Shown here one piece after another: positions 1 through 64,000 of a stretch of DNA of 64,000 bases (positions within the stretch are counted from its first letter, which is position 1; the number at the start of each line of letters is the position of its first letter). The stretch lies in NCBI GenBank assembly GCA_017983635.1, contig JAGOBA010000001.1, positions 310,001 to 374,000 of the forward strand. The letters are read 5' to 3'. A model generated the notes under the pieces. That model did not search any database. It saw nothing but the letters and a program-made list of their open reading frames with translations, and was not told the DNA's origin. Made by a program: the position numbers and the translations under genes. This DNA comes from Alphaproteobacteria bacterium (GTDB lineage Bacteria; Pseudomonadota; Alphaproteobacteria; Micropepsales; Micropepsaceae).

Positions 1-11
1 CAGGATTCCCG

Positions 12-39
12 TTGACGCGCAAACCTAGGGCGCTACTAG
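12..39 (+). promoter_or_regulatory. Candidate sigma-70-type promoter of the OmpA-like gene
   Basis: TTGACG at 12-17 and TACTAG at 34-39 are separated by 16 bp. The ATG of the OmpA-like gene lies about 57 bases downstream of the -10. The match is good but is based on consensus only. Confidence 0.45.
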
Positions 40-96
40 AGAAAGTGATGGGTCGGCGCCGGTATTGCGGCGCTCAAAACGAAGAATGGGGTCGCC

Positions 97-1149
97 ATGT
101 ATTCCAAAATTGCACTGCTCGGCGCCGTTGCCGCGCTCTCCCTCGTCGCCGCGGGACAATCCCAGGCGCATCATCAAGGTTGGTATGTCGGGCTCGAGGG
201 CGGTGCCAATTGGGTGGACGACAACACATTCGCCTACGACACCGGCAATCCGCCCGGTGGCGCGCCACTTGCCGTTCGGGAGATGGAGTTCGACACCGGG
301 TGGGCCGCGCTGGGCACTATCGGTTATGGGTTCGAGAAGAACTGGCGGGTGGAACTGGAGCTCGGCTACCGCCAGAACGATGCCGACTTCACGCTGCCTG
401 TCGGGGCCGCGCTTCCGACGAATGGCGAGTTGACCGAATACACGGCGATGATCAACGTCATTTATGACGTGCCTCTCTCAGAGCGCTTCGACCTCAACGT
501 CGGCTTGGGCGCGGGCGCGGACTATGCGCAATACAATGACGACCGCATCGTCGATGATGCCGACACGAACTTTGCCTACCAAGCGATCGCCGGTCTCACC
601 TACAAGCTGACGAGCCGGCTCGACGTAAGTTTGACCTATCGGTTCTTGAACGTGGACTCGCCGAACTTTGCCGACGCGGTGCCGGGCCGTGGCGACACGT
701 ATGCCTTCGACGATGTCGAGAAGCACACGGTCACTGTCGGGCTGCGCTACGACCTGTTCGAGGACGCGGCGCCGTATGTGGCACCGCCACCGGCGCCCCC
801 GCCCGCGCCGCCAACCGAGGCGCGTCAGTTCATCATCTATTTCGGCTTCAACAAGTGCAACATCTCGCCGGAAGCGGACACGGTTTTGGGCGAGGCTGCC
901 TCGACTGCGAAGACGGCGGGCTCCGCGTCCGTTGTGATCGTCGGCCACACGGATACGGTCGGCTCGAACGCGTACAACCAAAAGCTCTCGCAATGCCGCG
1001 CGAACGCTGCAAAGACGAACTTGGTTGCCAAGGGCATCAGCGCCGGCTCGATCTCGACCAACGGCCGCGGCGAGGACGAACTTCTCGTCAAAACCGGCGA
1101 CGGCGTGAAGGAACCCCAAAACCGCCGCGCGACGGTCGATTTGAATTAG
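97..1149 (+). CDS. OmpA-family outer membrane protein
   Basis: A 350-residue outer membrane protein that likely anchors the outer membrane to peptidoglycan. Residues 1 to about 24 are a signal peptide ending in QSQA. Residues about 28-225 alternate polar and aromatic residues as in an eight-stranded OmpA-type beta barrel. A proline-rich linker (about 228-240, PPPAPPPAPP) leads to a C-terminal OmpA-like domain. That domain carries GHTDTVGSNAYNQKLSQCRA, which holds the Asp and Arg known to bind diaminopimelate in this family, and it ends in NRRATVDLN. The start is the ATG preceding the signal peptide, and a promoter-like sequence lies upstream. The gene is monocistronic, with a terminator-like hairpin following. 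Confidence 0.93.
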   Translation: MYSKIALLGAVAALSLVAAGQSQAHHQGWYVGLEGGANWVDDNTFAYDTGNPPGGAPLAVREMEFDTGWAALGTIGYGFEKNWRVELELGYRQNDADFTLPVGAALPTNGELTEYTAMINVIYDVPLSERFDLNVGLGAGADYAQYNDDRIVDDADTNFAYQAIAGLTYKLTSRLDVSLTYRFLNVDSPNFADAVPGRGDTYAFDDVEKHTVTVGLRYDLFEDAAPYVAPPPAPPPAPPTEARQFIIYFGFNKCNISPEADTVLGEAASTAKTAGSASVVIVGHTDTVGSNAYNQKLSQCRANAAKTNLVAKGISAGSISTNGRGEDELLVKTGDGVKEPQNRRATVDLN

Positions 1150-1177
1150 AGCGCCGAGCACTGCAATCGGTTTGACG

Positions 1178-1212
1178 AGGCGGGGCCGTAAGGCTCCGCC
1201 TTCTTCTTTCTG
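1178..1212 (+). terminator. Rho-independent-like terminator after the OmpA-like gene
   Basis: A 10-bp stem AGGCGGGGCC / GGCTCCGCCT (one G-U pair) with a GTAA loop is followed by a pyrimidine tract TCTTCTTTCT. It lies about 30 bases after the OmpA-like stop codon. Confidence 0.7.
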
Positions 1213-1270
1213 GCTTGCAGCGCACCCCGCTGCTGAGGATCATGGCGACTTGACCTTTGAGGCGCTGCTC

Positions 1271-2506
1271 ATGACCGGTTTCCTGTTTCGCAATCTGTCT
1301 CTGCTCGATCCGCGCTGGGAAGCCGCGCGGGGCGGGTATGAGGTGTTGGTCGAAGGGGACCGGATCCGCGAGCTTTCGGATCGGCCGATCAAGGCGGCTG
1401 GTGCCAGCGTCGTCGATTGCGGCGGGCGGACGTTGATGCCGGGGCTGATCGACTGTCACGTGCACATCTATCTGGTGGAGCTGGGGTTGCACCGGCTCGA
1501 GTCCATGCCGCTGACGTTGCTCACGGCGAAGGCGTCGAAGTTGATGCGCGACATGCTCGACCGCGGGTTTACGACCGTGCGCGACACGGGCGGAGCGGAT
1601 TGGGGGATCAAGGAGGCGGTCGAGACCGGCGTGCTGGCAGGGCCGCGGTTGTTCATCTCTGGGCGGCCGATTTCGATGACCGGCGGGCACGGGGATTCGC
1701 GGCGGCGCACAGCGGGCGACGAGCCCTGCAAGTGCTGCAACGCGCTGTCGTTCGTGCTAGAAACGGCCGACGGCGCGGACGGCGTGCGCAAGGCGGTGCG
1801 CGAGCAGATGCGGCAGGGCGCCGATCAGATCAAGATTTTCGTGTCCGGCGGTGTCGCCTCGCCGTGGGACCCGCTCGAGAGTCTGCAGTATTCGCCCTCC
1901 GAGATCGCCGCTGCCGTCGAAGAGGCGCACAATTTCGGGCGCTATGTGCTGGCGCATGCGTATTCGCCCGAAGCGATCACGCGCGCGGTCGCGAACGGTG
2001 TGCGCACGATCGAGCACGGCAATCTCATCGACGACGCTGCGGCCAGGCTGATGGCCGAGAAGAAGTCGCTGATGGTTGCAAACCTTGTCGCCTACTACGC
2101 GATGAAGGAGCGCGGGCGCGCGCTCGGGATGTCGGCAGATCAACTGGCCAAGAACGAGCTTGTGATCGACGGCGGCTTGCGCTCGCTCGAGATCTGCAAA
2201 CGGGCCGGCGTGCCGGTCGCCTATGGCAGCGATCTGCTCGGCCAGTTGCAGGTGGACCAGTCGCGTGAGTTTCTGTTCCGCTCGGAAGTGCTGTCGCCGA
2301 TCGAGATCATCCGGCAGGCGACGCTGGTCGGTGCCGACGTCGTGCGGCAAAGCGGCAAGCTTGGCGTGATCGAGCCGGGCGCTTTCGCGGACCTGATCGT
2401 TATCGATGGCGATCCGCTGAAGAATCTTGGTCTGTTTCAGGACCAGGGCGCTCACATTCCGGCGATCATGAAGGCCGGTAAGTTCCACAAGAACGGACTG
2501 CGCTGA
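1271..2506 (+). CDS. Metal-dependent amidohydrolase family protein
   Basis: About 411 residues, of the amidohydrolase superfamily branch that contains imidazolonepropionase-like and Xaa-Pro dipeptidase-like enzymes. Visible metal-site elements are the HxH motif in GLIDCHVHIYL, a probable carboxylated lysine in DQIKIFVSGG, later histidines in YVLAHAYSPEA and TIEHGNLID, and the Asp in VAYGSDLLG. The C-terminus returns to the small beta-sandwich (GAFADLIVIDGDPL). The frame is open from 1172, but the ATG at 1271 gives the normal family N-terminus (TGFLFRNLSLLDP). Its TGA overlaps the ATG of the next gene by one base, so the two are probably translationally coupled. Substrate unknown. Confidence 0.88.
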   Translation: MTGFLFRNLSLLDPRWEAARGGYEVLVEGDRIRELSDRPIKAAGASVVDCGGRTLMPGLIDCHVHIYLVELGLHRLESMPLTLLTAKASKLMRDMLDRGFTTVRDTGGADWGIKEAVETGVLAGPRLFISGRPISMTGGHGDSRRRTAGDEPCKCCNALSFVLETADGADGVRKAVREQMRQGADQIKIFVSGGVASPWDPLESLQYSPSEIAAAVEEAHNFGRYVLAHAYSPEAITRAVANGVRTIEHGNLIDDAAARLMAEKKSLMVANLVAYYAMKERGRALGMSADQLAKNELVIDGGLRSLEICKRAGVPVAYGSDLLGQLQVDQSREFLFRSEVLSPIEIIRQATLVGADVVRQSGKLGVIEPGAFADLIVIDGDPLKNLGLFQDQGAHIPAIMKAGKFHKNGLR

Positions 2507-2928
2507 TGAAAGCTCTTACTGCTTCCTTCGTGACCGCGTTCGCGTTGTGCCTGTCGGCTTGCGTTGACGCGCCAGCAACTAAGGCCACTCATTGCCGCGT
2601 TGGCGGGGACATGATTGAGACGCAGCTCTTCTTCGGGCTGAGCAAGCCCAAGGGCGGTGTCGTGAGCGCGCGGGAGTGGGACGCATTCGTGACCACGGAG
2701 ATCACACCACGCTTTGCTGAGGGCTTCAGCGTTGTCGACAGCGCGGGATTCTGGCGCGACGGGGCGACGCAGAAGACGATCTCGGAGAAGAGCAAGGTAG
2801 TCGTGCGCATGCACGCGGCGACCGACGAGGCCGACCGCGCGATCCTTGCGATCGTCGACGCATACAAGAAGCGCTTTCAACAGGAGGCGGTGCTGCGCGT
2901 CGACCGGGTGGTCTGCGCGCAGTTTTGA
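2506..2928 (+). CDS. DUF3574-type small lipoprotein
   Basis: 140 residues. The N-terminus has a lipobox-like signal (LCLSACVDAP, lipidated Cys at about 19). The body, IETQLFFGLSKPKGG followed by a DGATQKTISEKSKVV segment, matches my recollection of the DUF3574 family, whose members are small exported proteins of unknown function. The start overlaps the amidohydrolase stop (TGATG), which indicates an operon. The end faces the convergent M13 peptidase gene 4 bases away. Confidence 0.75.
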   Translation: MKALTASFVTAFALCLSACVDAPATKATHCRVGGDMIETQLFFGLSKPKGGVVSAREWDAFVTTEITPRFAEGFSVVDSAGFWRDGATQKTISEKSKVVVRMHAATDEADRAILAIVDAYKKRFQQEAVLRVDRVVCAQF

Positions 2929-2932
2929 TCGG

Positions 2933-5014
2933 CTACCAGATTCGAACGCGTTTATCGGGCGCCAGGTAAAGCTTCGCGCCCTCGGGCACTGCGAACGCTT
3001 CGTACCACTCGTCCATGTTGCGCACGGTGCCGTTGGCGCGGAATTCGCCGGGGGAGTGCGGGTCGGAGACGACTTGGTTTCGCAGCGCTTCCTCGCGGCT
3101 GAGTTGGCGCCAAATTTGACCGAAGCCCAGGAAGAAGCGCTGGATGCCGGTGAAGCCGTCGATCACGGGCGGTTCCTTGCCGCCGAGCGAAATCTTGTAG
3201 GCCTCAAGCGCCACGTTCAGGCCGCCCAAGTCGCCAATGTTCTCGCCGAGCGTGAGGCGGCCGTTCACGAAGAGGCCGGGCAGCGCTTCGAACTTCGAGT
3301 ACTGATCGGCGAGCTTGTCGGTGAGCTCCTTGAAGCGGCGCTCATCCTCGGCGCTCCACCATTTGCGCAAGATGCCATCGCCGTCGGACTTCGAACCTTG
3401 GTCGTCGAAGCCGTGGCCCATTTCGTGACCGATCACCGCGCCGATGCCGCCGTAGTTGACCGCCGGGTCCGCGTTCAGGTCGAAGAACGGCGGCTGCAGG
3501 ATCGCGGCGGGGAAGACGATCTCGTTCCAGACGGAACTGTAGTAGGCGTTCACGGTTTGCGGGGCCATGCCCCACTCGGCTTTGTTGGCGGGTGCGGCGA
3601 GGCGTGCGACGTCGCGGGCGCGGTTGAACGCGTTCTCACGCTTGCGGTTGCCGAACGCATCGCCGGCTTTGATGTCGAGCGGGCTGTAGTCGCGCCAGCG
3701 GTCGGGGTAGCCGATCTTGACGTTGATTTTGGCGAGCTTCGTCAACGCCGCTTGCTTCGTCTCGTCGGTCATCCACGGCAGTTTGGCGATGCGCGCCTTG
3801 TAGGCGGCGCGCAGGTTCTCGACGAGATCGGCCATCGCGGCTTTTGCGGCCGGGGTGAAGTGCTTCTTCACATAGAGTTGGCCGACGGCCTCGCCCATCG
3901 GGGCGTTGAACGGCGTGCCGCTCATCGCGGTGACGGCGCGCTTCCAGCGGTCGCGCTGTTGCGGCTGACCGGTCACGACGCTGCCATTGAAAGCGAACGA
4001 CGCGTCGTCGAAGGCCTTCGGCAGCACGTCCGCCGAAGCATTCAGATAGTGGAATGTGAGGTAGGCCCGCCAGGTTGCGATCGGGGTGACGCGGAAGAGT
4101 TTTGCGAGCGCTTGGATCGCATCCATTTGCGCGACGACGAAGTAATCTTGCGTCGGCGCGCCAAATGCGGTCAGGCCGGCTTGCCAAGGGTACTCCGGCG
4201 CGAAGGCGATAAGGTCGGCGCGCGATTTCGGATTGTAGGTGAGATCGCGGTTGCGGGACTTGTCGCGCGGCCAATGGATCTCGGCGATCTGGCGTTCGAG
4301 GGCAACGATGGTGTCGGCGCTGGCGGCGGCATCGGGATAGGACGCCAGGGTCAGCATCTGCTCGACGTAGGCGCGGTATTTCGCACGCGTGTCGGCGAAC
4401 TTTTTGTCTTCTTTCAGGTAGTAGTCGCGGTCAGGCATGCCGAGCCCGGCCTGGCCGACAGCGACGATATAAGTGTTGGGGCGTTTTGCGTCGAGCGTGA
4501 CGCCCATGCCGATCGGTGCGTTGGCACGAAAGTCCGGGCCGGCGAGGAGCGCGATCAGGTCCTCGTGCGTCTGCACGGCGGCGATGCGGGCGAGATCGTC
4601 CTTCGCGGGCTCGAGACCTTTCGCGTCGATCACGGCGGTGTCGACATAACTGCGATAGTAATCGACGGCCTTGCGCTCCACAGAGCCGGCAGCGGGCGAG
4701 CGGCGGGCGGCTGTCTCAACAGCGTCGCGTACGTCGTCTTCGGATTTTGCCGCCAGCATGTTGAACGAGCCCCAGCGCGAGCGGTCGGGTGGGATTTGCG
4801 TCGCTTTCATCCAGGCGCCGGAGACGTGGCGGAAGAAATCATCGCCGGGAGCGATGGAGCGGTCCATCGTGGAAAGGTCGAAGCCCCACTTGCCGATGGC
4901 CGGCTTGCCTGCGGCGGCGCGCGCTGCCACGTGCCAGGCCCCCGCGCCAAAGGCGGCCGCCGTCGCTGCGCCCGCGCCGAGCAACACGGCGCGGCGGTTC
5001 AAGTTTGTCGACAT
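2933..5014 (-). CDS. M13-family (neprilysin/PepO-like) zinc metallopeptidase
   Basis: 693 residues, full length for family M13. It is a secreted endopeptidase, probably periplasmic. The N-terminus has a twin-arginine-like signal (NRRAVLLGAGAA, then ARAAAG). The zinc motif HExxH is HEMGH in GAVIGHEMGHGFDDQGS. The third ligand is in GENIGDLGG, and the substrate-binding NAYY-type motif (VNAYYSSVWNEIVFPA) precedes the catalytic helix. A good ribosome binding site (GAGGGGA) sits ahead of the ATG. It is transcribed after the coiled-coil gene on the same strand with an 88-base gap, so it may be independent. Confidence 0.93.
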   Translation of the reverse strand: MSTNLNRRAVLLGAGAATAAAFGAGAWHVAARAAAGKPAIGKWGFDLSTMDRSIAPGDDFFRHVSGAWMKATQIPPDRSRWGSFNMLAAKSEDDVRDAVETAARRSPAAGSVERKAVDYYRSYVDTAVIDAKGLEPAKDDLARIAAVQTHEDLIALLAGPDFRANAPIGMGVTLDAKRPNTYIVAVGQAGLGMPDRDYYLKEDKKFADTRAKYRAYVEQMLTLASYPDAAASADTIVALERQIAEIHWPRDKSRNRDLTYNPKSRADLIAFAPEYPWQAGLTAFGAPTQDYFVVAQMDAIQALAKLFRVTPIATWRAYLTFHYLNASADVLPKAFDDASFAFNGSVVTGQPQQRDRWKRAVTAMSGTPFNAPMGEAVGQLYVKKHFTPAAKAAMADLVENLRAAYKARIAKLPWMTDETKQAALTKLAKINVKIGYPDRWRDYSPLDIKAGDAFGNRKRENAFNRARDVARLAAPANKAEWGMAPQTVNAYYSSVWNEIVFPAAILQPPFFDLNADPAVNYGGIGAVIGHEMGHGFDDQGSKSDGDGILRKWWSAEDERRFKELTDKLADQYSKFEALPGLFVNGRLTLGENIGDLGGLNVALEAYKISLGGKEPPVIDGFTGIQRFFLGFGQIWRQLSREEALRNQVVSDPHSPGEFRANGTVRNMDEWYEAFAVPEGAKLYLAPDKRVRIW

Positions 5015-5102
5015 GATTGATTGTTCCCCTCAAGACGTACGCAAGTGCGATCACAGCTTAAGCTGTAGCACCGGTCACGTCACGAATTCGAGAGGTTTGC
5101 GG

Positions 5103-6914
5103 CTACTTTTGCGTCTGCGAAGAAGCCGTGTAGAGCCAGAGCTGTGCCATGGTGGTGAACCCGGCGGCGATCGCGTAGCACATCGGCACCGGCCAGAATG
5201 CAGGCCACGCCGCCGCGGCCCAACCGCCCGAGAGCACCAGCGCGGTGATGCTGAGCAACGTCGAGGTGCGCAGCGTCTTCAATACGTCGCGGCGGGCGGC
5301 GATGTAGGTGTCGTGCTTGGTGGCAAGCACGTGGCGGTACTTTTCGACCATGGCCAGCCAGAGGAAGCCCGCGAAGAGGTTGATGAGCGGCACGGCGCAG
5401 GCGACGGCCGCCATACCAGACCGGCGCTCAATTTTCTTGGCGACCTCGCGCGGGGTACGTTCTATTTCGTCGATCGTTTTTGTATATTCGGAACGGCGCT
5501 CCGTGAGAATGGCGAGTGCGTTGTCGAGGCTTTCGCGCGCGGCGAGATACTTGGTCGCGGGATGAGCATCGCGGAGACGGCGAAGGTCGCCGACGTTTTG
5601 GCCTGCCGCAGCGGCGCTGCTCGCGAGTTCGGCAACGCTCTTGCCCAGGCGGCCGCCGAGGCTCTCGATGCATGAGGCGATCAGTTGCGCGAATGTCGGG
5701 TATGTCGCCCCGCCGATCTCCGCGATCTTGAGAAGGGCTTGCACCTCAAACGCTCGGGCATGGGCACGTTCGGCAGCGCCATCGATGTTGTGCAGCGCGG
5801 TTTCCACTTCGGGTAAGGTCTTGCTGATGATCCCGCGAACGCCTGGAAGCTCGTTGGCGATCTCATTGCCGATTTGCGCCGTGCGCCGGATCGTCTCTTT
5901 CAACTGTTTCTCGCACGCCGCCTTCTGCTCAAGCAGATCCTGGGGCAACAGTTTCAGCGATTCGGGCGGTGGCGGATTCGGTTGCGCGGCGAGCACGGCC
6001 GCGGTGTCGACGAAACGTTGCAACTCGACGGCGTTCAAACCGCCCAGCAGTGAGGTGACTTGGCCCTTGTAGCGTTCGCAGCTGGCGACCGGCTCGATGA
6101 GACCGTGCGCCAAGTCGCGCACGTCGCGCCCCACTTGAAACAATGCGGTCGCGACAGCGGCCTCAACCTTGGCGACCTCTTCGGTGCTTTGACGGCGCGC
6201 GTCGATCGCATGCTGGCCCTTGAGGTGTGTTCCGGCAAGCTCGATGACCCGCCCGATGGCGACGCTGAAGACGAAGGCTGCGACTTTGGCGTCCGACTCC
6301 GCGAGCGCCGATGCTTTCGCGTGGCGGTCAAGCAGTGCGCGGGTTAGGTCTGCGGACCTCGCGTCGGCGGCGCGGGCTTGCCATTCGACGCGGCGGACCG
6401 TGGCGTCGTTTTCACGCTCCATCTGCTGACGTTTCATCGCCGTGATGGTGGTCTGGAGCGCTTCAGCCTGTTCGCGCAACTTCGGCAGGCTTGATTTGGT
6501 CTCCAGGTACTCGCTGACGGCGGTCTCGAACTGCTTCACCAACGCGGGGTAGAGTTCAAACGTCTTAGGATTCTTGGCATCCGGCGCTTGCGGTGGTTCG
6601 GGTTCGCTCGCGGCCTCCGCGGTTCTAATGCGTTCGTTGAGTTTCTCGAGACTGGTCTCGGACTCGCCGATCTGATCGGCAAGGATCTTTCGGTTTTGTT
6701 CCAGCGCCTTTTCAACTTGGCCCAGCTGGCGTTCAGCCTCTGCGGCGTCGGTCGCGCCGGTCAGCTGGTCGATCTCGGCGCCAGTCAGCGGTGCGCCGGC
6801 CAGCGCGGCGCGCGTCCACGCGTCGTTCAATGCCGCCGTGAGCTCCGCCAACGACCGCGGCGCTTGCTCGACGACCGGCGACTCTTTTTTTGGCAGCACT
6901 GAAACGGCAGCCAT
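5103..6914 (-). CDS. Large coiled-coil protein with C-terminal membrane helices, function unknown
   Basis: 603 residues; I do not recognise a family. Residues 1 to about 480 are highly charged and Ala/Glu/Gln-rich, with long predicted helices and coiled-coil character (for example around 60-110, 130-190 and 330-380). A proline break, QPNPPPPESLK, lies near 310. Three hydrophobic segments close the protein: GMAAVACAVPLINLFAGFLW, STLLSITALVLSGGWAAAAW and MCYAIAAGFTTMAQLWLY. There is no signal peptide, so the long N-terminal domain is probably cytoplasmic and tethered to the inner membrane by its C-terminus. Neighbours give no functional clue. Confidence 0.75.
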   Translation of the reverse strand: MAAVSVLPKKESPVVEQAPRSLAELTAALNDAWTRAALAGAPLTGAEIDQLTGATDAAEAERQLGQVEKALEQNRKILADQIGESETSLEKLNERIRTAEAASEPEPPQAPDAKNPKTFELYPALVKQFETAVSEYLETKSSLPKLREQAEALQTTITAMKRQQMERENDATVRRVEWQARAADARSADLTRALLDRHAKASALAESDAKVAAFVFSVAIGRVIELAGTHLKGQHAIDARRQSTEEVAKVEAAVATALFQVGRDVRDLAHGLIEPVASCERYKGQVTSLLGGLNAVELQRFVDTAAVLAAQPNPPPPESLKLLPQDLLEQKAACEKQLKETIRRTAQIGNEIANELPGVRGIISKTLPEVETALHNIDGAAERAHARAFEVQALLKIAEIGGATYPTFAQLIASCIESLGGRLGKSVAELASSAAAAGQNVGDLRRLRDAHPATKYLAARESLDNALAILTERRSEYTKTIDEIERTPREVAKKIERRSGMAAVACAVPLINLFAGFLWLAMVEKYRHVLATKHDTYIAARRDVLKTLRTSTLLSITALVLSGGWAAAAWPAFWPVPMCYAIAAGFTTMAQLWLYTASSQTQK

Positions 6915-7162
6915 AGTGCTTCGAACGCCTACCGGTTGATTAGGAACTTCTTCTCCTCAAGCGGGTATCATACCGAATGCGTTCGCACTACTGCACGGGC
7001 TTTGCTTTCCCGCGCTCTTTCAATCCTGGGTAAGCCGATGTGAACAACTATGTCATGTCGAGCGCAAACGTGAGTTGAGGGGGCTGTGAATAAGCACGCG
7101 TCCATCGCTTGTCGAATGCGTCAGGGCCTATCGCGAATCGTCTGCGTTACAGGATGTTCATG

Positions 7163-7594
7163 TCAGCGTGATGGCGGTACTGCAGTCGATGCGCGGAAGA
7201 ACTGCGCGCGTTCGGTTCCGCTTTCGTCCGCGAGGATCAGGACGTCACCGTTCAATCGAATGGTGTGCGTCTTTTCGATCATGTCGACATAGAGACGTTC
7301 GAACTCCATGCCGTACGCGCAGGCCATCAGCGTAGATCGCATTCGGCTGAAACGGATCTGCGTTCCCTTTAGCTCATATCCGCCGCCCCATGAGTTGCAG
7401 CCGGAACGTCCACCGACACTCGTTTCAGATTGGAAAAAAATCGTGGGCACTTGCGGCGCGGTCGCCGAATCCCAGCCAGCCATCGCCTTTAGGACCCATT
7501 GAGTGCCTGCCAATGGGTGGTGTCCCACCGGCTCATTGGCCGTGCACGAGGCGAGCGCGACGGCAAATGAAAGGATGATCAAGGCGGCTCTCAT
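7163..7594 (-). CDS. META-domain lipoprotein (HslJ-like)
   Basis: 143 residues with a lipobox-type signal (FAVALASCTANEP, Cys about 17). The body is a META domain: it opens with LAGTQWVLKAM, has the cysteine-bearing GRSGCNSWGGGYE, then a second Cys in STLMACAYGMEFE, and finishes with LNGDVLILADESG. META proteins such as E. coli HslJ are exported and linked to stress or novobiocin tolerance; that role here is inference. It is divergent from the ABC-F ATPase gene, with about 100 bp between them. Confidence 0.85.
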   Translation of the reverse strand: MRAALIILSFAVALASCTANEPVGHHPLAGTQWVLKAMAGWDSATAPQVPTIFFQSETSVGGRSGCNSWGGGYELKGTQIRFSRMRSTLMACAYGMEFERLYVDMIEKTHTIRLNGDVLILADESGTERAQFFRASTAVPPSR

Positions 7595-7693
7595 GTCGTG
7601 CTCCCAAAGCTATTTCGGAGCGTGACAGCAGAAAAATGCGGCGGCTTCGTGGCCCCTTCCCTTTTTGCGCGTATCAGTGTGAGAAAGCGCGTC

Positions 7694-9499
7694 ATGGGCG
7701 CACCGCTGATCCAACTGCAAGACATTCAATTGACCTTTGGGGGTGCGCCGCTTCTCCAGGGAGCGGACTTGGTCGTGTCGGAAGGCGACCGGGTCTGCCT
7801 TGTGGGGCGGAACGGATCGGGCAAGTCGACGCTGCTCAAAATTGCGGCGGGGCTGGTCGAGGCGGATCGCGGGACGCGCGCGGCTGCGCCATCGGCGACG
7901 ATCCGCTACCTGCCGCAGGAGCCAGACCTCTCTGGATTTGCCACCACGTTGACGTTCGTCGAGGCGGGGCTCGCGCCCGGTGACGATCCCTACCGGGCGC
8001 AGTACTTGCTCGAATGTCTGGGGATGACCGGCGGGGAGGCGACGGACCGCCTTTCGGGCGGCGAGGCGCGCCGGGCGGCGTTAGCGCGCGTGCTGGCGCC
8101 GGCGCCCGACATTTTGCTGTTGGACGAGCCGACGAACCATCTCGATCTGCCGGCGATCGAGTGGCTGGAGAGCGAACTCAATTCGCTGCGGTCAGCGATG
8201 GTGTTGATCAGTCACGACCGGCGATTCCTGGAGCGGCTGTCGCGAGCGACGGTGTGGCTCGACCGCGGGCAGACGCGGCGGCTGGAGCAGGGGTTCAGCG
8301 GCTTCGAAGCGTGGCGCGATCAGGTGCTGGAGCAGGAAGAGTTGGAGCAGCACAAGCTCGACCGGCGCATAGTGATGGAAGAGCACTGGGTCCGTTACGG
8401 CGTGACGGCGCGGCGCAAGCGCAACGTCGGACGCATGGCGCGGCTTGCCGATTTGCGGCGGCAGCGGCGCGAGGCGCCCCGCGTGACGGGGGCGGTAAAG
8501 CTTGCGGCGAGCGAGGGCGAGACCTCCGGCGCGGTGGTGATTGAGGCGAAACGAATTGGGAAGGCGTACGGCGAGCTTACCGTCGTCAACGACTTCTCGA
8601 TGCGGATCATGCGCGGGGATCGCGTCGGGATCGTCGGACCGAACGGCGCCGGCAAGACGACATTGATCAATCTTCTCACTGGTCGCATGACGCCGGATTC
8701 GGGCGAAGTGAAACTCGGTACGAACTTGCAGATGCATATGCTCGATCAACGGCGCGAAACGTTGACCGGCGACGTGAGCGTGAAGGACTTCCTGACCGGC
8801 GGGCACGGCGAGACGCTCAGCGTGAACGGCACGGTTCGGCACTATGCGTCCTACATGAAGGATTTTCTGTTCACGCCGGATCAGGCGCGCACGCCAGTGC
8901 GCGTGCTATCGGGCGGGGAGCGCGGGCGGCTGGTGCTGGCGAAGGCACTGGCGGCGCCGTCGAACCTGTTGGTACTCGACGAGCCGACGAACGACCTCGA
9001 CTTGGAAACGCTCGATCTGTTGCAGGAGATGTTGGCCGACTATCCGGGGACCGCGATCATCGTCAGCCACGATCGAGACTTCTTGGATCGGGTGGCGACG
9101 TCGGTTCTGATGGCGGAAGGCAACGGCAAGTTCGTCGAGTATGCGGGCGGCTACTCCGACATGGTGGCGCAGCGCGGCGCCGGCGTAAGCGCGAAGGCGC
9201 GCGAGGTCACAAAGCCGGTGAAGGCGGCCCCTGCCCCGCGCGCTGCTTCAACAAGCGAGCGGCGCAAGTTGAGCTTCAAAGACAAGCACGCGCTAGAAAC
9301 GTTACCCGCGCGGATCGATGCGCTTGGCGCTGAGATCGCGACGCTGCGCGAGAAGCTGGCCGATGAAAGCTTCTACGCGCGCGATCCGAACGGGTTCGCC
9401 ACAACCGCGAACAAGCTCACCGCGCTTGAAGGCGAACTCGCGGTGAGCGAGGAGCGCTGGCTGGAGCTTGAGATGCTGCGTGAGGAGATTGAGGGCTGA
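7694..9499 (+). CDS. ABC-F family ATPase, Uup-like
   Basis: 601 residues, two fused ABC ATPase domains and no membrane part. First domain: Walker A GRNGSGKST, signature LSGGEARRAAL, Walker B LLLDEPTNHLDL. Second domain: GPNGAGKTT, LSGGERGRLVLA, LLVLDEPTNDLDLETL. The acidic charged linker between domains fits ABC-F proteins, and a C-terminal basic then coiled-coil segment (from about 515, with RKLSFKDKHALETLPARI) is the Uup hallmark. ABC-F proteins act on ribosomes, and Uup has been linked to ribosome function and DNA structures. The frame is open from 7598, but the ATG at 7694 gives the normal domain start APLIQLQDIQLTFG. Confidence 0.9.
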   Translation: MGAPLIQLQDIQLTFGGAPLLQGADLVVSEGDRVCLVGRNGSGKSTLLKIAAGLVEADRGTRAAAPSATIRYLPQEPDLSGFATTLTFVEAGLAPGDDPYRAQYLLECLGMTGGEATDRLSGGEARRAALARVLAPAPDILLLDEPTNHLDLPAIEWLESELNSLRSAMVLISHDRRFLERLSRATVWLDRGQTRRLEQGFSGFEAWRDQVLEQEELEQHKLDRRIVMEEHWVRYGVTARRKRNVGRMARLADLRRQRREAPRVTGAVKLAASEGETSGAVVIEAKRIGKAYGELTVVNDFSMRIMRGDRVGIVGPNGAGKTTLINLLTGRMTPDSGEVKLGTNLQMHMLDQRRETLTGDVSVKDFLTGGHGETLSVNGTVRHYASYMKDFLFTPDQARTPVRVLSGGERGRLVLAKALAAPSNLLVLDEPTNDLDLETLDLLQEMLADYPGTAIIVSHDRDFLDRVATSVLMAEGNGKFVEYAGGYSDMVAQRGAGVSAKAREVTKPVKAAPAPRAASTSERRKLSFKDKHALETLPARIDALGAEIATLREKLADESFYARDPNGFATTANKLTALEGELAVSEERWLELEMLREEIEG

Positions 9500-9502
9500 T
9501 CG

Positions 9503-10732
9503 TCACCCGCCGCATCCCACCCCGGCGCGTTGCTTGAGATTGGCGCAGAGTGCATCCGCCTCGGCGATATTGCCTTGTGCTTTCAGCATCGCCGCCAGGT
9601 GCTCGGTTGCCGCGCGATGTAACGGTGCGTAAACCAGAACGCGGCGGTACCACGATTCAGCTTCGGCCGTGTCGCCAGCGTCTTTGTGGCGGTCGGCTAT
9701 CAGGACACCGAGTTCGGCATACCAGGGGCGGACGCGCGTTGCTTGTTTGTCGTAGACGCGTGTCATCGCGCCGTAGGCGCGTTCGAAGTAGGGCAGCGCT
9801 TCGCGCGGGCGATTTGAGATTTCAAGAACGTCGCCAATGTTGATGAGCGGGCCCCACGCATCCGCATCCAGAGCGACGGCGCGTTCGTACGAGGCGATCG
9901 CCGCGGGAAAGTCGGCCATGGCGCCATGAACGAAGCCGAGCGCCTTGTGCGTCGAGGGATCGTCCGGCGCGACCGCCACGGCTCGCTCGGCAAGTACGTG
10001 CGCGCGTGCGAGAAGCTGTTGCGCCGAGGCTGTCTTCGTTCGACCACTCCTCAACGCGTCCGCGAGCTTGGTGTATTCCGGCGCGCCGGGCTCGTTCGGC
10101 CATCGGATTACTCTTTGCACCAGAGCGTTGGCGAGACCAGCCAACGCCGGGGCGTGGTCGGGGCGGTCGGTCAGAATGCGCTCGAACAGCGTAATGGCGG
10201 CTTCGTTGTCGGTGCGTTTGTACTGAAAGTAAAAATCGTTTGCGCGTTCGACCAGTGTGTCTACGCCGCTTGGCACCGGCGGTCGGAACGACGACCAAAG
10301 CACGATCGCCACGATCACGGTCCCTAGAATGGCTGCGGCGGCACCTGCGGACGGCCAGACCCACGGAAGACGCGTGACCGGCCCCGCTCCTGCGGGGTCC
10401 TCCGCGCCGCGGACCTCAGCGATCAGGCGGTAACCACGCTTCGGCAACGTCTCGATGTAGACGGGCGTTTTCACATCGTCGGCGAGCGCCCTGCGCAGGC
10501 GCGAAACAGCGCGCGCCAATGCGTCGTCGCCGACGATCACGTTCGGCCAAAGCGTGGTCATGATGTCGTCCTTGCTGAGCACGGTGCCAGGCCATGCGGC
10601 GAGCAAGAACAGAAGGTCCATCACCTTGGGTTCGAGACGTTCCGTCGTTTCGCCGCGCGTGAGTTCGCCTGTGGCGCGAACCGCCCGCCAAGCTCCCACG
10701 GTGATCACGCCAGGTAGCGATTTTTCCGGCAA
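9503..10732 (-). CDS. CadC/ToxR-type membrane one-component regulator with TPR sensor
   Basis: 409 residues. The N-terminal third is an OmpR-type winged helix (ETTERLEPKVMDLLFLLA, DDALARAVSRLRRAL, then ETLPKRGYRLI), as in CadC. A single transmembrane helix follows at about 129-152. The periplasmic remainder is built of TPR-like helices (ALAGLANALVQ, HKALGFVHGAMADFPAAIASYERAVALD, EAESWYRRVLVYAP). The start is TTG with GAGGG just upstream; no better start is visible. It is divergent from the S41 peptidase gene with about 100 bp between, so it may control that gene. It is convergent with uup, 3 bases away. Confidence 0.85.
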   Translation of the reverse strand: MPEKSLPGVITVGAWRAVRATGELTRGETTERLEPKVMDLLFLLAAWPGTVLSKDDIMTTLWPNVIVGDDALARAVSRLRRALADDVKTPVYIETLPKRGYRLIAEVRGAEDPAGAGPVTRLPWVWPSAGAAAAILGTVIVAIVLWSSFRPPVPSGVDTLVERANDFYFQYKRTDNEAAITLFERILTDRPDHAPALAGLANALVQRVIRWPNEPGAPEYTKLADALRSGRTKTASAQQLLARAHVLAERAVAVAPDDPSTHKALGFVHGAMADFPAAIASYERAVALDADAWGPLINIGDVLEISNRPREALPYFERAYGAMTRVYDKQATRVRPWYAELGVLIADRHKDAGDTAEAESWYRRVLVYAPLHRAATEHLAAMLKAQGNIAEADALCANLKQRAGVGCGG

Positions 10733-10835
10733 AACGGCGCCCTCAGAACTTCGTCAGGAAAAAAGGAGGTCTTCGTCCTTACTATATAGGGGCGATCTGG
10801 TAGCGCCGGAAGCGTGGAGCCGGGAGATCGAAGAC

Positions 10836-12278
10836 ATGCGCCCTCTGATTGCGTCTATCGTTACAGCCGCCGCCCTCACCGTCGCCAGCGCGGCACCGGA
10901 GCGGCAATTCGAGGCGGCCGAGATTCGTGCGGACTTTGCGGAGCTGTATCAGCGGTTGGCGATGTCGCACTTCGACCTTTATGTCCGCCAATCCAAGCCC
11001 GCTTACAATGCATTGTTCCGTTCGATGCAGAACCGGTTCGATCGGCCAATGACCGGGGCAGACGTTCGCGTCGCGTTCCAAAAATTCATGGCGTTCGGCC
11101 ATGTTGCTCATGCGCGGATCGAGTTTCCGTCAGAGGCCTACGGTGCCTATCGCGACGCCGGAGGGCGGGCGATGCCGGTCTATGTGAAGGTCGTCAAGGG
11201 CCGGGTCTTCGTGACCGAGAACGGCAGCGGTGCCGCGCTTGCGCCGGGGGTTGAGATTTTGGCGCTCAACGGAACGCCCATTGCCGCCTGGTTGACGCGA
11301 CTCTCGGCGCATGTGTCGGCCGACAACGACTATATGATGCACACGCTCCTGGAGAACCGGTTCGCTCAACTGCTGTGGTTGGAGCTGGGGCCAGTTGCTC
11401 AATTCACCCTGACCGTGCGGGATGCGCGTGGCGTGACCCGCGACCACATCGTGGCAGCACAGACGCGAGAGGAGACAAAGGCAGCGCTTGCGCGACAAGC
11501 TCCGACGCTCGATCTCGATTGGGACAAGCGTACGTTCAAGATGGTGGGAAAGGTTGGCTATCTCAGACCCGGCCCGTTCTACAACAACGACCCGAACACA
11601 ACGAACATCTGGGATACGACCCAGTTCCAGGCCTTCATCGATGGATCGTTCGAGGCGTTGCTGCGGACTGGTGCGCACTCGCTGGTGATCGACCTGCGCA
11701 ACAATCCTGGTGGCGACAACTCGTTTAGCGACTTGATGGTTACGTGGTTTGCGAACAAGACATTTCGCTTTTGCCGCGACTTTCGCATTCGTCAAAGTGG
11801 GGCGGCGGTGGCGTCGAACCGTAAGCGCGTGGAGCAGGCGGGCGGGGATCCCGACGCGATTTCATCGAAGCTAGCGGCTGCGTATGCGGCGCACCGCATC
11901 GGCGACGTGTTCTCGTTCGAGATTCCCGAGACGAAGCCACGCGCGGGCGAGCGGTTCATGGGCAAAGTTTACCTGCTGATCAACCGGCATTCCTACTCGA
12001 ATGCGGTCCAGGTTGCGGCTTTGGCGCAGGACTATGGCTTCGCCACGATCGTCGGCGAGGAGACGTCCGATCTCGCTACCACGTTCGGTGCGATGGAGCA
12101 GTTCACGCTGACGCGCACGGGGATCGAGGTCGGCTTCCCGAAGGCGCAGATCATCCGCGTGAACGGCGACACCCAGGCTCGCGGTGTGGTGCCGGACATC
12201 GCCATCGAGACGCCGTTGGTAGAACCGGTCGACGATCTTGTGTCGAAGCGCGCGCTTGAGATCGCGGGTGGGCGCTGA
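10836..12278 (+). CDS. Exported S41-family serine peptidase
   Basis: 480 residues from the ATG at 10836. An earlier in-frame start exists at 10554, but it overlaps the divergent regulator and removes the signal peptide (RPLIASIVTAAALTVASAAP). C-terminal tail-specific protease features are LVIDLRNNPGGDNSFSD, the nucleophile region LINRHSYSNAV (Ser-Tyr-Ser), GEETSDLATTFG, and the closing ARGVVPDIAIETP. The N-terminal half (residues about 25-130) is helical and specific to this subgroup. Likely a periplasmic or surface peptidase. It is divergent from the CadC-like regulator and ends 5 bases from a convergent DUF1761 gene. Confidence 0.85.
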   Translation: MRPLIASIVTAAALTVASAAPERQFEAAEIRADFAELYQRLAMSHFDLYVRQSKPAYNALFRSMQNRFDRPMTGADVRVAFQKFMAFGHVAHARIEFPSEAYGAYRDAGGRAMPVYVKVVKGRVFVTENGSGAALAPGVEILALNGTPIAAWLTRLSAHVSADNDYMMHTLLENRFAQLLWLELGPVAQFTLTVRDARGVTRDHIVAAQTREETKAALARQAPTLDLDWDKRTFKMVGKVGYLRPGPFYNNDPNTTNIWDTTQFQAFIDGSFEALLRTGAHSLVIDLRNNPGGDNSFSDLMVTWFANKTFRFCRDFRIRQSGAAVASNRKRVEQAGGDPDAISSKLAAAYAAHRIGDVFSFEIPETKPRAGERFMGKVYLLINRHSYSNAVQVAALAQDYGFATIVGEETSDLATTFGAMEQFTLTRTGIEVGFPKAQIIRVNGDTQARGVVPDIAIETPLVEPVDDLVSKRALEIAGGR

Positions 12279-12283
12279 GCGCG

Positions 12284-12688
12284 TCAGTGCCACAGCCCCA
12301 AGATCAGACCGTAGAGCGTGTACTGCACTGTGTGGTAACCGCCGTTGATGAGCAGGAGTCTGAGCGGGCGTTGTTCGAATTGGTAGTTGATGCCGTAGGA
12401 GCCGGTGATCCAGAACAAACCGGTCGCGAAGCCTGCGGCCATCGCGAAACCCAGTGCGGGTTTTGGACCGATAAAGGCAGCGAAGCAGAGCGCGCCGAGA
12501 AGCGCCCAGACGAAGGCGATGCCGAAGACCATCGGCATGTTGGCGCTCTTGGCTTTTTCTTCCGTAACGCCCGATGCCTGCATCCACGGCTTGGCAAAGA
12601 GCACGGGCGAGTACCATAGCCCGCCGAGCGCGAAGGCGCTGACCGCGGCGACCACTGCGGCGAGCCAGTTGATTGACGACATATCCAT
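12284..12688 (-). CDS. DUF1761 membrane protein
   Basis: 134 residues with about four transmembrane helices. The N-terminal INWLAAVVAAVSAFALGGLW followed by YSPVLFAKPWMQ is characteristic of DUF1761, a family of small inner-membrane proteins without a known activity. It is third in a minus-strand cluster behind a TetR gene and an SRPBCC gene, 30 bases after the SRPBCC stop, and so probably under the same autoregulated promoter. Confidence 0.85.
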   Translation of the reverse strand: MDMSSINWLAAVVAAVSAFALGGLWYSPVLFAKPWMQASGVTEEKAKSANMPMVFGIAFVWALLGALCFAAFIGPKPALGFAMAAGFATGLFWITGSYGINYQFEQRPLRLLLINGGYHTVQYTLYGLILGLWH

Positions 12689-12718
12689 TGTGCTTCCTCC
12701 CTTTGTTTTTTCTTCGAT

Positions 12719-13309
12719 CTAGTGTGCAGGCTTTGCCAGGGCTTTTTTCCAATCGACTGGGCCGGTCTCGAAGCGTTCGACGAGTTTGGCCAGGCTCCAT
12801 GGATTGCCCTTGGAGAAGAAGCCATAGAGACCGTCGAAGCGTGCGCCGCTGCCGTAGCCGATCATCGACAGGCTGACGCGTGTGCGTTTGGCGCCTAGCG
12901 ATTCGAATTCGACGACGGAAAAGACCTGACGCACTTCTTCTGGGAACGGAAAGTCCTTCGGGGACTGCACGGTACGGAACGCAAACATGCGCTCCGGGAT
13001 GTAGGCCAGGACTCGTTGGCGGATATTGCGTTCGTCGTTCGGCTTGGCGTTGAGATCGTAGGATGACTCGAGCTCCGCATCGACCGCGAGTTGTGTGGTC
13101 GAGAGCGTCACGTAAGGCGCTGCCCAACTGCGCCAACCGTCAACTGTGGTGAACGCGGACCAGGCGTCGGCGGCAGAGGCGGCGACAACGACCTCGTGGC
13201 GCAGAACGCGCGAACCGTTGGCGACGTAGCTGGTCTCTTTGACGGCGTCGGCAGCCTGTACGGCTAAGGGATTCGTCAATACGAATAAGGCGGCAAACAG
13301 ATGTCTCAC
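12719..13309 (-). CDS. Exported SRPBCC (START-like) domain protein
   Basis: About 196 residues from a GTG at 13309 that overlaps the tetR stop (GTGA), so the two are translationally coupled. The N-terminus RHLFAALFVLTNPLAVQA is a signal peptide. The body fits the SRPBCC ligand-binding fold used by polyketide cyclase and Activator-of-Hsp90-like proteins (LRHEVVVAASAADAWSAFTT, WAAPYVTLS, and the C-terminal GFFSKGNPWSLAKLVERFE). The same frame stays open through tetR to 13948, but that part is an out-of-frame shadow of the regulator. It may bind a small hydrophobic ligand; this is inference. Confidence 0.8.
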   Translation of the reverse strand: MRHLFAALFVLTNPLAVQAADAVKETSYVANGSRVLRHEVVVAASAADAWSAFTTVDGWRSWAAPYVTLSTTQLAVDAELESSYDLNAKPNDERNIRQRVLAYIPERMFAFRTVQSPKDFPFPEEVRQVFSVVEFESLGAKRTRVSLSMIGYGSGARFDGLYGFFSKGNPWSLAKLVERFETGPVDWKKALAKPAH

Positions 13310-13920
13310 TTCTTCACTCCTTTTGTTTTCGTTGCGTGGGCGGTTTGATGCAGCGCCGCGAAGTAGCGACGTAGTTCGGCGATCGATTGGTCGAAGGTGT
13401 CGATGGTGCGATAGGTGCGTGCCTGCATGACGGCGCCCTCCATCGTCGTGAGGACAAAATGGGCCAGGCGGCGCGGATCGACGTCCGCGGGGAAGCGGTC
13501 GCGCGCGGCATTGATGCATTCTTCGATCGCGGTGACCCAGCCGTCGAAATTGGCTGCAATGCGCACGCGCACTACCGGATCGGGTTCGTGCAGTTCGAGC
13601 GCGAGGTAGCCGATCGGGCAGCCATAGGTGCAGCCGGTGTCGACCAGCAATTGGCGGTAGCGTGCGAGGAGAGCGAAGATGCGCTCGATCGGGTCGTCGA
13701 CGCCGGCCCAGGCCGGCTCCAACAGCATCGGCCTGATCCCCGCCTGATACATGTCGAGGACGGCGGTCAGAACGTCCTGCTTGCCGGGAAAGAAGTGGTA
13801 GAGGCTGCCGGCGTTCGCATCGGCGGCTTTCAAGATGTCGGCAATGCTGGTCGAGGCGTAACCCTTTTCCCAAAACAGCCGCATCGCTTCCACAACGATG
13901 CGGTCGCGCGTGCTCATCAT
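13306..13920 (-). CDS. TetR/AcrR-family transcriptional regulator
   Basis: 204 residues. The N-terminal HTH (residues about 8-55: RIVVEAMRLFWEKGYASTSI, then ILKAADANAGSLYHFFPGKQ) is typical TetR, with the GSLYHFFPGK recognition helix. The C-terminal domain resembles the TetR_C group seen with DNA-damage or dehydrogenase operons. It starts with tandem ATG codons behind CAGGAG. Two near-identical palindromes overlap its promoter (13937-13977), so it probably represses itself and the downstream SRPBCC and DUF1761 genes. Confidence 0.9.
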   Translation of the reverse strand: MMSTRDRIVVEAMRLFWEKGYASTSIADILKAADANAGSLYHFFPGKQDVLTAVLDMYQAGIRPMLLEPAWAGVDDPIERIFALLARYRQLLVDTGCTYGCPIGYLALELHEPDPVVRVRIAANFDGWVTAIEECINAARDRFPADVDPRRLAHFVLTTMEGAVMQARTYRTIDTFDQSIAELRRYFAALHQTAHATKTKGVKK

Positions 13921-13936
13921 GCTCCTGCAGCCCCAG

Positions 13937-13952
13937 TTGAATGATCACTCAA
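13937..13952. promoter_or_regulatory. TetR operator copy 1
   Basis: TTGAATGATCACTCAA is a near-perfect 16-bp palindrome, 16 bases ahead of the TetR start. It overlaps the -10 element (TATTGA, minus strand, 13954-13949). It matches the second copy at 14 of 16 positions. Confidence 0.75.
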
Positions 13953-13977
13953 TAGCGTGAGTTGAGTGATCGTTCAA
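13949..13977 (-). promoter_or_regulatory. Promoter of the tetR-SRPBCC-DUF1761 cluster
   Basis: On the minus strand, TTGAAC (13977-13972), a 17-base spacer and TATTGA (13954-13949) form a consensus-like promoter. The -35 lies inside operator copy 2 and the -10 overlaps copy 1, the expected geometry for tight autorepression. Confidence 0.7.
13962..13977. promoter_or_regulatory. TetR operator copy 2
   Basis: TTGAGTGATCGTTCAA is a 16-bp imperfect palindrome centred 25 bp from copy 1, and it contains the -35 element. Confidence 0.75.
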
Positions 13978-14029
13978 GTGCCAGATTGAGCAGATTTCTC
14001 AACTTTTGTGAGCGCCTCAGCGCGGCAAA

Positions 14030-14767
14030 CTAGTTCAGCGCGCGCTTGTACAGAGCAAATAGGCGTTCCCAGTGGCGTTCGGCGGCATCCTTTTTGTAGA
14101 CGGGGCGCGCTGGGAAGGCGAAGCCGTGGTCGGTGCCGGGGTAGATTTCGACTTCGGATTTCGCGTCCGCGGCTTTCAGCGCCTGCTTGAGCGGTTCGAT
14201 TTGTTCGAGCGGCATCCAGCGGTCGGTTTCGGCGCAGGCGAAGTAGAGTTCGGCTTTCGCTTTCTTGGCCACAACATGCGGGCTGTCGGGTTTGTCGGTA
14301 ATCAGCATGACGCCGTAGATCGAGGCGGCGGCGGCGACGCGATCGGGGTAGCGCGCGGCGGCGTTGATCGCGTATTGGCCGCTCATGCAGTAACCGATAG
14401 TGCCGATCTTCCCCTTGCACGCGGCATTGTCGTTACCGGCGAAGGCGAGCATGGCGTCGGTGTCGCTCATGATCTTGTCGATCGAGAGGCTTCCCATCAG
14501 CTGCATCATGCGTTGACGCTCTGGCGCGTTCGGATCGGCGGGGAGCGGGCCCAGCTCCATCACGCCGCTGCGGTAGTAAAGGTTCGGCAACATCACGTAG
14601 TAGCCGACGGTGGCGAAGCGGCGCGCCATGTCGCGCAGCTCCTCGCGTATAGCGGGCGCATCCATGTAGAAGAGGATGATCGGGTACGGGCCGCCGCGCT
14701 CCGGGTGGACGATGAACGTGCTCATTCGGCCGTCTTTGGTTTCGATGTCGAGTTGGCGTTCGTGCAT
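14030..14767 (-). CDS. Dienelactone hydrolase family protein
   Basis: 245 residues starting at MHERQLDIETKDG (ATG 14767); an upstream open stretch is not needed. Alpha/beta-hydrolase fold of the dienelactone hydrolase type: the nucleophile cysteine is in GTIGYCMSGQYAI, the acid is probably in FACAETDRWMP, and the histidine is in YPGTDHGFAFPARP. Family members hydrolyse cyclic esters or lactones; the substrate here is unknown. It lies 20 bases downstream of a YhhN-family gene on the same strand, so the two are probably co-transcribed. Confidence 0.9.
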   Translation of the reverse strand: MHERQLDIETKDGRMSTFIVHPERGGPYPIILFYMDAPAIREELRDMARRFATVGYYVMLPNLYYRSGVMELGPLPADPNAPERQRMMQLMGSLSIDKIMSDTDAMLAFAGNDNAACKGKIGTIGYCMSGQYAINAAARYPDRVAAAASIYGVMLITDKPDSPHVVAKKAKAELYFACAETDRWMPLEQIEPLKQALKAADAKSEVEIYPGTDHGFAFPARPVYKKDAAERHWERLFALYKRALN

Positions 14768-14787
14768 GGGCTTTGTCCTGTTGCGCT

Positions 14788-15492
14788 TCAGCCGACTTGA
14801 GCAGGGATCAGAAGCGCGAGCAAGCCTGCGGTGAGCATGAACTGCGCGGCGATGTAGGTGACCCAGACGGCTTCGTTGATCATCGGGAAAGGGGCGAGGA
14901 ATTTGCGCTGCGCGATCAGACTGTCGGAGAGCGCGAAGATCACGGCGCCCGCGCCCAGGAACCACGGCGCCTCGGCGATCGACAGTGCGCTAGCTACCAT
15001 TGCCATGATGACCGCGAAGTAAGCGAACACGGGGATGAGTAGCTTGCCGAGCTTCGGCGCGAGGACGGCGAGGAACGTCGCGGCGGCGAGCAGCGCAGTG
15101 ATGATCACAGTCAGGGCGACGACGCCCGGCATGTTCGCGCGGGGAAGGAACGCGATCAAATAAGCGACGTGGGCGGCGAGGAAGCTCGCCAAGCCCATCA
15201 CGAAGAAGCGGCTTTGGTCCTCAAGCGCCAACAGAAAGTCGCCGAGGGCGGAGAGCGCTAGCGCTGCCGCAAGCACGACGAGGGCGCCGGTGTAGGCGCC
15301 AATGACACCCAGGTAAGTGAGAGGCAGTAGCGTAAGCGTAGCAATGCCCGCGGTCTTCATGGCGGTGCGTGCGGCCGACGGTGGCGCGTCAACGAAGCGG
15401 AGGTAGATCACCGACACCGCCAGCGACGCGACGGCGATTACGACACGCAGCGCATCGAGACCGTCGCCGCGAGTGAAGAGCATTTCGAGCAT
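14788..15492 (-). CDS. YhhN-family (lysoplasmalogenase-like) membrane protein
   Basis: 234 residues with about eight transmembrane helices. The acidic motif in LSALGDFLLALEDQSRFFVMGLASF and the later GAVIFALSDSLIAQRKF match the YhhN/TMEM86 family, whose animal members cleave lysoplasmalogen vinyl-ether bonds. The bacterial role is mostly untested. The start is the ATG at 15492; a second ATG three codons later is also possible. It is the first gene of a probable two-gene unit with dienelactone hydrolase. Confidence 0.85.
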   Translation of the reverse strand: MLEMLFTRGDGLDALRVVIAVASLAVSVIYLRFVDAPPSAARTAMKTAGIATLTLLPLTYLGVIGAYTGALVVLAAALALSALGDFLLALEDQSRFFVMGLASFLAAHVAYLIAFLPRANMPGVVALTVIITALLAAATFLAVLAPKLGKLLIPVFAYFAVIMAMVASALSIAEAPWFLGAGAVIFALSDSLIAQRKFLAPFPMINEAVWVTYIAAQFMLTAGLLALLIPAQVG

Positions 15493-15754
15493 CGCATATC
15501 CCCTGCCAATATCGGCGTTAACTTCGTTGCCTTGATCCAGCGCAAAGCGGCCAGTCCGGACGGGCGGCAGTATGCCCCGTGTTCGACAGGCTGCCGAGGC
15601 GTCGCTTGCGGTGAAAACTGCCAAGTGCGTTGGCCAGCCCCGTGGCGGCGCTTGGTCTGGACCCCGGGCGCCGCTGCGGCGGCCTGTCTGTGACCCCTGC
15701 CCTCTTGACGGCGAAGCAGCATCCTGCGGCAATGGTCGAGGGGACCTTGATGCC

Positions 15755-16636
15755 ATGAAACGAATTTGGGTGATTGCGCTTTTGGCGCTCGGCGTGGCGC
15801 TGGCGTCGGGCGACGCGGAGGCGAAGAAGAAGCGGCGGAGCAAGGCGCATTCGCAAGCCGCCTCCACATCGACGATCGGTTCGCGCGACAACAACACGCT
15901 GTGCAATGGCGGCGTGATGATTATCGCGGACGATCAGATCAAGGGGTGCACGGCGCTGATCGCTTCAAGGCGGTTGGGCCGCGAGCATCGAGCGACGGCC
16001 TACTACAACCGCGGTAACGCCTATGTCGGCAAGAACGACTTCGCGCGGGCTATCGACGACTATGGGCAAGCACTGGCGCTGCGCAATGGTTATGCGGAAG
16101 CGCTGTTCAATCGTGCGGTCGCCTACCGGATTAGCGGCAACCCCTTGGCTGCCGTCGCGGACTACACATCGGCGCTGGCGCTGACGCCGAACGATGCGGA
16201 TGCGCTGGCCGGGCGCGGCATGGCTTATGTGTCCCTTGCGAAGCATGAGAGGGCGCTCGAAGACTTCAATCGCGCGATTGCCTTGAAGCCTGGGCATGTC
16301 GGCGCGCTGACGCAACGGGGGCACGCGAATGTGCGGGCGCATCTGTGGGCGCCGGCGATCGCCGACTACGACGCGGCGCTGTCGATCGCGCGCGCGAACA
16401 TCGAAGCGTATTACGGACGCGGCGTGGCCAAAGTTTATTCCGGCGACATAAAGGGCGGACAGGTAGATATCGCCTCGGCGCTTGCCGGCGACACGGGGAT
16501 TACCGGACGAATGACAACGCTCGGCATCCCGCCGCCCCAGATCATCGGTGGCGAAACCCCGACGCCGATCAAGCGCGAGGAGAAGCCGAAAGAGGTGGAA
16601 GACGGAAGCAAGACCGAGGATCCCGCGAAGCCCTGA
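15755..16636 (+). CDS. Secreted TPR-repeat protein
   Basis: 293 residues. The start at 15755 gives a signal peptide (KRIWVIALLALGVALASGDAEA) followed by a lysine-rich stretch. A short cysteine-bearing segment (NTLCNGG, IKGCTALI) precedes about five TPR units (residues about 85-245), such as AYYNRGNAYVGKNDFARAID and ALFNRAVAYRISGNPLAAVA. The C-terminus is Lys/Glu-rich and disordered. TPRs mediate protein contacts; the partner is unknown. It is divergent from the YhhN gene across 262 bp and convergent with the nitroreductase gene 4 bases away. Confidence 0.8.
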   Translation: MKRIWVIALLALGVALASGDAEAKKKRRSKAHSQAASTSTIGSRDNNTLCNGGVMIIADDQIKGCTALIASRRLGREHRATAYYNRGNAYVGKNDFARAIDDYGQALALRNGYAEALFNRAVAYRISGNPLAAVADYTSALALTPNDADALAGRGMAYVSLAKHERALEDFNRAIALKPGHVGALTQRGHANVRAHLWAPAIADYDAALSIARANIEAYYGRGVAKVYSGDIKGGQVDIASALAGDTGITGRMTTLGIPPPQIIGGETPTPIKREEKPKEVEDGSKTEDPAKP

Positions 16637-16640
16637 GGCG

Positions 16641-17306
16641 CTAAAAGAACGTGGCGATCTCGCCGAGCTGCTTTTTCGTAATCGCCGGAACTTGAGCGTT
16701 CGGCGCGGGATGACCGACGACAATGATCATTGCGGCTTTCTCGTTCGGCGGACGTTTCAAGATCTCGCGCAGGAAGCCCATGGGGCTTGGTGTGTGTGTT
16801 AGTGTTGCGAGGCCAGCTTGATGGAGGCCGGCGAGGAGCAGGCCCGTCGCTATGCCGACACTTTCGGTGACGTAGTAATTCTTGACGCGACCGCCGCTTG
16901 GGACGGTGCCCCACAGCTCCTGAAACACCACAATCAAGGCGGGCGCGGTTTCCAGGAACGGCTTGCGCCAATCGGTGCCGAGCGGCTCCAGCGCTTCGAG
17001 CCACTCCTTCGGGGCGCGGCCGTTGTAGAAGGCTTGCTCTTCCTCCTCGGCCGCGACGCGGATTTTGGATTTGATCTGGGGATCGGTGACGACGACGAAG
17101 TGCCAGGGCTGGCGGTTCGCGCCACTGGGCGCGAGGCCTGCGGCGTTGATCGCGGCGGTGATAGCATCCATCGGGACCGGGCGATCGGTGAAGTCACGCA
17201 CGGTGCGGCGGGAGCGCATGGATTCGAGGAAGGCGTTCGCGCGGGCGACGCGGTCTTCGTCGCCTAGGTCCGGATAGGCGCTGAGCGGTGTGAGTACGAG
17301 AGGCAT
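16641..17306 (-). CDS. Nitroreductase family protein
   Basis: 221 residues. FMN-dependent nitroreductase fold: SMRSRRTVRDFTDRPV near the N-terminus (FMN phosphate-binding arginines), then AAGLAPSGANRQPWHFVVV. The C-terminal GLHQAGLATLTHTPSPMGFL corresponds to the dimer and FMN-binding helix-turn. Such enzymes reduce nitro compounds, quinones or enones with NAD(P)H. Single gene, no operon context. Confidence 0.9.
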   Translation of the reverse strand: MPLVLTPLSAYPDLGDEDRVARANAFLESMRSRRTVRDFTDRPVPMDAITAAINAAGLAPSGANRQPWHFVVVTDPQIKSKIRVAAEEEEQAFYNGRAPKEWLEALEPLGTDWRKPFLETAPALIVVFQELWGTVPSGGRVKNYYVTESVGIATGLLLAGLHQAGLATLTHTPSPMGFLREILKRPPNEKAAMIIVVGHPAPNAQVPAITKKQLGEIATFF

Positions 17307-17360
17307 CGCGGCGGCTCCGTTGGTTCCGGCCGCGATCTCACACGGGAAGTCTCTGTCCGT

Positions 17361-17840
17361 CTAGTTCTGCGGCGGTGTCGGTGGCATCGGCGGCACTGGC
17401 GGGACTGGTGCCATTGGCGGCATGCCGGGCAGCGGGGGAAGTGGCGGGAGCGGTGGTAACGGGGGGCGGGCTTCGTCCTGGTCCAGCGAGCCGTTATGGT
17501 CGCGATCGAGTTCGTCGAAATGCTGCGCCGCTTTTGCGAGGAACTCCTTGCGTGTGATCTTGCCATCCTTGTTCGCGTCGGCGCCGTCGGGACCGCCTTC
17601 GCGCCGGATGATGACGACGCGTTGCTGGCTGGGGCCACCTTCGTTCAAGACTTGGACGTCGACGTCATGATTTTGGCCACCAGGCCCGGGGCCGTCGGAC
17701 ATGCAGATGACGCGCTTCTCGTTTCCGCTTTCGGTCGTTGTGCACTTCATGCCGTTGCCGTTTTCGACGCGGACGTCGTGGGCGACGGCCGGTACGGTTA
17801 AGGCCAAGGCGGTTGCCGCCAGAACTAGGTGCTTTTTCAC
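17361..17840 (-). CDS. Secreted EF-hand protein with proline-rich tail
   Basis: 159 residues from a GTG at 17840 behind GGAGAGAG. A longer open frame to 17972 lacks a sensible N-terminus. Residues 1-21 are a signal peptide ending in VAHD. Two canonical EF-hand loops are visible: DANKDGKITRKE (88-99) and DRDHNGSLDQDE (112-123). Residues 126-158 are almost entirely Pro/Leu/Met/Val in PPLPP and PPVPP units. A cysteine pair (33 and 46) may form a disulfide. It is divergent from a two-component system whose sensor has a similar proline tract, so a periplasmic calcium-linked partnership is plausible but unproven. Confidence 0.85.
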   Translation of the reverse strand: MKKHLVLAATALALTVPAVAHDVRVENGNGMKCTTTESGNEKRVICMSDGPGPGGQNHDVDVQVLNEGGPSQQRVVIIRREGGPDGADANKDGKITRKEFLAKAAQHFDELDRDHNGSLDQDEARPPLPPLPPLPPLPGMPPMAPVPPVPPMPPTPPQN

Positions 17841-18012
17841 TTTCTCTCTCCACTTGGATGCGGACGAAAAGTCGGCGGCCGATGTTGCCCGGATTTGTCC
17901 GCTCGCGGGGGCAGTCGTGGCGAAGTTCAGCAGGCCGAGGAAGCGACAAACTTTGACACAGATTAACTGCACTTCACCTTACGGGGTACGCTAGGTTTTT
18001 GTATCAACGTCC

Positions 18013-18735
18013 ATGGCCGACACACCGCACGTCCTGATCGTCGACGACCATCGCGACATCCGCGATGCGCTGAGCCGCTATCTGACCGATAACGGGTTGA
18101 AGGTCACGATGGCGGAATCGGCGGCGTCGGCGCGGCGCGTGTTGAGCCAACGCGATGTCGATCTGATGGTGCTCGACATCATGATGCCGGGCGAGGACGG
18201 CTTGAGCCTCTGCCGCAGCGTGCGGGAGCATCGCGGGACGCCGGTGATTTTGCTCAGTGCACGGACGGAAGAACTGGACCGGATCGTGGGGCTTGAGGTC
18301 GGGGCGGACGACTATGTCACGAAACCGTTCAGCCCACGCGAGTTGCTGGCGCGCATTCATGCGGTGCTGCGGCGTACGAATGAGCTGCCGCCGGGGCAAC
18401 GGCCGCGCGGCGGGCAGCGGATGCGCTTCGGCGCATGGGTGCTGCACGGACCGGAACGTCAAGTCGTGGGTAGCGACGGCGTCGTCGTGTCGCTGAGTTC
18501 GACCGAGTACGCGCTGCTGGCCACGTTCGTGGAGCATCCGAATGTGGTGCTGACGCGCGATCAGCTGCTTGACCGCGTGAAAGGGCGCGGTGCGGACGAG
18601 GTGTTCGACCGCAGTATCGACACGCAGATCAGCCGGCTGCGGCGCAAGCTCGAAGACGATCCGCGCAATCCGAAGTTGATCAAGACGGTGTGGGGTGCGG
18701 GGTATCTCTTTGCGAGCGCGGTGGAGGCTCTATGA
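18013..18735 (+). CDS. OmpR-family response regulator
   Basis: 240 residues. The receiver domain (about 6-118) has acidic residues DD (11-12), phospho-acceptor Asp55 in LMVLDIMMPGEDG, and the conserved Lys in TKPFSPRELL. The C-terminal winged helix (about 138-235) includes VSLSSTEYALLATFVEHP, and FDRSIDTQISRLRRKLEDDP followed by a TVWGAGYLF ending. Its TGA overlaps the ATG of the sensor kinase gene, so the pair is co-translated. Confidence 0.95.
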   Translation: MADTPHVLIVDDHRDIRDALSRYLTDNGLKVTMAESAASARRVLSQRDVDLMVLDIMMPGEDGLSLCRSVREHRGTPVILLSARTEELDRIVGLEVGADDYVTKPFSPRELLARIHAVLRRTNELPPGQRPRGGQRMRFGAWVLHGPERQVVGSDGVVVSLSSTEYALLATFVEHPNVVLTRDQLLDRVKGRGADEVFDRSIDTQISRLRRKLEDDPRNPKLIKTVWGAGYLFASAVEAL

Positions 18736-20303
18736 CCTGGTTCTCGCCGCGCACGGTTCGCGGGTGGTTTGTGCTGATTGTGCTGGGCGCGTTGGCGGTC
18801 TCGCAGATTGCGTCGTTTGCGCTGCTGATGGGGCAGCAGACATTCTTGCGGTCCGCCTTGCATGAGGCGGAAGCGTTTCGGCGGACTGCCGGCATCATCG
18901 CGCTCGCCAAAGGCGGCAGCGCGGCTACGCGCCAGTCGATCGAGCAAACCGCGAGCGGGCCCTCGTTCTTGGTGCAGTTCGGCGACAAGCCGTTGGTCGC
19001 GGAGTCAAAGCGGAACGATGCGCTGAGTGTGGCGCTGGCCGAGGGGACGGGAAGCGAACCGTCGTCCGTGCGCGTGGCGTGGGATCTCTCCGATACGCGC
19101 GTCGAGGTTCGCCGCTTCGAGCAGATTCGCGGGCAAGAGCGGACGATGATTATCACGCGTCATGGCAACGAGGTCGTCACGACGACTGTCCCGCAGACCG
19201 CTCAGCGCGAGTTTACGGTTACGCTTCCACCCATGGGTCCGATGGCAGCGATACCGCCGGTGCCACCCGTTCCTCCCGTGCCACCCGTACCGCCCGCGCC
19301 CCCTCCCCCACTCGCGCTGTATGGCTTGTCCGTCGATCGAGCATTGGCGACAGACGGCAAACTGCCGGAGCGACTGGAAATTTCCGTCGAGGTCGAGCCA
19401 GATCTTTGGCTCAACATTTCCGCCGTGCCGCCTGCCGTGCCGTCGGTGATGTGGCCTCTCATTCTTACCGGGGCGCTCGCCGCAGTGTTACTCGCCTTGG
19501 CCGCCATATGGGCCGCCGGCCGCGTGGCGCGGCCGATCGCGGGGCTCACGACCGCGGCTGAGCGGATGGGGCGCGGCGATGGATTGGTCCTGGCACCCGA
19601 GGACGGGCCGCAGGATGTAAAAGCGGCCGCGAGTGCTTTCAATACGATGGCGACGCGCCTCAGGCGTATGATCGAGGATCAACGCTCGCTCCTGAGCGCG
19701 GTCGGGCACGACCTGCGTACGCCGATCGCATCGCTGCGCATTCGAACCGAGCTGGTGAAGGATCCGGAGTTGCAGACAAAGATGCGCGGTTCAATCGAGG
19801 AGATGGAACGGCTGACCGAGGCGACGCTCGCGGCCGCGCGTGGCGGGGAGAGCGGCGAGCCTACGCGGCCAGTTGATCTGCCGTCGCTGATCGAGGCGAT
19901 CTGCGACGACTTGGCGGATACGGGCAGCCCGGTGGCGTTCTCAAGCCTGCCCAGTATACGCGTCGAGGGGCGCGCGAGCGAATTGCGGCGGGCATTGCGC
20001 AACTTGATCGAGAACGCTGTGCGCTATGGGACCCGGGCGAGCGTGTCGATGACGTCGACCGGTAGCTTAGCCGAGATCCATGTCGATGATGAAGGGCCGG
20101 GCATTCCGGAAGACTCGCTTAGCCATGTGCTGAAGCCGTTTGTGCGGCTGGAGGAGTCGCGCAGCGTGGAGACGGGCGGGCACGGGCTCGGACTCACCAT
20201 CGCGAGGGCTATTGTCGAACGGCACGGCGGGGAGCTTCAGCTTCGCAACCGTGTCGAGGGTGGGTTGCGGGCGACGTTGAAGCTACCGCTTGCGAAGAGC
20301 TGA
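18732..20303 (+). CDS. Sensor histidine kinase with proline-rich periplasmic region
   Basis: 523 residues from the ATG overlapping the regulator stop. TM1 is about 11-33. The periplasmic sensor region is about 34-239, with a run of PPVPP repeats at about 174-193. TM2 is about 240-262, HAMP about 263-315. The HisKA domain has His326 in SAVGHDLRTPIAS. The HATPase domain has NLIENAVRYG, DEGPGIPEDS and a GHGLGLTIARAIVERHGG stretch. The proline tract splits the sensor domain and resembles the tail of the divergently encoded EF-hand protein. Signal unknown. Confidence 0.93.
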   Translation: MTWFSPRTVRGWFVLIVLGALAVSQIASFALLMGQQTFLRSALHEAEAFRRTAGIIALAKGGSAATRQSIEQTASGPSFLVQFGDKPLVAESKRNDALSVALAEGTGSEPSSVRVAWDLSDTRVEVRRFEQIRGQERTMIITRHGNEVVTTTVPQTAQREFTVTLPPMGPMAAIPPVPPVPPVPPVPPAPPPPLALYGLSVDRALATDGKLPERLEISVEVEPDLWLNISAVPPAVPSVMWPLILTGALAAVLLALAAIWAAGRVARPIAGLTTAAERMGRGDGLVLAPEDGPQDVKAAASAFNTMATRLRRMIEDQRSLLSAVGHDLRTPIASLRIRTELVKDPELQTKMRGSIEEMERLTEATLAAARGGESGEPTRPVDLPSLIEAICDDLADTGSPVAFSSLPSIRVEGRASELRRALRNLIENAVRYGTRASVSMTSTGSLAEIHVDDEGPGIPEDSLSHVLKPFVRLEESRSVETGGHGLGLTIARAIVERHGGELQLRNRVEGGLRATLKLPLAKS

Positions 20304-20345
20304 GGGCCAAGGCACGATCAATCCTGCGCACTGGGTGAGATCGAG

Positions 20346-21893
20346 ATGACCGGCAGACTAGTCAGCGGAACGCGTGAATTGCCTCTCACGACGCTTGCCG
20401 CGCGCGTAGAGCGCGCGGCGGCGGCGTTTCAATCGATCGGGATCGGTCGCGGGGACGGCGTTGGGCTGATGTTGCGGAACGACTTCGCGTTCTTCGAGGC
20501 CGGAATGGCAGCGGGGCAGCTCGGCGCTTACTCGGTTCCGATCAACTGGCACTTCACGGTCGAGGAAGCCGGCTACATCATCGCGGACTCCGGGGTGAAG
20601 GCGGTCGTCGTCCATTCGGATTTGCTGCCTGTGGCGCTGAAGGCGGCGCCGCCGGGCGTGCAGGTGTTTGCGGTCGACACGCCGCCGGAGATTGCTGCGG
20701 CCTATCAGATTGGGCCCGGCGACATGAAGCCGGGGGTTAAGGTTTGGGATGCTTGGATCGAGAGCTTTCAGCGGCGTACGCCGACGCTTGGCGATCCGCC
20801 GGGGGCGATCATCTATACGTCGGGTACCACCGGTCGCCCAAAGGGCGTGAAGCGCAACCCGCCGACGCCCGCACAGGCGCTTGCTAGCACGAAACAGCTT
20901 GGGCGCGCGTTCGGCTTGGAGGGCGTGTTGGTGCACGGCAAGCCGGAGCGCATCGTCACCGTGGTTACGGGGCCAATGTATCATTCGGCGCCGAACGCCT
21001 ATGGCTCGATTTGCGTGCGCGCTGGGGCTGAGGTGATCTTGCAACCGCGGTTCGAGCCGGAGGAGTTGCTGCAGCTGATCGAGAAGCATCGTGTCACGCA
21101 TCTGCACATGGTGCCGACGATGTTTGTGCGCTTGCTCAAGCTGCCTGAGGAGGTGCGGAAGAAGTACGATCTGTCGTCGCTGAAGTTCGTCGTCCACGCG
21201 GCCGCGCCCTGCCCCGTTGACGTCAAACGCGGCATGATCGAGTGGTGGGGACCGGTGATCAACGAATACTATGGCGCGACGGAAACGGGCGCCGTCGTGT
21301 TCTGCACGTCGGAGGAGTGGCTCGCGCATCCCGGCACGGTTGGCCGACCGCAGCCGGATGTAAGACTTGTCATCAGCGACGACGCCGGCAAGCCGGTGCC
21401 GGTGGGCGAACCTGGCGATGTCTATGTGCGCATGACGACGGGCAGCGACTTCACCTATCACGGCGACGACGAGAAGCGGCGCAAGGCGGAACGCGACGGG
21501 CTGATCTCGGTCGGCGACATCGGTTACGTGGACAAGAGCGGGTTCCTGTTCCTTTGCGATCGGCGCAATCACATGGTGATCTCGGGCGGCGTGAACATCT
21601 ATCCGGCTGAAATCGAGGCAGAGATTCTAAGGATCGCCGGCGTCGCCGATTGCGCGGTGTTCGGCATCCCGGATGCAGAGTTCGGCGAGTCGCTTTGCGC
21701 GGTCGTGCAACCGCAGCCGAATGCGGCGCTCACAGAGAGCGACGTGAAGGGTTACCTGCGCGATCGCCTGGCGAAGTACAAGGTGCCGAAGGTGGTGGCG
21801 TTTCGCGCAGAGCTCCCGCGCGAAGACTCGGGTAAGATCTTCAAGCGGAAGCTACGCGATCCGTACTGGGAAAAGGCTGGGCGGAAGATTTGA
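20346..21893 (+). CDS. AMP-dependent acyl-CoA synthetase
   Basis: 515 residues, ANL superfamily. Adenylation P-loop-like IIYTSGTTGRPKGVKR, the aromatic/acid motif INEYYGATETGAVV, and the hinge and C-terminal region GDIGYVDKSGFLFLCDRRNH leading to SGGVNIYPAEIEAEIL and the catalytic lysine in PREDSGKIFKRKLRD. It activates a carboxylic acid to acyl-CoA. The close spacing of motifs and the shortened N-terminus resemble medium-chain, cyclohexane-carboxylate or bile-acid type ligases; the substrate cannot be read from sequence. Confidence 0.9.
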   Translation: MTGRLVSGTRELPLTTLAARVERAAAAFQSIGIGRGDGVGLMLRNDFAFFEAGMAAGQLGAYSVPINWHFTVEEAGYIIADSGVKAVVVHSDLLPVALKAAPPGVQVFAVDTPPEIAAAYQIGPGDMKPGVKVWDAWIESFQRRTPTLGDPPGAIIYTSGTTGRPKGVKRNPPTPAQALASTKQLGRAFGLEGVLVHGKPERIVTVVTGPMYHSAPNAYGSICVRAGAEVILQPRFEPEELLQLIEKHRVTHLHMVPTMFVRLLKLPEEVRKKYDLSSLKFVVHAAAPCPVDVKRGMIEWWGPVINEYYGATETGAVVFCTSEEWLAHPGTVGRPQPDVRLVISDDAGKPVPVGEPGDVYVRMTTGSDFTYHGDDEKRRKAERDGLISVGDIGYVDKSGFLFLCDRRNHMVISGGVNIYPAEIEAEILRIAGVADCAVFGIPDAEFGESLCAVVQPQPNAALTESDVKGYLRDRLAKYKVPKVVAFRAELPREDSGKIFKRKLRDPYWEKAGRKI

Positions 21894-22000
21894 GAATCGT
21901 AGCGCATCTCACCGCCTGATCCGGTCCGTCGAGGTAAGCCGTCCCAGCTTGCGGCGTGGGGTCGCGCTGCATTTTTCGTACTGGCTTTCGTTGGCGTGAT

Positions 22001-22034
22001 TTGATGACGTTGCGTGCTCTCCTCGCGTCATCAA
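22001..22034. promoter_or_regulatory. Inverted repeat directly upstream of cydA
   Basis: Perfect 9-base arms TTGATGACG (22001-22009) and CGTCATCAA (22026-22034), 16 bases apart, end 10 bases before the cydA ATG. This could be an operator or a 5'-leader hairpin. The TTGAT..ATCAA edges recall FNR/CRP-family half-sites, but the spacing is wrong for a standard FNR box. Confidence 0.45.
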
Positions 22035-22044
22035 GGTCCACGCC

Positions 22045-23433
22045 ATGGACGACGCCCTTCTGCTTGCGCGCGTGCAATTTGCGTTCACGATGGTGTTCCA
22101 CATCGTGTTCCCGTCGTTCACGATCGGGCTTGCGAGCTATCTCGCCGTGCTCGAGGGGCTGTGGCTGAAGACGGGCCGTGCGGTCTATCTCGATCTCTTC
22201 AAGTATTGGCTCAAGATCTTCGCGGTCGCGTTCGCCATGGGCGTCGTGTCGGGGATCGTGATGTCGTATCAGTTCGGATCGAACTGGTCGGTGTTCTCGG
22301 ACAAGACCGGACCGGTGCTCGGGCCATTGATGGCGTACGAGGTGCTGACCGCCTTCTTTCTGGAGGCCGGGTTCTTGGGCGTCATGCTCTTCGGGCTCGA
22401 CCGCGTGGGCAAGCGGCTGCACTTCGCGGCCACGATCGCCGTCGCGGCCGGAACGCTCTTCTCCGCATTTTGGATTCTCTCGGCCAACAGCTGGATGCAG
22501 ACGCCCGCCGGACACGCGATCAACGAAGCGGGGCAGTTCGTGCCCGACGATTGGATCGCGATCATCTTCAATCCGTCGTTCCCGTATCGGCTGACCCACA
22601 TGGTGATCGCCGCGTACCTCACAACGGCGTTGGTCGTGGGGGCGGTCGCGGCGTGGCATCTGCTCGCGGACCGCGCCAACGCGCATGCGCGCACGATGTT
22701 TGCCATGGCGATGGGTCTCATCGCGGTCGCGGCGCCCTTGCAGCTCTTCGCCGGCGATCAGCACGGGCTCAACACGCTGAAGCATCAGCCGGCGAAGATC
22801 ATGGCGATTGAAGGACACTTCGAGAGCCATCCGGAAGGCGCGCCGTTCGTGCTCTTCGGGTTTCCGGACCAGGAGGCGGCGAAGGTGCATGCGGCGGTCG
22901 AGATTCCCTATGTCGGGTCTTTGCTGTTGAAGCACGATCCGACGGCGCCGCTCGACGGGCTCGACACCGTGCCGCGCGAGAACTGGCCGCCGGTCGCGAT
23001 CGTGTTCTGGTCGTTCCGCATCATGGTGGGGCTTGGGCTGCTTATGATCCTGCTGGGTTTCATCGCCTTGATGCAGCGCTGGCGCGGGCGGCTTTACGAC
23101 GGCGTTTGGCTCTTTCGATTCGCACTCGCGATGGGACCTGCGGGTTTCCTCGCCGTGCTTGCCGGTTGGGTGACGACGGAGGTCGGGCGGCAACCGTTCA
23201 CGGTCTATGGGTTGCTTCGCACGGCGGAGTCGGCGTCTCCGCTCGCGACGCCAGCGCTCGTGGGTTCGCTCGCGGCGTTCGTCGTCGTCTACGTCGCAGT
23301 GTTCGGTGCGGGGCTCTTCTATTTGCTGCGTCTGATGTCGAATGCGCCGGGTGCGCACGAGAAGGGGCTTGATGCCTTGCCGATGCGCAGTGCCGGCATC
23401 ACGCCAGCCGCAACGTTGCCTAGGGCGGAGTGA
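22045..23433 (+). CDS. cydA: Cytochrome bd-type ubiquinol oxidase subunit I (CIO-like)
   Basis: 462 residues, nine or so transmembrane helices. It carries the catalytic quinol oxidase site. Haem ligands are visible: His19 in VFHIVFPSF, His185 in YRLTHMVIAAY, and a Met in the later WSFRIMVGLG. The acidic residues Glu99 and Glu107 match the E. coli numbering. The Q-loop after GDQHGLNTLKHQPAKIMAIE is short, as in cyanide-insensitive oxidases (CioA) and unlike E. coli CydA. The usual GRQPW motif reads GRQPF here. It is the first gene of an operon with subunit II and a DUF2474 micro-protein. Confidence 0.95.
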   Translation: MDDALLLARVQFAFTMVFHIVFPSFTIGLASYLAVLEGLWLKTGRAVYLDLFKYWLKIFAVAFAMGVVSGIVMSYQFGSNWSVFSDKTGPVLGPLMAYEVLTAFFLEAGFLGVMLFGLDRVGKRLHFAATIAVAAGTLFSAFWILSANSWMQTPAGHAINEAGQFVPDDWIAIIFNPSFPYRLTHMVIAAYLTTALVVGAVAAWHLLADRANAHARTMFAMAMGLIAVAAPLQLFAGDQHGLNTLKHQPAKIMAIEGHFESHPEGAPFVLFGFPDQEAAKVHAAVEIPYVGSLLLKHDPTAPLDGLDTVPRENWPPVAIVFWSFRIMVGLGLLMILLGFIALMQRWRGRLYDGVWLFRFALAMGPAGFLAVLAGWVTTEVGRQPFTVYGLLRTAESASPLATPALVGSLAAFVVVYVAVFGAGLFYLLRLMSNAPGAHEKGLDALPMRSAGITPAATLPRAE

Positions 23434-23438
23434 GGCGC

Positions 23439-24440
23439 ATGGAACTCGACCTCGCTTTCGTTTGGGCCTGTATCCTGGCGTTCGCGGTGTTCGCTTATGT
23501 GGTGATGGACGGCTTCGATCTCGGCGTCGGCATTCTCTTTCCTTTCCTGCGCGAAGGCGACGAACGCGACAAGGCGATGAACTCCATCGCGCCGGTGTGG
23601 GACGGCAACGAGACGTGGCTGATCTTGGGCGGCGGCGGTTTGTTTGCTGCCTTTCCGCTCGCCTATGCGGTGCTGATGCCGGCCGTTTATGCGCCGCTGA
23701 TCGCGATGCTTTTGGGGCTCGTGTTCCGCGGCGTCGCGTTCGAGTTTCGCTGGCGTACGGTGCGCGCGAAACCAGCGTGGGATCTTGCGTTCTTCGGTGG
23801 GTCGCTGATCGCCGCGTTTGCGCAGGGCGTGATCCTGGGCGCGGTACTGCAAGGGATCGCCGTCGAGGGGCGCGGTTATGCCGGCGGGTGGTGGGATTGG
23901 CTGTCGTGGTTCAGCCTCTTGACCGGCCTGTCCGTGGTGGTCGCCTATGCAACGCTCGGCGCGACGTGGTTGATCATGAAAACCGAGGGCGGGCTGCAGG
24001 CGCGGGCCCACGGGCTTGCCCGGCTCTGCGCGCCGGGGATGCTGGCCGCCATCGTCGCGGTCAGCGCGGCGACGCCGTTCCTGCAGGCGGCCTATTACGA
24101 ACGTTGGTTCGCCTGGCCGCAGGTGATCGCGACGGCGCAAGTGCCGCTCTTGGTTGTGGTTGTTTCGGGGACGCTGTTCTACGCATTGCGTGCGAAGTGG
24201 GAGGCGGCGCCGTTCCTGTTGTCGCTCGGCCTCTTTGCGCTGACGTTCGCGGGCCTTGGCGTTTCGCTCTATCCTTATCTGATCCCCGAGAGCATCACGA
24301 TCTGGGACGCGGCGGCGCCGGCGTCGAGCCTCATCTTCATGCTGGTCGGCGCGGTGATCCTGATCCCGATCATTCTGGCCTATACGGCCTATGCGTATTG
24401 GGTGTTCCGCGGGAAAGTGCGCGACGAGGGGTATCACTGA
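23439..24440 (+). CDS. cydB: Cytochrome bd-type ubiquinol oxidase subunit II
   Basis: 333 residues from the ATG at 23439; a GTG at 23430 overlapping the cydA stop is an alternative that adds three residues. About eight transmembrane helices. The N-terminus has the subunit II signature YVVMDGFDLGVGILFP, then NSIAPVWDGNETWLI and FRGVAFEFRWR. It pairs with subunit I to form the haem-containing oxidase of the inner membrane. Its stop overlaps the start of the next small gene (TGATG). Confidence 0.95.
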   Translation: MELDLAFVWACILAFAVFAYVVMDGFDLGVGILFPFLREGDERDKAMNSIAPVWDGNETWLILGGGGLFAAFPLAYAVLMPAVYAPLIAMLLGLVFRGVAFEFRWRTVRAKPAWDLAFFGGSLIAAFAQGVILGAVLQGIAVEGRGYAGGWWDWLSWFSLLTGLSVVVAYATLGATWLIMKTEGGLQARAHGLARLCAPGMLAAIVAVSAATPFLQAAYYERWFAWPQVIATAQVPLLVVVVSGTLFYALRAKWEAAPFLLSLGLFALTFAGLGVSLYPYLIPESITIWDAAAPASSLIFMLVGAVILIPIILAYTAYAYWVFRGKVRDEGYH

Positions 24441-24556
24441 TGTGGGAGAGTGCGCGCCAGCTGACTTGGTTCGTCGTGCTCTGGATGCTGGGCGTCGCCG
24501 CACTGGCGCTGGTTGCAGGCGTGCTACGGCTGGCGATGACGGTGGCGGGGTTTTGA
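24440..24556 (+). CDS. DUF2474-type micro-protein, CydX-like accessory of bd oxidase
   Basis: A 38-residue protein, one transmembrane helix: Trp-rich N-terminus (MWESARQLTWFV) and hydrophobic core VLWMLGVAALALVAGVLR. Size, position directly after cydB with ATG/TGA overlap, and the W...W...R..M pattern match DUF2474, found next to CIO-type oxidases and analogous to CydX. Such small subunits stabilise the oxidase in other bacteria. Confidence 0.8.
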   Translation: MWESARQLTWFVVLWMLGVAALALVAGVLRLAMTVAGF

Positions 24557-24564
24557 GCCCCTTT

Positions 24565-24590
24565 GGCCAGTCACTTCGCGGTGACTGGCC
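24565..24590. terminator. Bidirectional terminator-like hairpin
   Basis: Perfect 10-bp stem GGCCAGTCAC / GTGACTGGCC with a 6-base loop (TTCGCG) between the convergent cyd operon and GST gene. There is no strong T-tract on either side, so the exact termination mode is uncertain. Confidence 0.6.
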
Positions 24591-24603
24591 GACGGCGTTT
24601 CGC

Positions 24604-25215
24604 CTAAGCCTTCGCGCTGGCACGCGCCTTGGCGCGCTCGAACATCGCCGCAACCGTCTTGGCTTCGGGGTTGATCGGTTGGCCGACTTGGATGCCGAAG
24701 TCGAGGAAGGCGAAGAGGTGGATGTCGGCGTAGGTAAACCTGTCCCCGCAAAGCCATTGGCGGCCGGTGACTTGCTTGTCGAGCCAAAGCATGCGGTCTT
24801 GCGCGATGCGCTTTAGGCCGTCGGCGGCTTCGGGGGCGGTTGGAATGCGGCTTTGGAACAGCGGCAAGCCTTGGCTGTAGCGAAAGCCGTTCGCCATCGG
24901 CTCGACGATGTTGAGGTCGACGCGGCGGGTCCACATGCGGGTCTCGGCCTTCTCCTTCGGCGTCGCGCCGATGAGGGCGGGCTTGGGGTGGACGTCTTCG
25001 AGGTATTCGCAGATCGCGGTGATCTCCGCGACCACCGTGCCATCGTCGAGTTCGAGGCAGGGCATCTGGCCGGCGGTGTTCTTCTGCGTGTAGGCGGCTT
25101 GGCGGTTCTCGGCCTTCATCAGGTCGACTTCGACTTTCGGAATGTCGATGCCCTTCTCCGCCATGAACATGCGCACGGCGCGCGGGTTGGGGCCGATCGA
25201 GTTGTAGAATTTCAT
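24604..25215 (-). CDS. Glutathione S-transferase family protein
   Basis: 203 residues. N-terminal thioredoxin-like domain (MKFYNSIGPNPRAVRMFMAE, GQMPCLELDDG, and the glutathione gamma-glutamyl-binding EITAICEYLE) and C-terminal helical domain with WLCGDRFTYADIHLFAFLDF (the N-capping box/hydrophobic staple of GSTs). It conjugates or reduces electrophiles with glutathione. Single gene, convergent with the cyd operon. Confidence 0.92.
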   Translation of the reverse strand: MKFYNSIGPNPRAVRMFMAEKGIDIPKVEVDLMKAENRQAAYTQKNTAGQMPCLELDDGTVVAEITAICEYLEDVHPKPALIGATPKEKAETRMWTRRVDLNIVEPMANGFRYSQGLPLFQSRIPTAPEAADGLKRIAQDRMLWLDKQVTGRQWLCGDRFTYADIHLFAFLDFGIQVGQPINPEAKTVAAMFERAKARASAKA

Positions 25216-25264
25216 GGGCGCTTTCTCCTTTGGCGAGTGGCGTTGTCATACGCCTTGCAGGATT

Positions 25265-25440
25265 TCGCGCCAAGACGCGAAGACGCGAAGAAGAAAGAAA
25301 TTTTCACACGAAGAAACGAAGCAACGAAGGGTGATCATTCGTGCGCCGCAGGCGCACTGTTCGGCATTATTCTGGCGCTGCGTGCCACAGAAGAGCCTCG
25401 CTCGTTGCTTCGCTTCTTCGTTTAAGATTTTTCTTGGGGC
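25265..25440. repeat. Compound inverted-repeat element A
   Basis: The left part (25267-25329) is made of short tandem units of GACGCGAA and then ACGAAG type, with TTTTCACAC between. The right arm (25403-25435) is the inverse of the ACGAAG block and of the AAGAAA stretch. The core holds GTGATCATTC, a small hairpin (GTGCGCC..GGCGCAC) and GGCGCTGCGTGCC. It fills the space between the GST gene and the next gene. Element B at 46810 has the same layout with other arm sequences. Confidence 0.75.
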
Positions 25441-25447
25441 GATGCCG

Positions 25448-26374
25448 CTACGGTTGCCGATAGATGCTGCGCGCGCCTTGCTGTCCGTCGGTAGCGGCAC
25501 GGCCCGTTGCCACCATGTGTTGGAGGTGGGCCAAGATGGACAGGCTCGCGGCCGGGTGCAACTTCTTGTCGACCTCGGAGTAGATGACGGCGACCATGTC
25601 GGGGATCGTGGCGATGCCGCGTTTCAGGCACTCGGCGATTTGGCGTTCGCGGGCGTGGCGGTGTTCGATGAGGGCCGTTACGAACGCTTGCGGCTCGCGA
25701 ATGGGATTGCCGTGGGTTGGGTAGTAGAGGCGGTCTTCGCGGCGGGTTAGTTTTTCGAGGCTTGCGAAGTATTGCGCCATGTCGCCGTCGGGCGGTGCGA
25801 TGACCGTCGTCGACCACCCCATCACATGATCGCCGCTGAAGAAGGCTATCTCCTCGCGCAACGCGAAGCAGATGTGGTTCGAGGTGTGCCCGGGGGTGTA
25901 GAGCGCGTCGACGGTCCAGCCGTGGCCCTTGATCGTGTCCCCATCGCGCACGACGACGTCAGGGCGGAAGTCCATGTCGCCGCCCTCCTCCACGTTGATG
26001 CCTTCGTGCTTCTTGCCGGCGCCATGCGGGCCATAGCCGTAGGTCTTGGCGCCGGTTGCGGCCTTGAGCGGCGCGGCGGCGGGCGAATGATCGTTGTGGG
26101 TGTGGGTGACCAGGATGTGGGTAACGCGCTCGCCCTGCAGCGTAGCCTTGATCGCTTCGACGTGTTCGTCAATCAGCGGGCCCGGATCGACGACTGCGAC
26201 GTCGCCGTGGCCGATGATGTAGGTGCCGGTGCCGTGGAACGTGAACGGGTTCGGGTTGCGGGCGCAGATGCGCCGGATCAGCGGCGAGAGTTCAACGACC
26301 TTGGCGTACGACGGATCGTAGGTGCGATCCGTCGCCAGCTTCGGCAACTCGACGTTCAGGTCGGCGGCGCGCAA
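25448..26374 (-). CDS. MBL-fold hydrolase, LACTB2-like
   Basis: 308 residues. The metallo-beta-lactamase metal motif is HTHNDHS, with further ligands in YTPGHTSNHICF and FFSGDHVMGW and a C-terminal His in YYPTHGNPI. The C-terminal 60 or so residues (ERQIAECLKRGIATIPDMVA, AASLSILAHLQHMV) form the winged-helix tail of LACTB2-like enzymes, which act as RNA endonucleases or glyoxalase II-like hydrolases. The start is a TTG at 26374; an in-frame stop lies two codons upstream and no ATG or GTG fits. It follows the DUF1499 gene by 3 bases, so it is in an operon. Confidence 0.85.
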   Translation of the reverse strand: MRAADLNVELPKLATDRTYDPSYAKVVELSPLIRRICARNPNPFTFHGTGTYIIGHGDVAVVDPGPLIDEHVEAIKATLQGERVTHILVTHTHNDHSPAAAPLKAATGAKTYGYGPHGAGKKHEGINVEEGGDMDFRPDVVVRDGDTIKGHGWTVDALYTPGHTSNHICFALREEIAFFSGDHVMGWSTTVIAPPDGDMAQYFASLEKLTRREDRLYYPTHGNPIREPQAFVTALIEHRHARERQIAECLKRGIATIPDMVAVIYSEVDKKLHPAASLSILAHLQHMVATGRAATDGQQGARSIYRQP

Positions 26375-26377
26375 GAC

Positions 26378-27103
26378 CTACTTCGCGTCCTTCACGGCGG
26401 CGAGGAACTTGCGGATGCGGTCCGCATTCTTGCCGATGTCGGATTTGCCCACGCGCGACATCGAACGGATGTCGAGGCGCGAGCCAGTGCCTTGCGCGGT
26501 GATGCGGATGACGATGTCATCCTTGAAGCCGAACCACGCCGTCGTGTCGGTCGCTTCGATGCGGCCTTCGGCGGCTTCGGTGGCGACAATTTCCCAACCC
26601 ATCGTCTTCGCGGTTGCCTCAGCGCGCTTGAATAAGTCGGCTGGCGCGACGCCGTCGATCACCAACGGTTGAATGTCCGGGTAACCCTTTTGCTGCTCGG
26701 CCGGATCGGTCACGTAGTCGACGCCGTTCGGCGCGTCGGCGCGCAGCGGTTTGATGGCGACGAATATCGGCGGCGCGACGATGTCGGTGGTGACGTCGTG
26801 GATGAAGGGAACCTTCGCCGCGGTCTGCTGCATGTTGATCGGCGCATATGCCGCGCCAACTGCCAAGATCAACGCGAGTATGATCGAGGCCAAACCCGCG
26901 GCCGATCGGCCGATGAACGCGAAGACAAGCCAGATGACCGAAAGAATGCCGGCACCGGCTGCCGCGAAGACGCCGTACTTCATCATCTCGAACACTGTGC
27001 CCAAGTCGAGAAGCCCGTAGCGATACGCCGGGCCTGCGCCACCAACGAGAGCCACCGCCGCGACCGCCGCCAAGAGCGCCAAGCGCCCGAATAGTCCGTT
27101 CAT
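26378..27103 (-). CDS. Membrane protein with DUF1499 domain
   Basis: 241 residues. Three N-terminal transmembrane segments (about 7-30, 45-65 and 70-92) precede an extracytoplasmic DUF1499 domain (VPFIHDVTTDIVAPP to the C-terminus, with MGWEIVATEAAEGRIEATDT and a closing KNADRIRKFLAAVKDAK). Function unknown. It lies between an acyl-CoA ligase gene 21 bases upstream and a LACTB2-like gene 3 bases downstream, all on the minus strand, so the three probably form one transcript. Confidence 0.85.
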   Translation of the reverse strand: MNGLFGRLALLAAVAAVALVGGAGPAYRYGLLDLGTVFEMMKYGVFAAAGAGILSVIWLVFAFIGRSAAGLASIILALILAVGAAYAPINMQQTAAKVPFIHDVTTDIVAPPIFVAIKPLRADAPNGVDYVTDPAEQQKGYPDIQPLVIDGVAPADLFKRAEATAKTMGWEIVATEAAEGRIEATDTTAWFGFKDDIVIRITAQGTGSRLDIRSMSRVGKSDIGKNADRIRKFLAAVKDAK

Positions 27104-27124
27104 ATCAGCACTCCCCTTGGGCCC

Positions 27125-28768
<1,644 letters not shown>

Positions 28769-28873
28769 TCGGGTAATCCTCCCAAGGGTGGTTTTGCGGC
28801 AATCTAGGTGCGCCAGGGTCTTGGGACAATACGGGGCGCAGGCGCGCTGGGCTGCCGGTGACCGAATTCTCTC

Positions 28874-28902
28874 TTGAAGTTACTACACCAATGACGTATA
28901 GT
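28874..28902 (+). promoter_or_regulatory. Promoter of the toxin-antitoxin operon
   Basis: TTGAAG (28874-28879), a 17-base spacer and TATAGT (28897-28902) form a near-consensus promoter. The predicted start point falls on or next to the toxin ATG at 28908, so the toxin mRNA would be leaderless. Confidence 0.65.
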
Positions 28903-28907
28903 ACCTT

Positions 28908-29262
28908 ATGTTGACTCGACCTGTAGTCGTTGCACACACGGAATTGTTCCTTCGGCAGGCATCCGCCATGTGGACCGAAGATGAACACGAAGCCTTTGTG
29001 AACTTCATCGCGATGAACGCCGATTTTTGGCGACGTTGTTCCAGGTCTGGGCGGGATCAGGAAGATCAGGTGGACCCGAGAGGGAATGGGCAAACGCGGC
29101 GGCGCCCGCGTCATCTACTTCTTCTACGACGAAGGCGCGCCGATTTATCTGCTGCAAGTTTATGCCAAGCGCGCGAAAAGCGACCTGAGTCCGAAAGAGA
29201 AAAAGACGCTCCAGCTGGCAGCGCGCACACTGAAAACAGAGATTCTGAGGAGTAGGTCATGA
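28908..29262 (+). pseudogene. HigB/RelE-like toxin gene, frameshifted
   Basis: Two frames together give one RelE/HigB2-type mRNA interferase of about 117 residues. The first frame reads LTRPVVVAHTELFLRQ to FIAMNADF. The second continues as GDVVPGLGGIRKIRWTREG, then GMGKRGGARVIYFFYDEGAP and VYAKRAKSDLSPKEKK. The join is a run of five T at 29024-29028; removing one T restores the whole family sequence. As written, translation leaves the conserved frame before the catalytic half, so the toxin should be inactive unless the base is a sequencing error or slippage rescues it. The stop overlaps the antitoxin ATG (ATGA). Confidence 0.8.
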
Positions 29263-29546
29263 GAAAGCACGCGAGAGAGTTGCTTGAGTCCATCAATCAA
29301 GCGATCAGTCATGCGCGGGGGGAGCCGACCAAAGGGATGCGCGAGACAACCGTCCACGTTCCCGACGTCAAGGCAATTCGCGAGCGACTAAAGATGTCGC
29401 AAGCCGAGTTCGCCGAAACCTATGGCATTCCCGTTGGAACACTCAGGAATTGGGAGCAAGGGTTGCGCAAACCGGATGCGCCGGCTGCGGCTTATCTGCG
29501 CGTCATTGCGAAACAACCGAGAATCGTACGCGAGGCTTTGAACTGA
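29259..29546 (+). CDS. HigA/NadS-like HTH antitoxin
   Basis: 95 residues. The C-terminal helix-turn-helix (VKAIRERLKMSQAEFAETYG, then GTLRNWEQGLRKPDAPA) is the YiaG/HigA2 class of antitoxin and autorepressor. The N-terminal segment ELLESINQAISHARGE is the expected toxin-binding part. It overlaps the frameshifted toxin upstream by four bases. Its own stop overlaps the aminotransferase ATG by one base (TGATG), an unusual coupling of an antitoxin to a metabolic gene. Confidence 0.9.
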   Translation: MRKHARELLESINQAISHARGEPTKGMRETTVHVPDVKAIRERLKMSQAEFAETYGIPVGTLRNWEQGLRKPDAPAAAYLRVIAKQPRIVREALN

Positions 29547-30928
29547 TGCCCCTCACCAACGCTCAAACGCGCGATGTTGAAGCGCTGATTCATCCTTATA
29601 CGAACCTGGCTCGGCATCGGGAGGTAGGGCCGGTGATCCTCGAGCGCGGAAAGGGGGTTCGCGTTTTCGATAGTCATGGGCGCGACTACATCGATGCGAT
29701 GGCGGGGCTTTGGTGTGTGAGCTTGGGCTATAGCGAGGAGCGGTTGGTTGAGGCTGCCGCGAAGCAGATGCGGGAGTTGCCCTACTCCCACATCTTTGCG
29801 GGGCGCAGCCATGAGCCGGGGATCGAGCTTGCGGAGAAGCTGAAAGAGGTGTCGCCGTTTGCGGCGTCGAAAGTTTTCTTTGCGAATTCGGGATCGGAGG
29901 CAAACGACACGCAGATCAAGCTCGCTTGGTACTATTGGAACGCGAAGGGGCAGCCGGCGCGCAAGAAGATCATTAGCCGGACGAAGGGTTATCATGGCGT
30001 GACGCTGGTCAGCGCGAGCTTGACGGGCTTGCCGAACAATCACCGCGGGTTCGATCTGCCGTTCGCCGGGATTTTGCATGCGGATTGTCCGCACGCCTAT
30101 CACAACGCGGAAGCCGGTGAGAGCGACGACGATTTCGCGGCGCGGCTGGCGTGCAATCTCGAGGCGCTGATCGAGCGCGAGGGTCCGGAGACGATCGCAG
30201 CGTTCATTGCCGAGCCCGTGATGGGCGCAGGCGGCGTGATCATTCCGCCGCCGACCTATTTCGACCGCATTCAGCCGGTGCTTGAGAAGTACGACATCCT
30301 GTTCATCGACGACGAGGTGATTTGCGGCTTTGGGCGCACCGGCAACTATTGGGGCGCGCAGACCTACAACATGCGGCCGCACACGCTGTCGTGCGCGAAG
30401 GCGTTATCGTCGGCGTATCTGCCGATCTCGGCGATGCTGATGCACGAGGAGATGTATCAAGCGATGCTCGATCAAAGCCGCGCGATCGGCACGTTCGGGC
30501 ATGGGTTCACCTACAGCGCGCATCCGGTTGCGGCGGCGGTTGCGGTCGAGACGCTGAAGATCTACGAGGAGCGCAACATCCTGGCGCATGTGCGGCGCAT
30601 GACGCCGGCGTTCGCGAAGCGGATTGCGAAGCTGCGCGAGCATCCGATCGTCGGCGAGGCGGTGAGCGTCGGGCTCTTGGGCGGCGTGGAGTTGGTCGCG
30701 GACAAGACGGCCCGGACGAACTTTCCCGCGGCGAAGGCCGTTGGCATGGCTTGCGCCGGGTTTGCGCAGGAGGAAGGCATCTTCACTCGTGCGATGCTCA
30801 ACGACCGGCTGGCGTTCTGCCCACCGCTGATCATCACCGAGGCGGAAATCGACGAGATGTTCGACAAGTTCACGCGCGCGCTGGATAAGACGGAAGAAAT
30901 GGTGCGGCGCGAGAAGCTTCGCGGTTGA
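29546..30928 (+). CDS. Class III (omega) aminotransferase
   Basis: 460 residues, PLP-dependent fold type I. Motifs are FFANSGSEANDTQIKLAWYY, the cofactor-binding Asp in LFIDDEVICGFGRTGNYWG, the Schiff-base Lys in SCAKALSSAYLPISA, and GTFGHGFTYSAHPVAAAVA. These place it with the omega-amino-acid/polyamine:pyruvate transaminases annotated as aspartate aminotransferase family. Amino donor unknown. The ATG at 29546 overlaps the antitoxin stop; the frame is open from 29450, but that part is antitoxin shadow. Confidence 0.92.
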   Translation: MPLTNAQTRDVEALIHPYTNLARHREVGPVILERGKGVRVFDSHGRDYIDAMAGLWCVSLGYSEERLVEAAAKQMRELPYSHIFAGRSHEPGIELAEKLKEVSPFAASKVFFANSGSEANDTQIKLAWYYWNAKGQPARKKIISRTKGYHGVTLVSASLTGLPNNHRGFDLPFAGILHADCPHAYHNAEAGESDDDFAARLACNLEALIEREGPETIAAFIAEPVMGAGGVIIPPPTYFDRIQPVLEKYDILFIDDEVICGFGRTGNYWGAQTYNMRPHTLSCAKALSSAYLPISAMLMHEEMYQAMLDQSRAIGTFGHGFTYSAHPVAAAVAVETLKIYEERNILAHVRRMTPAFAKRIAKLREHPIVGEAVSVGLLGGVELVADKTARTNFPAAKAVGMACAGFAQEEGIFTRAMLNDRLAFCPPLIITEAEIDEMFDKFTRALDKTEEMVRREKLRG

Positions 30929-31001
30929 GTCTTCACGGCGGCGTGACTGGGGAATTGGTGCGCAAATAGGCTAACTTGCCATCGACAAATAGGGGGACGC
31001 T

Positions 31002-32405
31002 ATGTGGGTTCGCAGGCTCTTGTTGATCCCGATCTTTCTCGGGCTCATCGCGCTTGGCGCTTGGGCCTACTTGGTGCCGCGCGAGGCGCAGCCGGATGCG
31101 AAGCTGGCTTGCTACTATGGTGCCTATGATCTCGGCGAGGGTCGTGTGGCTGCTGTGTCGCCGACGAGCGGTGGGCCGCAGGCGCTGCGCCTGACGTTCG
31201 TGAGCGGCGAGACGTGGCGGCTGGAGCCCGATCTTGCGGTCACTCAGCCGGTGCCGTTCGCGTTCTTGCCCTCGCTTGGCTGGACCAATGCGCCGGTTGA
31301 CGGGGTCGCGGTGCGGTTTTCGCCTTGCGAAGAGGCCACGGTGACAATCGTCGGCGGGGCTTTCGCCGGCACCGGGCGGCGGCATACGTTCGACGTCACC
31401 GACGCAATCTTTGAAAGCCACGGGCTGAAGCTTGCGGGGCGGCTGGTGATGCCGCGGCTTGAGGGCGCCGTTCCGGTCGCAGTGCTGGTGCACGGGTCAG
31501 AGCGCGACTCGGCCGTCCTCTTCAATCGCATGCAGTATTTGTTGCCCGCGAGCGGCATCGGCGTGTTCGTTTATGACAAGCGCGGTACGGGCAAATCGCA
31601 GGGTAGTTACTCGCAGGACTTTCACCTGCTGTCGGACGATGCGGCGGCGGCGTTGAAGACGGCACGCGCGATGGTCGGTGCGCTCGCCAGCGAAGTTGGG
31701 TTCCAGGGCGGCAGCCAAGCCGGATGGATCGAGCCACTTGCGGCAGGCAAAGCCAATGCGGACTTCGTCGTCGTGGGTTTTGGGCTCGCCGAGAGCCCGC
31801 TTGCCGAGGATCGCGAAGAGGTGTTCGACGATCTGCGGACGGCCGGCTACGGTGAGGATGTGATCGCCAAGGCGCGCGAGATTACGGACGCGACCGGGCG
31901 CGTGATGGCGTCCGACTTCAAGGACGGTTTCGACGGGCTCGATGCGGTCCGCGCGAAGTATGAGAGGGAGCCCTGGTATCCGAAGATCAAGGGTGAGTTC
32001 ACGGGGGAGTTCTTAAGCACGCCGAACTGGTTGATCAGGTTGTTGGGGCCATTTTTCGACGTCGGCACGTCTTGGGAGTACGACCCGGTGCCGGCGCTCA
32101 AGGCGTACGAGAAGCCGCATCTTTGGGTGCTGGCGGGTCGGGACAGTTCGGCGCCGAGTGAGAACACGCTTCGTATTCTGCGTGAGGTACAGGCGGGCCG
32201 GCCCAACCTCGACGTCGTGATGTTCCCGACCGCCGATCACGGGATCATCGAGTTCGAGGAGAAGAACGGCGAGCGGCTCGAGACGCGGTTCTCGGAGGGC
32301 TACTTCCAGCTCGTCGCTGATTGGATCTTGTTCAAGGACCCCAAGGTGCGCGTGGCGGGGCCGATCGTTTACGACGGCGACGCCAAGACGACGGCGCCGG
32401 AGTAG
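31002..32405 (+). CDS. Alpha/beta hydrolase, membrane-anchored or secreted
   Basis: 467 residues. The N-terminal hydrophobic segment (RRLLLIPIFLGLIALGAWAY) is a signal or anchor. An unassigned domain (about 30-140) precedes the hydrolase core: oxyanion region VAVLVHGSERDS, VYDKRGTGKSQGSY, nucleophile elbow FQGGSQAGW, and catalytic His in FPTADHGIIEFE. Family members are esterases or peptidases of the S9/dienelactone type; substrate unknown. It ends directly against the convergent CDF gene. Confidence 0.85.
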   Translation: MWVRRLLLIPIFLGLIALGAWAYLVPREAQPDAKLACYYGAYDLGEGRVAAVSPTSGGPQALRLTFVSGETWRLEPDLAVTQPVPFAFLPSLGWTNAPVDGVAVRFSPCEEATVTIVGGAFAGTGRRHTFDVTDAIFESHGLKLAGRLVMPRLEGAVPVAVLVHGSERDSAVLFNRMQYLLPASGIGVFVYDKRGTGKSQGSYSQDFHLLSDDAAAALKTARAMVGALASEVGFQGGSQAGWIEPLAAGKANADFVVVGFGLAESPLAEDREEVFDDLRTAGYGEDVIAKAREITDATGRVMASDFKDGFDGLDAVRAKYEREPWYPKIKGEFTGEFLSTPNWLIRLLGPFFDVGTSWEYDPVPALKAYEKPHLWVLAGRDSSAPSENTLRILREVQAGRPNLDVVMFPTADHGIIEFEEKNGERLETRFSEGYFQLVADWILFKDPKVRVAGPIVYDGDAKTTAPE

Positions 32406-33341
32406 CTACTTTTTCGCCAACGTCGGCACCATTTCGACGCCAGCGGGGTCTTGGTGGGTTAGGACTTCGGCGTCGGGGAAGGCAGCTCTGATGGCGTCTT
32501 CGACTTCGTCGCTGGTGCGGTGGGCTTCGATGAGGGTCATCGTTGGCGGCAGCTCAAGATGGAGCTGGATGAAGGAGCGGTGGCCGGCGCGGCGCGTGCG
32601 CAGGTCGTGGAGGCTGACGACGGCGCTGTGTTTGCCGACGATGTCTTTGATGCGGGCGCGTTCGGCGTCGTCGAACTCGCGGTCCATGAGTTCGTCGTAA
32701 GAGCCGCGCAGAATGCTGAACGCGCCCCAGGCGATGACAAGGCTGATGGCGAGACCGATCAAAGGATCGGCGATCGTCCAACCCCATAGGCCGGCGAGGA
32801 CCAACGCGGCGACGACGCCGAGGTTTGTTGCGATGTCGGTCGCGTAGTGCAGGCGGTCGGCGCTGATTGCGAGCGAGCGCGTGCGGGCGATCACGTAGCG
32901 CTGGAAGAGCACGAGCGCCAACGTCAAGACGAGCGACACGCCGATGACGACAAGGCCCATGGTGCTTTCGTGAACCGGTTCCGGCTTGACGAGACGCTCC
33001 AGCGATTGGAACAGCAGGAACGCGGCGGAACCGCCGATGAAGGCGGCTTGCCCCAAGCCCGCGAGCGCTTCGGCTTTGCCATGGCCGAAGCGGTGTTCTT
33101 CGTCGGCGGGGGTGAGCGCGTGGCGGACGGCGACCAGGTTCAACCCCGACGCCACGAGATCGAGCGTTGAGTCGACCAGCGAGGCCAGCATCGCGACCGA
33201 GTGCGTTTCAACCCAAGCCCAAAGCTTGATGGCGATCAGTGTCCCCGCAACGGCGACGGCGGCGTAGGTGGCGAGGCGCTTCAGGCGCTCGGCCTCGGCA
33301 CCGCTCGCGCGACTGCGGGCGACCGTGTCGGCGCTGGTCAT
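32406..33341 (-). CDS. Cation diffusion facilitator (CDF) metal transporter
   Basis: 311 residues from the ATG at 33341. The N-terminal half has six transmembrane helices with metal-site motifs in [16 protein letters not shown] and [18 protein letters not shown]; the second site lies in the middle helices. The cytoplasmic C-terminal domain ([20 protein letters not shown], and [20 protein letters not shown]) is typical. It exports divalent cations such as Zn, Fe or Mn in exchange for protons. The start overlaps the pdxH stop (ATGA), so the two genes are coupled. Confidence 0.92.
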
Positions 33342-33967
33342 GGGAACAGGCGCTCGGTGCGCCACGGCGCGTTCGCGCTTTCGCGGCGGTAGACGAGGCG
33401 GTCGTGCAGGCGGAACGGACGGTCGCGCCAGAACTCGATCTCGACCGGCGCGAGGCGGAAGCCGGACCAATGCGGCGGGCGCGGGACCTTTGTCAGGCCG
33501 TAGCGCGCGGCGTATTTTGCGACTTCCGTCTCAAGTTCGAAGCGGCCTTTGAGCGCGCGCGATTGGCGCGAGGCCCAGGCGCCGATCTGGCTGTCCTTCG
33601 GGCGGCTTGCGAAATAGGCGTCGGCTTCGGCGTCGGTTACAGTCGTGATGTCGCCGCGGATGCGGATTTGGCGGCGGATGCTTTTCCAGTGGAAACAGAG
33701 CGCCGCCTTTCGCTGGCCGAGCAGTTCCCTGCCCTTCGCGCTTTCGAAGTTCGAATAGAAGACGAAGCCCGCGGGGTCGTAGCCTTTCAGCAGGACCATG
33801 CGCACGTTGGGCATGCCCTCGGCGTCGACAGTCGCCAGCGCCGTGGCGTTGGCGTCGTTCGGCTCCTTCTGGCCGGCCAGTGCGAACCATTCCGCGAACA
33901 GCGGGAAAGGGCTGTCTGCCGCGGCGATTTCGGACGGCGCGTCTTCTATCGATTTCACATCGGACAT
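33338..33967 (-). CDS. pdxH: Pyridoxamine 5'-phosphate oxidase
   Basis: 209 residues. FMN enzyme that makes pyridoxal 5'-phosphate from PNP/PMP. FMN and substrate contacts are visible in [40 protein letters not shown] and [11 protein letters not shown]. The family C-terminal signature is [20 protein letters not shown], with [11 protein letters not shown] following and a WRTERLFP ending. It feeds PLP to the several PLP enzymes in this window, though that is general metabolism. Upstream partner of the CDF gene. Confidence 0.95.
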
Positions 33968-34079
33968 ACGGTTTGGCGCTGCGCTGTGGCTGAGAAGTTC
34001 AGTATATAACGCTCAGGCCCTTGCCGCGCTCCCGTTTCTTCCTGCGGCAAATCGTTGAGAATGAGAGCCGGTCGCAGAC

Positions 34080-35087
34080 ATGGTTGGTAAATCGCGTCCT
34101 CTATTGATCATCGCCTTGGCGCTCGCGCTGGGTGCGTGCGCCACGAACGTCGTGGCGGAGAAAGCCTCGCGGTTCGATGAGGGGACGGCCGCGTATGATG
34201 CCGGCGACTTCACGGCGGCTTACAAGATTTGGTCGGAGCTGGCGAGCGAGAACGACCTGGCCGCGATGCGCAACACGGCGCAGTTGCTGCGGCAAGGCAA
34301 AGGTGTCGAGAAGGACCCGAGGCGCGCGTTCAATCTTTATTTAGAAGCGGCGGAAAAGGGTTTTGTGACCGCGATGGCCAACGTCGCGGAGATGTATATG
34401 AGCGGCGAAGGCGTGGAGAAGAATCCGCAGGCCGCTGCTGCTTGGTATGCGCGCGCGGCGACGGCCGGCTTATCGATTGCGCAGATGAAGCTCGCCGACA
34501 TGTACGAGCAAGGCATCGGCGTGGACAAGGATCCGGCGCGCTCGCGGGCGTTGCTGGAGCGCGCGGCGCGCAACGGCTATGCGCCGGCGCAAGAGAAGCT
34601 GAAGGCGATGGGCGTGAGCTTGACGGCGGAGGCCGCTGCGCCGGCGACGCCTGCGAACCCCGACGATCCATGGCGGCCCAAGAAGGACGCGCCGACGGCC
34701 GCCGTCGCAGCGCCCTCGATCCCCGGACGGATGGTGTCGCCTGGCGATCCGATGACGGTTGATGTTGCTTCGCGCCTGCCGGCGGAAGATCAGGCGCAGA
34801 TGACGGCGGCCTTCGCGGCCTATGCCGCGCAGGATAAGGCGCGGGCCTTTGCGGCGTGGCGCAGCCTTGGCGCGCGCGGCAACCCGGAGGCGCAGGTGCG
34901 GGTCGGCGTCATGTACGAGCGCGGTGAGGGCGTGGGCCAGGACATGATCGAGGCCTATCGCTGGCTCAAGCTCGCTGCCAATCAGGGGCAGCCGCAGGCT
35001 GCCGCCGAGGCCGCTTTCGTGGCGGCCCAGCTGGCCCCGCCGGAGCGGGCGATCGCGGAATCCTTGTTGAAAACGCCGCCAAAGTAG
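34080..35087 (+). CDS. SEL1/TPR-repeat lipoprotein
   Basis: 335 residues. The lipobox signal is IIALALALGACATN (Cys about 20). Four SEL1 units are visible at about 60-170 (NTAQLLRQGKGVEKDPRRAF, YMSGEGVEKNPQAAAAWYARA, and MYEQGIGVDKDPARSRALLE), then a Pro/Ala linker. Another SEL1-like block follows at about 265-325 (MYERGEGVGQDMIEAYRWLK). SEL1 lipoproteins often act as envelope scaffolds. It is divergent from pdxH; the downstream dnaJ-like gene starts 150 bases later. Confidence 0.88.
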   Translation: MVGKSRPLLIIALALALGACATNVVAEKASRFDEGTAAYDAGDFTAAYKIWSELASENDLAAMRNTAQLLRQGKGVEKDPRRAFNLYLEAAEKGFVTAMANVAEMYMSGEGVEKNPQAAAAWYARAATAGLSIAQMKLADMYEQGIGVDKDPARSRALLERAARNGYAPAQEKLKAMGVSLTAEAAAPATPANPDDPWRPKKDAPTAAVAAPSIPGRMVSPGDPMTVDVASRLPAEDQAQMTAAFAAYAAQDKARAFAAWRSLGARGNPEAQVRVGVMYERGEGVGQDMIEAYRWLKLAANQGQPQAAAEAAFVAAQLAPPERAIAESLLKTPPK

Positions 35088-35237
35088 ACGATGAAACGTC
35101 TTTAATCTTTTGATTCCATTATGAATTTGCCATCCGCCGCTCAGGCGTAGTATGGCAGTGCGTGGCCTGGGGACCATCTGTACAGTCGAACCCGCTTTGT
35201 TCAAAACGCCAACCGTGGCGTGTGAGCCCGTTTGCTG

Positions 35238-36254
35238 ATGTATGACCCCTATTCAGTTCTCGGTCTTCCGCGGTCGGCGACCGACGACGACATCAAGCAA
35301 GCGTTCCGCGCGCTGGCGAAACGCTTCCACCCTGATACGCCCGAAGGCGCCTCCGACAAAGGGCGCCGGTTCCGCGACCTCTCCATCGCGTATGAGATCC
35401 TGGGCGATGCCCGGAAGCGGCGATCGTACGATCGTGGCGAGATCGACGCGCATGGCAATCCGAAGCCCGGCTACAAACCGCCGCCGGAGCCGGAGCCCGA
35501 ATTCGAACTCGCGCAAGAGCACGTGGACGCCGGCGCGAAGAAGGCGAACGGCGCGCATGTCAGCGGCGAGAGCACGAGTGCGGGCTTCCGCAACGCGTTC
35601 GAGCGCGCGTTCGGCGTGGGCTCCGCAAACGAAAAGAAGAGCCGCGTCGAGGATTTGTTTTCGGAGTTCTTCGGCGACCGCTCGTCCGGCCGCAAGAAGC
35701 CTTCGCCGGGCAAGGGACTCGACAGCCACTACGATTTGGCAATCACGTTTGAGGAAGCGGCGCTTGGCGGCACGCGGCGGGTGAAGCTGCCGGGCGGCAA
35801 GCGCTTCGACGTGAAGGTGCCGATCGGTGTGCGCGAAGGGCAGACGATCCGCCTGCGCGGCTTGGGCGAACCCGGCGTTACGGGCGGTTCGACCGGCGAC
35901 GCGCTGATCACAATCACGATCGAGCCGCATCCCTACTTCCGGCGCGAGGGGCGCGACATTCATTTGGACTTGCCCATCACGCTCGCCGAAGCGCTGCACG
36001 GCGCGAAGGTGCAGGTGCCCACGTTGCAAGGCCACGTCACGATGGTGGTGCCGGCCGGTGCGAACGCGGGGCAGGTGTTCCGCTTGAAGGGCAAAGGCAT
36101 TCCCGGTGCAGGCCCGCTGCAAGCCGGCGGCGATCAACTGGTGACGCTGCAGATCGTGCTGCCGGATCAGACGGACCAGAACCTCAGCGATATCGTGAAG
36201 CGCTGGGAAGCGGCGCACCCGTACGACCCGCGGAAGAAGTTTAGCGGGGCGTGA
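35238..36254 (+). CDS. DnaJ-like (CbpA-type) Hsp40 co-chaperone
   Basis: 338 residues from the ATG at 35238; a TTG two codons earlier is possible. The J-domain (1-65) has the HPD tripeptide in AKRFHPDTPEGASDKG. There is no zinc-finger domain, so it is a class B protein like CbpA. A charged linker (about 75-160) leads to the two beta-sandwich C-terminal domains (DLAITFEEAALGG, LPGGKRFDVKVPIGVREGQT, DLPITLAEALHGAKVQVPTL). It stimulates DnaK. The last 177 bases recur almost intact at 37483-37659. Confidence 0.93.
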   Translation: MYDPYSVLGLPRSATDDDIKQAFRALAKRFHPDTPEGASDKGRRFRDLSIAYEILGDARKRRSYDRGEIDAHGNPKPGYKPPPEPEPEFELAQEHVDAGAKKANGAHVSGESTSAGFRNAFERAFGVGSANEKKSRVEDLFSEFFGDRSSGRKKPSPGKGLDSHYDLAITFEEAALGGTRRVKLPGGKRFDVKVPIGVREGQTIRLRGLGEPGVTGGSTGDALITITIEPHPYFRREGRDIHLDLPITLAEALHGAKVQVPTLQGHVTMVVPAGANAGQVFRLKGKGIPGAGPLQAGGDQLVTLQIVLPDQTDQNLSDIVKRWEAAHPYDPRKKFSGA

Positions 36255-36255
36255 T

Positions 36256-36348
36256 GCCTGGGAGCGCCGGCATCCTGCCGGCCCTTTCTTTCTTGTTTCG
36301 TGAGGCGCACCCGCTGCAAGGGCCGGCAAGATGCCGGCGCTCCCAGGC
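36256..36348. repeat. Long palindrome of the 'GGAGCGCCGGCAT' type
   Basis: 31-base arms (36256-36286 and 36318-36348) are inverse copies with one mismatch, separated by 31 bases. It begins one base after the dnaJ-like stop. Each arm contains its own smaller palindrome (GCCGGCATCCTGCCGGC). Translated, such repeats give the RMPALPG-type peptides seen in spurious ORFs of many genomes. It could act as a terminator. Confidence 0.8.
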
Positions 36349-36422
36349 GAGGTCATTCTTGATTCGCCTCGGATCAATCAGAAACTTTAAGTGTCCCCGT
36401 AACTTGTCTTGAGAAACCCGCC

Positions 36423-36878
36423 ATGCCAAAGATCGACGTCGCCGCCGTGCCGGAACGCAAAGGCTCCGGCTATCCGCCGCCGTTCGACGCGCCGTGTGCC
36501 GAGCGCGTGCGGCAGCGGTTGGGGAATGCCGGTGGGCTCTTAGACTTCGGCGTCAATTTGATGCGGTTGCCGCCGGGGAGTTGGTCGAGCCAGCGGCATT
36601 GGCACTCGCACGAGGACGAGTTCGTCTATGTGCTCGAAGGCGAGCTGACGTTGGTCGAGGACGGCGGCGAGACAGTGCTGCGCGCGGGCGATTGCGCGGC
36701 GTTTCCCAAAGGCACCGGCGACGGGCATCACTTGATCAACAAGTCGGGCGCGATGGCGCTCTATCTCGAAGTGGGCTCACGCGCACGTGCGGACGTGACC
36801 ACCTGCTCCGACATCGACATGATGAGCAGCAATGCGGATGGCCGGTTCGTGCGGAAGGACGGGAGCGTGCTCCCTTAG
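36423..36878 (+). CDS. Cupin domain protein
   Basis: 151 residues with one cupin barrel. Metal-binding motif 1 is HWHSHEDEFVYVLEGELTL (three His and a Glu) and motif 2 is FPKGTGDGHHLIN. This resembles small cupins annotated as sugar isomerase- or auxin-binding-like. Function unknown. It sits alone between the dnaJ-like gene and a second copy of that gene's 3' end, so it may have arrived with the duplication. Confidence 0.88.
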   Translation: MPKIDVAAVPERKGSGYPPPFDAPCAERVRQRLGNAGGLLDFGVNLMRLPPGSWSSQRHWHSHEDEFVYVLEGELTLVEDGGETVLRAGDCAAFPKGTGDGHHLINKSGAMALYLEVGSRARADVTTCSDIDMMSSNADGRFVRKDGSVLP

Positions 36879-37142
36879 GACGCCCCCGCACGCATCGAGG
36901 TTGTCGCGTGTCCCAATCGTTTCCCGCGCGCGCTTACGCCGCCCTCCCCGCGATCACGGCGCGGGCCAAGAGGGGGGATCGGGTCAAAAATTTGAGCGAA
37001 CAACCCCTTGTACCCGGAAGTTAGGTTGAGAAAACGCCGTCGAACGCGGACGCTCAGAGTCATGTGCGACCTACAGTCATCGCTACAGATGGCATGGCGC
37101 TGGACCATCACCGCAAGGGAGACGCAATCCAATCCGTATCAT

Positions 37143-37204
37143 CCGTTACACGACTGAAATCCGCGAAATTCTCCGTTCGCGATGTGTAACAACGGCGTTT
37201 TTTT
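37143..37204 (+). terminator. Orphan terminator-like nested hairpin with T7
   Basis: Outer arms GTTACAC (37145-37151) and GTGTAAC (37184-37190), inner arms CGCGAA (37162-37167) and TTCGCG (37176-37181), then AACGGCG and seven T (37198-37204). No protein gene ends nearby on this strand; the cupin stop is 265 bases upstream. It may end a small RNA or a long cupin 3' UTR. Confidence 0.5.
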
Positions 37205-37293
37205 GTCACGGATCGCTCGCCCAAACGGCGGCTCGCGGGCCACGCCCTTCGCGCATACGTTGTAGCCCCGCGCATACTTCACCCCAAACCTCA

Positions 37294-37318
37294 CCGGTCT
37301 TTCGACCGGGGCATTTTT
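37294..37318 (+). terminator. Second orphan terminator-like hairpin
   Basis: Stem CCGGTC / GACCGG with loop TTTC, followed by GGCA and five T (37314-37318). It lies 90 bases after the previous hairpin, with no gene between them. Confidence 0.5.
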
Positions 37319-37482
37319 CCTACTCACATTGTCAACGTGCAGCCGCGAGCGCGGCCAGAAGGGGCGCCCGGGAATCTGGAACAATAGTGGAACATCTAGA
37401 TGTGAAAGTCAAGCAAGTTCGCCGCCGAGCGTCGCGGGCAAGGGGAATAGGTATAGTGCCCATAGTGCCCCCGTATTCGTAT

Positions 37483-37659
37483 TTCCGCTTGAAGGGCAAA
37501 GGCATTCCCGGTGCAGGCCCGCTGCAGGCCGGCGGCGATCAGCTGGTGACGCTGCAGATCGTGCTGCCGGATCAGACGGATCAGAACCTCAGCGATATCG
37601 TGAAGCGCTGGGAAGCGCCGCATCCGTACGACCCGCGGAAGAAGTTTAGCGGGGCGTGA
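37483..37659 (+). pseudogene. Duplicated 3' end of the dnaJ-like gene
   Basis: The 177 bases encode the same last 58 residues as the intact dnaJ-like gene (36078-36254), with five base differences. Four are silent third-position changes (CAA/CAG twice, GAC/GAT, CAC/CAT) and one changes Ala to Pro. The match begins at the Phe-Arg-Leu-Lys codons and ends at the stop. There is no J-domain or start of its own, though an open frame from 37387 runs into it. The pattern fits an attachment-site-type duplication or a remnant of a second dnaJ gene. Confidence 0.85.
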
Positions 37660-37865
37660 GGCGCGTGTTCGCGCGGAAGCGGCGATTGACCTTGTACACG
37701 TGCCCAAGGGTCGGCCGCCTCCGCCGGCTGCCCGAAAGAACAGTTCGAATATTTGACGAATAGAGTATGTCGCACCCGTGACAATTGTTATCCGCGTCCA
37801 TATATAACCCGCGAAATCGAGTTCGCCTTGCATCCCGTCTTCGCAACGATTTTTGGGGAGGAGCA

Positions 37866-38633
37866 ATGTCTCGGTTGTTGGGCTCGTGGCGGGGACTCCG
37901 CTGGCTAGCCTTTTTGTTCTCGCTTGGTCTCGACGCTTATGTCTTTCACATTTCTGACCCGTTCACGCCCCTCAGCTTTATGACGAGCGGAATTGCGGCG
38001 GCGATCCTGTTCTTTCTGTTTCTGGAAATTGCGCGCGCCATGAAAGGGCGCGGCCGCATCCGTCAGGCGCTCGACGAGCATGAGCGCGTAACCTATCAGG
38101 TCGGCCGTCACGTGCTGGCGCTGTTGCGGAAGATCCGCAAAAGCCCGCTCGCCTACAACGCGATCTGGTTTCCGGTTTGGATCGCGATCTTCGCGACGGG
38201 TGTGATCAAGTGGTTTCTGTTCAAAGAGTTCTTCGACGCGCCACCGGAGTTCGGTTTGCCTTGGTTGACCCTGGCTCAGTATGCGTGTGCGGGGTATCTG
38301 CCGTTGCTGATCGCGCTGCCGTTCATTCTTGAACACGTGAGCGAGTGGACGAGCCATCAGTACGTGCTCGCCGTCGATACGAAATCTCACGATCCGCGCT
38401 TGCTCATTCATTCGGGCGTGTTCGACTACGACCTGGAGACTGTGTCCATCGAGCGTACCGTGACGACGCATGTATTTCAGACCTGGTGGCAGGCGATGAT
38501 CGGCATCGGCAACGTAGAGCTGCGCGAAACCGCTGGTGGCGAAGGCGAGACGCTGATCGATGTGTGGAAGCCGCGGCTGCTTGAGAAGAAGATTCGCGGC
38601 GCCGTCAAAACATCACGGCGGCGCGGGGACTGA
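37866..38633 (+). CDS. Membrane protein with C-terminal PH-like domain, function unknown
   Basis: 255 residues from the ATG at 37866 behind GGGGAGGA. Four hydrophobic segments (LRWLAFLFSLGLDAYVF, GIAAAILFFLFLEIA, AIWFPVWIAIFATGVIKWFL and GYLPLLIALPFILEHV) alternate with a cytoplasmic charged helix. The C-terminal 80 residues (YVLAVDTKSHDPRLLIHSGV, DLETVSIERTVTTHVFQTWW, and GIGNVELRE) look like a bacterial PH domain of the YdbT/bPH2 kind. Role unknown. Confidence 0.75.
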   Translation: MSRLLGSWRGLRWLAFLFSLGLDAYVFHISDPFTPLSFMTSGIAAAILFFLFLEIARAMKGRGRIRQALDEHERVTYQVGRHVLALLRKIRKSPLAYNAIWFPVWIAIFATGVIKWFLFKEFFDAPPEFGLPWLTLAQYACAGYLPLLIALPFILEHVSEWTSHQYVLAVDTKSHDPRLLIHSGVFDYDLETVSIERTVTTHVFQTWWQAMIGIGNVELRETAGGEGETLIDVWKPRLLEKKIRGAVKTSRRRGD

Positions 38634-38729
38634 TGGCGCGATCCCCGGTCACTCGGCGGACGTCTCAGGCCTAGAAGTCCGACCCCCAAACCTATATCCC
38701 TACGCCCCACCGCAGGGGGAGAGCCATCA

Positions 38730-39530
38730 GTGGCGAAGGTGAAGCCTACCAGCAATCCGAAGCTAAAGCTTCATGGGTTCAACAATCTGACGAAGTCGTT
38801 GTCGTTCAATATCTACGACATCTGCTACGCGCGTTCGAAGGCGGAGAACCGGGAGTATATCGAGTATATCGACGAGGTTTACAACGCGAAGCGGTTGACC
38901 GCGATCCTGACGGAGGTTGCCGACATTATCGGCGCGCATATCTTGAACGTGGCCAAGCAGGATTACGATCCGCAGGGGGCGAGCGTCACGATGCTGATCT
39001 CCGAGGGCCACGATGACGATCACTCCACGCCGAAAAAGGCGTCCGTCGTCGGCCACTTGGACAAGAGCCACATCACGGTGCACACCTATCCGGAGACGCA
39101 TCCGGATGCCGGTGTCAGCACCTTTCGCGCCGATATCGATGTCAGCACCTGCGGCCGGATCTCGCCCCTGAAAGCGCTGAACTTTCTCATCGAGAGTTTC
39201 GAGTCCGACATCGTGGTCATGGACTATCGCGTGCGCGGCTTCACGCGCAACGTGCGCGGCATGAAGCACTTCATCGACCACACGATCGACTCGATCCAAA
39301 ACTTCATCTCGCCGGGCATCCAGGACCGCTATGACATGGTCGACGTGAACGTCTACCAAGAGAGCATCTTCCACACCAAGATGCGGCTGAAGGAGCTGGA
39401 CCTCGACACGTATCTGTTCGGTGCCGGCGAGGCGGACCTAACGGCGCGCGAAGCGAAGCTCATCCGTGGGCGCGTCAATCATGAGATTAGCGAGATTTTC
39501 TACGGGCGGAATATTCAGCGCGGGGCTTAG
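38730..39530 (+). CDS. speD: S-adenosylmethionine decarboxylase proenzyme (E. coli type)
   Basis: 266 residues from a GTG at 38730 with AGGGGGA upstream. Pyruvoyl enzyme for spermidine synthesis. Self-cleavage and pyruvoyl serine lie in [20 protein letters not shown]. Strongly conserved blocks are [40 protein letters not shown] and [20 protein letters not shown], and the terminus FYGRNIQ matches E. coli SpeD. Decarboxylated SAM would be used by a spermidine synthase not seen here. Confidence 0.96.
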
Positions 39531-39559
39531 TGTGTGACTCGTTCGGAGATGCTTGCGCT

Positions 39560-39701
39560 GCCCCCCTCCCGTGCAGCCGCTTCGCGGCGCAGGTACTCCC
39601 CCGAGCTTCGCTCAGGGGAGACAAATTAAAATCGTTGTCTCCCCCAAAGTGAAACTTTGGGGGAGTGGGTGCGCAACGTAGTTGCTGCACTCGAGGGGGG
39701 C
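39560..39701. repeat. Nested palindromic (cruciform) repeat, family C
   Basis: Outer arms GCCCCCCTCCCGTGCAGC and its near-inverse close the element. Inside are a hairpin CTCCCCCGAGC..GCTCAGGGGAG, a palindrome GGGGAGACAA-N10-TTGTCTCCCC, and a second hairpin CTCCCCCAAAGT..ACTTTGGGGGAG. It fills the gap after speD. A shorter relative (CCGAGC..GCTCGGGGGAGACAA) lies at 45112. Confidence 0.75.
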
Positions 39702-39784
39702 GGCTCCCACTTGCGGCGCGGTGGCGCGTTTGAATGTTCGTGTCGTCGCTGGCGGTATTCGCTGCGGCGCGATAGCTTTGGCCG

Positions 39785-40891
39785 ATGAGCGACAAAGACA
39801 TCGAACGATTGGCGGCGCAGTTGCTGCACCATCATGGGGCGGGGCTTCGGCCGGGGGATTCCGTGGTGCCGGGGATATGGCCGGCGGCCGTGTTTCATCT
39901 GCCGGGCGATCCGGCGAAGGCGCCTTATGTTTATGGGCGGTATCACAACCCGAGTTGGGATCCGTTGGAGGCGGCGCTCGGCACGCTTGAGGGGGCGGAG
40001 GCGCTGATCTTTCCGTCCGGCATGGCCGCCATTGCGGCGGTGATGTTCACGACCGTTCGGGCCGGCGACCGGGTGCTGGTGCCGTCGGACGGCTATTTCG
40101 CGGTGCGTGCGCTGGCGGAGCAGTTCTTGGCGCCGCTCGGTGCCATCGTCGAGATGCGGCCGACGGCGCGAATGCTTGAGGGCGGGTTCGACGGATTTCG
40201 GTTGGTGCATGTCGAGACACCATCGAACCCGGGGCTCGACGTTTGCGACTTGCAGGAAGCGGCGGCGCTCGCGAAGGCGGCCGGCGCGATCCTCTGCGTC
40301 GACAACACGACGATGACGGCGTTGGGGCAGCGGCCGTTAGAACTTGGCGCGGACATCGTCGTTTGCTCGGACACGAAGGCGGTGAACGGGCACTCCGATG
40401 CGCTACTCGGCCATGTCGCGACGCGGCGCGGCGATCTGATGACGCGGCTTCGGGACTGGCGGAAGTTCTCGGGAACGATCCCCGGCCCGTTCGATGCCTG
40501 GCTGGTGTTCCGCGGGTTGGAGACGTTGGAGGTGCGCTACGCGCGCATGTGCGCGACGGCAGCGGTGATCGCTCCGCGATTGGCCGAGCACAAGAATGTT
40601 CGCGCGGTGCGCTTTCCGGGGTTGGCCAACGATCCGGCGCATGCGGTTGCGCGGCGTCAGATGACGGGCTTTGGGCACATGATCTCGCTGACCCTGGCCG
40701 ATGGAGGGACCGCGGAGAAATTCATTACGCAGTGTTCCTTTATTCAGCCGTCGACGAGTTTTGGGGGCGTGAGGACGTGTGCGGAGCGGCGCGCGCGGTG
40801 GGGGGATCAGGTGCCGGAGGGCTTCGTTAGACTCTCGATTGGACTGGAACCGGCCGACGCCCTGTGGGAGTCGATGGCAGCCGCGCTCTGA
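39785..40891 (+). CDS. Cys/Met metabolism PLP-dependent enzyme (cystathionine gamma-synthase/lyase type)
   Basis: 368 residues, fold type I. Conserved elements are VYGRYHNPSWDPLEAALGTL, then GAEALIFPSGMAAIAAV, the Asp in ILCVDNTTMTALG, and the PLP-lysine region ADIVVCSDTKAVNGHSDALLG (Lys in DTKAVNGH). The C-terminus has SFGGVRTCAERRARWG and PEGFVRLSIGLEPADAL. It probably catalyses a beta- or gamma-elimination or replacement on a sulfur amino acid; lyase versus synthase cannot be decided. Slightly shorter than typical (about 380-400). Confidence 0.88.
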   Translation: MSDKDIERLAAQLLHHHGAGLRPGDSVVPGIWPAAVFHLPGDPAKAPYVYGRYHNPSWDPLEAALGTLEGAEALIFPSGMAAIAAVMFTTVRAGDRVLVPSDGYFAVRALAEQFLAPLGAIVEMRPTARMLEGGFDGFRLVHVETPSNPGLDVCDLQEAAALAKAAGAILCVDNTTMTALGQRPLELGADIVVCSDTKAVNGHSDALLGHVATRRGDLMTRLRDWRKFSGTIPGPFDAWLVFRGLETLEVRYARMCATAAVIAPRLAEHKNVRAVRFPGLANDPAHAVARRQMTGFGHMISLTLADGGTAEKFITQCSFIQPSTSFGGVRTCAERRARWGDQVPEGFVRLSIGLEPADALWESMAAAL

Positions 40892-40923
40892 ATAGTGGCT
40901 CTATTTTGCCAATCTGATGGAAT

Positions 40924-40943
40924 ATTAGACTCTTGGGTCTAAT
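40924..40943. promoter_or_regulatory. Distal operator-like palindrome upstream of emrA
   Basis: ATTAGAC and GTCTAAT arms, 6 bases apart, have the same GACT-N4-GGTC core geometry as the operators at 40977 and 44337. The centre is 53 bp from the proximal site, about five helical turns. Confidence 0.55.
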
Positions 40944-40947
40944 TTTC

Positions 40948-40976
40948 TTGTGTAGCGGTGTTGCTGGTTCTACAAA
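40948..40976 (+). promoter_or_regulatory. Candidate emrA promoter
   Basis: TTGTGT (40948-40953), 17 bases, TACAAA (40971-40976). It is weak against consensus but lies exactly between the two palindromes, with the proximal one covering the expected transcription start. Confidence 0.4.
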
Positions 40977-40996
40977 TTTGGACTGTGTAGTCCAGT
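40977..40996. promoter_or_regulatory. Proximal TetR-type operator upstream of emrA
   Basis: TGGACT-GTGT-AGTCCA is a perfect 6-base-arm palindrome, the same sequence and spacing as the operator before the second tetR gene (TTTGGACT-N4-AGTCCAAA). It ends about 10 bases before the emrA ATG. Confidence 0.7.
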
Positions 40997-41006
40997 TGTG
41001 AGTTCC

Positions 41007-42062
41007 ATGCGTAAGTACGCCCTCCCCGCCATTGGTACGATCGCCGGTCTTGCCGCGCTTTACGCGTTGGGGATGTGGCTCTTCGTGTGGCGCTTTGAGG
41101 TTTCGACCGACGACGCCTATGTGCAGGCCGACATCGCGGCGATCGCGCCGAAGCTGTCGGGCTATGTCGCGGCGATCAAGGTCACCGACAACCAGCGGGT
41201 CCGGGCCGGGGACGTTCTGGTCGAACTCGACACGTCCGATATCAGCCCGCGGGTCGATCAGGCGGCGGCGCTGGTCGAGTCGCGCAAGGCCGGGGTCGCG
41301 AACGCGAAGGCGAAGCTCAATCTGCAGCAGTCGGTGATCGGTCAGGCGAATGCCGCGATCGCGAGTACGGCAGCGGAAGGCGTGCGCAGCCGCAAGGACA
41401 TCGAACGTTATCGCGCCCTCGCGGGCAAAGGGTGGGTCAGCCAGCAGCGGCTGGAACTTGCGATCGCGGAGGCGAGCAAGGCCGACGCCGGGACGGACCG
41501 GGCGCGCGCTGCGCTGGAGGCGGAGCGTGCGCAGGTGCCGGTGATCGAGAGCGCGTTGCTGCAGGCGGAGGCCGATCTCAAGCAGGCCGAGGCGCAGTTG
41601 GCGCTGGCACAGGCGGACCTCGCCAACGCGACGCTGCGGGCGCCGTTCGACGGCGTCGTCGGCAATCGCACGGTGCAAGACGGTCAGTTCGTGAGCGCGG
41701 GCGTTCAGGTGATGGCGGTGGTGCCGCTGCCGAACGTCTATGTGGTTGCGAACTTCAAGGAGACGCAGATCCAGCACATGGTTGCGGGGCAAGCGGTCAA
41801 GCTTGATGTCGATGCCCTGCCCGGCGCCGACTTGAAGGGAACCATCGAGAGCCTTGCGCCGGCGAGCGGCTCGTTGTTCAGCCTGCTGCCGCCGGAGAAC
41901 GCGACCGGCAACTTCACGAAGGTTGTGCAGCGCATTCCCATTCGGATTCGGGTGGAAGGTAAGGCCGACGCGTTGGCGCGGCTGCGCGCGGGGATGTCGG
42001 TTGCGATCACCGTCGACGTGCGCGATCAGCCGAAGACCGAAAGCCAACAGGTCGTCAAATGA
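41007..42062 (+). CDS. emrA: HlyD/EmrA-family efflux adaptor
   Basis: 351 residues from the ATG at 41007; a GTG three codons earlier is possible. Periplasmic adaptor of a tripartite multidrug exporter. N-terminal anchor helix (LPAIGTIAGLAALYALGMWLF), then VSTDDAYVQADIAAIAPKLS, the lipoyl half LVELDTSDISPRVDQ, a coiled-coil hairpin rich in Ala/Gln/Glu (about 95-200), then NATLRAPFDGVVGNRTVQDG and the beta-barrel with FKETQIQHMVAGQAVKLDVD. The stop overlaps the emrB start (ATGA). Symbol given by family; substrate unknown. Confidence 0.92.
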   Translation: MRKYALPAIGTIAGLAALYALGMWLFVWRFEVSTDDAYVQADIAAIAPKLSGYVAAIKVTDNQRVRAGDVLVELDTSDISPRVDQAAALVESRKAGVANAKAKLNLQQSVIGQANAAIASTAAEGVRSRKDIERYRALAGKGWVSQQRLELAIAEASKADAGTDRARAALEAERAQVPVIESALLQAEADLKQAEAQLALAQADLANATLRAPFDGVVGNRTVQDGQFVSAGVQVMAVVPLPNVYVVANFKETQIQHMVAGQAVKLDVDALPGADLKGTIESLAPASGSLFSLLPPENATGNFTKVVQRIPIRIRVEGKADALARLRAGMSVAITVDVRDQPKTESQQVVK

Positions 42063-43639
42063 GCGGCGCGGCGCCTGCACAGACCGCCGGCGCCGACCTG
42101 CCCCCGATCACCGCGCGCGCGCTGATCGGGTTCTTCGCCATGGCGTTCGGGATGTTCATGGCGATTTTGGACATTCAGATCGTCTCGGCGTCGCTGGCGC
42201 AAATACAGGCGGGCCTCTCGGCTTCGGCGGAAGAGATCAGCTGGGTGCAAACGTCGTATCTGATCGCGGAGGTCGTGATGATCCCGCTCTCCGGGTTTCT
42301 GTCACGGCTGCTGTCGACGCGGATCTTGTTCTGCGTCTCGGCCGCGTCGTTCACGTTGATGAGCCTGTTCTGCGCGCTCGCGACCTCAATCGAGCAGATG
42401 ATCATCTTTCGCGCGCTGCAAGGATTTCTGGGCGGCGCGATGATCCCGACGGTGATGGCGGGGTCCTACATCATGTTCGGGCGCGGACGGGCGGCGGGCG
42501 TGAGCGTGTTCGTCGGGTTGATCGCGACGCTGGCGCCGACCGTCGGGCCTACGATCGGCGGGATTTTGACCTCGGCGTTTTCGTGGCACTGGCTTTTTCT
42601 GATTAACCTTCCGATCGGGATTCTGATCACGGCGATCGTTTGGGCGGTCGTCGACTTCGACAAGCCGGACTGGTCGCTGCTTGAGGGGATCGATGTGCTT
42701 GGATTCTCGCTGATGGCGACGTTCTTGGGATCGGTAGAATACGTTCTTGAGGAGGGCTCGCGGAAGGACTGGTTCGAGGACGGGTCGATCCGCACGTTTG
42801 CCTTTGTGGCGGTGGCGGCAGGGGTGGCGTTCTTCATACGCGTGCTGAGCGCGCGCAATCCGATCGTCAATCTGCGTGTGTTCAAGGATCGAAATTTTTC
42901 GCTGGGCGCGGGGTTCGGTTTGATACTGGGCATCGGGCTTTATGGGATCGTGTATTTGCTGCCGGTGTTCTTGGCGCGCGTGCGAGGCTATTCGAGTCTG
43001 CAGATCGGCGAGCTCGTCTTTGTGACCGGGCTGTTTCAGTTTATGGCGGCGCCGCTGGCCGGGACGCTCAGCCGGTTCGGCTATGCGCGGGTCGTGATGA
43101 TGATCGGCATGAGCTTGATGGCGCTGTCGTGCTTTCAATTTTCCTTCCTCACCTCCGAGTGGGGGTTTTGGGAGATGCTGATCCCGCAGATGATGCGCGG
43201 CGCGGGGCTGATGTTCTGCATGGTGCCGGCGAACGTGATTGCGCTCGCGCGGCTGGATCCGGTCACGCTGAAAGATGCGACGGGATTGTTCAATCTGCTG
43301 CGCAATCTGGGCGGGGCGCTTGGGCTTGCGGTGCTCAACACGCAACTGAGCGAGCGCGCCACGTTTCACTATCAGCGCCTGTCGGAGAATGTGAGTGCCG
43401 GTCGCGGCGTTGCGGAGGGTTGGCTGGCGGGGCTTGCCGAACGCTATAGCGGGATGATCCCCGTCAATCCGGAGGATGCGGCGCTCAAGACGATGACGGG
43501 CTTTGTGCATCGCGAGGCGCTGGTGCTCGCGTTCGCGGATTGCTTCCTGATCATCGCGATCATCTACGCCGTCGCGTTGCTTTTCACGCCGTTGCTCTCT
43601 GCGCCGGCGCACATGGACAGGATTGAGGTCAATGAGTAA
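42059..43639 (+). CDS. emrB: DHA2-family MFS drug exporter (EmrB type)
   Basis: 526 residues with 14 transmembrane helices. MFS DHA2 marks are FMAILDIQIVSASLAQIQ in helix 1, EEISWVQTSYLIAEVVMIPL, the helix 4-5 region FRALQGFLGGAMIPTVMAGS, and the antiporter motif C-like VGLIATLAPTVGPTIGGILT. It expels hydrophobic compounds using the proton gradient together with the adaptor. The 3' end overlaps the start of the first tetR gene by eight bases, so efflux pump and regulator share one mRNA. Confidence 0.94.
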   Translation: MSGAAPAQTAGADLPPITARALIGFFAMAFGMFMAILDIQIVSASLAQIQAGLSASAEEISWVQTSYLIAEVVMIPLSGFLSRLLSTRILFCVSAASFTLMSLFCALATSIEQMIIFRALQGFLGGAMIPTVMAGSYIMFGRGRAAGVSVFVGLIATLAPTVGPTIGGILTSAFSWHWLFLINLPIGILITAIVWAVVDFDKPDWSLLEGIDVLGFSLMATFLGSVEYVLEEGSRKDWFEDGSIRTFAFVAVAAGVAFFIRVLSARNPIVNLRVFKDRNFSLGAGFGLILGIGLYGIVYLLPVFLARVRGYSSLQIGELVFVTGLFQFMAAPLAGTLSRFGYARVVMMIGMSLMALSCFQFSFLTSEWGFWEMLIPQMMRGAGLMFCMVPANVIALARLDPVTLKDATGLFNLLRNLGGALGLAVLNTQLSERATFHYQRLSENVSAGRGVAEGWLAGLAERYSGMIPVNPEDAALKTMTGFVHREALVLAFADCFLIIAIIYAVALLFTPLLSAPAHMDRIEVNE

Positions 43640-44252
43640 CCCGGCGCCACGACCGAGCGGCCCCTCCCCGCTGCGCGCGCGGGAGCGGATTCTGAACGCC
43701 GCGGCGGAGCTGTTTCGCGCGCAGGGCTATGAAGCGTCGATGGATGCGATCGCGACCGCGGCAGGCGTGTCGAAGCAGACGCTCTACAATCAGTTCGGCT
43801 CGAAGGAGGAATTGTTCAAGGCGATTATCGCGGCACGGGCCGACGTTTTGCGTGCTCCACTCAGCGCGGCCGGACCTGAGCGCCACCCGCGCGAGGTGCT
43901 GACCGGGTTTGCGCGGCAGTACTACACGTTGTTTCTCACACCAGACGGCATGGATTTCCTGCGGATGTTGATCGCGGCGGCGCCGCGGTTTCCGGAACTG
44001 GCGCAAGACTTCTATGATTTGGGTCCGAAGCGCACGCTTTCGCTTCTCACCGAGTGGATGGCGCGCGAGGATCGGCTGGGCCGGTTGGACACCGGCGATC
44101 CCGCGCTTGCGGCCGAGCACTTCTCGTCCTTAATCCTTGGGCACTTTCAGCTTCGGGGACTGCTTGGAATGGCGAGCGCGCTTTCACCATCGGAAATCGA
44201 GCGGCGTGCGCGCTTCTGCGCCGATGCATTCATGCGCGCCTTCGGGCCGTGA
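43632..44252 (+). CDS. TetR/AcrR-family regulator of the efflux operon (copy 1)
   Basis: 206 residues from the ATG at 43632 inside the end of emrB. N-terminal HTH (RILNAAAELFRAQGYEASMD, then AGVSKQTLYNQFGSKEELFK). The C-terminal ligand domain resembles the AcrR_C/TetR_C group (RPLSAAG-like, ARQYYTLFL, AAPRFPELAQDFYDLGPKRT). The recognition helix VSKQTLYNQFG is identical to that of the next tetR gene, so both probably bind the same palindrome. Confidence 0.92.
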   Translation: MSNPAPRPSGPSPLRARERILNAAAELFRAQGYEASMDAIATAAGVSKQTLYNQFGSKEELFKAIIAARADVLRAPLSAAGPERHPREVLTGFARQYYTLFLTPDGMDFLRMLIAAAPRFPELAQDFYDLGPKRTLSLLTEWMAREDRLGRLDTGDPALAAEHFSSLILGHFQLRGLLGMASALSPSEIERRARFCADAFMRAFGP

Positions 44253-44336
44253 ATCGCTGCCGTGAATCAGTCGAACGTAAAAAGCAGCGGAAATCCGCCA
44301 CGACTCATGGTTATTTTTTTATTAAGGGACACAGCG

Positions 44337-44356
44337 TTTGGACTTCTCAGTCCAAA
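44337..44356. promoter_or_regulatory. Operator upstream of the second tetR gene
   Basis: TTTGGACT-TCTC-AGTCCAAA, a perfect 8-base-arm palindrome 60 bases ahead of the second tetR start. The core is the same as the proximal emrA operator. Confidence 0.75.
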
Positions 44357-44416
44357 AGTGATTCGGCAGCATGAACCATCGGCGAATCGGGGTGATTCGC
44401 CGAGCGGGGGCCAAAC

Positions 44417-45097
44417 ATGGGTGTGATTGGTGCGATGAGCCGTCATTCAGCAAACGCAGTTTCTCTGAACAACATTCCTGTCTCGCAATCGGCGATCCTT
44501 TCGATCCGCGCGCGCATCCTGGAGGCGGCGGCCGAAATGTTCCGGAGCCAAGGCTACGACGTGTCGATGGACGCGATTGCCGGCGCCGCGAACGTGTCGA
44601 AGCAGACGCTCTACAACCAGTTCGGCAACAAGGAAGAGCTGTTCAAAGCGATGGTCGCCGATCGCGCCGCCGCGATGCGCGCGCCGTTGCAAGTCCACGC
44701 CTTGGAACGCCATCCGCGCGACATGCTGGCGGACGTGGCGCGGCAGTACTATTCGCACGCCTGCACGGCGTACGAGATGGGCTACTACCGCATGATCATC
44801 GGCGCCAGCCAACAGTTTCCGGAGATCGGCGAGGCGTATTACGAAGCGGGGCCCAAGCAAATTCTGGACGCGCTCACGCAATGGATCGGCCGCGAGGAGC
44901 GGATCGGACGCCTGGACACGGGCGGCGACCCGCAATACGCGGCGGAGCATTTCCTAGGGCTGGTGACCGCACGCGTGGAGGCTCGCGGGTTGTTGGGTCT
45001 CGACGTCGAGATGACGCCCACTGAGATCGAACGGCGCTCGCGCTTCTGCTCGGACATCTTCATGCGCGCGTTCGGGCCGCAAAGGCTGCACGGGTGA
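44417..45097 (+). CDS. TetR/AcrR-family regulator (copy 2)
   Basis: 226 residues; the ATG at 44417 is used, with a second ATG at 44435. HTH: ARILEAAAEMFRSQGYDVSM, and ANVSKQTLYNQFGNKEELFK. It is clearly paralogous to the preceding TetR through the whole length (QYYSHACTAYEM, QQFPEIGEAYYEAGPKQILD, SRFCSDIFMRAFGP). It has a longer N-terminal tail and its own palindromic operator upstream. It likely cross-regulates the efflux operon. Confidence 0.92.
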   Translation: MGVIGAMSRHSANAVSLNNIPVSQSAILSIRARILEAAAEMFRSQGYDVSMDAIAGAANVSKQTLYNQFGNKEELFKAMVADRAAAMRAPLQVHALERHPRDMLADVARQYYSHACTAYEMGYYRMIIGASQQFPEIGEAYYEAGPKQILDALTQWIGREERIGRLDTGGDPQYAAEHFLGLVTARVEARGLLGLDVEMTPTEIERRSRFCSDIFMRAFGPQRLHG

Positions 45098-45111
45098 GCT
45101 ATAGCGCTCCT

Positions 45112-45139
45112 CCGAGCAAGCTCGGGGGAGACAAGGGGG
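45112..45139. repeat. Short family C hairpin
   Basis: CTCCTCCGAGC-AA-GCTCGGGGGAG hairpin followed by ACAA, just after the second tetR stop. It matches the hairpin plus GGGGAGACAA edge of the element at 39560 and may serve as a terminator. Confidence 0.6.
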
Positions 45140-45163
45140 TGTGCGAATGTCTATCGTCGGGCG

Positions 45164-46333
45164 ATGAGCACCTTCGGCAGACACCTCCGTCCCCTCTGGC
45201 ACCTCGATCCTGAGGGGACGTTCCTCAATCACGGGTCGTTCGGCGCGTGCCCCAAGGACGTGCTGGCCGAGCAGTCGCGCTGGCGCGGGATGATGGAGCG
45301 GCAGCCGGATGAGTTTTTCCGGAAGCTGGTGTCGCCGCGGGTGATGGGAAATGAGCTTCGCATTGCGGCGGAGCGGCTCGGGCGGTTTGTCGGGACCGAG
45401 GGCGAGCGGATCGCTTTTGTCGTGAATGCGACGGAGGCGGTGAATACGGTGTTGCGCTCGGTCGCGTTTAAGCCGGGTGATGAGATCTTGGTGCTCGATT
45501 GCGTCTATAACGCGGTGCGGTTGGCCGTCGAGCAGGTCTGCAAGGCGACGGGCGCGAAGATCGTCAAGGTGGATCTGCCGATCCCGCTGACGGCGAACAA
45601 CGTGGTCGAGCGGGTCGTCGATGCGGCGGGGGCGCGGACGCGGCTTGCGATTGTCGATCATATTGCCTCGCCGACGGCGGTGCTGTTCCCGGTGGCAGAG
45701 ATCACGCGCGGCCTGAAGGCGAAGGGCGTGCGGGTGCTGATCGACGGGGCGCATGCGCTCGGGCAACTCGCGCTCGATCTGCCGGCGATCGGGGCCGATT
45801 GGTATACGGCGAACGCGCACAAGTGGCTGTTCGCGCCGAAGGGGGCGGCGTTCCTCTGTGCGACCGAAGAGGTTTCGCGCGAGACGGTGCCGCTCTCGGT
45901 CAGCCATTGGCACGACCTGAAGTTTCCCCGCGCGTTCGACTATGTGGGCACGCGCGACGTGACGGCGTTCTTGAGCGTGCCGTCGGCGATCGACTTCATC
46001 GAGCGGTTCGGGGCGGCGGCGGTACGCCAGCATCTGTTGGATCTGTCGCGCGTGGGGGCGGAGATCGTGCGGCCGCTCGGCGCGGAGCCGGTGGCGCCGG
46101 ACGCGATGTTTGCGGCGATGCGGGCCTATATCTTGCCTCAGCGTCGTGCGGCCGATCCGGACGACGCGCTGCAACTCATGAAGACGATGTGGGAGGCGCA
46201 CCACGTGCAGGTGGCTTCCTCGGTCTATCAGGGCAAGCTGCTGCTCCGGCTGTCCCCACAAATCTACGTCGAGCGCGCGGACTTTGAGCGCGGCGTCGCG
46301 CTGATCGAGCGGCATGGCTGGCCGGGGCGTTAA
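45164..46333 (+). CDS. Class V aminotransferase-fold PLP enzyme (isopenicillin N epimerase-like)
   Basis: 389 residues. The N-terminus LDPEGTFLNHGSFGACPKDV is the hallmark of isopenicillin-N-epimerase-like proteins. PLP contacts are FVVNATEAVNTVL, the Asp/His in VLIDGAHALGQL, and the Schiff-base Lys in TANAHKWLFAPKGAAFL. The C-terminal substrate region is YQGKLLLRLSPQIYV. Members include epimerases, cysteine desulfurase-like lyases and others; the reaction here is not assignable. Single gene. Confidence 0.88.
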   Translation: MSTFGRHLRPLWHLDPEGTFLNHGSFGACPKDVLAEQSRWRGMMERQPDEFFRKLVSPRVMGNELRIAAERLGRFVGTEGERIAFVVNATEAVNTVLRSVAFKPGDEILVLDCVYNAVRLAVEQVCKATGAKIVKVDLPIPLTANNVVERVVDAAGARTRLAIVDHIASPTAVLFPVAEITRGLKAKGVRVLIDGAHALGQLALDLPAIGADWYTANAHKWLFAPKGAAFLCATEEVSRETVPLSVSHWHDLKFPRAFDYVGTRDVTAFLSVPSAIDFIERFGAAAVRQHLLDLSRVGAEIVRPLGAEPVAPDAMFAAMRAYILPQRRAADPDDALQLMKTMWEAHHVQVASSVYQGKLLLRLSPQIYVERADFERGVALIERHGWPGR

Positions 46334-46376
46334 TCGGCTGTGACATCGCGCCTGGAGAAAGAAGAGGAATACGTTG

Positions 46377-46778
46377 ATGGCTTACAGAGATACGGGCGGC
46401 GGACGGCGCAAGCCGCAACGCAATGTGCTGGGCGGCGAGATCACGTCGTGCGGCAGCGATCCGGTGACGGGGTTCTTTCGCGATGGCTGCTGCAACACAT
46501 CAGCGGAGGATGTCGGCTCGCACACCGTTTGCGCGGTGATGACGGCGGAGTTTCTGGCGTTCTCGAAAGCGCGCGGGAACGATCTGTCGACGCCGATGCC
46601 GCAGTATGAATTTCCAGGACTGAAGCCCGGTGATCGCTGGTGTCTATGCGCACCGCGGTGGCAGGAGGCGTTTCTGGCGGGCGCGGCGCCGAAGGTCGTG
46701 CTGCTCGCGACGCAGGAAGGCGCATTGGAGTATGCGGAGCTTTCGGACTTGAAGCGGTTCGCGATCGACTTGAATTAG
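46377..46778 (+). CDS. DUF2237 family protein
   Basis: 133 residues from the ATG at 46377 behind GAAGAGGA. The family pattern NVLGGEITSCGSDPVTGFFR with GCCNTSAEDVGSHTVCAVMT, then PGLKPGDRWCLCAPRWQEAF and a QEGALEYAELSDLKRFA tail, marks DUF2237. Six cysteines are conserved-looking, but no catalytic role is known. It follows the class V enzyme by 43 bases and may be co-transcribed. Confidence 0.88.
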   Translation: MAYRDTGGGRRKPQRNVLGGEITSCGSDPVTGFFRDGCCNTSAEDVGSHTVCAVMTAEFLAFSKARGNDLSTPMPQYEFPGLKPGDRWCLCAPRWQEAFLAGAAPKVVLLATQEGALEYAELSDLKRFAIDLN

Positions 46779-46809
46779 GGCCTGTTTGGCTGGGCTGGGG
46801 TCGTGGTAA

Positions 46810-47046
46810 TTCAGCTTTTCACCACCAAGACACCAAGAACCACCAAGGTTCACCAAGGAGATTTTTTCACACAATGAAACAATGACACAATGGGAGCCAC
46901 TCTTTGGCGCGAAGCGCCGATAAGAGTCTGATTGCGCGCTGCGCGCGCGGGTGACCATTCATTGTGTCATTGTTTCATTGTGTGAGTCATTCTTCCTTCT
47001 TGGTGAACCTTGGTGGTTCTTGGTGTCTTGGTGGTGAAAAGCTGAA
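46810..47046. repeat. Compound inverted-repeat element B
   Basis: Arms 46810-46892 and 46960-47046 are inverse copies with few changes. Each arm has CACCAAG-type tandem units and, after TTTTTTCACAC, ACAATG-type units. The core carries GGCGC-TTC-GCGCC and GCGCGC small hairpins and GGTGACCATTC. On the minus strand this is the same order as element A at 25265, with different arm units. It fills the gap between two convergent genes. Confidence 0.85.
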
Positions 47047-47077
47047 TCGCCAACTCACCGGCCGAGACGAGTAAGCT

Positions 47078-47506
47078 CTACAGCGCCGCAGCTAGGAACA
47101 ACAGCGTTGCGATGGTGCCGAGGGCGCTGCGGACGGCGTGGAGGTAGCCCCAACGGACAAGGAGCGGGCGGATGTCCGGGTCGCCCGATGCCGGCTCGAT
47201 CGCGATCAGGCGATGGTTTGTCGGGAAGATCACGTAGATCGTGTACGGCCAATTCGAGACGATGATCGCCGCGCCCAAGAGCCACTTCCAATCCCAATCG
47301 AAGAAGAACGCGACCAGGCCGCAGAAGCCGCTGATCACGGCGAGCGAGGCCTGCATCATGAAGCCTGCGTGGTACGAGGGCTTCCATTGCGTGAGCAGCG
47401 GGCCGTCCTCCAGCGTCAGCCGGGCCGGGTGTTCGGCGACGTTGATATAGATCGCAGCGCCCGCGAAGGCGGCGGCGAGCGCGAGGGCGAGCAGACCGAA
47501 GATCAT
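47078..47506 (-). CDS. DUF1772 membrane protein
   Basis: 142 residues with four transmembrane helices, from the ATG at 47506. GAAIYINVAEHPARLTLEDG, the WKPSYHAGFMMQASLAVISG segment, and PTNHRLIAIEPASGDP match DUF1772 (anthrone oxygenase-like) proteins. No reaction is known for most bacterial members. It is divergent from fabI with 172 bp between. Confidence 0.85.
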   Translation of the reverse strand: MIFGLLALALAAAFAGAAIYINVAEHPARLTLEDGPLLTQWKPSYHAGFMMQASLAVISGFCGLVAFFFDWDWKWLLGAAIIVSNWPYTIYVIFPTNHRLIAIEPASGDPDIRPLLVRWGYLHAVRSALGTIATLLFLAAAL

Positions 47507-47678
47507 GCGCCGAATCCTTGTGCCTAACCGGGCGACAGTGGTCCCGATCACGGGCGGTTCACAAGGACGAACATCCCTAACCTTCCCGCACGGTCCAGTT
47601 TGACCGCCCCGGCGAATTTGACTAGCGTCCCCCGCTAATCTTCTGCGGCCTGTCAGGGCGGCCATCCGGCGGAATAAG

Positions 47679-48518
47679 ATGAGCCAATTCAAAGGGTTAA
47701 TGCAAGGCAAGCGCGGCCTCATCATGGGGGTCGCGAACGATCGGTCGATCGCTTGGGGCATCGCGAAGGCGGTGCACGACCAAGGGGCGGAGCTTGCGTT
47801 CACTTATCAGGGGGACGCGTTGAAGAAGCGCGTCGAGCCGCTCGCGACCTCGATCGGGTCCAAGATCGTGCTGCCATGCGACGTGACCGAGCAGGGCTCG
47901 ATGGACGCCGTGTTCGATCACTTGGCGAAGGCGTGGGGCTCGATCGACTTCGTCGTGCATGCGATCGGGTTTTCGAACAAGGACGAATTGCGCGGACGGT
48001 ATGTCGATACGTCGCTCGATAACTTTCTGCTGACGATGAACATCTCGTGCTTCTCGTTCACCGCGATCGCGCAGCGGGCGGAGAAGCTGATGACGAACGG
48101 CGGGTCGCTTTTGACGCTGAGCTATTTCGGCGCCGAGAAAGTTATGCCGCACTACAACGTCATGGGTGTGGCGAAAGCGGCGCTTGAGGCGAGCGTGCGG
48201 TATATGGCCGAAGACCTTGGCAAGAAGGGCATTCGCGTCAACGCGATTTCGGCCGGGCCGATCAAGACGCTAGCGGCCTCGGGCATCGGCGACTTCCGCT
48301 TTATCTTGAAGTGGAACGAGTTGAACGCGCCGCTCCGGCGGAACGTGACGATCGAAGAGGTCGGCAATTCGGGCTTGTATTTGCTCTCCGATCTTGGCCG
48401 CGCGGTCACGGGCGAAGTGCATCACGTCGATGCCGGCTATCACACAGTGGGCCTCGCCGCGGTCGAGAAGGTGCACGAAAGCGCCGCGCTGCTGACGACG
48501 CTGTCGCCGGACGAATGA
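47679..48518 (+). CDS. fabI: Enoyl-[acyl-carrier-protein] reductase (NADH)
   Basis: 279 residues, SDR fold. N-terminal nucleotide site GLIMGVANDRSIAWGIAKAV is the FabI form. The catalytic Tyr/Lys pair lies in SYFGAEKVMPHYNVMGVAKA (Tyr-x6-Lys). The substrate-loop region is RVNAISAGPIKTLAASGIGD. It completes each elongation cycle of fatty acid synthesis and is the triclosan target in many bacteria. The stop overlaps the start of the phosphatase gene (ATGA). Confidence 0.95.
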   Translation: MSQFKGLMQGKRGLIMGVANDRSIAWGIAKAVHDQGAELAFTYQGDALKKRVEPLATSIGSKIVLPCDVTEQGSMDAVFDHLAKAWGSIDFVVHAIGFSNKDELRGRYVDTSLDNFLLTMNISCFSFTAIAQRAEKLMTNGGSLLTLSYFGAEKVMPHYNVMGVAKAALEASVRYMAEDLGKKGIRVNAISAGPIKTLAASGIGDFRFILKWNELNAPLRRNVTIEEVGNSGLYLLSDLGRAVTGEVHHVDAGYHTVGLAAVEKVHESAALLTTLSPDE

Positions 48519-49102
48519 CGCCGCACACGATTTACTTCGTGCGGCATGGCGAGACGGCGTGGAATACCGAGCGGCGCTTACAGGGGCGGATGGATAGCGC
48601 GTTGACCGAGGCCGGGCGCGGTCATGCCGCCGCCAACGCGGATAGCCTGCGCGAGGCGGTGCCGGATGTCCTCACCCTCCCTTTTGTTTCTAGTCCGCTT
48701 GGGCGGGCCCGCACGTCGATGGAGATTCTTCGCGCGCGGCTTGGTCTTGCTCCTACCGGTTATGCGGTCGACGAGCGTTTGGCGGAGCTGAGTTTCGGCG
48801 ATTGGGAAGGGATGACCGCGCGCGAGATACGCGCCAAGGAACCCGAGGCTTGGACCACCTATGCGGCGTCGCGCTGGACCGTCGTGCCGCCCGGTGGGGA
48901 GAGTTATCAGCAACTGGTCGATCGACTTCGATCTTGGCTTGACGACTTGCGCGGCGACTTGGTGGTCGTGGCGCATGGCGGCGTCGGGCGGGCCCTGCGC
49001 GGGTTGAACCTAGGCGTGCCGCTCAACGAAATCCCGACGTTCGATACGCCGCGAAACGACCGCGTTTACCGCCTTAGTAACGGAACGGAGGCGGTGCTCT
49101 AG
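48515..49102 (+). CDS. Histidine phosphatase family protein
   Basis: 195 residues starting within the fabI stop. Catalytic RHG motif YFVRHGETAWNTERRLQGR, the second core Arg in SSPLGRARTSMEIL, the acid in LAELSFGDWEGMTAREI, and the second His in VVVAHGGVGRALRGL. It belongs to the phosphoglycerate mutase-like superfamily; substrates range from sugar phosphates to cobalamin precursors, and none is implied by the context. The overlap with fabI suggests coexpression only. Confidence 0.92.
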   Translation: MTPHTIYFVRHGETAWNTERRLQGRMDSALTEAGRGHAAANADSLREAVPDVLTLPFVSSPLGRARTSMEILRARLGLAPTGYAVDERLAELSFGDWEGMTAREIRAKEPEAWTTYAASRWTVVPPGGESYQQLVDRLRSWLDDLRGDLVVVAHGGVGRALRGLNLGVPLNEIPTFDTPRNDRVYRLSNGTEAVL

Positions 49103-49140
49103 GTTGGCCTACCGCTCGGCTGTGGACTCGGTTAGACGTA

Positions 49141-49170
49141 TCACCCTCTTGTGTCATGGTCCGCGAAGGC
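49141..49170. repeat. Partial copy of the 56441 palindrome family
   Basis: CACCCTCTT then TGTCATGGTCCGCG and AGGC match the left edge of the 56441 element, including the preceding CACCCTCTT. The right half is absent. It abuts the aroC start codon. Confidence 0.55.
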
Positions 49171-49174
49171 AACG

Positions 49175-50275
49175 ATGAGTCATAACACTTACGGACACCT
49201 CTTCCGTGTCACGACCTGGGGCGAGAGTCATGGGCCGGCTTTGGGCTGCGTTGTCGATGGGACGCCGCCGGGGATTGCGCTCAGCGAGGCCGACATTCAG
49301 CCGTGGATGGAGAAGCGGCGGCCGGGGACGTCGAAGTTCGTGACGCAGCGGCAAGAAACGGATGTCGTCAAGATTCTCTCCGGCGTGTTTTCGGACGATA
49401 CGACCGGGGGGCAAGTGACCACCGGTACGCCGATCGCGCTGCACATCGACAATGTGGATGCGAAGTCGAAGGACTATGAGGGCATCAAGGACAAGTTCCG
49501 GCCCGGTCACGCGGACTATGCCTATTTCATGAAGTACGGTGTGCGCGACTATCGCGGCGGCGGGCGACAGAGCGCGCGCGAGACGGCGGCGCGCGTGGCG
49601 GCCGGCGCGATTGCGCGCAAGGTGCTCGACCACATCGTGCCGGGCGGGGTTCGCATTCGCGGTGCGCTGATCCAGGTTGGGCCGCACAAGATCGATCGCG
49701 GCAACTGGGATTGGACGGAGATCGAGCGCAACCCGTTTTGGTCGCCGGACGCGAAGGCGGCGGCGCTGTGGGAGAATTATCTCGACGAGCGGCGTAAGGC
49801 GGGCTCGTCCTGCGGCGCGATCATCGAGGTGGTGGCTGAGAACGTGCCGGCCGGCTTGGGTGCGCCGGTCTATGGCAAGCTCGACGCGGATCTCGCGGCG
49901 GCGATGATGTCGATCAACGCAGTCAAGGGCGTCGAGGTCGGCGACGGGTTCGCGGCGGCGGCACTCTCGGGCGAAGAGAACGCGGACGAGATGCGGATGG
50001 CGGGCGGTAAGCCGTCGTTCTCATCGAACCACGCGGGCGGCGTGCTCGGCGGGATATCGACGGGGCAAGATGTCGTCGTGCGCTTCGCGGTAAAGCCGAC
50101 GTCGTCGATCCTCACCGCCCGCAAGACGATCACGCGCGACGGCCAAGACGCGGATATCCAGACGAAGGGGCGGCACGACCCCTGCGTCGGGATTCGGGCG
50201 GTGCCGGTGGGTGAAGCGATGATGGCGGCGGTGCTTGCGGATCATCTGCTCAGGCATCGTGGGCAGGTGGGGTGA
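49175..50275 (+). CDS. aroC: Chorismate synthase
   Basis: 366 residues from the ATG at 49175; an open eight-codon extension is an overlap with a repeat remnant. Last step of the shikimate pathway, making chorismate with reduced FMN. Signatures are [20 protein letters not shown], the [20 protein letters not shown] stretch followed by [19 protein letters not shown], and [20 protein letters not shown] then the [17 protein letters not shown] site. Expected family length. Confidence 0.96.
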
Positions 50276-50382
50276 CGTGCCTGGTTCACTCTTGTATTCC
50301 TTTTAGCGGCTGACCATTTTGAGAATGTGACTCATGCAACCTGTGCAAGGCGAGGAAGCGGCATTATGGTTGTGCAGGGTGC

Positions 50383-50550
50383 ATGAAAAAGAGAAAGCCC
50401 GCGCGGCATAAGCGCAAGAAGCGTGCGGAACCCGCTCAGAAGCAAGCGGAGAAGAGCGACCTGCTCTTTGAGATTGCCGATGCCGCTGTCACCCAAACCG
50501 TTGACAAGACAATCGACGTCGTCGTCAATTTGTTGACTGACGGAGTGTGA
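50383..50550 (+). CDS. Tiny basic protein 1, function unknown
   Basis: 55 residues, too short for many gene finders. The first 24 residues are almost all Lys, Arg, His, Pro, Ala (KKRKPARHKRKKRAEPAQK). The rest is an amphipathic helix (LLFEIADAAVTQTVDKTIDV). AGGG lies nine bases upstream of the ATG, and the next small gene starts two bases after the stop. The basic tail suggests nucleic-acid binding. I do not recognise a family. Confidence 0.6.
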   Translation: MKKRKPARHKRKKRAEPAQKQAEKSDLLFEIADAAVTQTVDKTIDVVVNLLTDGV

Positions 50551-50552
50551 CA

Positions 50553-50765
50553 ATGCTCGACGGTCTTTTTGGGAAGCCGAAGAAGAAGCGTAAGCGGCCG
50601 GCGAAGAAGCGCTCGGCGTTCCAGAAGGCGCTGGGCGTGCCGGCGCCGCGCAAGCGGCGGAAGCCGCAGAGCGCTGCGAAGAAGGTTGAGAACGCCGTCG
50701 AACGCGCGGTCAGCAATGCCGTCGGGGACATGTTCACGGCGGCGATTAAGAAGATTACGGGTTAG
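50553..50765 (+). CDS. Tiny basic protein 2, function unknown
   Basis: 70 residues with GGAG upstream (inside gene 1). It has the same layout as its neighbour: a basic stretch GKPKKKRKRPAKKRSAF and another at 33-37 (RKRRK), then an amphipathic C-terminal helix (VENAVERAVSNAVGDMFTAA). The helices of the two proteins show a similar A-V/T-x-x-V pattern, so they may be paralogous or partners. Histone-like or ribosome-associated roles are speculation. Confidence 0.65.
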   Translation: MLDGLFGKPKKKRKRPAKKRSAFQKALGVPAPRKRRKPQSAAKKVENAVERAVSNAVGDMFTAAIKKITG

Positions 50766-50808
50766 GCAAACCTCAGACCATCTGCGCGGGCCGTGACACC
50801 GACTGGAG

Positions 50809-51852
50809 TCACACAGGTTTGGTGAAGCTCATGACCTTGGAGAGGAACGCCGGGGTGTCCGAGCGTTTCGTCAGGCCCGCTGTTTCGAACGCTTCCGCGA
50901 TGTTCCAGGTGAGATAGCTCTCGTAGTACGGCTCGTGGAAGGCTTGGGGGAAGAATTCGGTGAGGGCTTCGAAGCCTTTGGTGTCGCCGGGTTGGATGCT
51001 GTCGACCAACACGAAGAGGCCGCCGGGTTTGAGGACACGCGCGATTTCGTTTGCGACGGTGGTGCGCACTTTCGGCGGGAGTTCGTGGAAGAGGTAGATC
51101 GCGGTCACGATGTCTTGGCTGGCGTCGGCCACGGGCATCGTTTCGGCGTTTGCCTCCAGGAACGTCACGTCGCGCCAGGGTTTGAGGGACTTGCGGGCTT
51201 CGTCGAGATAGGCGGGCGAGAGGTCGAGCGCTGTGACGGGAAGGCGCGGCCAGTTGTCTTTCACGAACGTCAGGAAGCGGCCTGTGCCGGTGGCGACGTC
51301 GAGCAGTTTCAGGCGGCGTTGATCCCTGCCCTTCAGGTATTCGGCGATCGGCGCCAAGGCTTGGCGGCGCATCGCGTCGGCGGTGCCGCCGAACAGCGTT
51401 TCAACTTGAAAGTCGTAGAGCTTCGCCGACTCCTCGGTCAGCCAGCCGCCGGACTGATAGTGGAAGTTTTGCAGGTAGTAGCGCGGGAAGTTCTTGCGCG
51501 CTTCGTCGCTCAAGACTTCGCTGTGCACGTGATCGCGGCGGCGGCGGGCGACTTCGGGCACGTCGCGAAGAAATTGGAGCGAGCGGCTGAGCGTCTTGAA
51601 GGCGGAGCGGTCGAGGGCTGCGGGAGCAGCGTAGAGGCCCGCTTCGATGTTTCGCCAATCGCGTTCGAACAGGGCCTGCATCTCGCGCAAGAAGAGGTCG
51701 CGTTTCGGGTAGTCGTTTTCGACCTTCACGCCCTGTTCGGCAAACGCGGTGCGGCGGCCGAGGCGGTTGGCGAGCAAGTGATGGCCGCCGTACCAGGCGA
51801 CGCGCGCGGTCTGGCTTAGGCGATAGGCGGTGCGGGTCAGCGTGTTCGCCAT
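50809..51852 (-). CDS. Class I SAM-dependent methyltransferase
   Basis: 347 residues. The Rossmann motif I is LKLLDVATGTGRFLTFVKDN, with motif II-like VTALDLSPAYLDEARKSLKP and post-motif LEANAETMPVADASQDIVTA. The N-terminal 140 residues are helical and specific to this group (ALFERDWRNIEAGLYAAP, KNFPRYYLQNFHYQSGGWLT). The FHYQSGGWL element resembles bacterial proteins related to plant chloroplast methyltransferases. Substrate unknown. It follows the TrmA-type gene by two bases, so it is co-transcribed. Confidence 0.85.
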   Translation of the reverse strand: MANTLTRTAYRLSQTARVAWYGGHHLLANRLGRRTAFAEQGVKVENDYPKRDLFLREMQALFERDWRNIEAGLYAAPAALDRSAFKTLSRSLQFLRDVPEVARRRRDHVHSEVLSDEARKNFPRYYLQNFHYQSGGWLTEESAKLYDFQVETLFGGTADAMRRQALAPIAEYLKGRDQRRLKLLDVATGTGRFLTFVKDNWPRLPVTALDLSPAYLDEARKSLKPWRDVTFLEANAETMPVADASQDIVTAIYLFHELPPKVRTTVANEIARVLKPGGLFVLVDSIQPGDTKGFEALTEFFPQAFHEPYYESYLTWNIAEAFETAGLTKRSDTPAFLSKVMSFTKPV

Positions 51853-51854
51853 CG

Positions 51855-53105
51855 TTACTTCCGTTCGAAGAGCGCCGCCAGTTCGATGTGGGGCGTCCAG
51901 AGGAATTGGTCGATTGGAGTTACACGGGTGAGCGTGTAGCCGCCGTCGATCAGTATACGCGCGTCGCGGGCAAACGTCGCGGGGGCGCAGGAGACGGCGA
52001 CGATGCGGCGGACCTTGGAGAGCGCCAGTTGTTCGCTCTGCGCTTTGGCGCCGGCGCGGGGTGGGTCGATGATGGCGGCGTCGAAGGCGTCGAGTTCGCG
52101 GGGCTGCAGCGGGCGGCGGAAAAGGTCGCGGCGCTCGGCGGTGATGGGCTTCAGGCCCTTTGCGTTGCGGGCGGCGGCGGTAAGGGCGGCGATCGCGTCG
52201 GCTTCGCTGTCGAAGGCTGCGACGGCGCTACGCTGCGCGAGGGCGAAGGCGAACGTCCCGCAACCCGAGAACAGGTCGGCGGTGCGCTTGGCTGGACCCA
52301 CGCCCTCGACAACGAGGTCTTGCAGCGCGCGCTCGGCCTCCGGCACGGCTTGCAAGAAGCTGCCCGGTGGCGGCGTGACCTCGGCGCCGGCCCAGCGGAT
52401 CACCGGCGCGTGCGATTGGGCGATGAGTTCGCCGTTGATGGTCAGGCGTGCGAGGCCGAGCGTGGCGGCAAACGTGGCGAGACGCGTGCGCAACGCGCCG
52501 TCGAGCGCCAGGCGGCCGACGCCGATCGACATATCGATGCCGTTGTCGCCACGCATGACGTCGATCTCGGCGCGGGCGTGTTCCGGCAGGACGGGCGCGA
52601 GTGCTACGCGCAACTTCGCGACCAGCGCGAAGAGGTCCGGGTGCAGGACGTGGCATTCGGCCATATCGACGATGTGGTGGCTGCCGCGTTCCTGAAAGCC
52701 GATCATCACCGCGCCTTCCACCAGCTTGGCGGTAAGTACGGCGCGGCGGCGGGTGCGCGGGGGGATGGTGACGAGCGGGGCGATGTCGACGTTTGCGATG
52801 CCGCGTTGGGCGAGCGCTTGGACGATCTGGTCGCGTTTCCACTCACGATATGCATCCGCTTCCAGATGCTGCAAGACGCAGCCGCCGCAGATGGTGAAGT
52901 GCTTGCAGGGCGGTTTCGTGCGCGAGGGGCCGGGCGAGATGATGTTGATGAGCTTGCCGCGATCGCCCTCAACCTCGACCTTCACGCGATCGCCGGGCAC
53001 GGTGAAGGGAACGTAGATTCCCTCCGCCGTCTCACCGTCGCCTTTGTGGCCGATGCGGAGGATGTCGAGGGCGCGCGTGTCTGGGATGCTGTCGTAGATG
53101 GTCAT
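51855..53105 (-). CDS. TrmA/RlmD-family 23S rRNA or tRNA m5U methyltransferase
   Basis: 416 residues. An N-terminal TRAM-like beta-barrel (ILRIGHKGDGETAEGIYVPF) is followed by cysteines for a 4Fe-4S cluster (PPCKHFTICGGCVLQHLEAD). The SAM core has TADLFSGCGTFAFALAQRSA and AIIDPPRAGAKAQSEQLALS. The catalytic Cys and C-terminal base region is RRIVAVSCAPATFARDARIL. It methylates a uridine C5 in rRNA or tRNA; which one is not decidable. It lies after the dxs gene on the same strand, a common alphaproteobacterial arrangement. Confidence 0.92.
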   Translation of the reverse strand: MTIYDSIPDTRALDILRIGHKGDGETAEGIYVPFTVPGDRVKVEVEGDRGKLINIISPGPSRTKPPCKHFTICGGCVLQHLEADAYREWKRDQIVQALAQRGIANVDIAPLVTIPPRTRRRAVLTAKLVEGAVMIGFQERGSHHIVDMAECHVLHPDLFALVAKLRVALAPVLPEHARAEIDVMRGDNGIDMSIGVGRLALDGALRTRLATFAATLGLARLTINGELIAQSHAPVIRWAGAEVTPPPGSFLQAVPEAERALQDLVVEGVGPAKRTADLFSGCGTFAFALAQRSAVAAFDSEADAIAALTAAARNAKGLKPITAERRDLFRRPLQPRELDAFDAAIIDPPRAGAKAQSEQLALSKVRRIVAVSCAPATFARDARILIDGGYTLTRVTPIDQFLWTPHIELAALFERK

Positions 53106-53120
53106 CGTTTGACTTTAATC

Positions 53121-53214
53121 CGTCATGGCCGGCCAAGCGAAGCGCGAGCCGGCCACCCAGTGTCGCAGGCAGCGCGCGTGGCCCTGGGTGGCCGGGTCAA
53201 GCCCGGCCATGACG
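53121..53214. repeat. Dispersed palindrome, GTCATGGCCGG type
   Basis: Left CGTCATGGCCGG..CCGGCCACCCAG (53121-53160) and right CTGGGTGGCCGGG..CCCGGCCATGACG (53184-53214) are inverse copies. Each half has its own inner palindrome. Elements of this form are widespread between alphaproteobacterial genes. It lies between dxs and the methyltransferase gene. Confidence 0.8.
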
Positions 53215-53226
53215 AACGATTGAGGG

Positions 53227-55140
53227 TTATGCGCGCAAAGTGCTCACCGCCGCTTGCCCGAGCGCTGTCAGCGCCGTGGCTACGATGTGCGGGGCGTTGA
53301 GTTCGGCGAGGTCGTATTGCTTTTGCGGCGAGTCGTGGTCGATGAAGATGTCGGGCAGCGTCATCGGGCGGAACTTGCAGCCGCGGTCGAAGAGGCCGGC
53401 TTTGGCCATGAACTGCATCACGTGGCTCGCGAAGCCGCCGATGGCGCCCTCCTCCAACGTGATCAGGACTTCGTGGTTGGCGGCGAGGCGGCGGATCAGG
53501 TCTTCGTCGAGCGGTTTACAGAAGCGCGCGTCGGCGACCGTGGTGGGCAGCCCGCGGGCGGCGAGGTCGTCGGCGGCCTTCAGTGCTTCGGCGAGGCGGG
53601 TGCCGAAGCTCAAGATCGCGATCTTCGAACCCTCGCGGATGATGCGGCCCTTACCGATCTCGAGCGGCGTGCCCTTGGCGGGCAATTCGATGCCGACGCC
53701 TTCGCCGCGCGGATAACGCACGCTGGACGGGCAGTCGTCGATGGCGACTTGGGTCGCCACCATGTGGCGCAGCTCGAGCTCGTCGGACGGCGCCATCACG
53801 ACCATGCCGGGCAGCGTCGCCATGAACGTCGTGTCGAACGAGCCCGCGTGCGTGGCGCCGTCGGCGCCGACGAGGCCGGCGCGGTCCATCGCGAAGCGCA
53901 CGGGCAGTTTTTGGATCGCGACGTCGTGGACGACTTGGTCGTAGGCGCGCTGCAGGAACGTCGAGTAGATGACGGCGAACGGTTTGAAGCCTTCGGTGGC
54001 CAGGCCGGCCGCGAACGTGACGCCGTGCTGTTCGGCGATGCCGACGTCGAAGCAGCGTTTCGGGAAGCGCTTTTGAAACAGATCGAGGCCGGTGCCGGAC
54101 GGCATCGCGGCGGTGATCGCCACGACCTTGTCGTCGGCTTCAGCTTCGGCGATCAGGCTCTCGGCGAAGACCTTCGTGTATTGCGGCGCGTTCGATTGCG
54201 TTTTCTTTTGTGCGCCCGTGATGACGTCGAACTTCACGACGCCGTGGTACTTGTCGGCGGAGTCCTCAGCCGGGCCGTAGCCCTTGCCCTTTTTCGTCAC
54301 GACGTGAACGAGGATCGGGCGGTCGATCGGCTGATCGCGCACGTTCTGAAGCACGGGCAGAAGGTGGTCGAGATTGTGGCCGTCGATCGGGCCCACGTAA
54401 TAGAGGCCAAGTTCTTCGAACAGCGTGCCGCCCATCCAGTAGCCGTGGGCGTAGCGTTCGGCCCTGCGGGCGCTTTCTTCGACGAAGTGCGGGAACTTCT
54501 TTGCGAGTTGCTTGGCGAAGTTACGCAGCGTCGTGTAGCCCTCGGACGAGACCATGCGCGAGAGATAGGCGCTCATGCCGCCGACCGGCGGGGCGATCGA
54601 CATGTCGTTGTCGTTCAAGATCACGATCAGGCGCGAGCGGGCGGCGCCGGCATTGTTCATCGCCTCATACGCCATGCCGGCGGACATCGCGCCGTCGCCG
54701 ATGACAGCGATGATGTTGCGCTTTTCGCCTTTCAGATCGCGGGCGACCGCCATGCCGAGGCCGGCGGAGATCGAGGTCGAGGAGTGCGCGGCGCCGAACG
54801 GGTCGTATTCGCTTTCGGCCCGCCTGGTGAAGCCCGAGAGACCGCCGCCCATGCGCAACGTGCGGATGCGATCCCTGCGGCCGGTCAGGATTTTGTGCGG
54901 GTAGGCTTGGTGGCCGACGTCCCAGATCAGGCGGTCGTGCGGCGTGTTGAACGTGTGGTGGAGCGCGACGGTCAGCTCAACGACACCGAGTCCCGCGCCC
55001 AAATGGCCACCAGTGACGGAGACGGCGTCGATCGTTTCGATGCGTAACTCGTCCGCGAGTTGCTTCAGCTGTTCGCGCGTCAGGCCGCGCATGTCGGCGG
55101 GCGTTTTCACGCTGTCGAGAAGTGGTGTGTTCGGAGCCAT
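53227..55140 (-). CDS. dxs: 1-Deoxy-D-xylulose-5-phosphate synthase
   Basis: 637 residues from the ATG at 55140; an upstream ATG-led extension lacks conservation. First enzyme of the non-mevalonate isoprenoid pathway (pyruvate plus glyceraldehyde-3-phosphate, thiamine diphosphate-dependent). Visible are [15 protein letters not shown], the [14 protein letters not shown] region, the ThDP motif [19 protein letters not shown], the [20 protein letters not shown] catalytic stretch and the transketolase C-terminal domain. Downstream of ispA, as usual in alphaproteobacteria. Confidence 0.96.
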
Positions 55141-55212
55141 TGGACCTGAGGATTCGCCCGCCATTTCCGCGATTAGAACGTAGTGCAGCGTGACCTGCAA
55201 TTATTGCGGCAT

Positions 55213-56106
55213 TTAGGCACGTCGATTAACGACGTAGGTCGCCAATCCGCGGAGAAGGTCGGCCTTTTCATCAAAGACATCAAGGTGCTGCGCGGCTTGC
55301 GTGGCGAGCAGTTGTGCCTGGGCGCGCGCACGTTCGGCACCAAGAACTGTGACGAACGTCGCCTTCCCTGCTTTTTGGTCTTTGCCGGCCGCTTTGCCCA
55401 TCACCTTTGGGTCGCCTTCGACGTCCAAAAGATCGTCGGCGATTTGGTAAGCAAGGCCAAGGTCTTGTGCATAGTTGACCAGCGACTGGCGCAACTGCGG
55501 GGAGGTCTTGCCCATTATCGCACCCGCCTCACAGGCGAACGCGATCAGCGCGCCGGTCTTCAGGCGCTGCAGCCGGGTGATGTGGCCGATGTCGCTGATA
55601 TCACCTTGGGCGGCGATGTCGATCATCTGACCGCCGACCATGCCGTTGTGCCCTGACGCTTGTGCGAGGCGCGCGACGAGTTCGGCACGCACGTGCGGAT
55701 CCGGGTGGATCTCGTGGCCGGCCAGGAGCGCGAAGGCGTGGGTCAGCAGCGCATCGCCGGCCAGGATCGCCGTGGCCTCGTCGAACTTCTTGTGCGTCGA
55801 AGGTTGGCCGCGGCGCATGTCGTCGTTGTCCATCGCGGGCAGGTCGTCGTGCGCCAGCGAGTAGGCGTGCACACATTCGACGGCGGCGGCGGCGCGGGAG
55901 AGCGCGCGGCGATCGACGCCGAACTGGCGCCCCGCCTGCAACACCAAGAACGCGCGGATGCGTTTGCCGCCGCCGAGCGTGGCGTAGCGCATCGCCTCGA
56001 TCACGCGCGCTTGCGGGCCCATCGGTTCCGGCAGGCACTCGTGCAACGCATCTTCCATGAAGATTGCGACTTCTTTCAGGGCGGGCTCGATGGCGGCGAA
56101 GGTCAT
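55213..56106 (-). CDS. ispA: Polyprenyl (farnesyl) diphosphate synthase
   Basis: 297 residues from the ATG at 56106; a longer frame overlaps xseB. Condenses isopentenyl diphosphate units. First aspartate-rich motif DDLPAMDNDD in VHAYSLAHDDLPAMDNDDMR; second DDLLD in AYQIADDLLDVEGDPKVMGK; GGGKRIRAFLVLQAGR near the N-terminus. Starts 5 bases after the xseB stop, and precedes dxs by 72 bases; the three are probably one transcript. Confidence 0.94.
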   Translation of the reverse strand: MTFAAIEPALKEVAIFMEDALHECLPEPMGPQARVIEAMRYATLGGGKRIRAFLVLQAGRQFGVDRRALSRAAAAVECVHAYSLAHDDLPAMDNDDMRRGQPSTHKKFDEATAILAGDALLTHAFALLAGHEIHPDPHVRAELVARLAQASGHNGMVGGQMIDIAAQGDISDIGHITRLQRLKTGALIAFACEAGAIMGKTSPQLRQSLVNYAQDLGLAYQIADDLLDVEGDPKVMGKAAGKDQKAGKATFVTVLGAERARAQAQLLATQAAQHLDVFDEKADLLRGLATYVVNRRA

Positions 56107-56110
56107 GGCG

Positions 56111-56356
56111 CTATTTCTGATCGAAAGGGGCGGTCGAGGCGGCGCCACCCGGCGCGATCACAATTTTTTCGATGCGCGCTTCGGCATCTTTCAGCTTTGC
56201 CTCGCAGTGCGCCTTCAAGGCCGTTCCCTTTTCGTAGATCGCGATCGAGTCCTCGAGATCGACTTGACCCTTCTCCAGGCGCTGGACGATTTCTTCGAGC
56301 TGCTTCAGCGCCTCTTCGAACGTCAGGTCGGCGATCTTCTTGTCTTCTTTTGCCAT
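56111..56356 (-). CDS. xseB: Exodeoxyribonuclease VII small subunit
   Basis: 81 residues. [20 protein letters not shown] then [20 protein letters not shown] is the unmistakable XseB helix pair. It joins several copies to the XseA subunit (not in the window) to degrade single-stranded DNA. Head of the xseB-ispA-dxs block. Confidence 0.94.
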
Positions 56357-56440
56357 TCGATGGTCCCACAGCGGTCCGTTTGAGCGCGGTCTATAATGGT
56401 TTGGGCGGGGTTGGTCGAGCGTTTCGGCCACCCTCTTAGG

Positions 56441-56528
56441 TGTCATGGTCCGCGCAGGCGGACCACCCACGACTTTTCCCCCAGCGCACACAGAAATCGT
56501 GGGTGGTCCGCCTGCGCGGACCATGACA
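56441..56528. repeat. Perfect 32-bp-arm palindrome
   Basis: Arms at 56441-56472 and 56497-56528 are perfect inverse copies, separated by 24 bases. Each contains GGTCCGC-GCAG-GCGGACC. It shares outer GTCATGG and inner CCACCCA with the 53121 element but differs in the middle. It lies between divergent xseB and a hydrolase gene. Confidence 0.9.
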
Positions 56529-56560
56529 CTTTGAAGGGGGGCTAGACAGTCGAGGCAGTC

Positions 56561-57421
56561 ATGACGGGCGAGCAGCGGTTTGAGTTTCAAGGCGCCGATG
56601 GGGCGCGGGTTGCGGCTTATCGGTGGGCGGCGATGGGGCCGGTCAAAGCGGTGCTGCAGATTTCGCATGGGATGGGCGAGCATGCGTTGCGGTACGCGGA
56701 ACCGTTGCAGCCGCTGCGCGAGGCGGGCGTTACGCTCTATGCGGAAGATCATCGCGGGCACGGCCGAACATCGCTCGACAAGCTCGGCGATTTCGGGCCG
56801 GGCGGCTTTGCCTCGATCGTGGAGGATATGGCGGTGCTGAGCGGCATCGCGAGGCGCGAGAACCCGGGAAAGAAGTTGGTGCTGCTCGGGCATTCGTTGG
56901 GCTCGTTTGCGCTACAGATCTATCTGGTGAAGCACAGTGCCCTGATCGATGCCGCGGTGTTGTCGGGGTCGGCGGCGCTCGACATGCTGCCGCCGCCCGA
57001 TCCGGAGGGCGGGTTGAAGTCGTTCAACAAAGGGTTCGAACCCGCGCGCACGCCGTTCGATTGGCTGAGCCGCGACCCGGCCGAGGTCGACAAGTACATC
57101 GCCGATCCGCTGTGCGGGTTCGACGCAACGCCGGAGTCGCTGATGAGCATCTTCACGGCGGCGCAAGTGATGTTCGAGCCGGATGCGTTGAAGCGGATCC
57201 GGCCGACGTTGCCGATCTATCTGTTCGCCGGCGACAAAGATCCGCTGAACAGCGGGCTCGCAGGATTGACGCCGCTGGTGGAACGCTATCGGGCCGCCGG
57301 CATCAAGGACGTGACGCACGACTTCTATGCGGGCGGCCGGCACGAGATGCTGAACGAAACGAACCGCGCGGAGGTGGTGCGCAATCTGGGGCGGTTCATT
57401 GCGCGTGTGGCTTCAACGTAG
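56561..57421 (+). CDS. Alpha/beta hydrolase (monoacylglycerol lipase-like)
   Basis: 286 residues. [20 protein letters not shown] with [20 protein letters not shown] is the serine aminopeptidase S33/monoacylglycerol lipase pattern. The nucleophile elbow is [14 protein letters not shown], the acid in FAGDKDPLN, and the His in [13 protein letters not shown]. It probably cleaves acylglycerols or lysophospholipids. Followed by a TPR gene 79 bases downstream. Confidence 0.92.
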
Positions 57422-57500
57422 TCGCACCCGCGTGTGCCAGGCCTTCACGGGTGCGGGTCGATTGCGGCAATCTTCAAGCGTTCGATTCGGAGGATCGGTC

Positions 57501-58037
57501 ATGGTGCGGTTGGCATTTGTTGCGTTGCTCTTGGTTTGCGCCGGCGCGGCGGCGGCTGCGACTACGTGGACGCGCGCGGGTTGGTACCGGATCGAGATTT
57601 TTCCGGCGCTCGCTCTGCAAGCCGGGCCGTTCGTCAGCGCGAAGGCGTGCGGCAAGGCGCTGCCCAAGGCCGACGACAACGGCGTCGTGCGGTGTGCGCG
57701 GCTCAAAAAAGCCGGTGACGAGATCGATGTCGCGCTCGCCTTCTTTGCCGACGCGATCAAGGCGAATCCGCGCAACGCGGAGGCGATGAACTATCGTGGC
57801 CTGCTGTTCGCGCGGCGCGGCGAGTACGACAAGGCGATCGCAGAGCACACCGCCGCGATCAAAGCGAACCCGGACGACTATTGGGGCTTCGTGTTCCGGG
57901 GCAACGTCTATCAGAAGCTGGGCCGCAAGAAGGAAGCCGAAGCCGACTTCCGCGAAGCGCTCGGCCGCAACCCGGGGGACGAGCAGACGGTCGCGAAGCT
58001 GAACGCGTCGCTGAGAGAATTGGGTGTGGAGCCGTGA
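57501..58037 (+). CDS. Small secreted TPR protein
   Basis: 178 residues from the ATG at 57501, with GGAGGATC upstream. Signal peptide RLAFVALLLVCAGAAAAA. A short N-terminal region with two cysteines (SAKACGKAL, VVRCARLKK) precedes three TPR units (AEAMNYRGLLFARRGEYDKA, YWGFVFRGNVYQKLGRKKEA and the flanking helices). Similar in plan to the TPR protein at 15755. Role unknown. It is convergent with the MBL-fold gene. Confidence 0.82.
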   Translation: MVRLAFVALLLVCAGAAAAATTWTRAGWYRIEIFPALALQAGPFVSAKACGKALPKADDNGVVRCARLKKAGDEIDVALAFFADAIKANPRNAEAMNYRGLLFARRGEYDKAIAEHTAAIKANPDDYWGFVFRGNVYQKLGRKKEAEADFREALGRNPGDEQTVAKLNASLRELGVEP

Positions 58038-58055
58038 GCGACGGCGCAGGCCCGC

Positions 58056-59006
58056 TCAGTAGCCCAGATACGAGCCGCCGAAGTGGCGGCCGAATTTGGG
58101 CACGAACATCGCGTCGAAGCCGTGCCAGTCGCCGTATTTCGGTTGCAGTTTGGCATAGACCGCGCGAAGCGCTTCGCGGGAATTCGCGCCGTCGACCGCG
58201 ACTTCGACGCCGCGCGTGAGGAATTCCTCTCGAACGGCGGCTTGGAAGTCGACCGTCATATTGCGGAACGCAACCAGCGCCGCGTGATCGCCCCGGTCGC
58301 CGTGGCTGGGTACATAGTGCGCGGCGTTCAGCGCGATCAAGCGATCCAAGGCGCGGATGTACCCTGGATAGTAGTGGTCCGGAAAATCGAACGGCGGCAC
58401 CATTTTCACGAACATCATATCGGGTGCGAACACGACGCCGGCCGATGGCACGTGGAAGCCGTAGAGCGTGTGGGAGTGGGAAAACGGCATATAGAGCGCC
58501 TGCACTTCGATGCCGCCAAACACCAGCGTTTGGTCACCGGCGATGATGCGTGTGACCGGCGCCGCGTCCGTGGCAATGTCCTTCCAGTCGGCAACGAGCG
58601 TATTGACCTCGGCGTGGCCGATTACTTCAGCGCCCGCAATAGCGACCGATCCGCGGACATGATCAAGGTGGTTGTGCGAGAGCACGACCCAGCGGATCTT
58701 CTCGCCGGGGAACGCCTTGGCGATCGCATCCACCATCGCGCTCGTGTGCTTGCTGCTGAAGGTGTCGAATACGGCCACTCCCTCCGGCGTGCGAAGCACC
58801 AGCGAGCGGGTGAACCCTTTCTCGAAGGCGTAGACGGGGCCCGCGACCCGATAAAGCGTGGGCTTGATGTAGTCGAAATGCGCGAAATAGTCGGACGGCA
58901 TCGCCTGCGAGAACAACCACGGCTTGATCGTGTTTTGCCCCAGGAACAGCGCCGCGGATAGCGCCACCGCCGCGACGCCAAGACCCGCCAGAAGGTTCGT
59001 CCGCAT
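58056..59006 (-). CDS. Exported MBL-fold metallo-hydrolase
   Basis: 316 residues from the ATG at 59006, behind GGAGG. The N-terminal hydrophobic region LLAGLGVAAVALSAALFLGQ is a signal or anchor. The metal motif is VVLSHNHLDHVRGSVAIAGA (HxHxDH), further ligands lie in MPFSHSHTLYGFHV, FAPDMMFVK and VPSHGDRGDH. Substrate unknown. It is divergent from a TetR gene with overlapping promoters, so it is probably that regulator's target. Confidence 0.88.
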   Translation of the reverse strand: MRTNLLAGLGVAAVALSAALFLGQNTIKPWLFSQAMPSDYFAHFDYIKPTLYRVAGPVYAFEKGFTRSLVLRTPEGVAVFDTFSSKHTSAMVDAIAKAFPGEKIRWVVLSHNHLDHVRGSVAIAGAEVIGHAEVNTLVADWKDIATDAAPVTRIIAGDQTLVFGGIEVQALYMPFSHSHTLYGFHVPSAGVVFAPDMMFVKMVPPFDFPDHYYPGYIRALDRLIALNAAHYVPSHGDRGDHAALVAFRNMTVDFQAAVREEFLTRGVEVAVDGANSREALRAVYAKLQPKYGDWHGFDAMFVPKFGRHFGGSYLGY

Positions 59007-59023
59007 GCTGCCGCCTCCGCGCG

Positions 59024-59052
59024 TTGATAAATTATATACGTCCTCGTACAAT
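59024..59052 (+). promoter_or_regulatory. Promoter of the tetR gene at 59089
   Basis: TTGATA (59024-59029), 17 bases, TACAAT (59047-59052). On the opposite strand a TATAAT (59036-59031) faces the MBL-fold gene, so two divergent promoters overlap. Confidence 0.65.
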
Positions 59053-59086
59053 AATGAAGCCCGGCCGGTCAAGAGATTTTGTACGA
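59044..59086. promoter_or_regulatory. Operator-like inverted half-sites between MBL-fold gene and tetR
   Basis: TCGTACAA (59044-59051) and TTGTACGA (59079-59086) are exact inverse copies; the first covers the tetR -10, the second lies just before its ATG. Probable binding sites for the TetR product. Confidence 0.55.
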
Positions 59087-59088
59087 TC

Positions 59089-59697
59089 ATGAACAAAACT
59101 AGAAGTACCGTGCGCGGTCGCCCGCGCGCCTTCGAAGAGGGTGCCGTGCTGGCAAGCGCCCAGCGCATATTCCTGGAGCAAGGGTTCGAGGCCACGTCCT
59201 ACGATCACGTCGCGCAAGCGGTCGGGCTCGCCAAACCCAGCCTCTACAACGCGTTTGGCGACAAGGCGGCGTTGTTCGACAGAGCGGTCGCCGCGTATGC
59301 GCAGCATGCGCATGAAGCGATCATCGCGGCATTCGCGAACGCCCCGAGTTTGCACGAAGCCGGGCGCAGCGTGCTTCTTGCCGGTGCCGAGGTCTATTCG
59401 AAGCCCGACGGCGCCTCCACCGGCTGCCTGTTGGTGGGAACGGCGCTACCGGCGTGCGCCGTACACGAGGCCCCGCGGCGCACGCTTTCGACGTTCATCG
59501 CGGGACTTGAAGACGCTTTGGAGCGCAGCATCGTCGAACGTTTCGCAAGCGATGCCCGGCGCACCGGAAAGTCCCCCCGCGCGCTCGCGCTCCTGCTCAC
59601 AAGCCTTTTGTTTTCGCTGGCCGTCCGTGCGCGTATGGGCCTCACGCGGCGCAAGCTGCGTGCGCTTGCGGCGGAGTTGGCCGAGCTTTTCGCCTGA
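59089..59697 (+). CDS. TetR/AcrR-family regulator
   Basis: 202 residues. N-terminal GRPRAFEEGAVLASAQRIFL, then GLAKPSLYNAFGDKAALFDR is the HTH of the GRPR(x)FD subgroup; the C-terminal domain has the conserved cysteine region STGCLLVGTALPACAV. The start ATG at 59089 lies in an operator-like palindrome. It is divergent from the exported MBL-fold hydrolase, the likely target. Confidence 0.9.
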   Translation: MNKTRSTVRGRPRAFEEGAVLASAQRIFLEQGFEATSYDHVAQAVGLAKPSLYNAFGDKAALFDRAVAAYAQHAHEAIIAAFANAPSLHEAGRSVLLAGAEVYSKPDGASTGCLLVGTALPACAVHEAPRRTLSTFIAGLEDALERSIVERFASDARRTGKSPRALALLLTSLLFSLAVRARMGLTRRKLRALAAELAELFA

Positions 59698-59776
59698 GTG
59701 CCGGGTTGATCCGGGGCCCAAGTGAGAAGATCGCGTGGCGTGCCCTGCACGCCCGCGAACTCCTTCTGCGCCGCGC

Positions 59777-60075
59777 CTAAGGCCGCACCGACACGCGCAG
59801 CTTCAGGGACTGCTTGTCGATGTGACAGTTCTTGAACACGAACCATCCGCAATTCTCGCACGTGACGTCCACCTCGTCGTTGTAGCGGCCAGGCGGCGTC
59901 TGGGAGAAGTTAAGTTCCACCGGCAGCGCCTTCACCTGGCCTTGCGCGACACCGCGCACGATGTTTCCCGACGGAAAGCGAAGCCACGGCGCATTGCGGG
60001 CCTCGAACCTGAAGTCGAGCGGGGCGAGGCGGCGGGTAGGGACGCAGATTTGACGTGCATCAACGTCATCGCGAA
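59777..60075 (-). pseudogene. Possible N-terminally truncated secreted-domain fragment
   Basis: About 90-100 codons have protein-like sequence: APLDFRFEARNAPWLRFPSG, then NIVRGVAQGQVKALPVELNF, and DEVDVTCENCGWFVFKNCHI with three cysteines. No plausible start or signal peptide precedes it; the frame runs open into the antisense of the next gene's leader. It could be a real gene with an unusual start or a decayed remnant. Family not recognised. Confidence 0.45.
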
Positions 60076-60132
60076 CCGACGGTGATTTTGTGGCGCCCTG
60101 CCCGCACCGGTGATGCTTTTGGGGATGTTGCC

Positions 60133-60966
60133 ATGAGAGTCTTGGGATTTCTAATCGCGTTCCTCGCGGCGTTGGCGTTGGCGGCATGGTTCGGCTTGCC
60201 GCCGCTGCTCTCAAGCCTTGGGCTGCACCCGGACTACACTGGGCCGCGCACGGCATTGCCCGGCGGCAAGGCGCTGATCGTGACGACCAGCCACGGTGAA
60301 CTTTCCCCCGGCACCACGCGCACCGGCGTCTTCGCCTCGGAGATGACGGCGCCTTACTATGTGTTCCAGGACGGCGGCATGCAGGTCGACGTCGCTAGTA
60401 TCGCGGGCGGCGAGATTCCGGTCGACCCGATGTCGTTCCTTTGGTTCGTCGAGTCGCGCGCCGACAAGCGTTTTCACGGCGACGCCACCTTCCGCAAAAA
60501 GGTTGGCCAGTCGCTGAAGATCGACGACGTGGACTTCGCAGCCTACGACATCATCTACCTCGCCGGCGGTTGGGGCGCGGCCTACGACCTCGGACAGTCC
60601 GACGTGCTGGGCTCGAAGATCACCGCAGCCTGGAAAGCGGGCCGCGTGATCGGCGGCATTTGCCACGGCCCGCTCGGCCTGTTGAAAGCGACCGACGAGA
60701 GCGGCGCGCCGCTGGTCAAAGGCCGCCGCGTGACCGCGGTGACAAACAAGCAGGTCGAAGAGCTGGGCATCACGATCACACCGATGCACCCCGAGCGCGA
60801 GTTGCGCGCCGCCGGCGCCGTGTTCGCGGCCGCGACAGCGTTTCGCGATATCTTCGCCAACCACGTGGTCGAGGACGGCCGGCTCGTCACCGGGCAGAAT
60901 CAGAACGCGGGCACCGAGGTCGCCGTCAGGATGATGCGCCTTGCGGGGGCGCAGCGGACGCCGTGA
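60133..60966 (+). CDS. DJ-1/PfpI-family protein (class I amidotransferase-like), membrane-anchored
   Basis: 277 residues from the ATG at 60133. The N-terminal hydrophobic stretch RVLGFLIAFLAALALAAWFG is a signal or anchor, unusual as most relatives are cytosolic. Core: ALIVTTSHGELSPGTTRTGV, then YDIIYLAGGWGAAYDL, and the nucleophile elbow GGICHGPLGLL (Cys). It resembles Hsp31/YajL-type glyoxalases and peptidases; the reaction is not known. Confidence 0.88.
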   Translation: MRVLGFLIAFLAALALAAWFGLPPLLSSLGLHPDYTGPRTALPGGKALIVTTSHGELSPGTTRTGVFASEMTAPYYVFQDGGMQVDVASIAGGEIPVDPMSFLWFVESRADKRFHGDATFRKKVGQSLKIDDVDFAAYDIIYLAGGWGAAYDLGQSDVLGSKITAAWKAGRVIGGICHGPLGLLKATDESGAPLVKGRRVTAVTNKQVEELGITITPMHPERELRAAGAVFAAATAFRDIFANHVVEDGRLVTGQNQNAGTEVAVRMMRLAGAQRTP

Positions 60967-61021
60967 GGGCCGGCTGGGCTTTCCGCCGCTCACCTTGAGC
61001 ACACGAACTGGGAGGACGGAC

Positions 61022-61471
61022 TTGAAGATCTCGGCAATCGTCAAATGGACGCTGATCTACGGGGTTCTTTGGAACGTCCTTGGATGGATCGGAAACAACA
61101 TCGTCTTGGGTCCGGCGTGGGATGCGGTTGGGGCCAAAGTGACACCGGACTTCACGCCGCCCTATTCCGGCCTGGCGCGGGAGGCCATGACGCTTGTCCC
61201 CGACTTTATCTACGCGTTCGGCTTCGTTTGGATGTTCGCTCGCATGCGCGTTCAGACCACTGCCTCGGCACTTTCTCTCGCGCTCGTGTTGGAGCTGTTC
61301 GTGATCGTTGTCTATTTGGCGATGGTCACCTCGGGGTTCTTGCCCTGGGAGATCGCCGCGCAGACCAGTCTGCTCGCGCTCGTGATCTTCCTGGTAACCG
61401 CGCCGGCTCTGCCTCTGGTCGTGCGGCGCGAAGACGAACCTCACAAGAGCGACGGCGCCCCAAGGGAATAG
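61022..61471 (+). CDS. Small integral membrane protein, unknown
   Basis: 149 residues from a TTG at 61022 with GGGAGG nine bases before. Four hydrophobic segments (VKWTLIYGVLWNVLGWIGNN, LVPDFIYAFGFVWMFA, SALSLALVLELFVIVVYLAM, and LLALVIFLVTAPALPLV). It has no family match that I recognise. It follows the PfpI-like gene by 55 bases and may be co-transcribed. Confidence 0.7.
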   Translation: MKISAIVKWTLIYGVLWNVLGWIGNNIVLGPAWDAVGAKVTPDFTPPYSGLAREAMTLVPDFIYAFGFVWMFARMRVQTTASALSLALVLELFVIVVYLAMVTSGFLPWEIAAQTSLLALVIFLVTAPALPLVVRREDEPHKSDGAPRE

Positions 61472-61569
61472 GTATGCTGTCACCGCACTCTGCCTCCCCT
61501 GACTTCCGGGACAATGAGCGGGCGGCTCTGATATGTTTGCGATCATTGGTAAGCGTTGGGAATACGCAG

Positions 61570-61953
61570 ATGCACGCCGAGACCTTGAAGTACAACCTCA
61601 AGCAGGAGACCGAACACAGGAAGCTGTGCGAATTGCTTGCCAAGGAAATCGACAATGCGCTGCCCAACGCTGAGAACAAAGTTTGGCATGCTCATCCGGT
61701 TTGGTTTTTGGACGGCAACCCCATTGTCGGCTACAGCAAGCAGAAGCCCGGCATCCGGCTGATGTTTTGGAGCGGCGCGGATTTTGAGGAAGCGAAGCTC
61801 GATGTCGTTGGCAAGGACGCGTCGGTCTTCTTCAATGATGTGTCAGAGGTGCCCAAGCGCGACTTGCGGCGATGGCTGGAAAAGGCGCAACTGATTCAAT
61901 GGGATTACAAGAACATAGTCCGCTGCAAAGGCCGGCTCGTGAGACTAACATAG
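61570..61953 (+). CDS. DUF1801 family protein
   Basis: 127 residues from the ATG at 61570. The block EIDNALPNAENKVWHAHPVW followed by FLDGNPIVGYSKQKPGIRLM is the DUF1801 (YdhG-like) pattern, whose fold resembles frataxin-type alpha/beta sandwiches. Biochemical role unknown. The frame is open much further upstream but shadows the preceding membrane gene. Confidence 0.82.
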   Translation: MHAETLKYNLKQETEHRKLCELLAKEIDNALPNAENKVWHAHPVWFLDGNPIVGYSKQKPGIRLMFWSGADFEEAKLDVVGKDASVFFNDVSEVPKRDLRRWLEKAQLIQWDYKNIVRCKGRLVRLT

Positions 61954-62045
61954 GCGGGCGGGGGAATACGTATTGGATTACCGTATTTCAAGCGGCTTCG
62001 CGCGCGAAAGTCCCAATTCACGCGTGCTGGATTAGGCTCGTTCGC

Positions 62046-62780
62046 TCACTCCACCAACTTCAAATCACGTAGGCAGTAGGTCATGCCGTCGGTCAACATC
62101 TGCTTGAGGCCGGCCTGCATCGTCTGCTTTTGCTCCGGGGTCAGCGCGTCAAGACTTTCGACGTCTTCGAAGTCGGGCACCTCGTTCATGGTGCTCTTCT
62201 CGGGGTTCCAGAACGAGCGGTCGCGCATACGGGCGCTGCAGCTGTCGATCTCCTTGAATGTGCTTCCGTCGAGCAGGGTGACGCGAACGGCCAGATACAG
62301 CATTGCGCGGCCGCCTTGTGTGAGCAGACCGATTCCTTGAACGTTTTGGTTTGTGCCGTAAACATCGCTGAGCGTCGGCCAGGCGACGACATAGGCATCG
62401 ACGCTCGCGCCGCCTGTCGGCTTTGCGTTCGCGCGCATGGTGTCTTCGGGGTCCGGGGCGTCGAACGGATCGTCCAACACCGGCGCAATGGTGCCGCGCG
62501 GGAATTCGACTGGCTTCAGTTCGTACCGTTCCCTCAAGCCGTCGCTTAGCGCCGTCGTGATGTGCGCGTCGATCGCCCAGTCGGGCACGTCGAGCGCCGC
62601 CTCTTTGTTCGAGAACACCATGAAGCCGATGTGCTTGTGGTGAACCTTGTCGCCGACGTCGGAAACGATGCCGATGGTCTTGATCGGCGCCCGATCGGCG
62701 GCTTGCGCGGGCATGAGTGTCACCGCACACAACAGCGCCGCAATGAAGCGGGCTCGGACGAGGGAGGGTGTTTGGCGCAT
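62046..62780 (-). CDS. Secreted hypothetical protein
   Basis: 244 residues from the ATG at 62780 with signal peptide RARFIAALLCAVTLMPAQAA. The mature part has no family that I recognise: it begins KTIGIVSDVGDKVHHKHIGF, has a central DDPFDAPDPEDTMRA stretch and ends with LKQMLTDGMTYCLRDLKLVE. Two cysteines (SCSAR and TYCLR) may pair. No operon partner. Confidence 0.72.
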   Translation of the reverse strand: MRQTPSLVRARFIAALLCAVTLMPAQAADRAPIKTIGIVSDVGDKVHHKHIGFMVFSNKEAALDVPDWAIDAHITTALSDGLRERYELKPVEFPRGTIAPVLDDPFDAPDPEDTMRANAKPTGGASVDAYVVAWPTLSDVYGTNQNVQGIGLLTQGGRAMLYLAVRVTLLDGSTFKEIDSCSARMRDRSFWNPEKSTMNEVPDFEDVESLDALTPEQKQTMQAGLKQMLTDGMTYCLRDLKLVE

Positions 62781-62841
62781 GCCTATTCTCCGGTCTTGAA
62801 CGGCGGCGGGCGGCCAACTGCAAACGGACGCCACATGCATT

Positions 62842-62909
62842 TCTAACGGATATCGAACGACTATCAAATAGTGCCGCAGAAATGCGCCAACCTTCGCCTC
62901 TAACGGATA
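62842..62909. repeat. 11-bp direct repeat in a short intergenic region
   Basis: TCTAACGGATA occurs at 62842-62852 and 62899-62909, 57 bp apart, in the 210-bp gap between two minus-strand genes. It might be paired regulatory sites for the secreted hypothetical gene; short enough to be chance. Confidence 0.3.
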
Positions 62910-62990
62910 CGATTTTGCATCGCTCGCGGGTGGTTCGGGGCAGGGTACTGAAGCTCTGACTTTCCTAAACGCGGCGCCGATCGCAAGTGC

Positions 62991-63548
62991 CTATCGAACG
63001 CTTCGGTAACGCGCGAGGAAATTTGCACGCAACCCCGCGTCACGTCCGGGTGCTTGAGCGTACGACTCAAACCCGCCTCTCAAATCGCGAAACAAATCTG
63101 GAAGCGAGACATACAAGGATCCCGTCAGGTGCCTGGGATCGTTTGGGACGCTGCTAATTGTCGCGCGCTGCAAGAACCATTCGTGCACTCCGTCGCAACG
63201 AAGCAGGTCGAAAATATCTTTCGCATGCGACGCATACGGCTTCGGGAAGTACGTAGTCACGAACGAGAGAAATCGCAATTTTACACCAGCAGCGCCTCGC
63301 TCGGCCCCATCGGCAAATGCTGCAACGGAGTCAATTGCACAGCAGATCGCGATGAGAGTCATGTGCCCAACGTACGAGCCCCCAGGAAACTCCCGGCTTC
63401 CCAAAAGGCGTTCTATTTCGTGGAACACGCCGTCAGGGTAGAGATGCCGCGCGAATGGCGGGACCAAGTGGGCCTCATCGCACAGAAGGAGGCCATGATC
63501 AGGCCATGTACTTGTGTGGTAGTAGAGGACACCTTTGAAATCGAGCAT
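62991..63548 (-). CDS. Hypothetical cytoplasmic protein
   Basis: 185 residues. There is no signal or membrane segment. The stretch MTLIAICCAIDSVAAFADGA, then FLSFVTTYFPKPYASHAKDI and FDLLRCDGVHEWFLQ recalls a set of uncharacterised bacterial proteins with a 'LRCGLVH' pattern. Here that Gly is Asp. Ordinary codon use suggests a real gene. Function unknown. Confidence 0.65.
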   Translation of the reverse strand: MLDFKGVLYYHTSTWPDHGLLLCDEAHLVPPFARHLYPDGVFHEIERLLGSREFPGGSYVGHMTLIAICCAIDSVAAFADGAERGAAGVKLRFLSFVTTYFPKPYASHAKDIFDLLRCDGVHEWFLQRATISSVPNDPRHLTGSLYVSLPDLFRDLRGGFESYAQAPGRDAGLRANFLARYRSVR

Positions 63549-63600
63549 TGCTTACCCTGCGGAGAATCCGAATTCAGGGAATACGCGACAATCCTCAACG

Positions 63601-64000
63601 CTACCCCGCCATCAACGCCTTCACGTGCGCGGCTGCCGAGTCCGCAAGCGCCTTCAGGTCGTAGCCGCCCTCCAACGTCGAGACCACGCGGCTGGCGCAT
63701 TTGGCCTTCGCGATCGCACACACCTTCTCCGTCACCCACGCGTAGTCCGCCTCCACCAGGTTCAGGTTGGCGAGCGGGTCCCTTCGGTGGGCGTCGAAGC
63801 CGGCGCTGATGAGGATGAAGTCGGGGTTGAAGGCGTCCAGTGCTGGCAGCACCGTGTTGTCCCAGGCTTGGCGGAATTCGTGGCTGCCGGCGCCGGGGTC
63901 TAGGGCTGCGTTGACGATGTTGTTCGCCCTGCCCCGCTCGTTCGGGCGGCCGGTGCCGGGGTAGAGCGGCATTTGGTGGCTGGAGGCGAAGAAGAGTTCT
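63601..64000 (-). CDS. Histone deacetylase-like (acetylpolyamine/acetoin) hydrolase, partial
   Basis: The C-terminal 132 or so residues are present; the N-terminal part lies beyond the window edge. Conserved elements include ASSHQMPLYPGTGRPNERGR, a LISAGFDAHRRDPLANLNL metal-site region (Asp and His), and EGGYDLKALADSAAAHVKAL. Class II/bacterial HDAC superfamily, zinc-dependent deacylases of polyamines, acetoin or protein lysines. Confidence 0.92.
   Translation of the reverse strand, partial: ELFFASSHQMPLYPGTGRPNERGRANNIVNAALDPGAGSHEFRQAWDNTVLPALDAFNPDFILISAGFDAHRRDPLANLNLVEADYAWVTEKVCAIAKAKCASRVVSTLEGGYDLKALADSAAAHVKALMAG

Follow-up and report, generated by a model that had tools for sequence, protein, structure and literature searches.

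An orphan dnaJ 3' end downstream of dnaJ in an alphaproteobacterial genome, most likely a scar of recombination between strains

The stretch of DNA analysed here, called the window (64 kb), belongs to a 4.59-Mb alphaproteobacterial genome (G000) and carries a complete dnaJ/CbpA-like gene. The native downstream neighbour of this gene in the genus is a cystathionine gamma-lyase gene, which in the window lies 3,530 bp beyond the dnaJ stop codon. The region between the two genes holds several unrelated blocks, among them a second copy of the 3' end of dnaJ. From left to right, these are the REP-like palindrome, the cupin gene, two dispersed repeats, the dnaJ 3' end, a putative membrane-protein gene (memb), speD and a palindromic repeat, after which the lyase gene follows. 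All genes of the insert are oriented like dnaJ. The features of the locus are as follows.

35241..36254, plus strand: complete dnaJ/CbpA-like gene with J domain and DnaJ C-terminal domain (Pfam PF00226, PF01556); the order pdxH-sel1-dnaJ is kept in relatives; the first listed start of the open reading frame is a TTG at 35232
36078..36254, plus strand: copy 1 of the repeat, the 3' end of the intact dnaJ
36256..36348, no strand: REP-like palindrome directly 3' of the dnaJ stop, from a dispersed family found at about 20 places in the genome
36423..36878, plus strand: cupin gene (Pfam PF07883), with a homology block at about 36413-36864
36972..37037, no strand: dispersed repeat B, GGTCAAAAATTTGAGC...CCCTTGTACCCGGAAGTTAGGTTGAGAAAACG, with many copies in this genome and in the congeners G004 and G007
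37290..37414, no strand: dispersed module C of about 110 bp, with a hairpin, a conserved GCAGCCGCGAGCG stretch and GAACN7GAAC
37483..37659, plus strand: copy 2 of the repeat, an orphan dnaJ 3' end, 97% identical, with the species-specific CCG codon and one Ala-to-Pro change
37732..38638, plus strand: memb block, comprising the putative membrane-protein gene (37866-38633) and its upstream region; relocated relative to congeners
38646..39532, plus strand: speD block, comprising the S-adenosylmethionine decarboxylase gene (38730-39530; TIGR03331) and its upstream region; relocated relative to G004
39557..39704, no strand: second palindromic repeat, upstream of the native lyase gene
39785..40891, plus strand: cystathionine gamma-lyase gene (NF005758)

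The two copies of the direct repeat (36078-36254 and 37483-37659) have a spacing of 1405 and are identical at 172 of 177 bases. The left edge of the similarity is sharp, at TTCCGC, and the right edge is the TGA stop codon in both copies. The differences, given as copy 1/copy 2, are CAA/CAG, CAA/CAG, GAC/GAT, GCG/CCG (Ala to Pro) and CAC/CAT, four of the five being silent. This confirms what the first-pass annotation had described, namely a dnaJ end recurring with the same stop and mostly silent differences. In a whole-genome search, the repeat was found at these two places only, and the E-value of the second copy (3e-81) excludes a chance match. It is the longest among the non-palindromic repeats of the window. 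A direct repeat of 77% identity and about 140 bp is present elsewhere in the window (43685-43825/44512-44652). No dnaJ similarity was found directly upstream of 37483. The possibility that copy 2 forms a functional small gene, in a frame with a GTG start (37387-37659), was considered and rejected: the frame has no Pfam or NCBIfam match, and only its DnaJ tail matches a PHROG (DnaJ-like proteins).

The gene content of the dnaJ-downstream gap is variable within the genus. Three congeners (G004, G005 and G008) lack the insert, an outcome of the comparison with relatives that the first-pass annotation had proposed; in them, dnaJ is followed after 32-40 bp without genes by the cystathionine-lyase gene. 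In a further congener, G007, the dnaJ-lyase gap measures about 0.24 kb and includes the C-terminal part of a DUF433 gene (L033, about 8042-8283), which implies that gene fragments also accumulate in the gap of a second species. G001 and G002 have thiC downstream of dnaJ, with a phosphatase gene in between in G001, and in most of the family the downstream gene is fabI. Relative to these genomes, the insert extends from 36255 to 39784. It is thus larger than the 1.2 kb originally assumed, and copy 2 of the repeat sits inside it, not at a border with native DNA.

The blocks between the two dnaJ ends are of mixed nature. The cupin gene is present there as annotated, and five other genomes carry its block by itself in unrelated surroundings. 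The palindrome after the dnaJ stop is likewise real, but as a dispersed REP-like repeat it is not the element-specific mark for which it had been taken. The two orphan terminators reported for this region are at chance level (3 terminator-like sites versus 1.9 +/- 1.5 in shuffled sequences). Dispersed repeat B was not detected in congeners other than G004 and G007. Module C has similar copies at G000:C18:10522 and G000:C32:39603 and is possibly a promoter or small-RNA repeat family. At L057 and L058, around 1501-1640, it abuts a TGTCTCA...TGAGACA module, which also occurs alone on contigs C17, C27, C21 and C14 of G000. The GAACN7GAAC motif of module C resembles an alphaproteobacterial LexA site; its frequency in the window is at chance, and it was rejected as a sign of an SOS-controlled element. 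Rfam returned nothing at gathering scores, and sub-threshold microRNA-precursor matches on the palindrome were dismissed as hairpin artefacts. Further long palindromic repeats lie at 46809-47047 and 56440-56529.

Two genes beyond copy 2 appear, by synteny, to belong elsewhere. The memb product is a membrane-like protein of 255 aa with no Pfam, NCBIfam or PHROG match, and no match to memb was found among plasmid records. Clear relatives occur in 3 of 10 congeners and weak ones in two more, with none in the other genomes searched. In G007 and G005, memb adjoins a GIY-YIG-type gene (recognised by motif, not by model); in the window, memb is cut off where this neighbour begins. The usual neighbours of memb are present at another place in this genome (G000:C14:38.3-44 kb), where memb is missing and part of its upstream region is left. 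In G004, speD lies downstream of a putative peptidoglycan-peptidase gene, and the matching neighbourhood in this genome (G000:C10:88-94 kb) is without speD. The home loci of this genome thus lack both genes. In the insert, the memb block meets the speD block at 38638/38646, and both edges are sharp. The high protein identity of both genes raised the possibility of a recent transfer from sampled congeners. This was discounted, as their divergence at four-fold sites is about that of core genes; identity to congeners at these sites lies inside the range of core genes or at its upper edge. A transfer from an unsampled lineage may nevertheless have occurred.

The duplication of the dnaJ end is confined to this genome within the sampled genus. 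A second dnaJ tail was found in none of the 10 congeners searched, and where dnaJ was recovered, it is single at the locus. Identity to the nearest dnaJ genes is about 75-80% at the protein level, compared with 97% between the two tails at the DNA level. Both tails have a CCG codon (in GAGPLQ) that is missing from every congener covering the site. This shared one-codon insertion indicates that the duplication is recent and arose within the species.

Comparison with the congeners places the two Gln changes (CAG to CAA) most simply in the functional copy; the Ala-to-Pro change is assigned to copy 2 on the same grounds, and the remaining two silent sites cannot be polarised in this way. If all five changes were neutral, the probability of at least four silent ones would be 0.014-0.03, which makes it probable that coding constraint acted while most of the divergence accumulated. 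Such a history would fit a pair of dnaJ alleles or substitutions acquired by the live gene. The first-pass annotation had explained the silent divergence by separate coding contexts, and this is supported: the pattern is unlikely for a purely neutral fragment and suits both ends having evolved in genes.

Copy 2 is most likely the scar of an imperfect recombination between strains and not the remains of a virus-like integrating element. We give about an even chance to a specific form of this reading, in which homology-facilitated illegitimate recombination (HFIR) placed one allele of the dnaJ-downstream gap behind another, head to tail. The species would have harboured the gap alleles dnaJ-REP-cupin and dnaJ-memb-speD-lyase. 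The DNA of one strain would have entered another, in a presumed direction of transfer, and paired by homology on one side. The other side would have been joined by illegitimate recombination at 37482/37483, which is 177 bp before the dnaJ stop of the second allele. The alleles would thereby have been stacked head to tail, with the second dnaJ kept only as its last 58 codons. With the stop codon marking the start of the variable gap, the similarity would extend no further. Stacking of this kind would account for the abrupt left edge of copy 2, its right edge at the stop, differences that are of strain level and mostly silent, and the shared orientation of the genes. The split of the tails within the species, the variable gap content among congeners and the origin of memb and speD at other loci likewise favour this reading. 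The junction at 37482/37483 is indeed abrupt and non-homologous, and homology to relatives is found on the dnaJ side. Events of the HFIR type are rare, with microhomology of 3-10 bp usually present at the junctions (PMC3240628); none is seen here on the one comparable side. The Ala-to-Pro and the two Gln codon changes could equally have followed a purely local duplication, which counts against HFIR.

The genome encodes Ku, which makes capture the main rival: several resident pieces of DNA would have been joined into a break within one genome by end-joining or a similar copy-and-join process, including a long target duplication from a filled-in staggered break. In this course of events, which we consider conceivable though rather unlikely, the dnaJ 3' end, memb and speD would have been copied into the gap, and the home copies of memb and speD lost later. 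The sharp abutment of the two blocks and their absence from the home loci fit capture, as does the upstream remnant at the memb home locus, which is what copying followed by loss would leave. The truncated gene in the G007 gap points the same way. Capture alone, however, leaves unexplained the coincidence of the end of the dnaJ piece with the stop codon, the single orientation of all pieces and the predominance of silent changes. The spacing of the copies would also allow a tandem duplication of 36078-37482 (about 1.4 kb) in which the remainder of the second unit was later deleted. This is nevertheless highly improbable, given that what follows copy 1, whether or not the REP is counted, has no similarity to the sequence that follows copy 2, and the deletion would have had to stop exactly at the stop codon. 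There is also a small chance that the locus is an assembly chimera, built from the reads of two strains that occurred together and differed in their gap allele; a gene end followed by a slightly different, abruptly starting second copy is also the product of a false join. Against this speak the good quality of the assembly (4.59 Mb in 34 contigs, completeness 100, contamination 0.39), the position of the join inside a 637-kb contig and the five differing sites, which are not those of a plain overlap.

Site-specific elements are expected to come with a recombinase, with reuse of the site in relatives and with a displaced 3' end that adjoins native DNA. The first-pass annotation had seen in the locus a possible eroded integration site: copy 1 would have arrived with the cupin block on an element, now decayed, that entered the dnaJ 3' end, and copy 2 would be the displaced native end. 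Part of the described pattern holds. The complete 3' end of dnaJ is indeed followed by a block of other DNA and then by another dnaJ 3' end, and it is plausible that an old 3' end was pushed aside by an insertion; an integrative element as the cause is not supported. Topology and size match those of e14 in icd, and both copies end at the stop codon with mostly silent differences. On the other hand, the block between the dnaJ ends, in which the cupin gene is the sole gene, contains no recombinase, phage or plasmid gene by Pfam, NCBIfam and PHROG; the lack of a recombinase had been correctly noted, and a decayed element could have lost it. No close match to the dnaJ tail exists among phage records or viral contigs, and plasmid records gave only J-domain or DnaJ genes of <60% identity, mostly rhizobial. 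The integrases expected next to the dnaJ 3' end in other genomes were not found at about 30 relatives' loci (tblastn, ORF reading, Pfam), and the window holds no tRNA or tmRNA target. Moreover, copy 2 is followed by the relocated memb and speD instead of the native lyase gene, which a displaced 3' end should adjoin, and the palindrome and the other non-coding parts are genome-wide repeats. Taken together, a decayed element is improbable. Two observations that would have spoken against it from another side were sought in vain: neither a complete second dnaJ nor a wide distribution of the arrangement was seen. Fainter still, behind all of these explanations, is the idea that single chromosomal genes, together with their upstream regions, are repeatedly gathered in one orientation at the dnaJ 3' end by an as yet unrecognised mechanism that needs no recombinase and copies the host 3' end as they enter.

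Read as stacked alleles, the locus is a recombination scar of an already known kind. It offers a clear and recent example of the erosion of bacterial gene order, in which a gap beside a conserved gene gathers relocated genes. It also illustrates that a gene-end duplicate resembling an integration scar can arise without an integrase, and it advises caution, as a duplicated 3' end alone is insufficient for calling an attachment site.

Parts of the locus recall several known systems. Like REP-like dispersed palindromes, the palindrome described here lies directly after a stop codon and has many dispersed copies, but it is one component only of the locus. The e14 prophage in E. coli icd leaves a duplicated 3' end of 163 bp (PMC6379469). 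The 3' end of a protein gene is duplicated in both cases, at nearly the same length and ending at the stop; here, however, integrase and phage genes are absent, the insert is not of element size, and the displaced end does not adjoin native DNA. The closest published anatomy is that of the Vibrio T6SS effector loci, where the old 3' end has come to lie downstream of a new version of the gene and of the gene following it, an arrangement attributed to HFIR (PMC5361080). A one-sided homologous, one-sided illegitimate event has been proposed to insert the new version (PMC5361080). The locus described here differs from these effector-immunity arrays and Rhs orphan 3' regions (PMC5361080) in that it involves a housekeeping-type chaperone, ends that are 97% identical, unrelated accessory genes downstream and a single scar. 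It shares with them the succession of an intact gene, its downstream gene, the orphan 3' end of another version and the downstream gene of that version, all without a recombinase.
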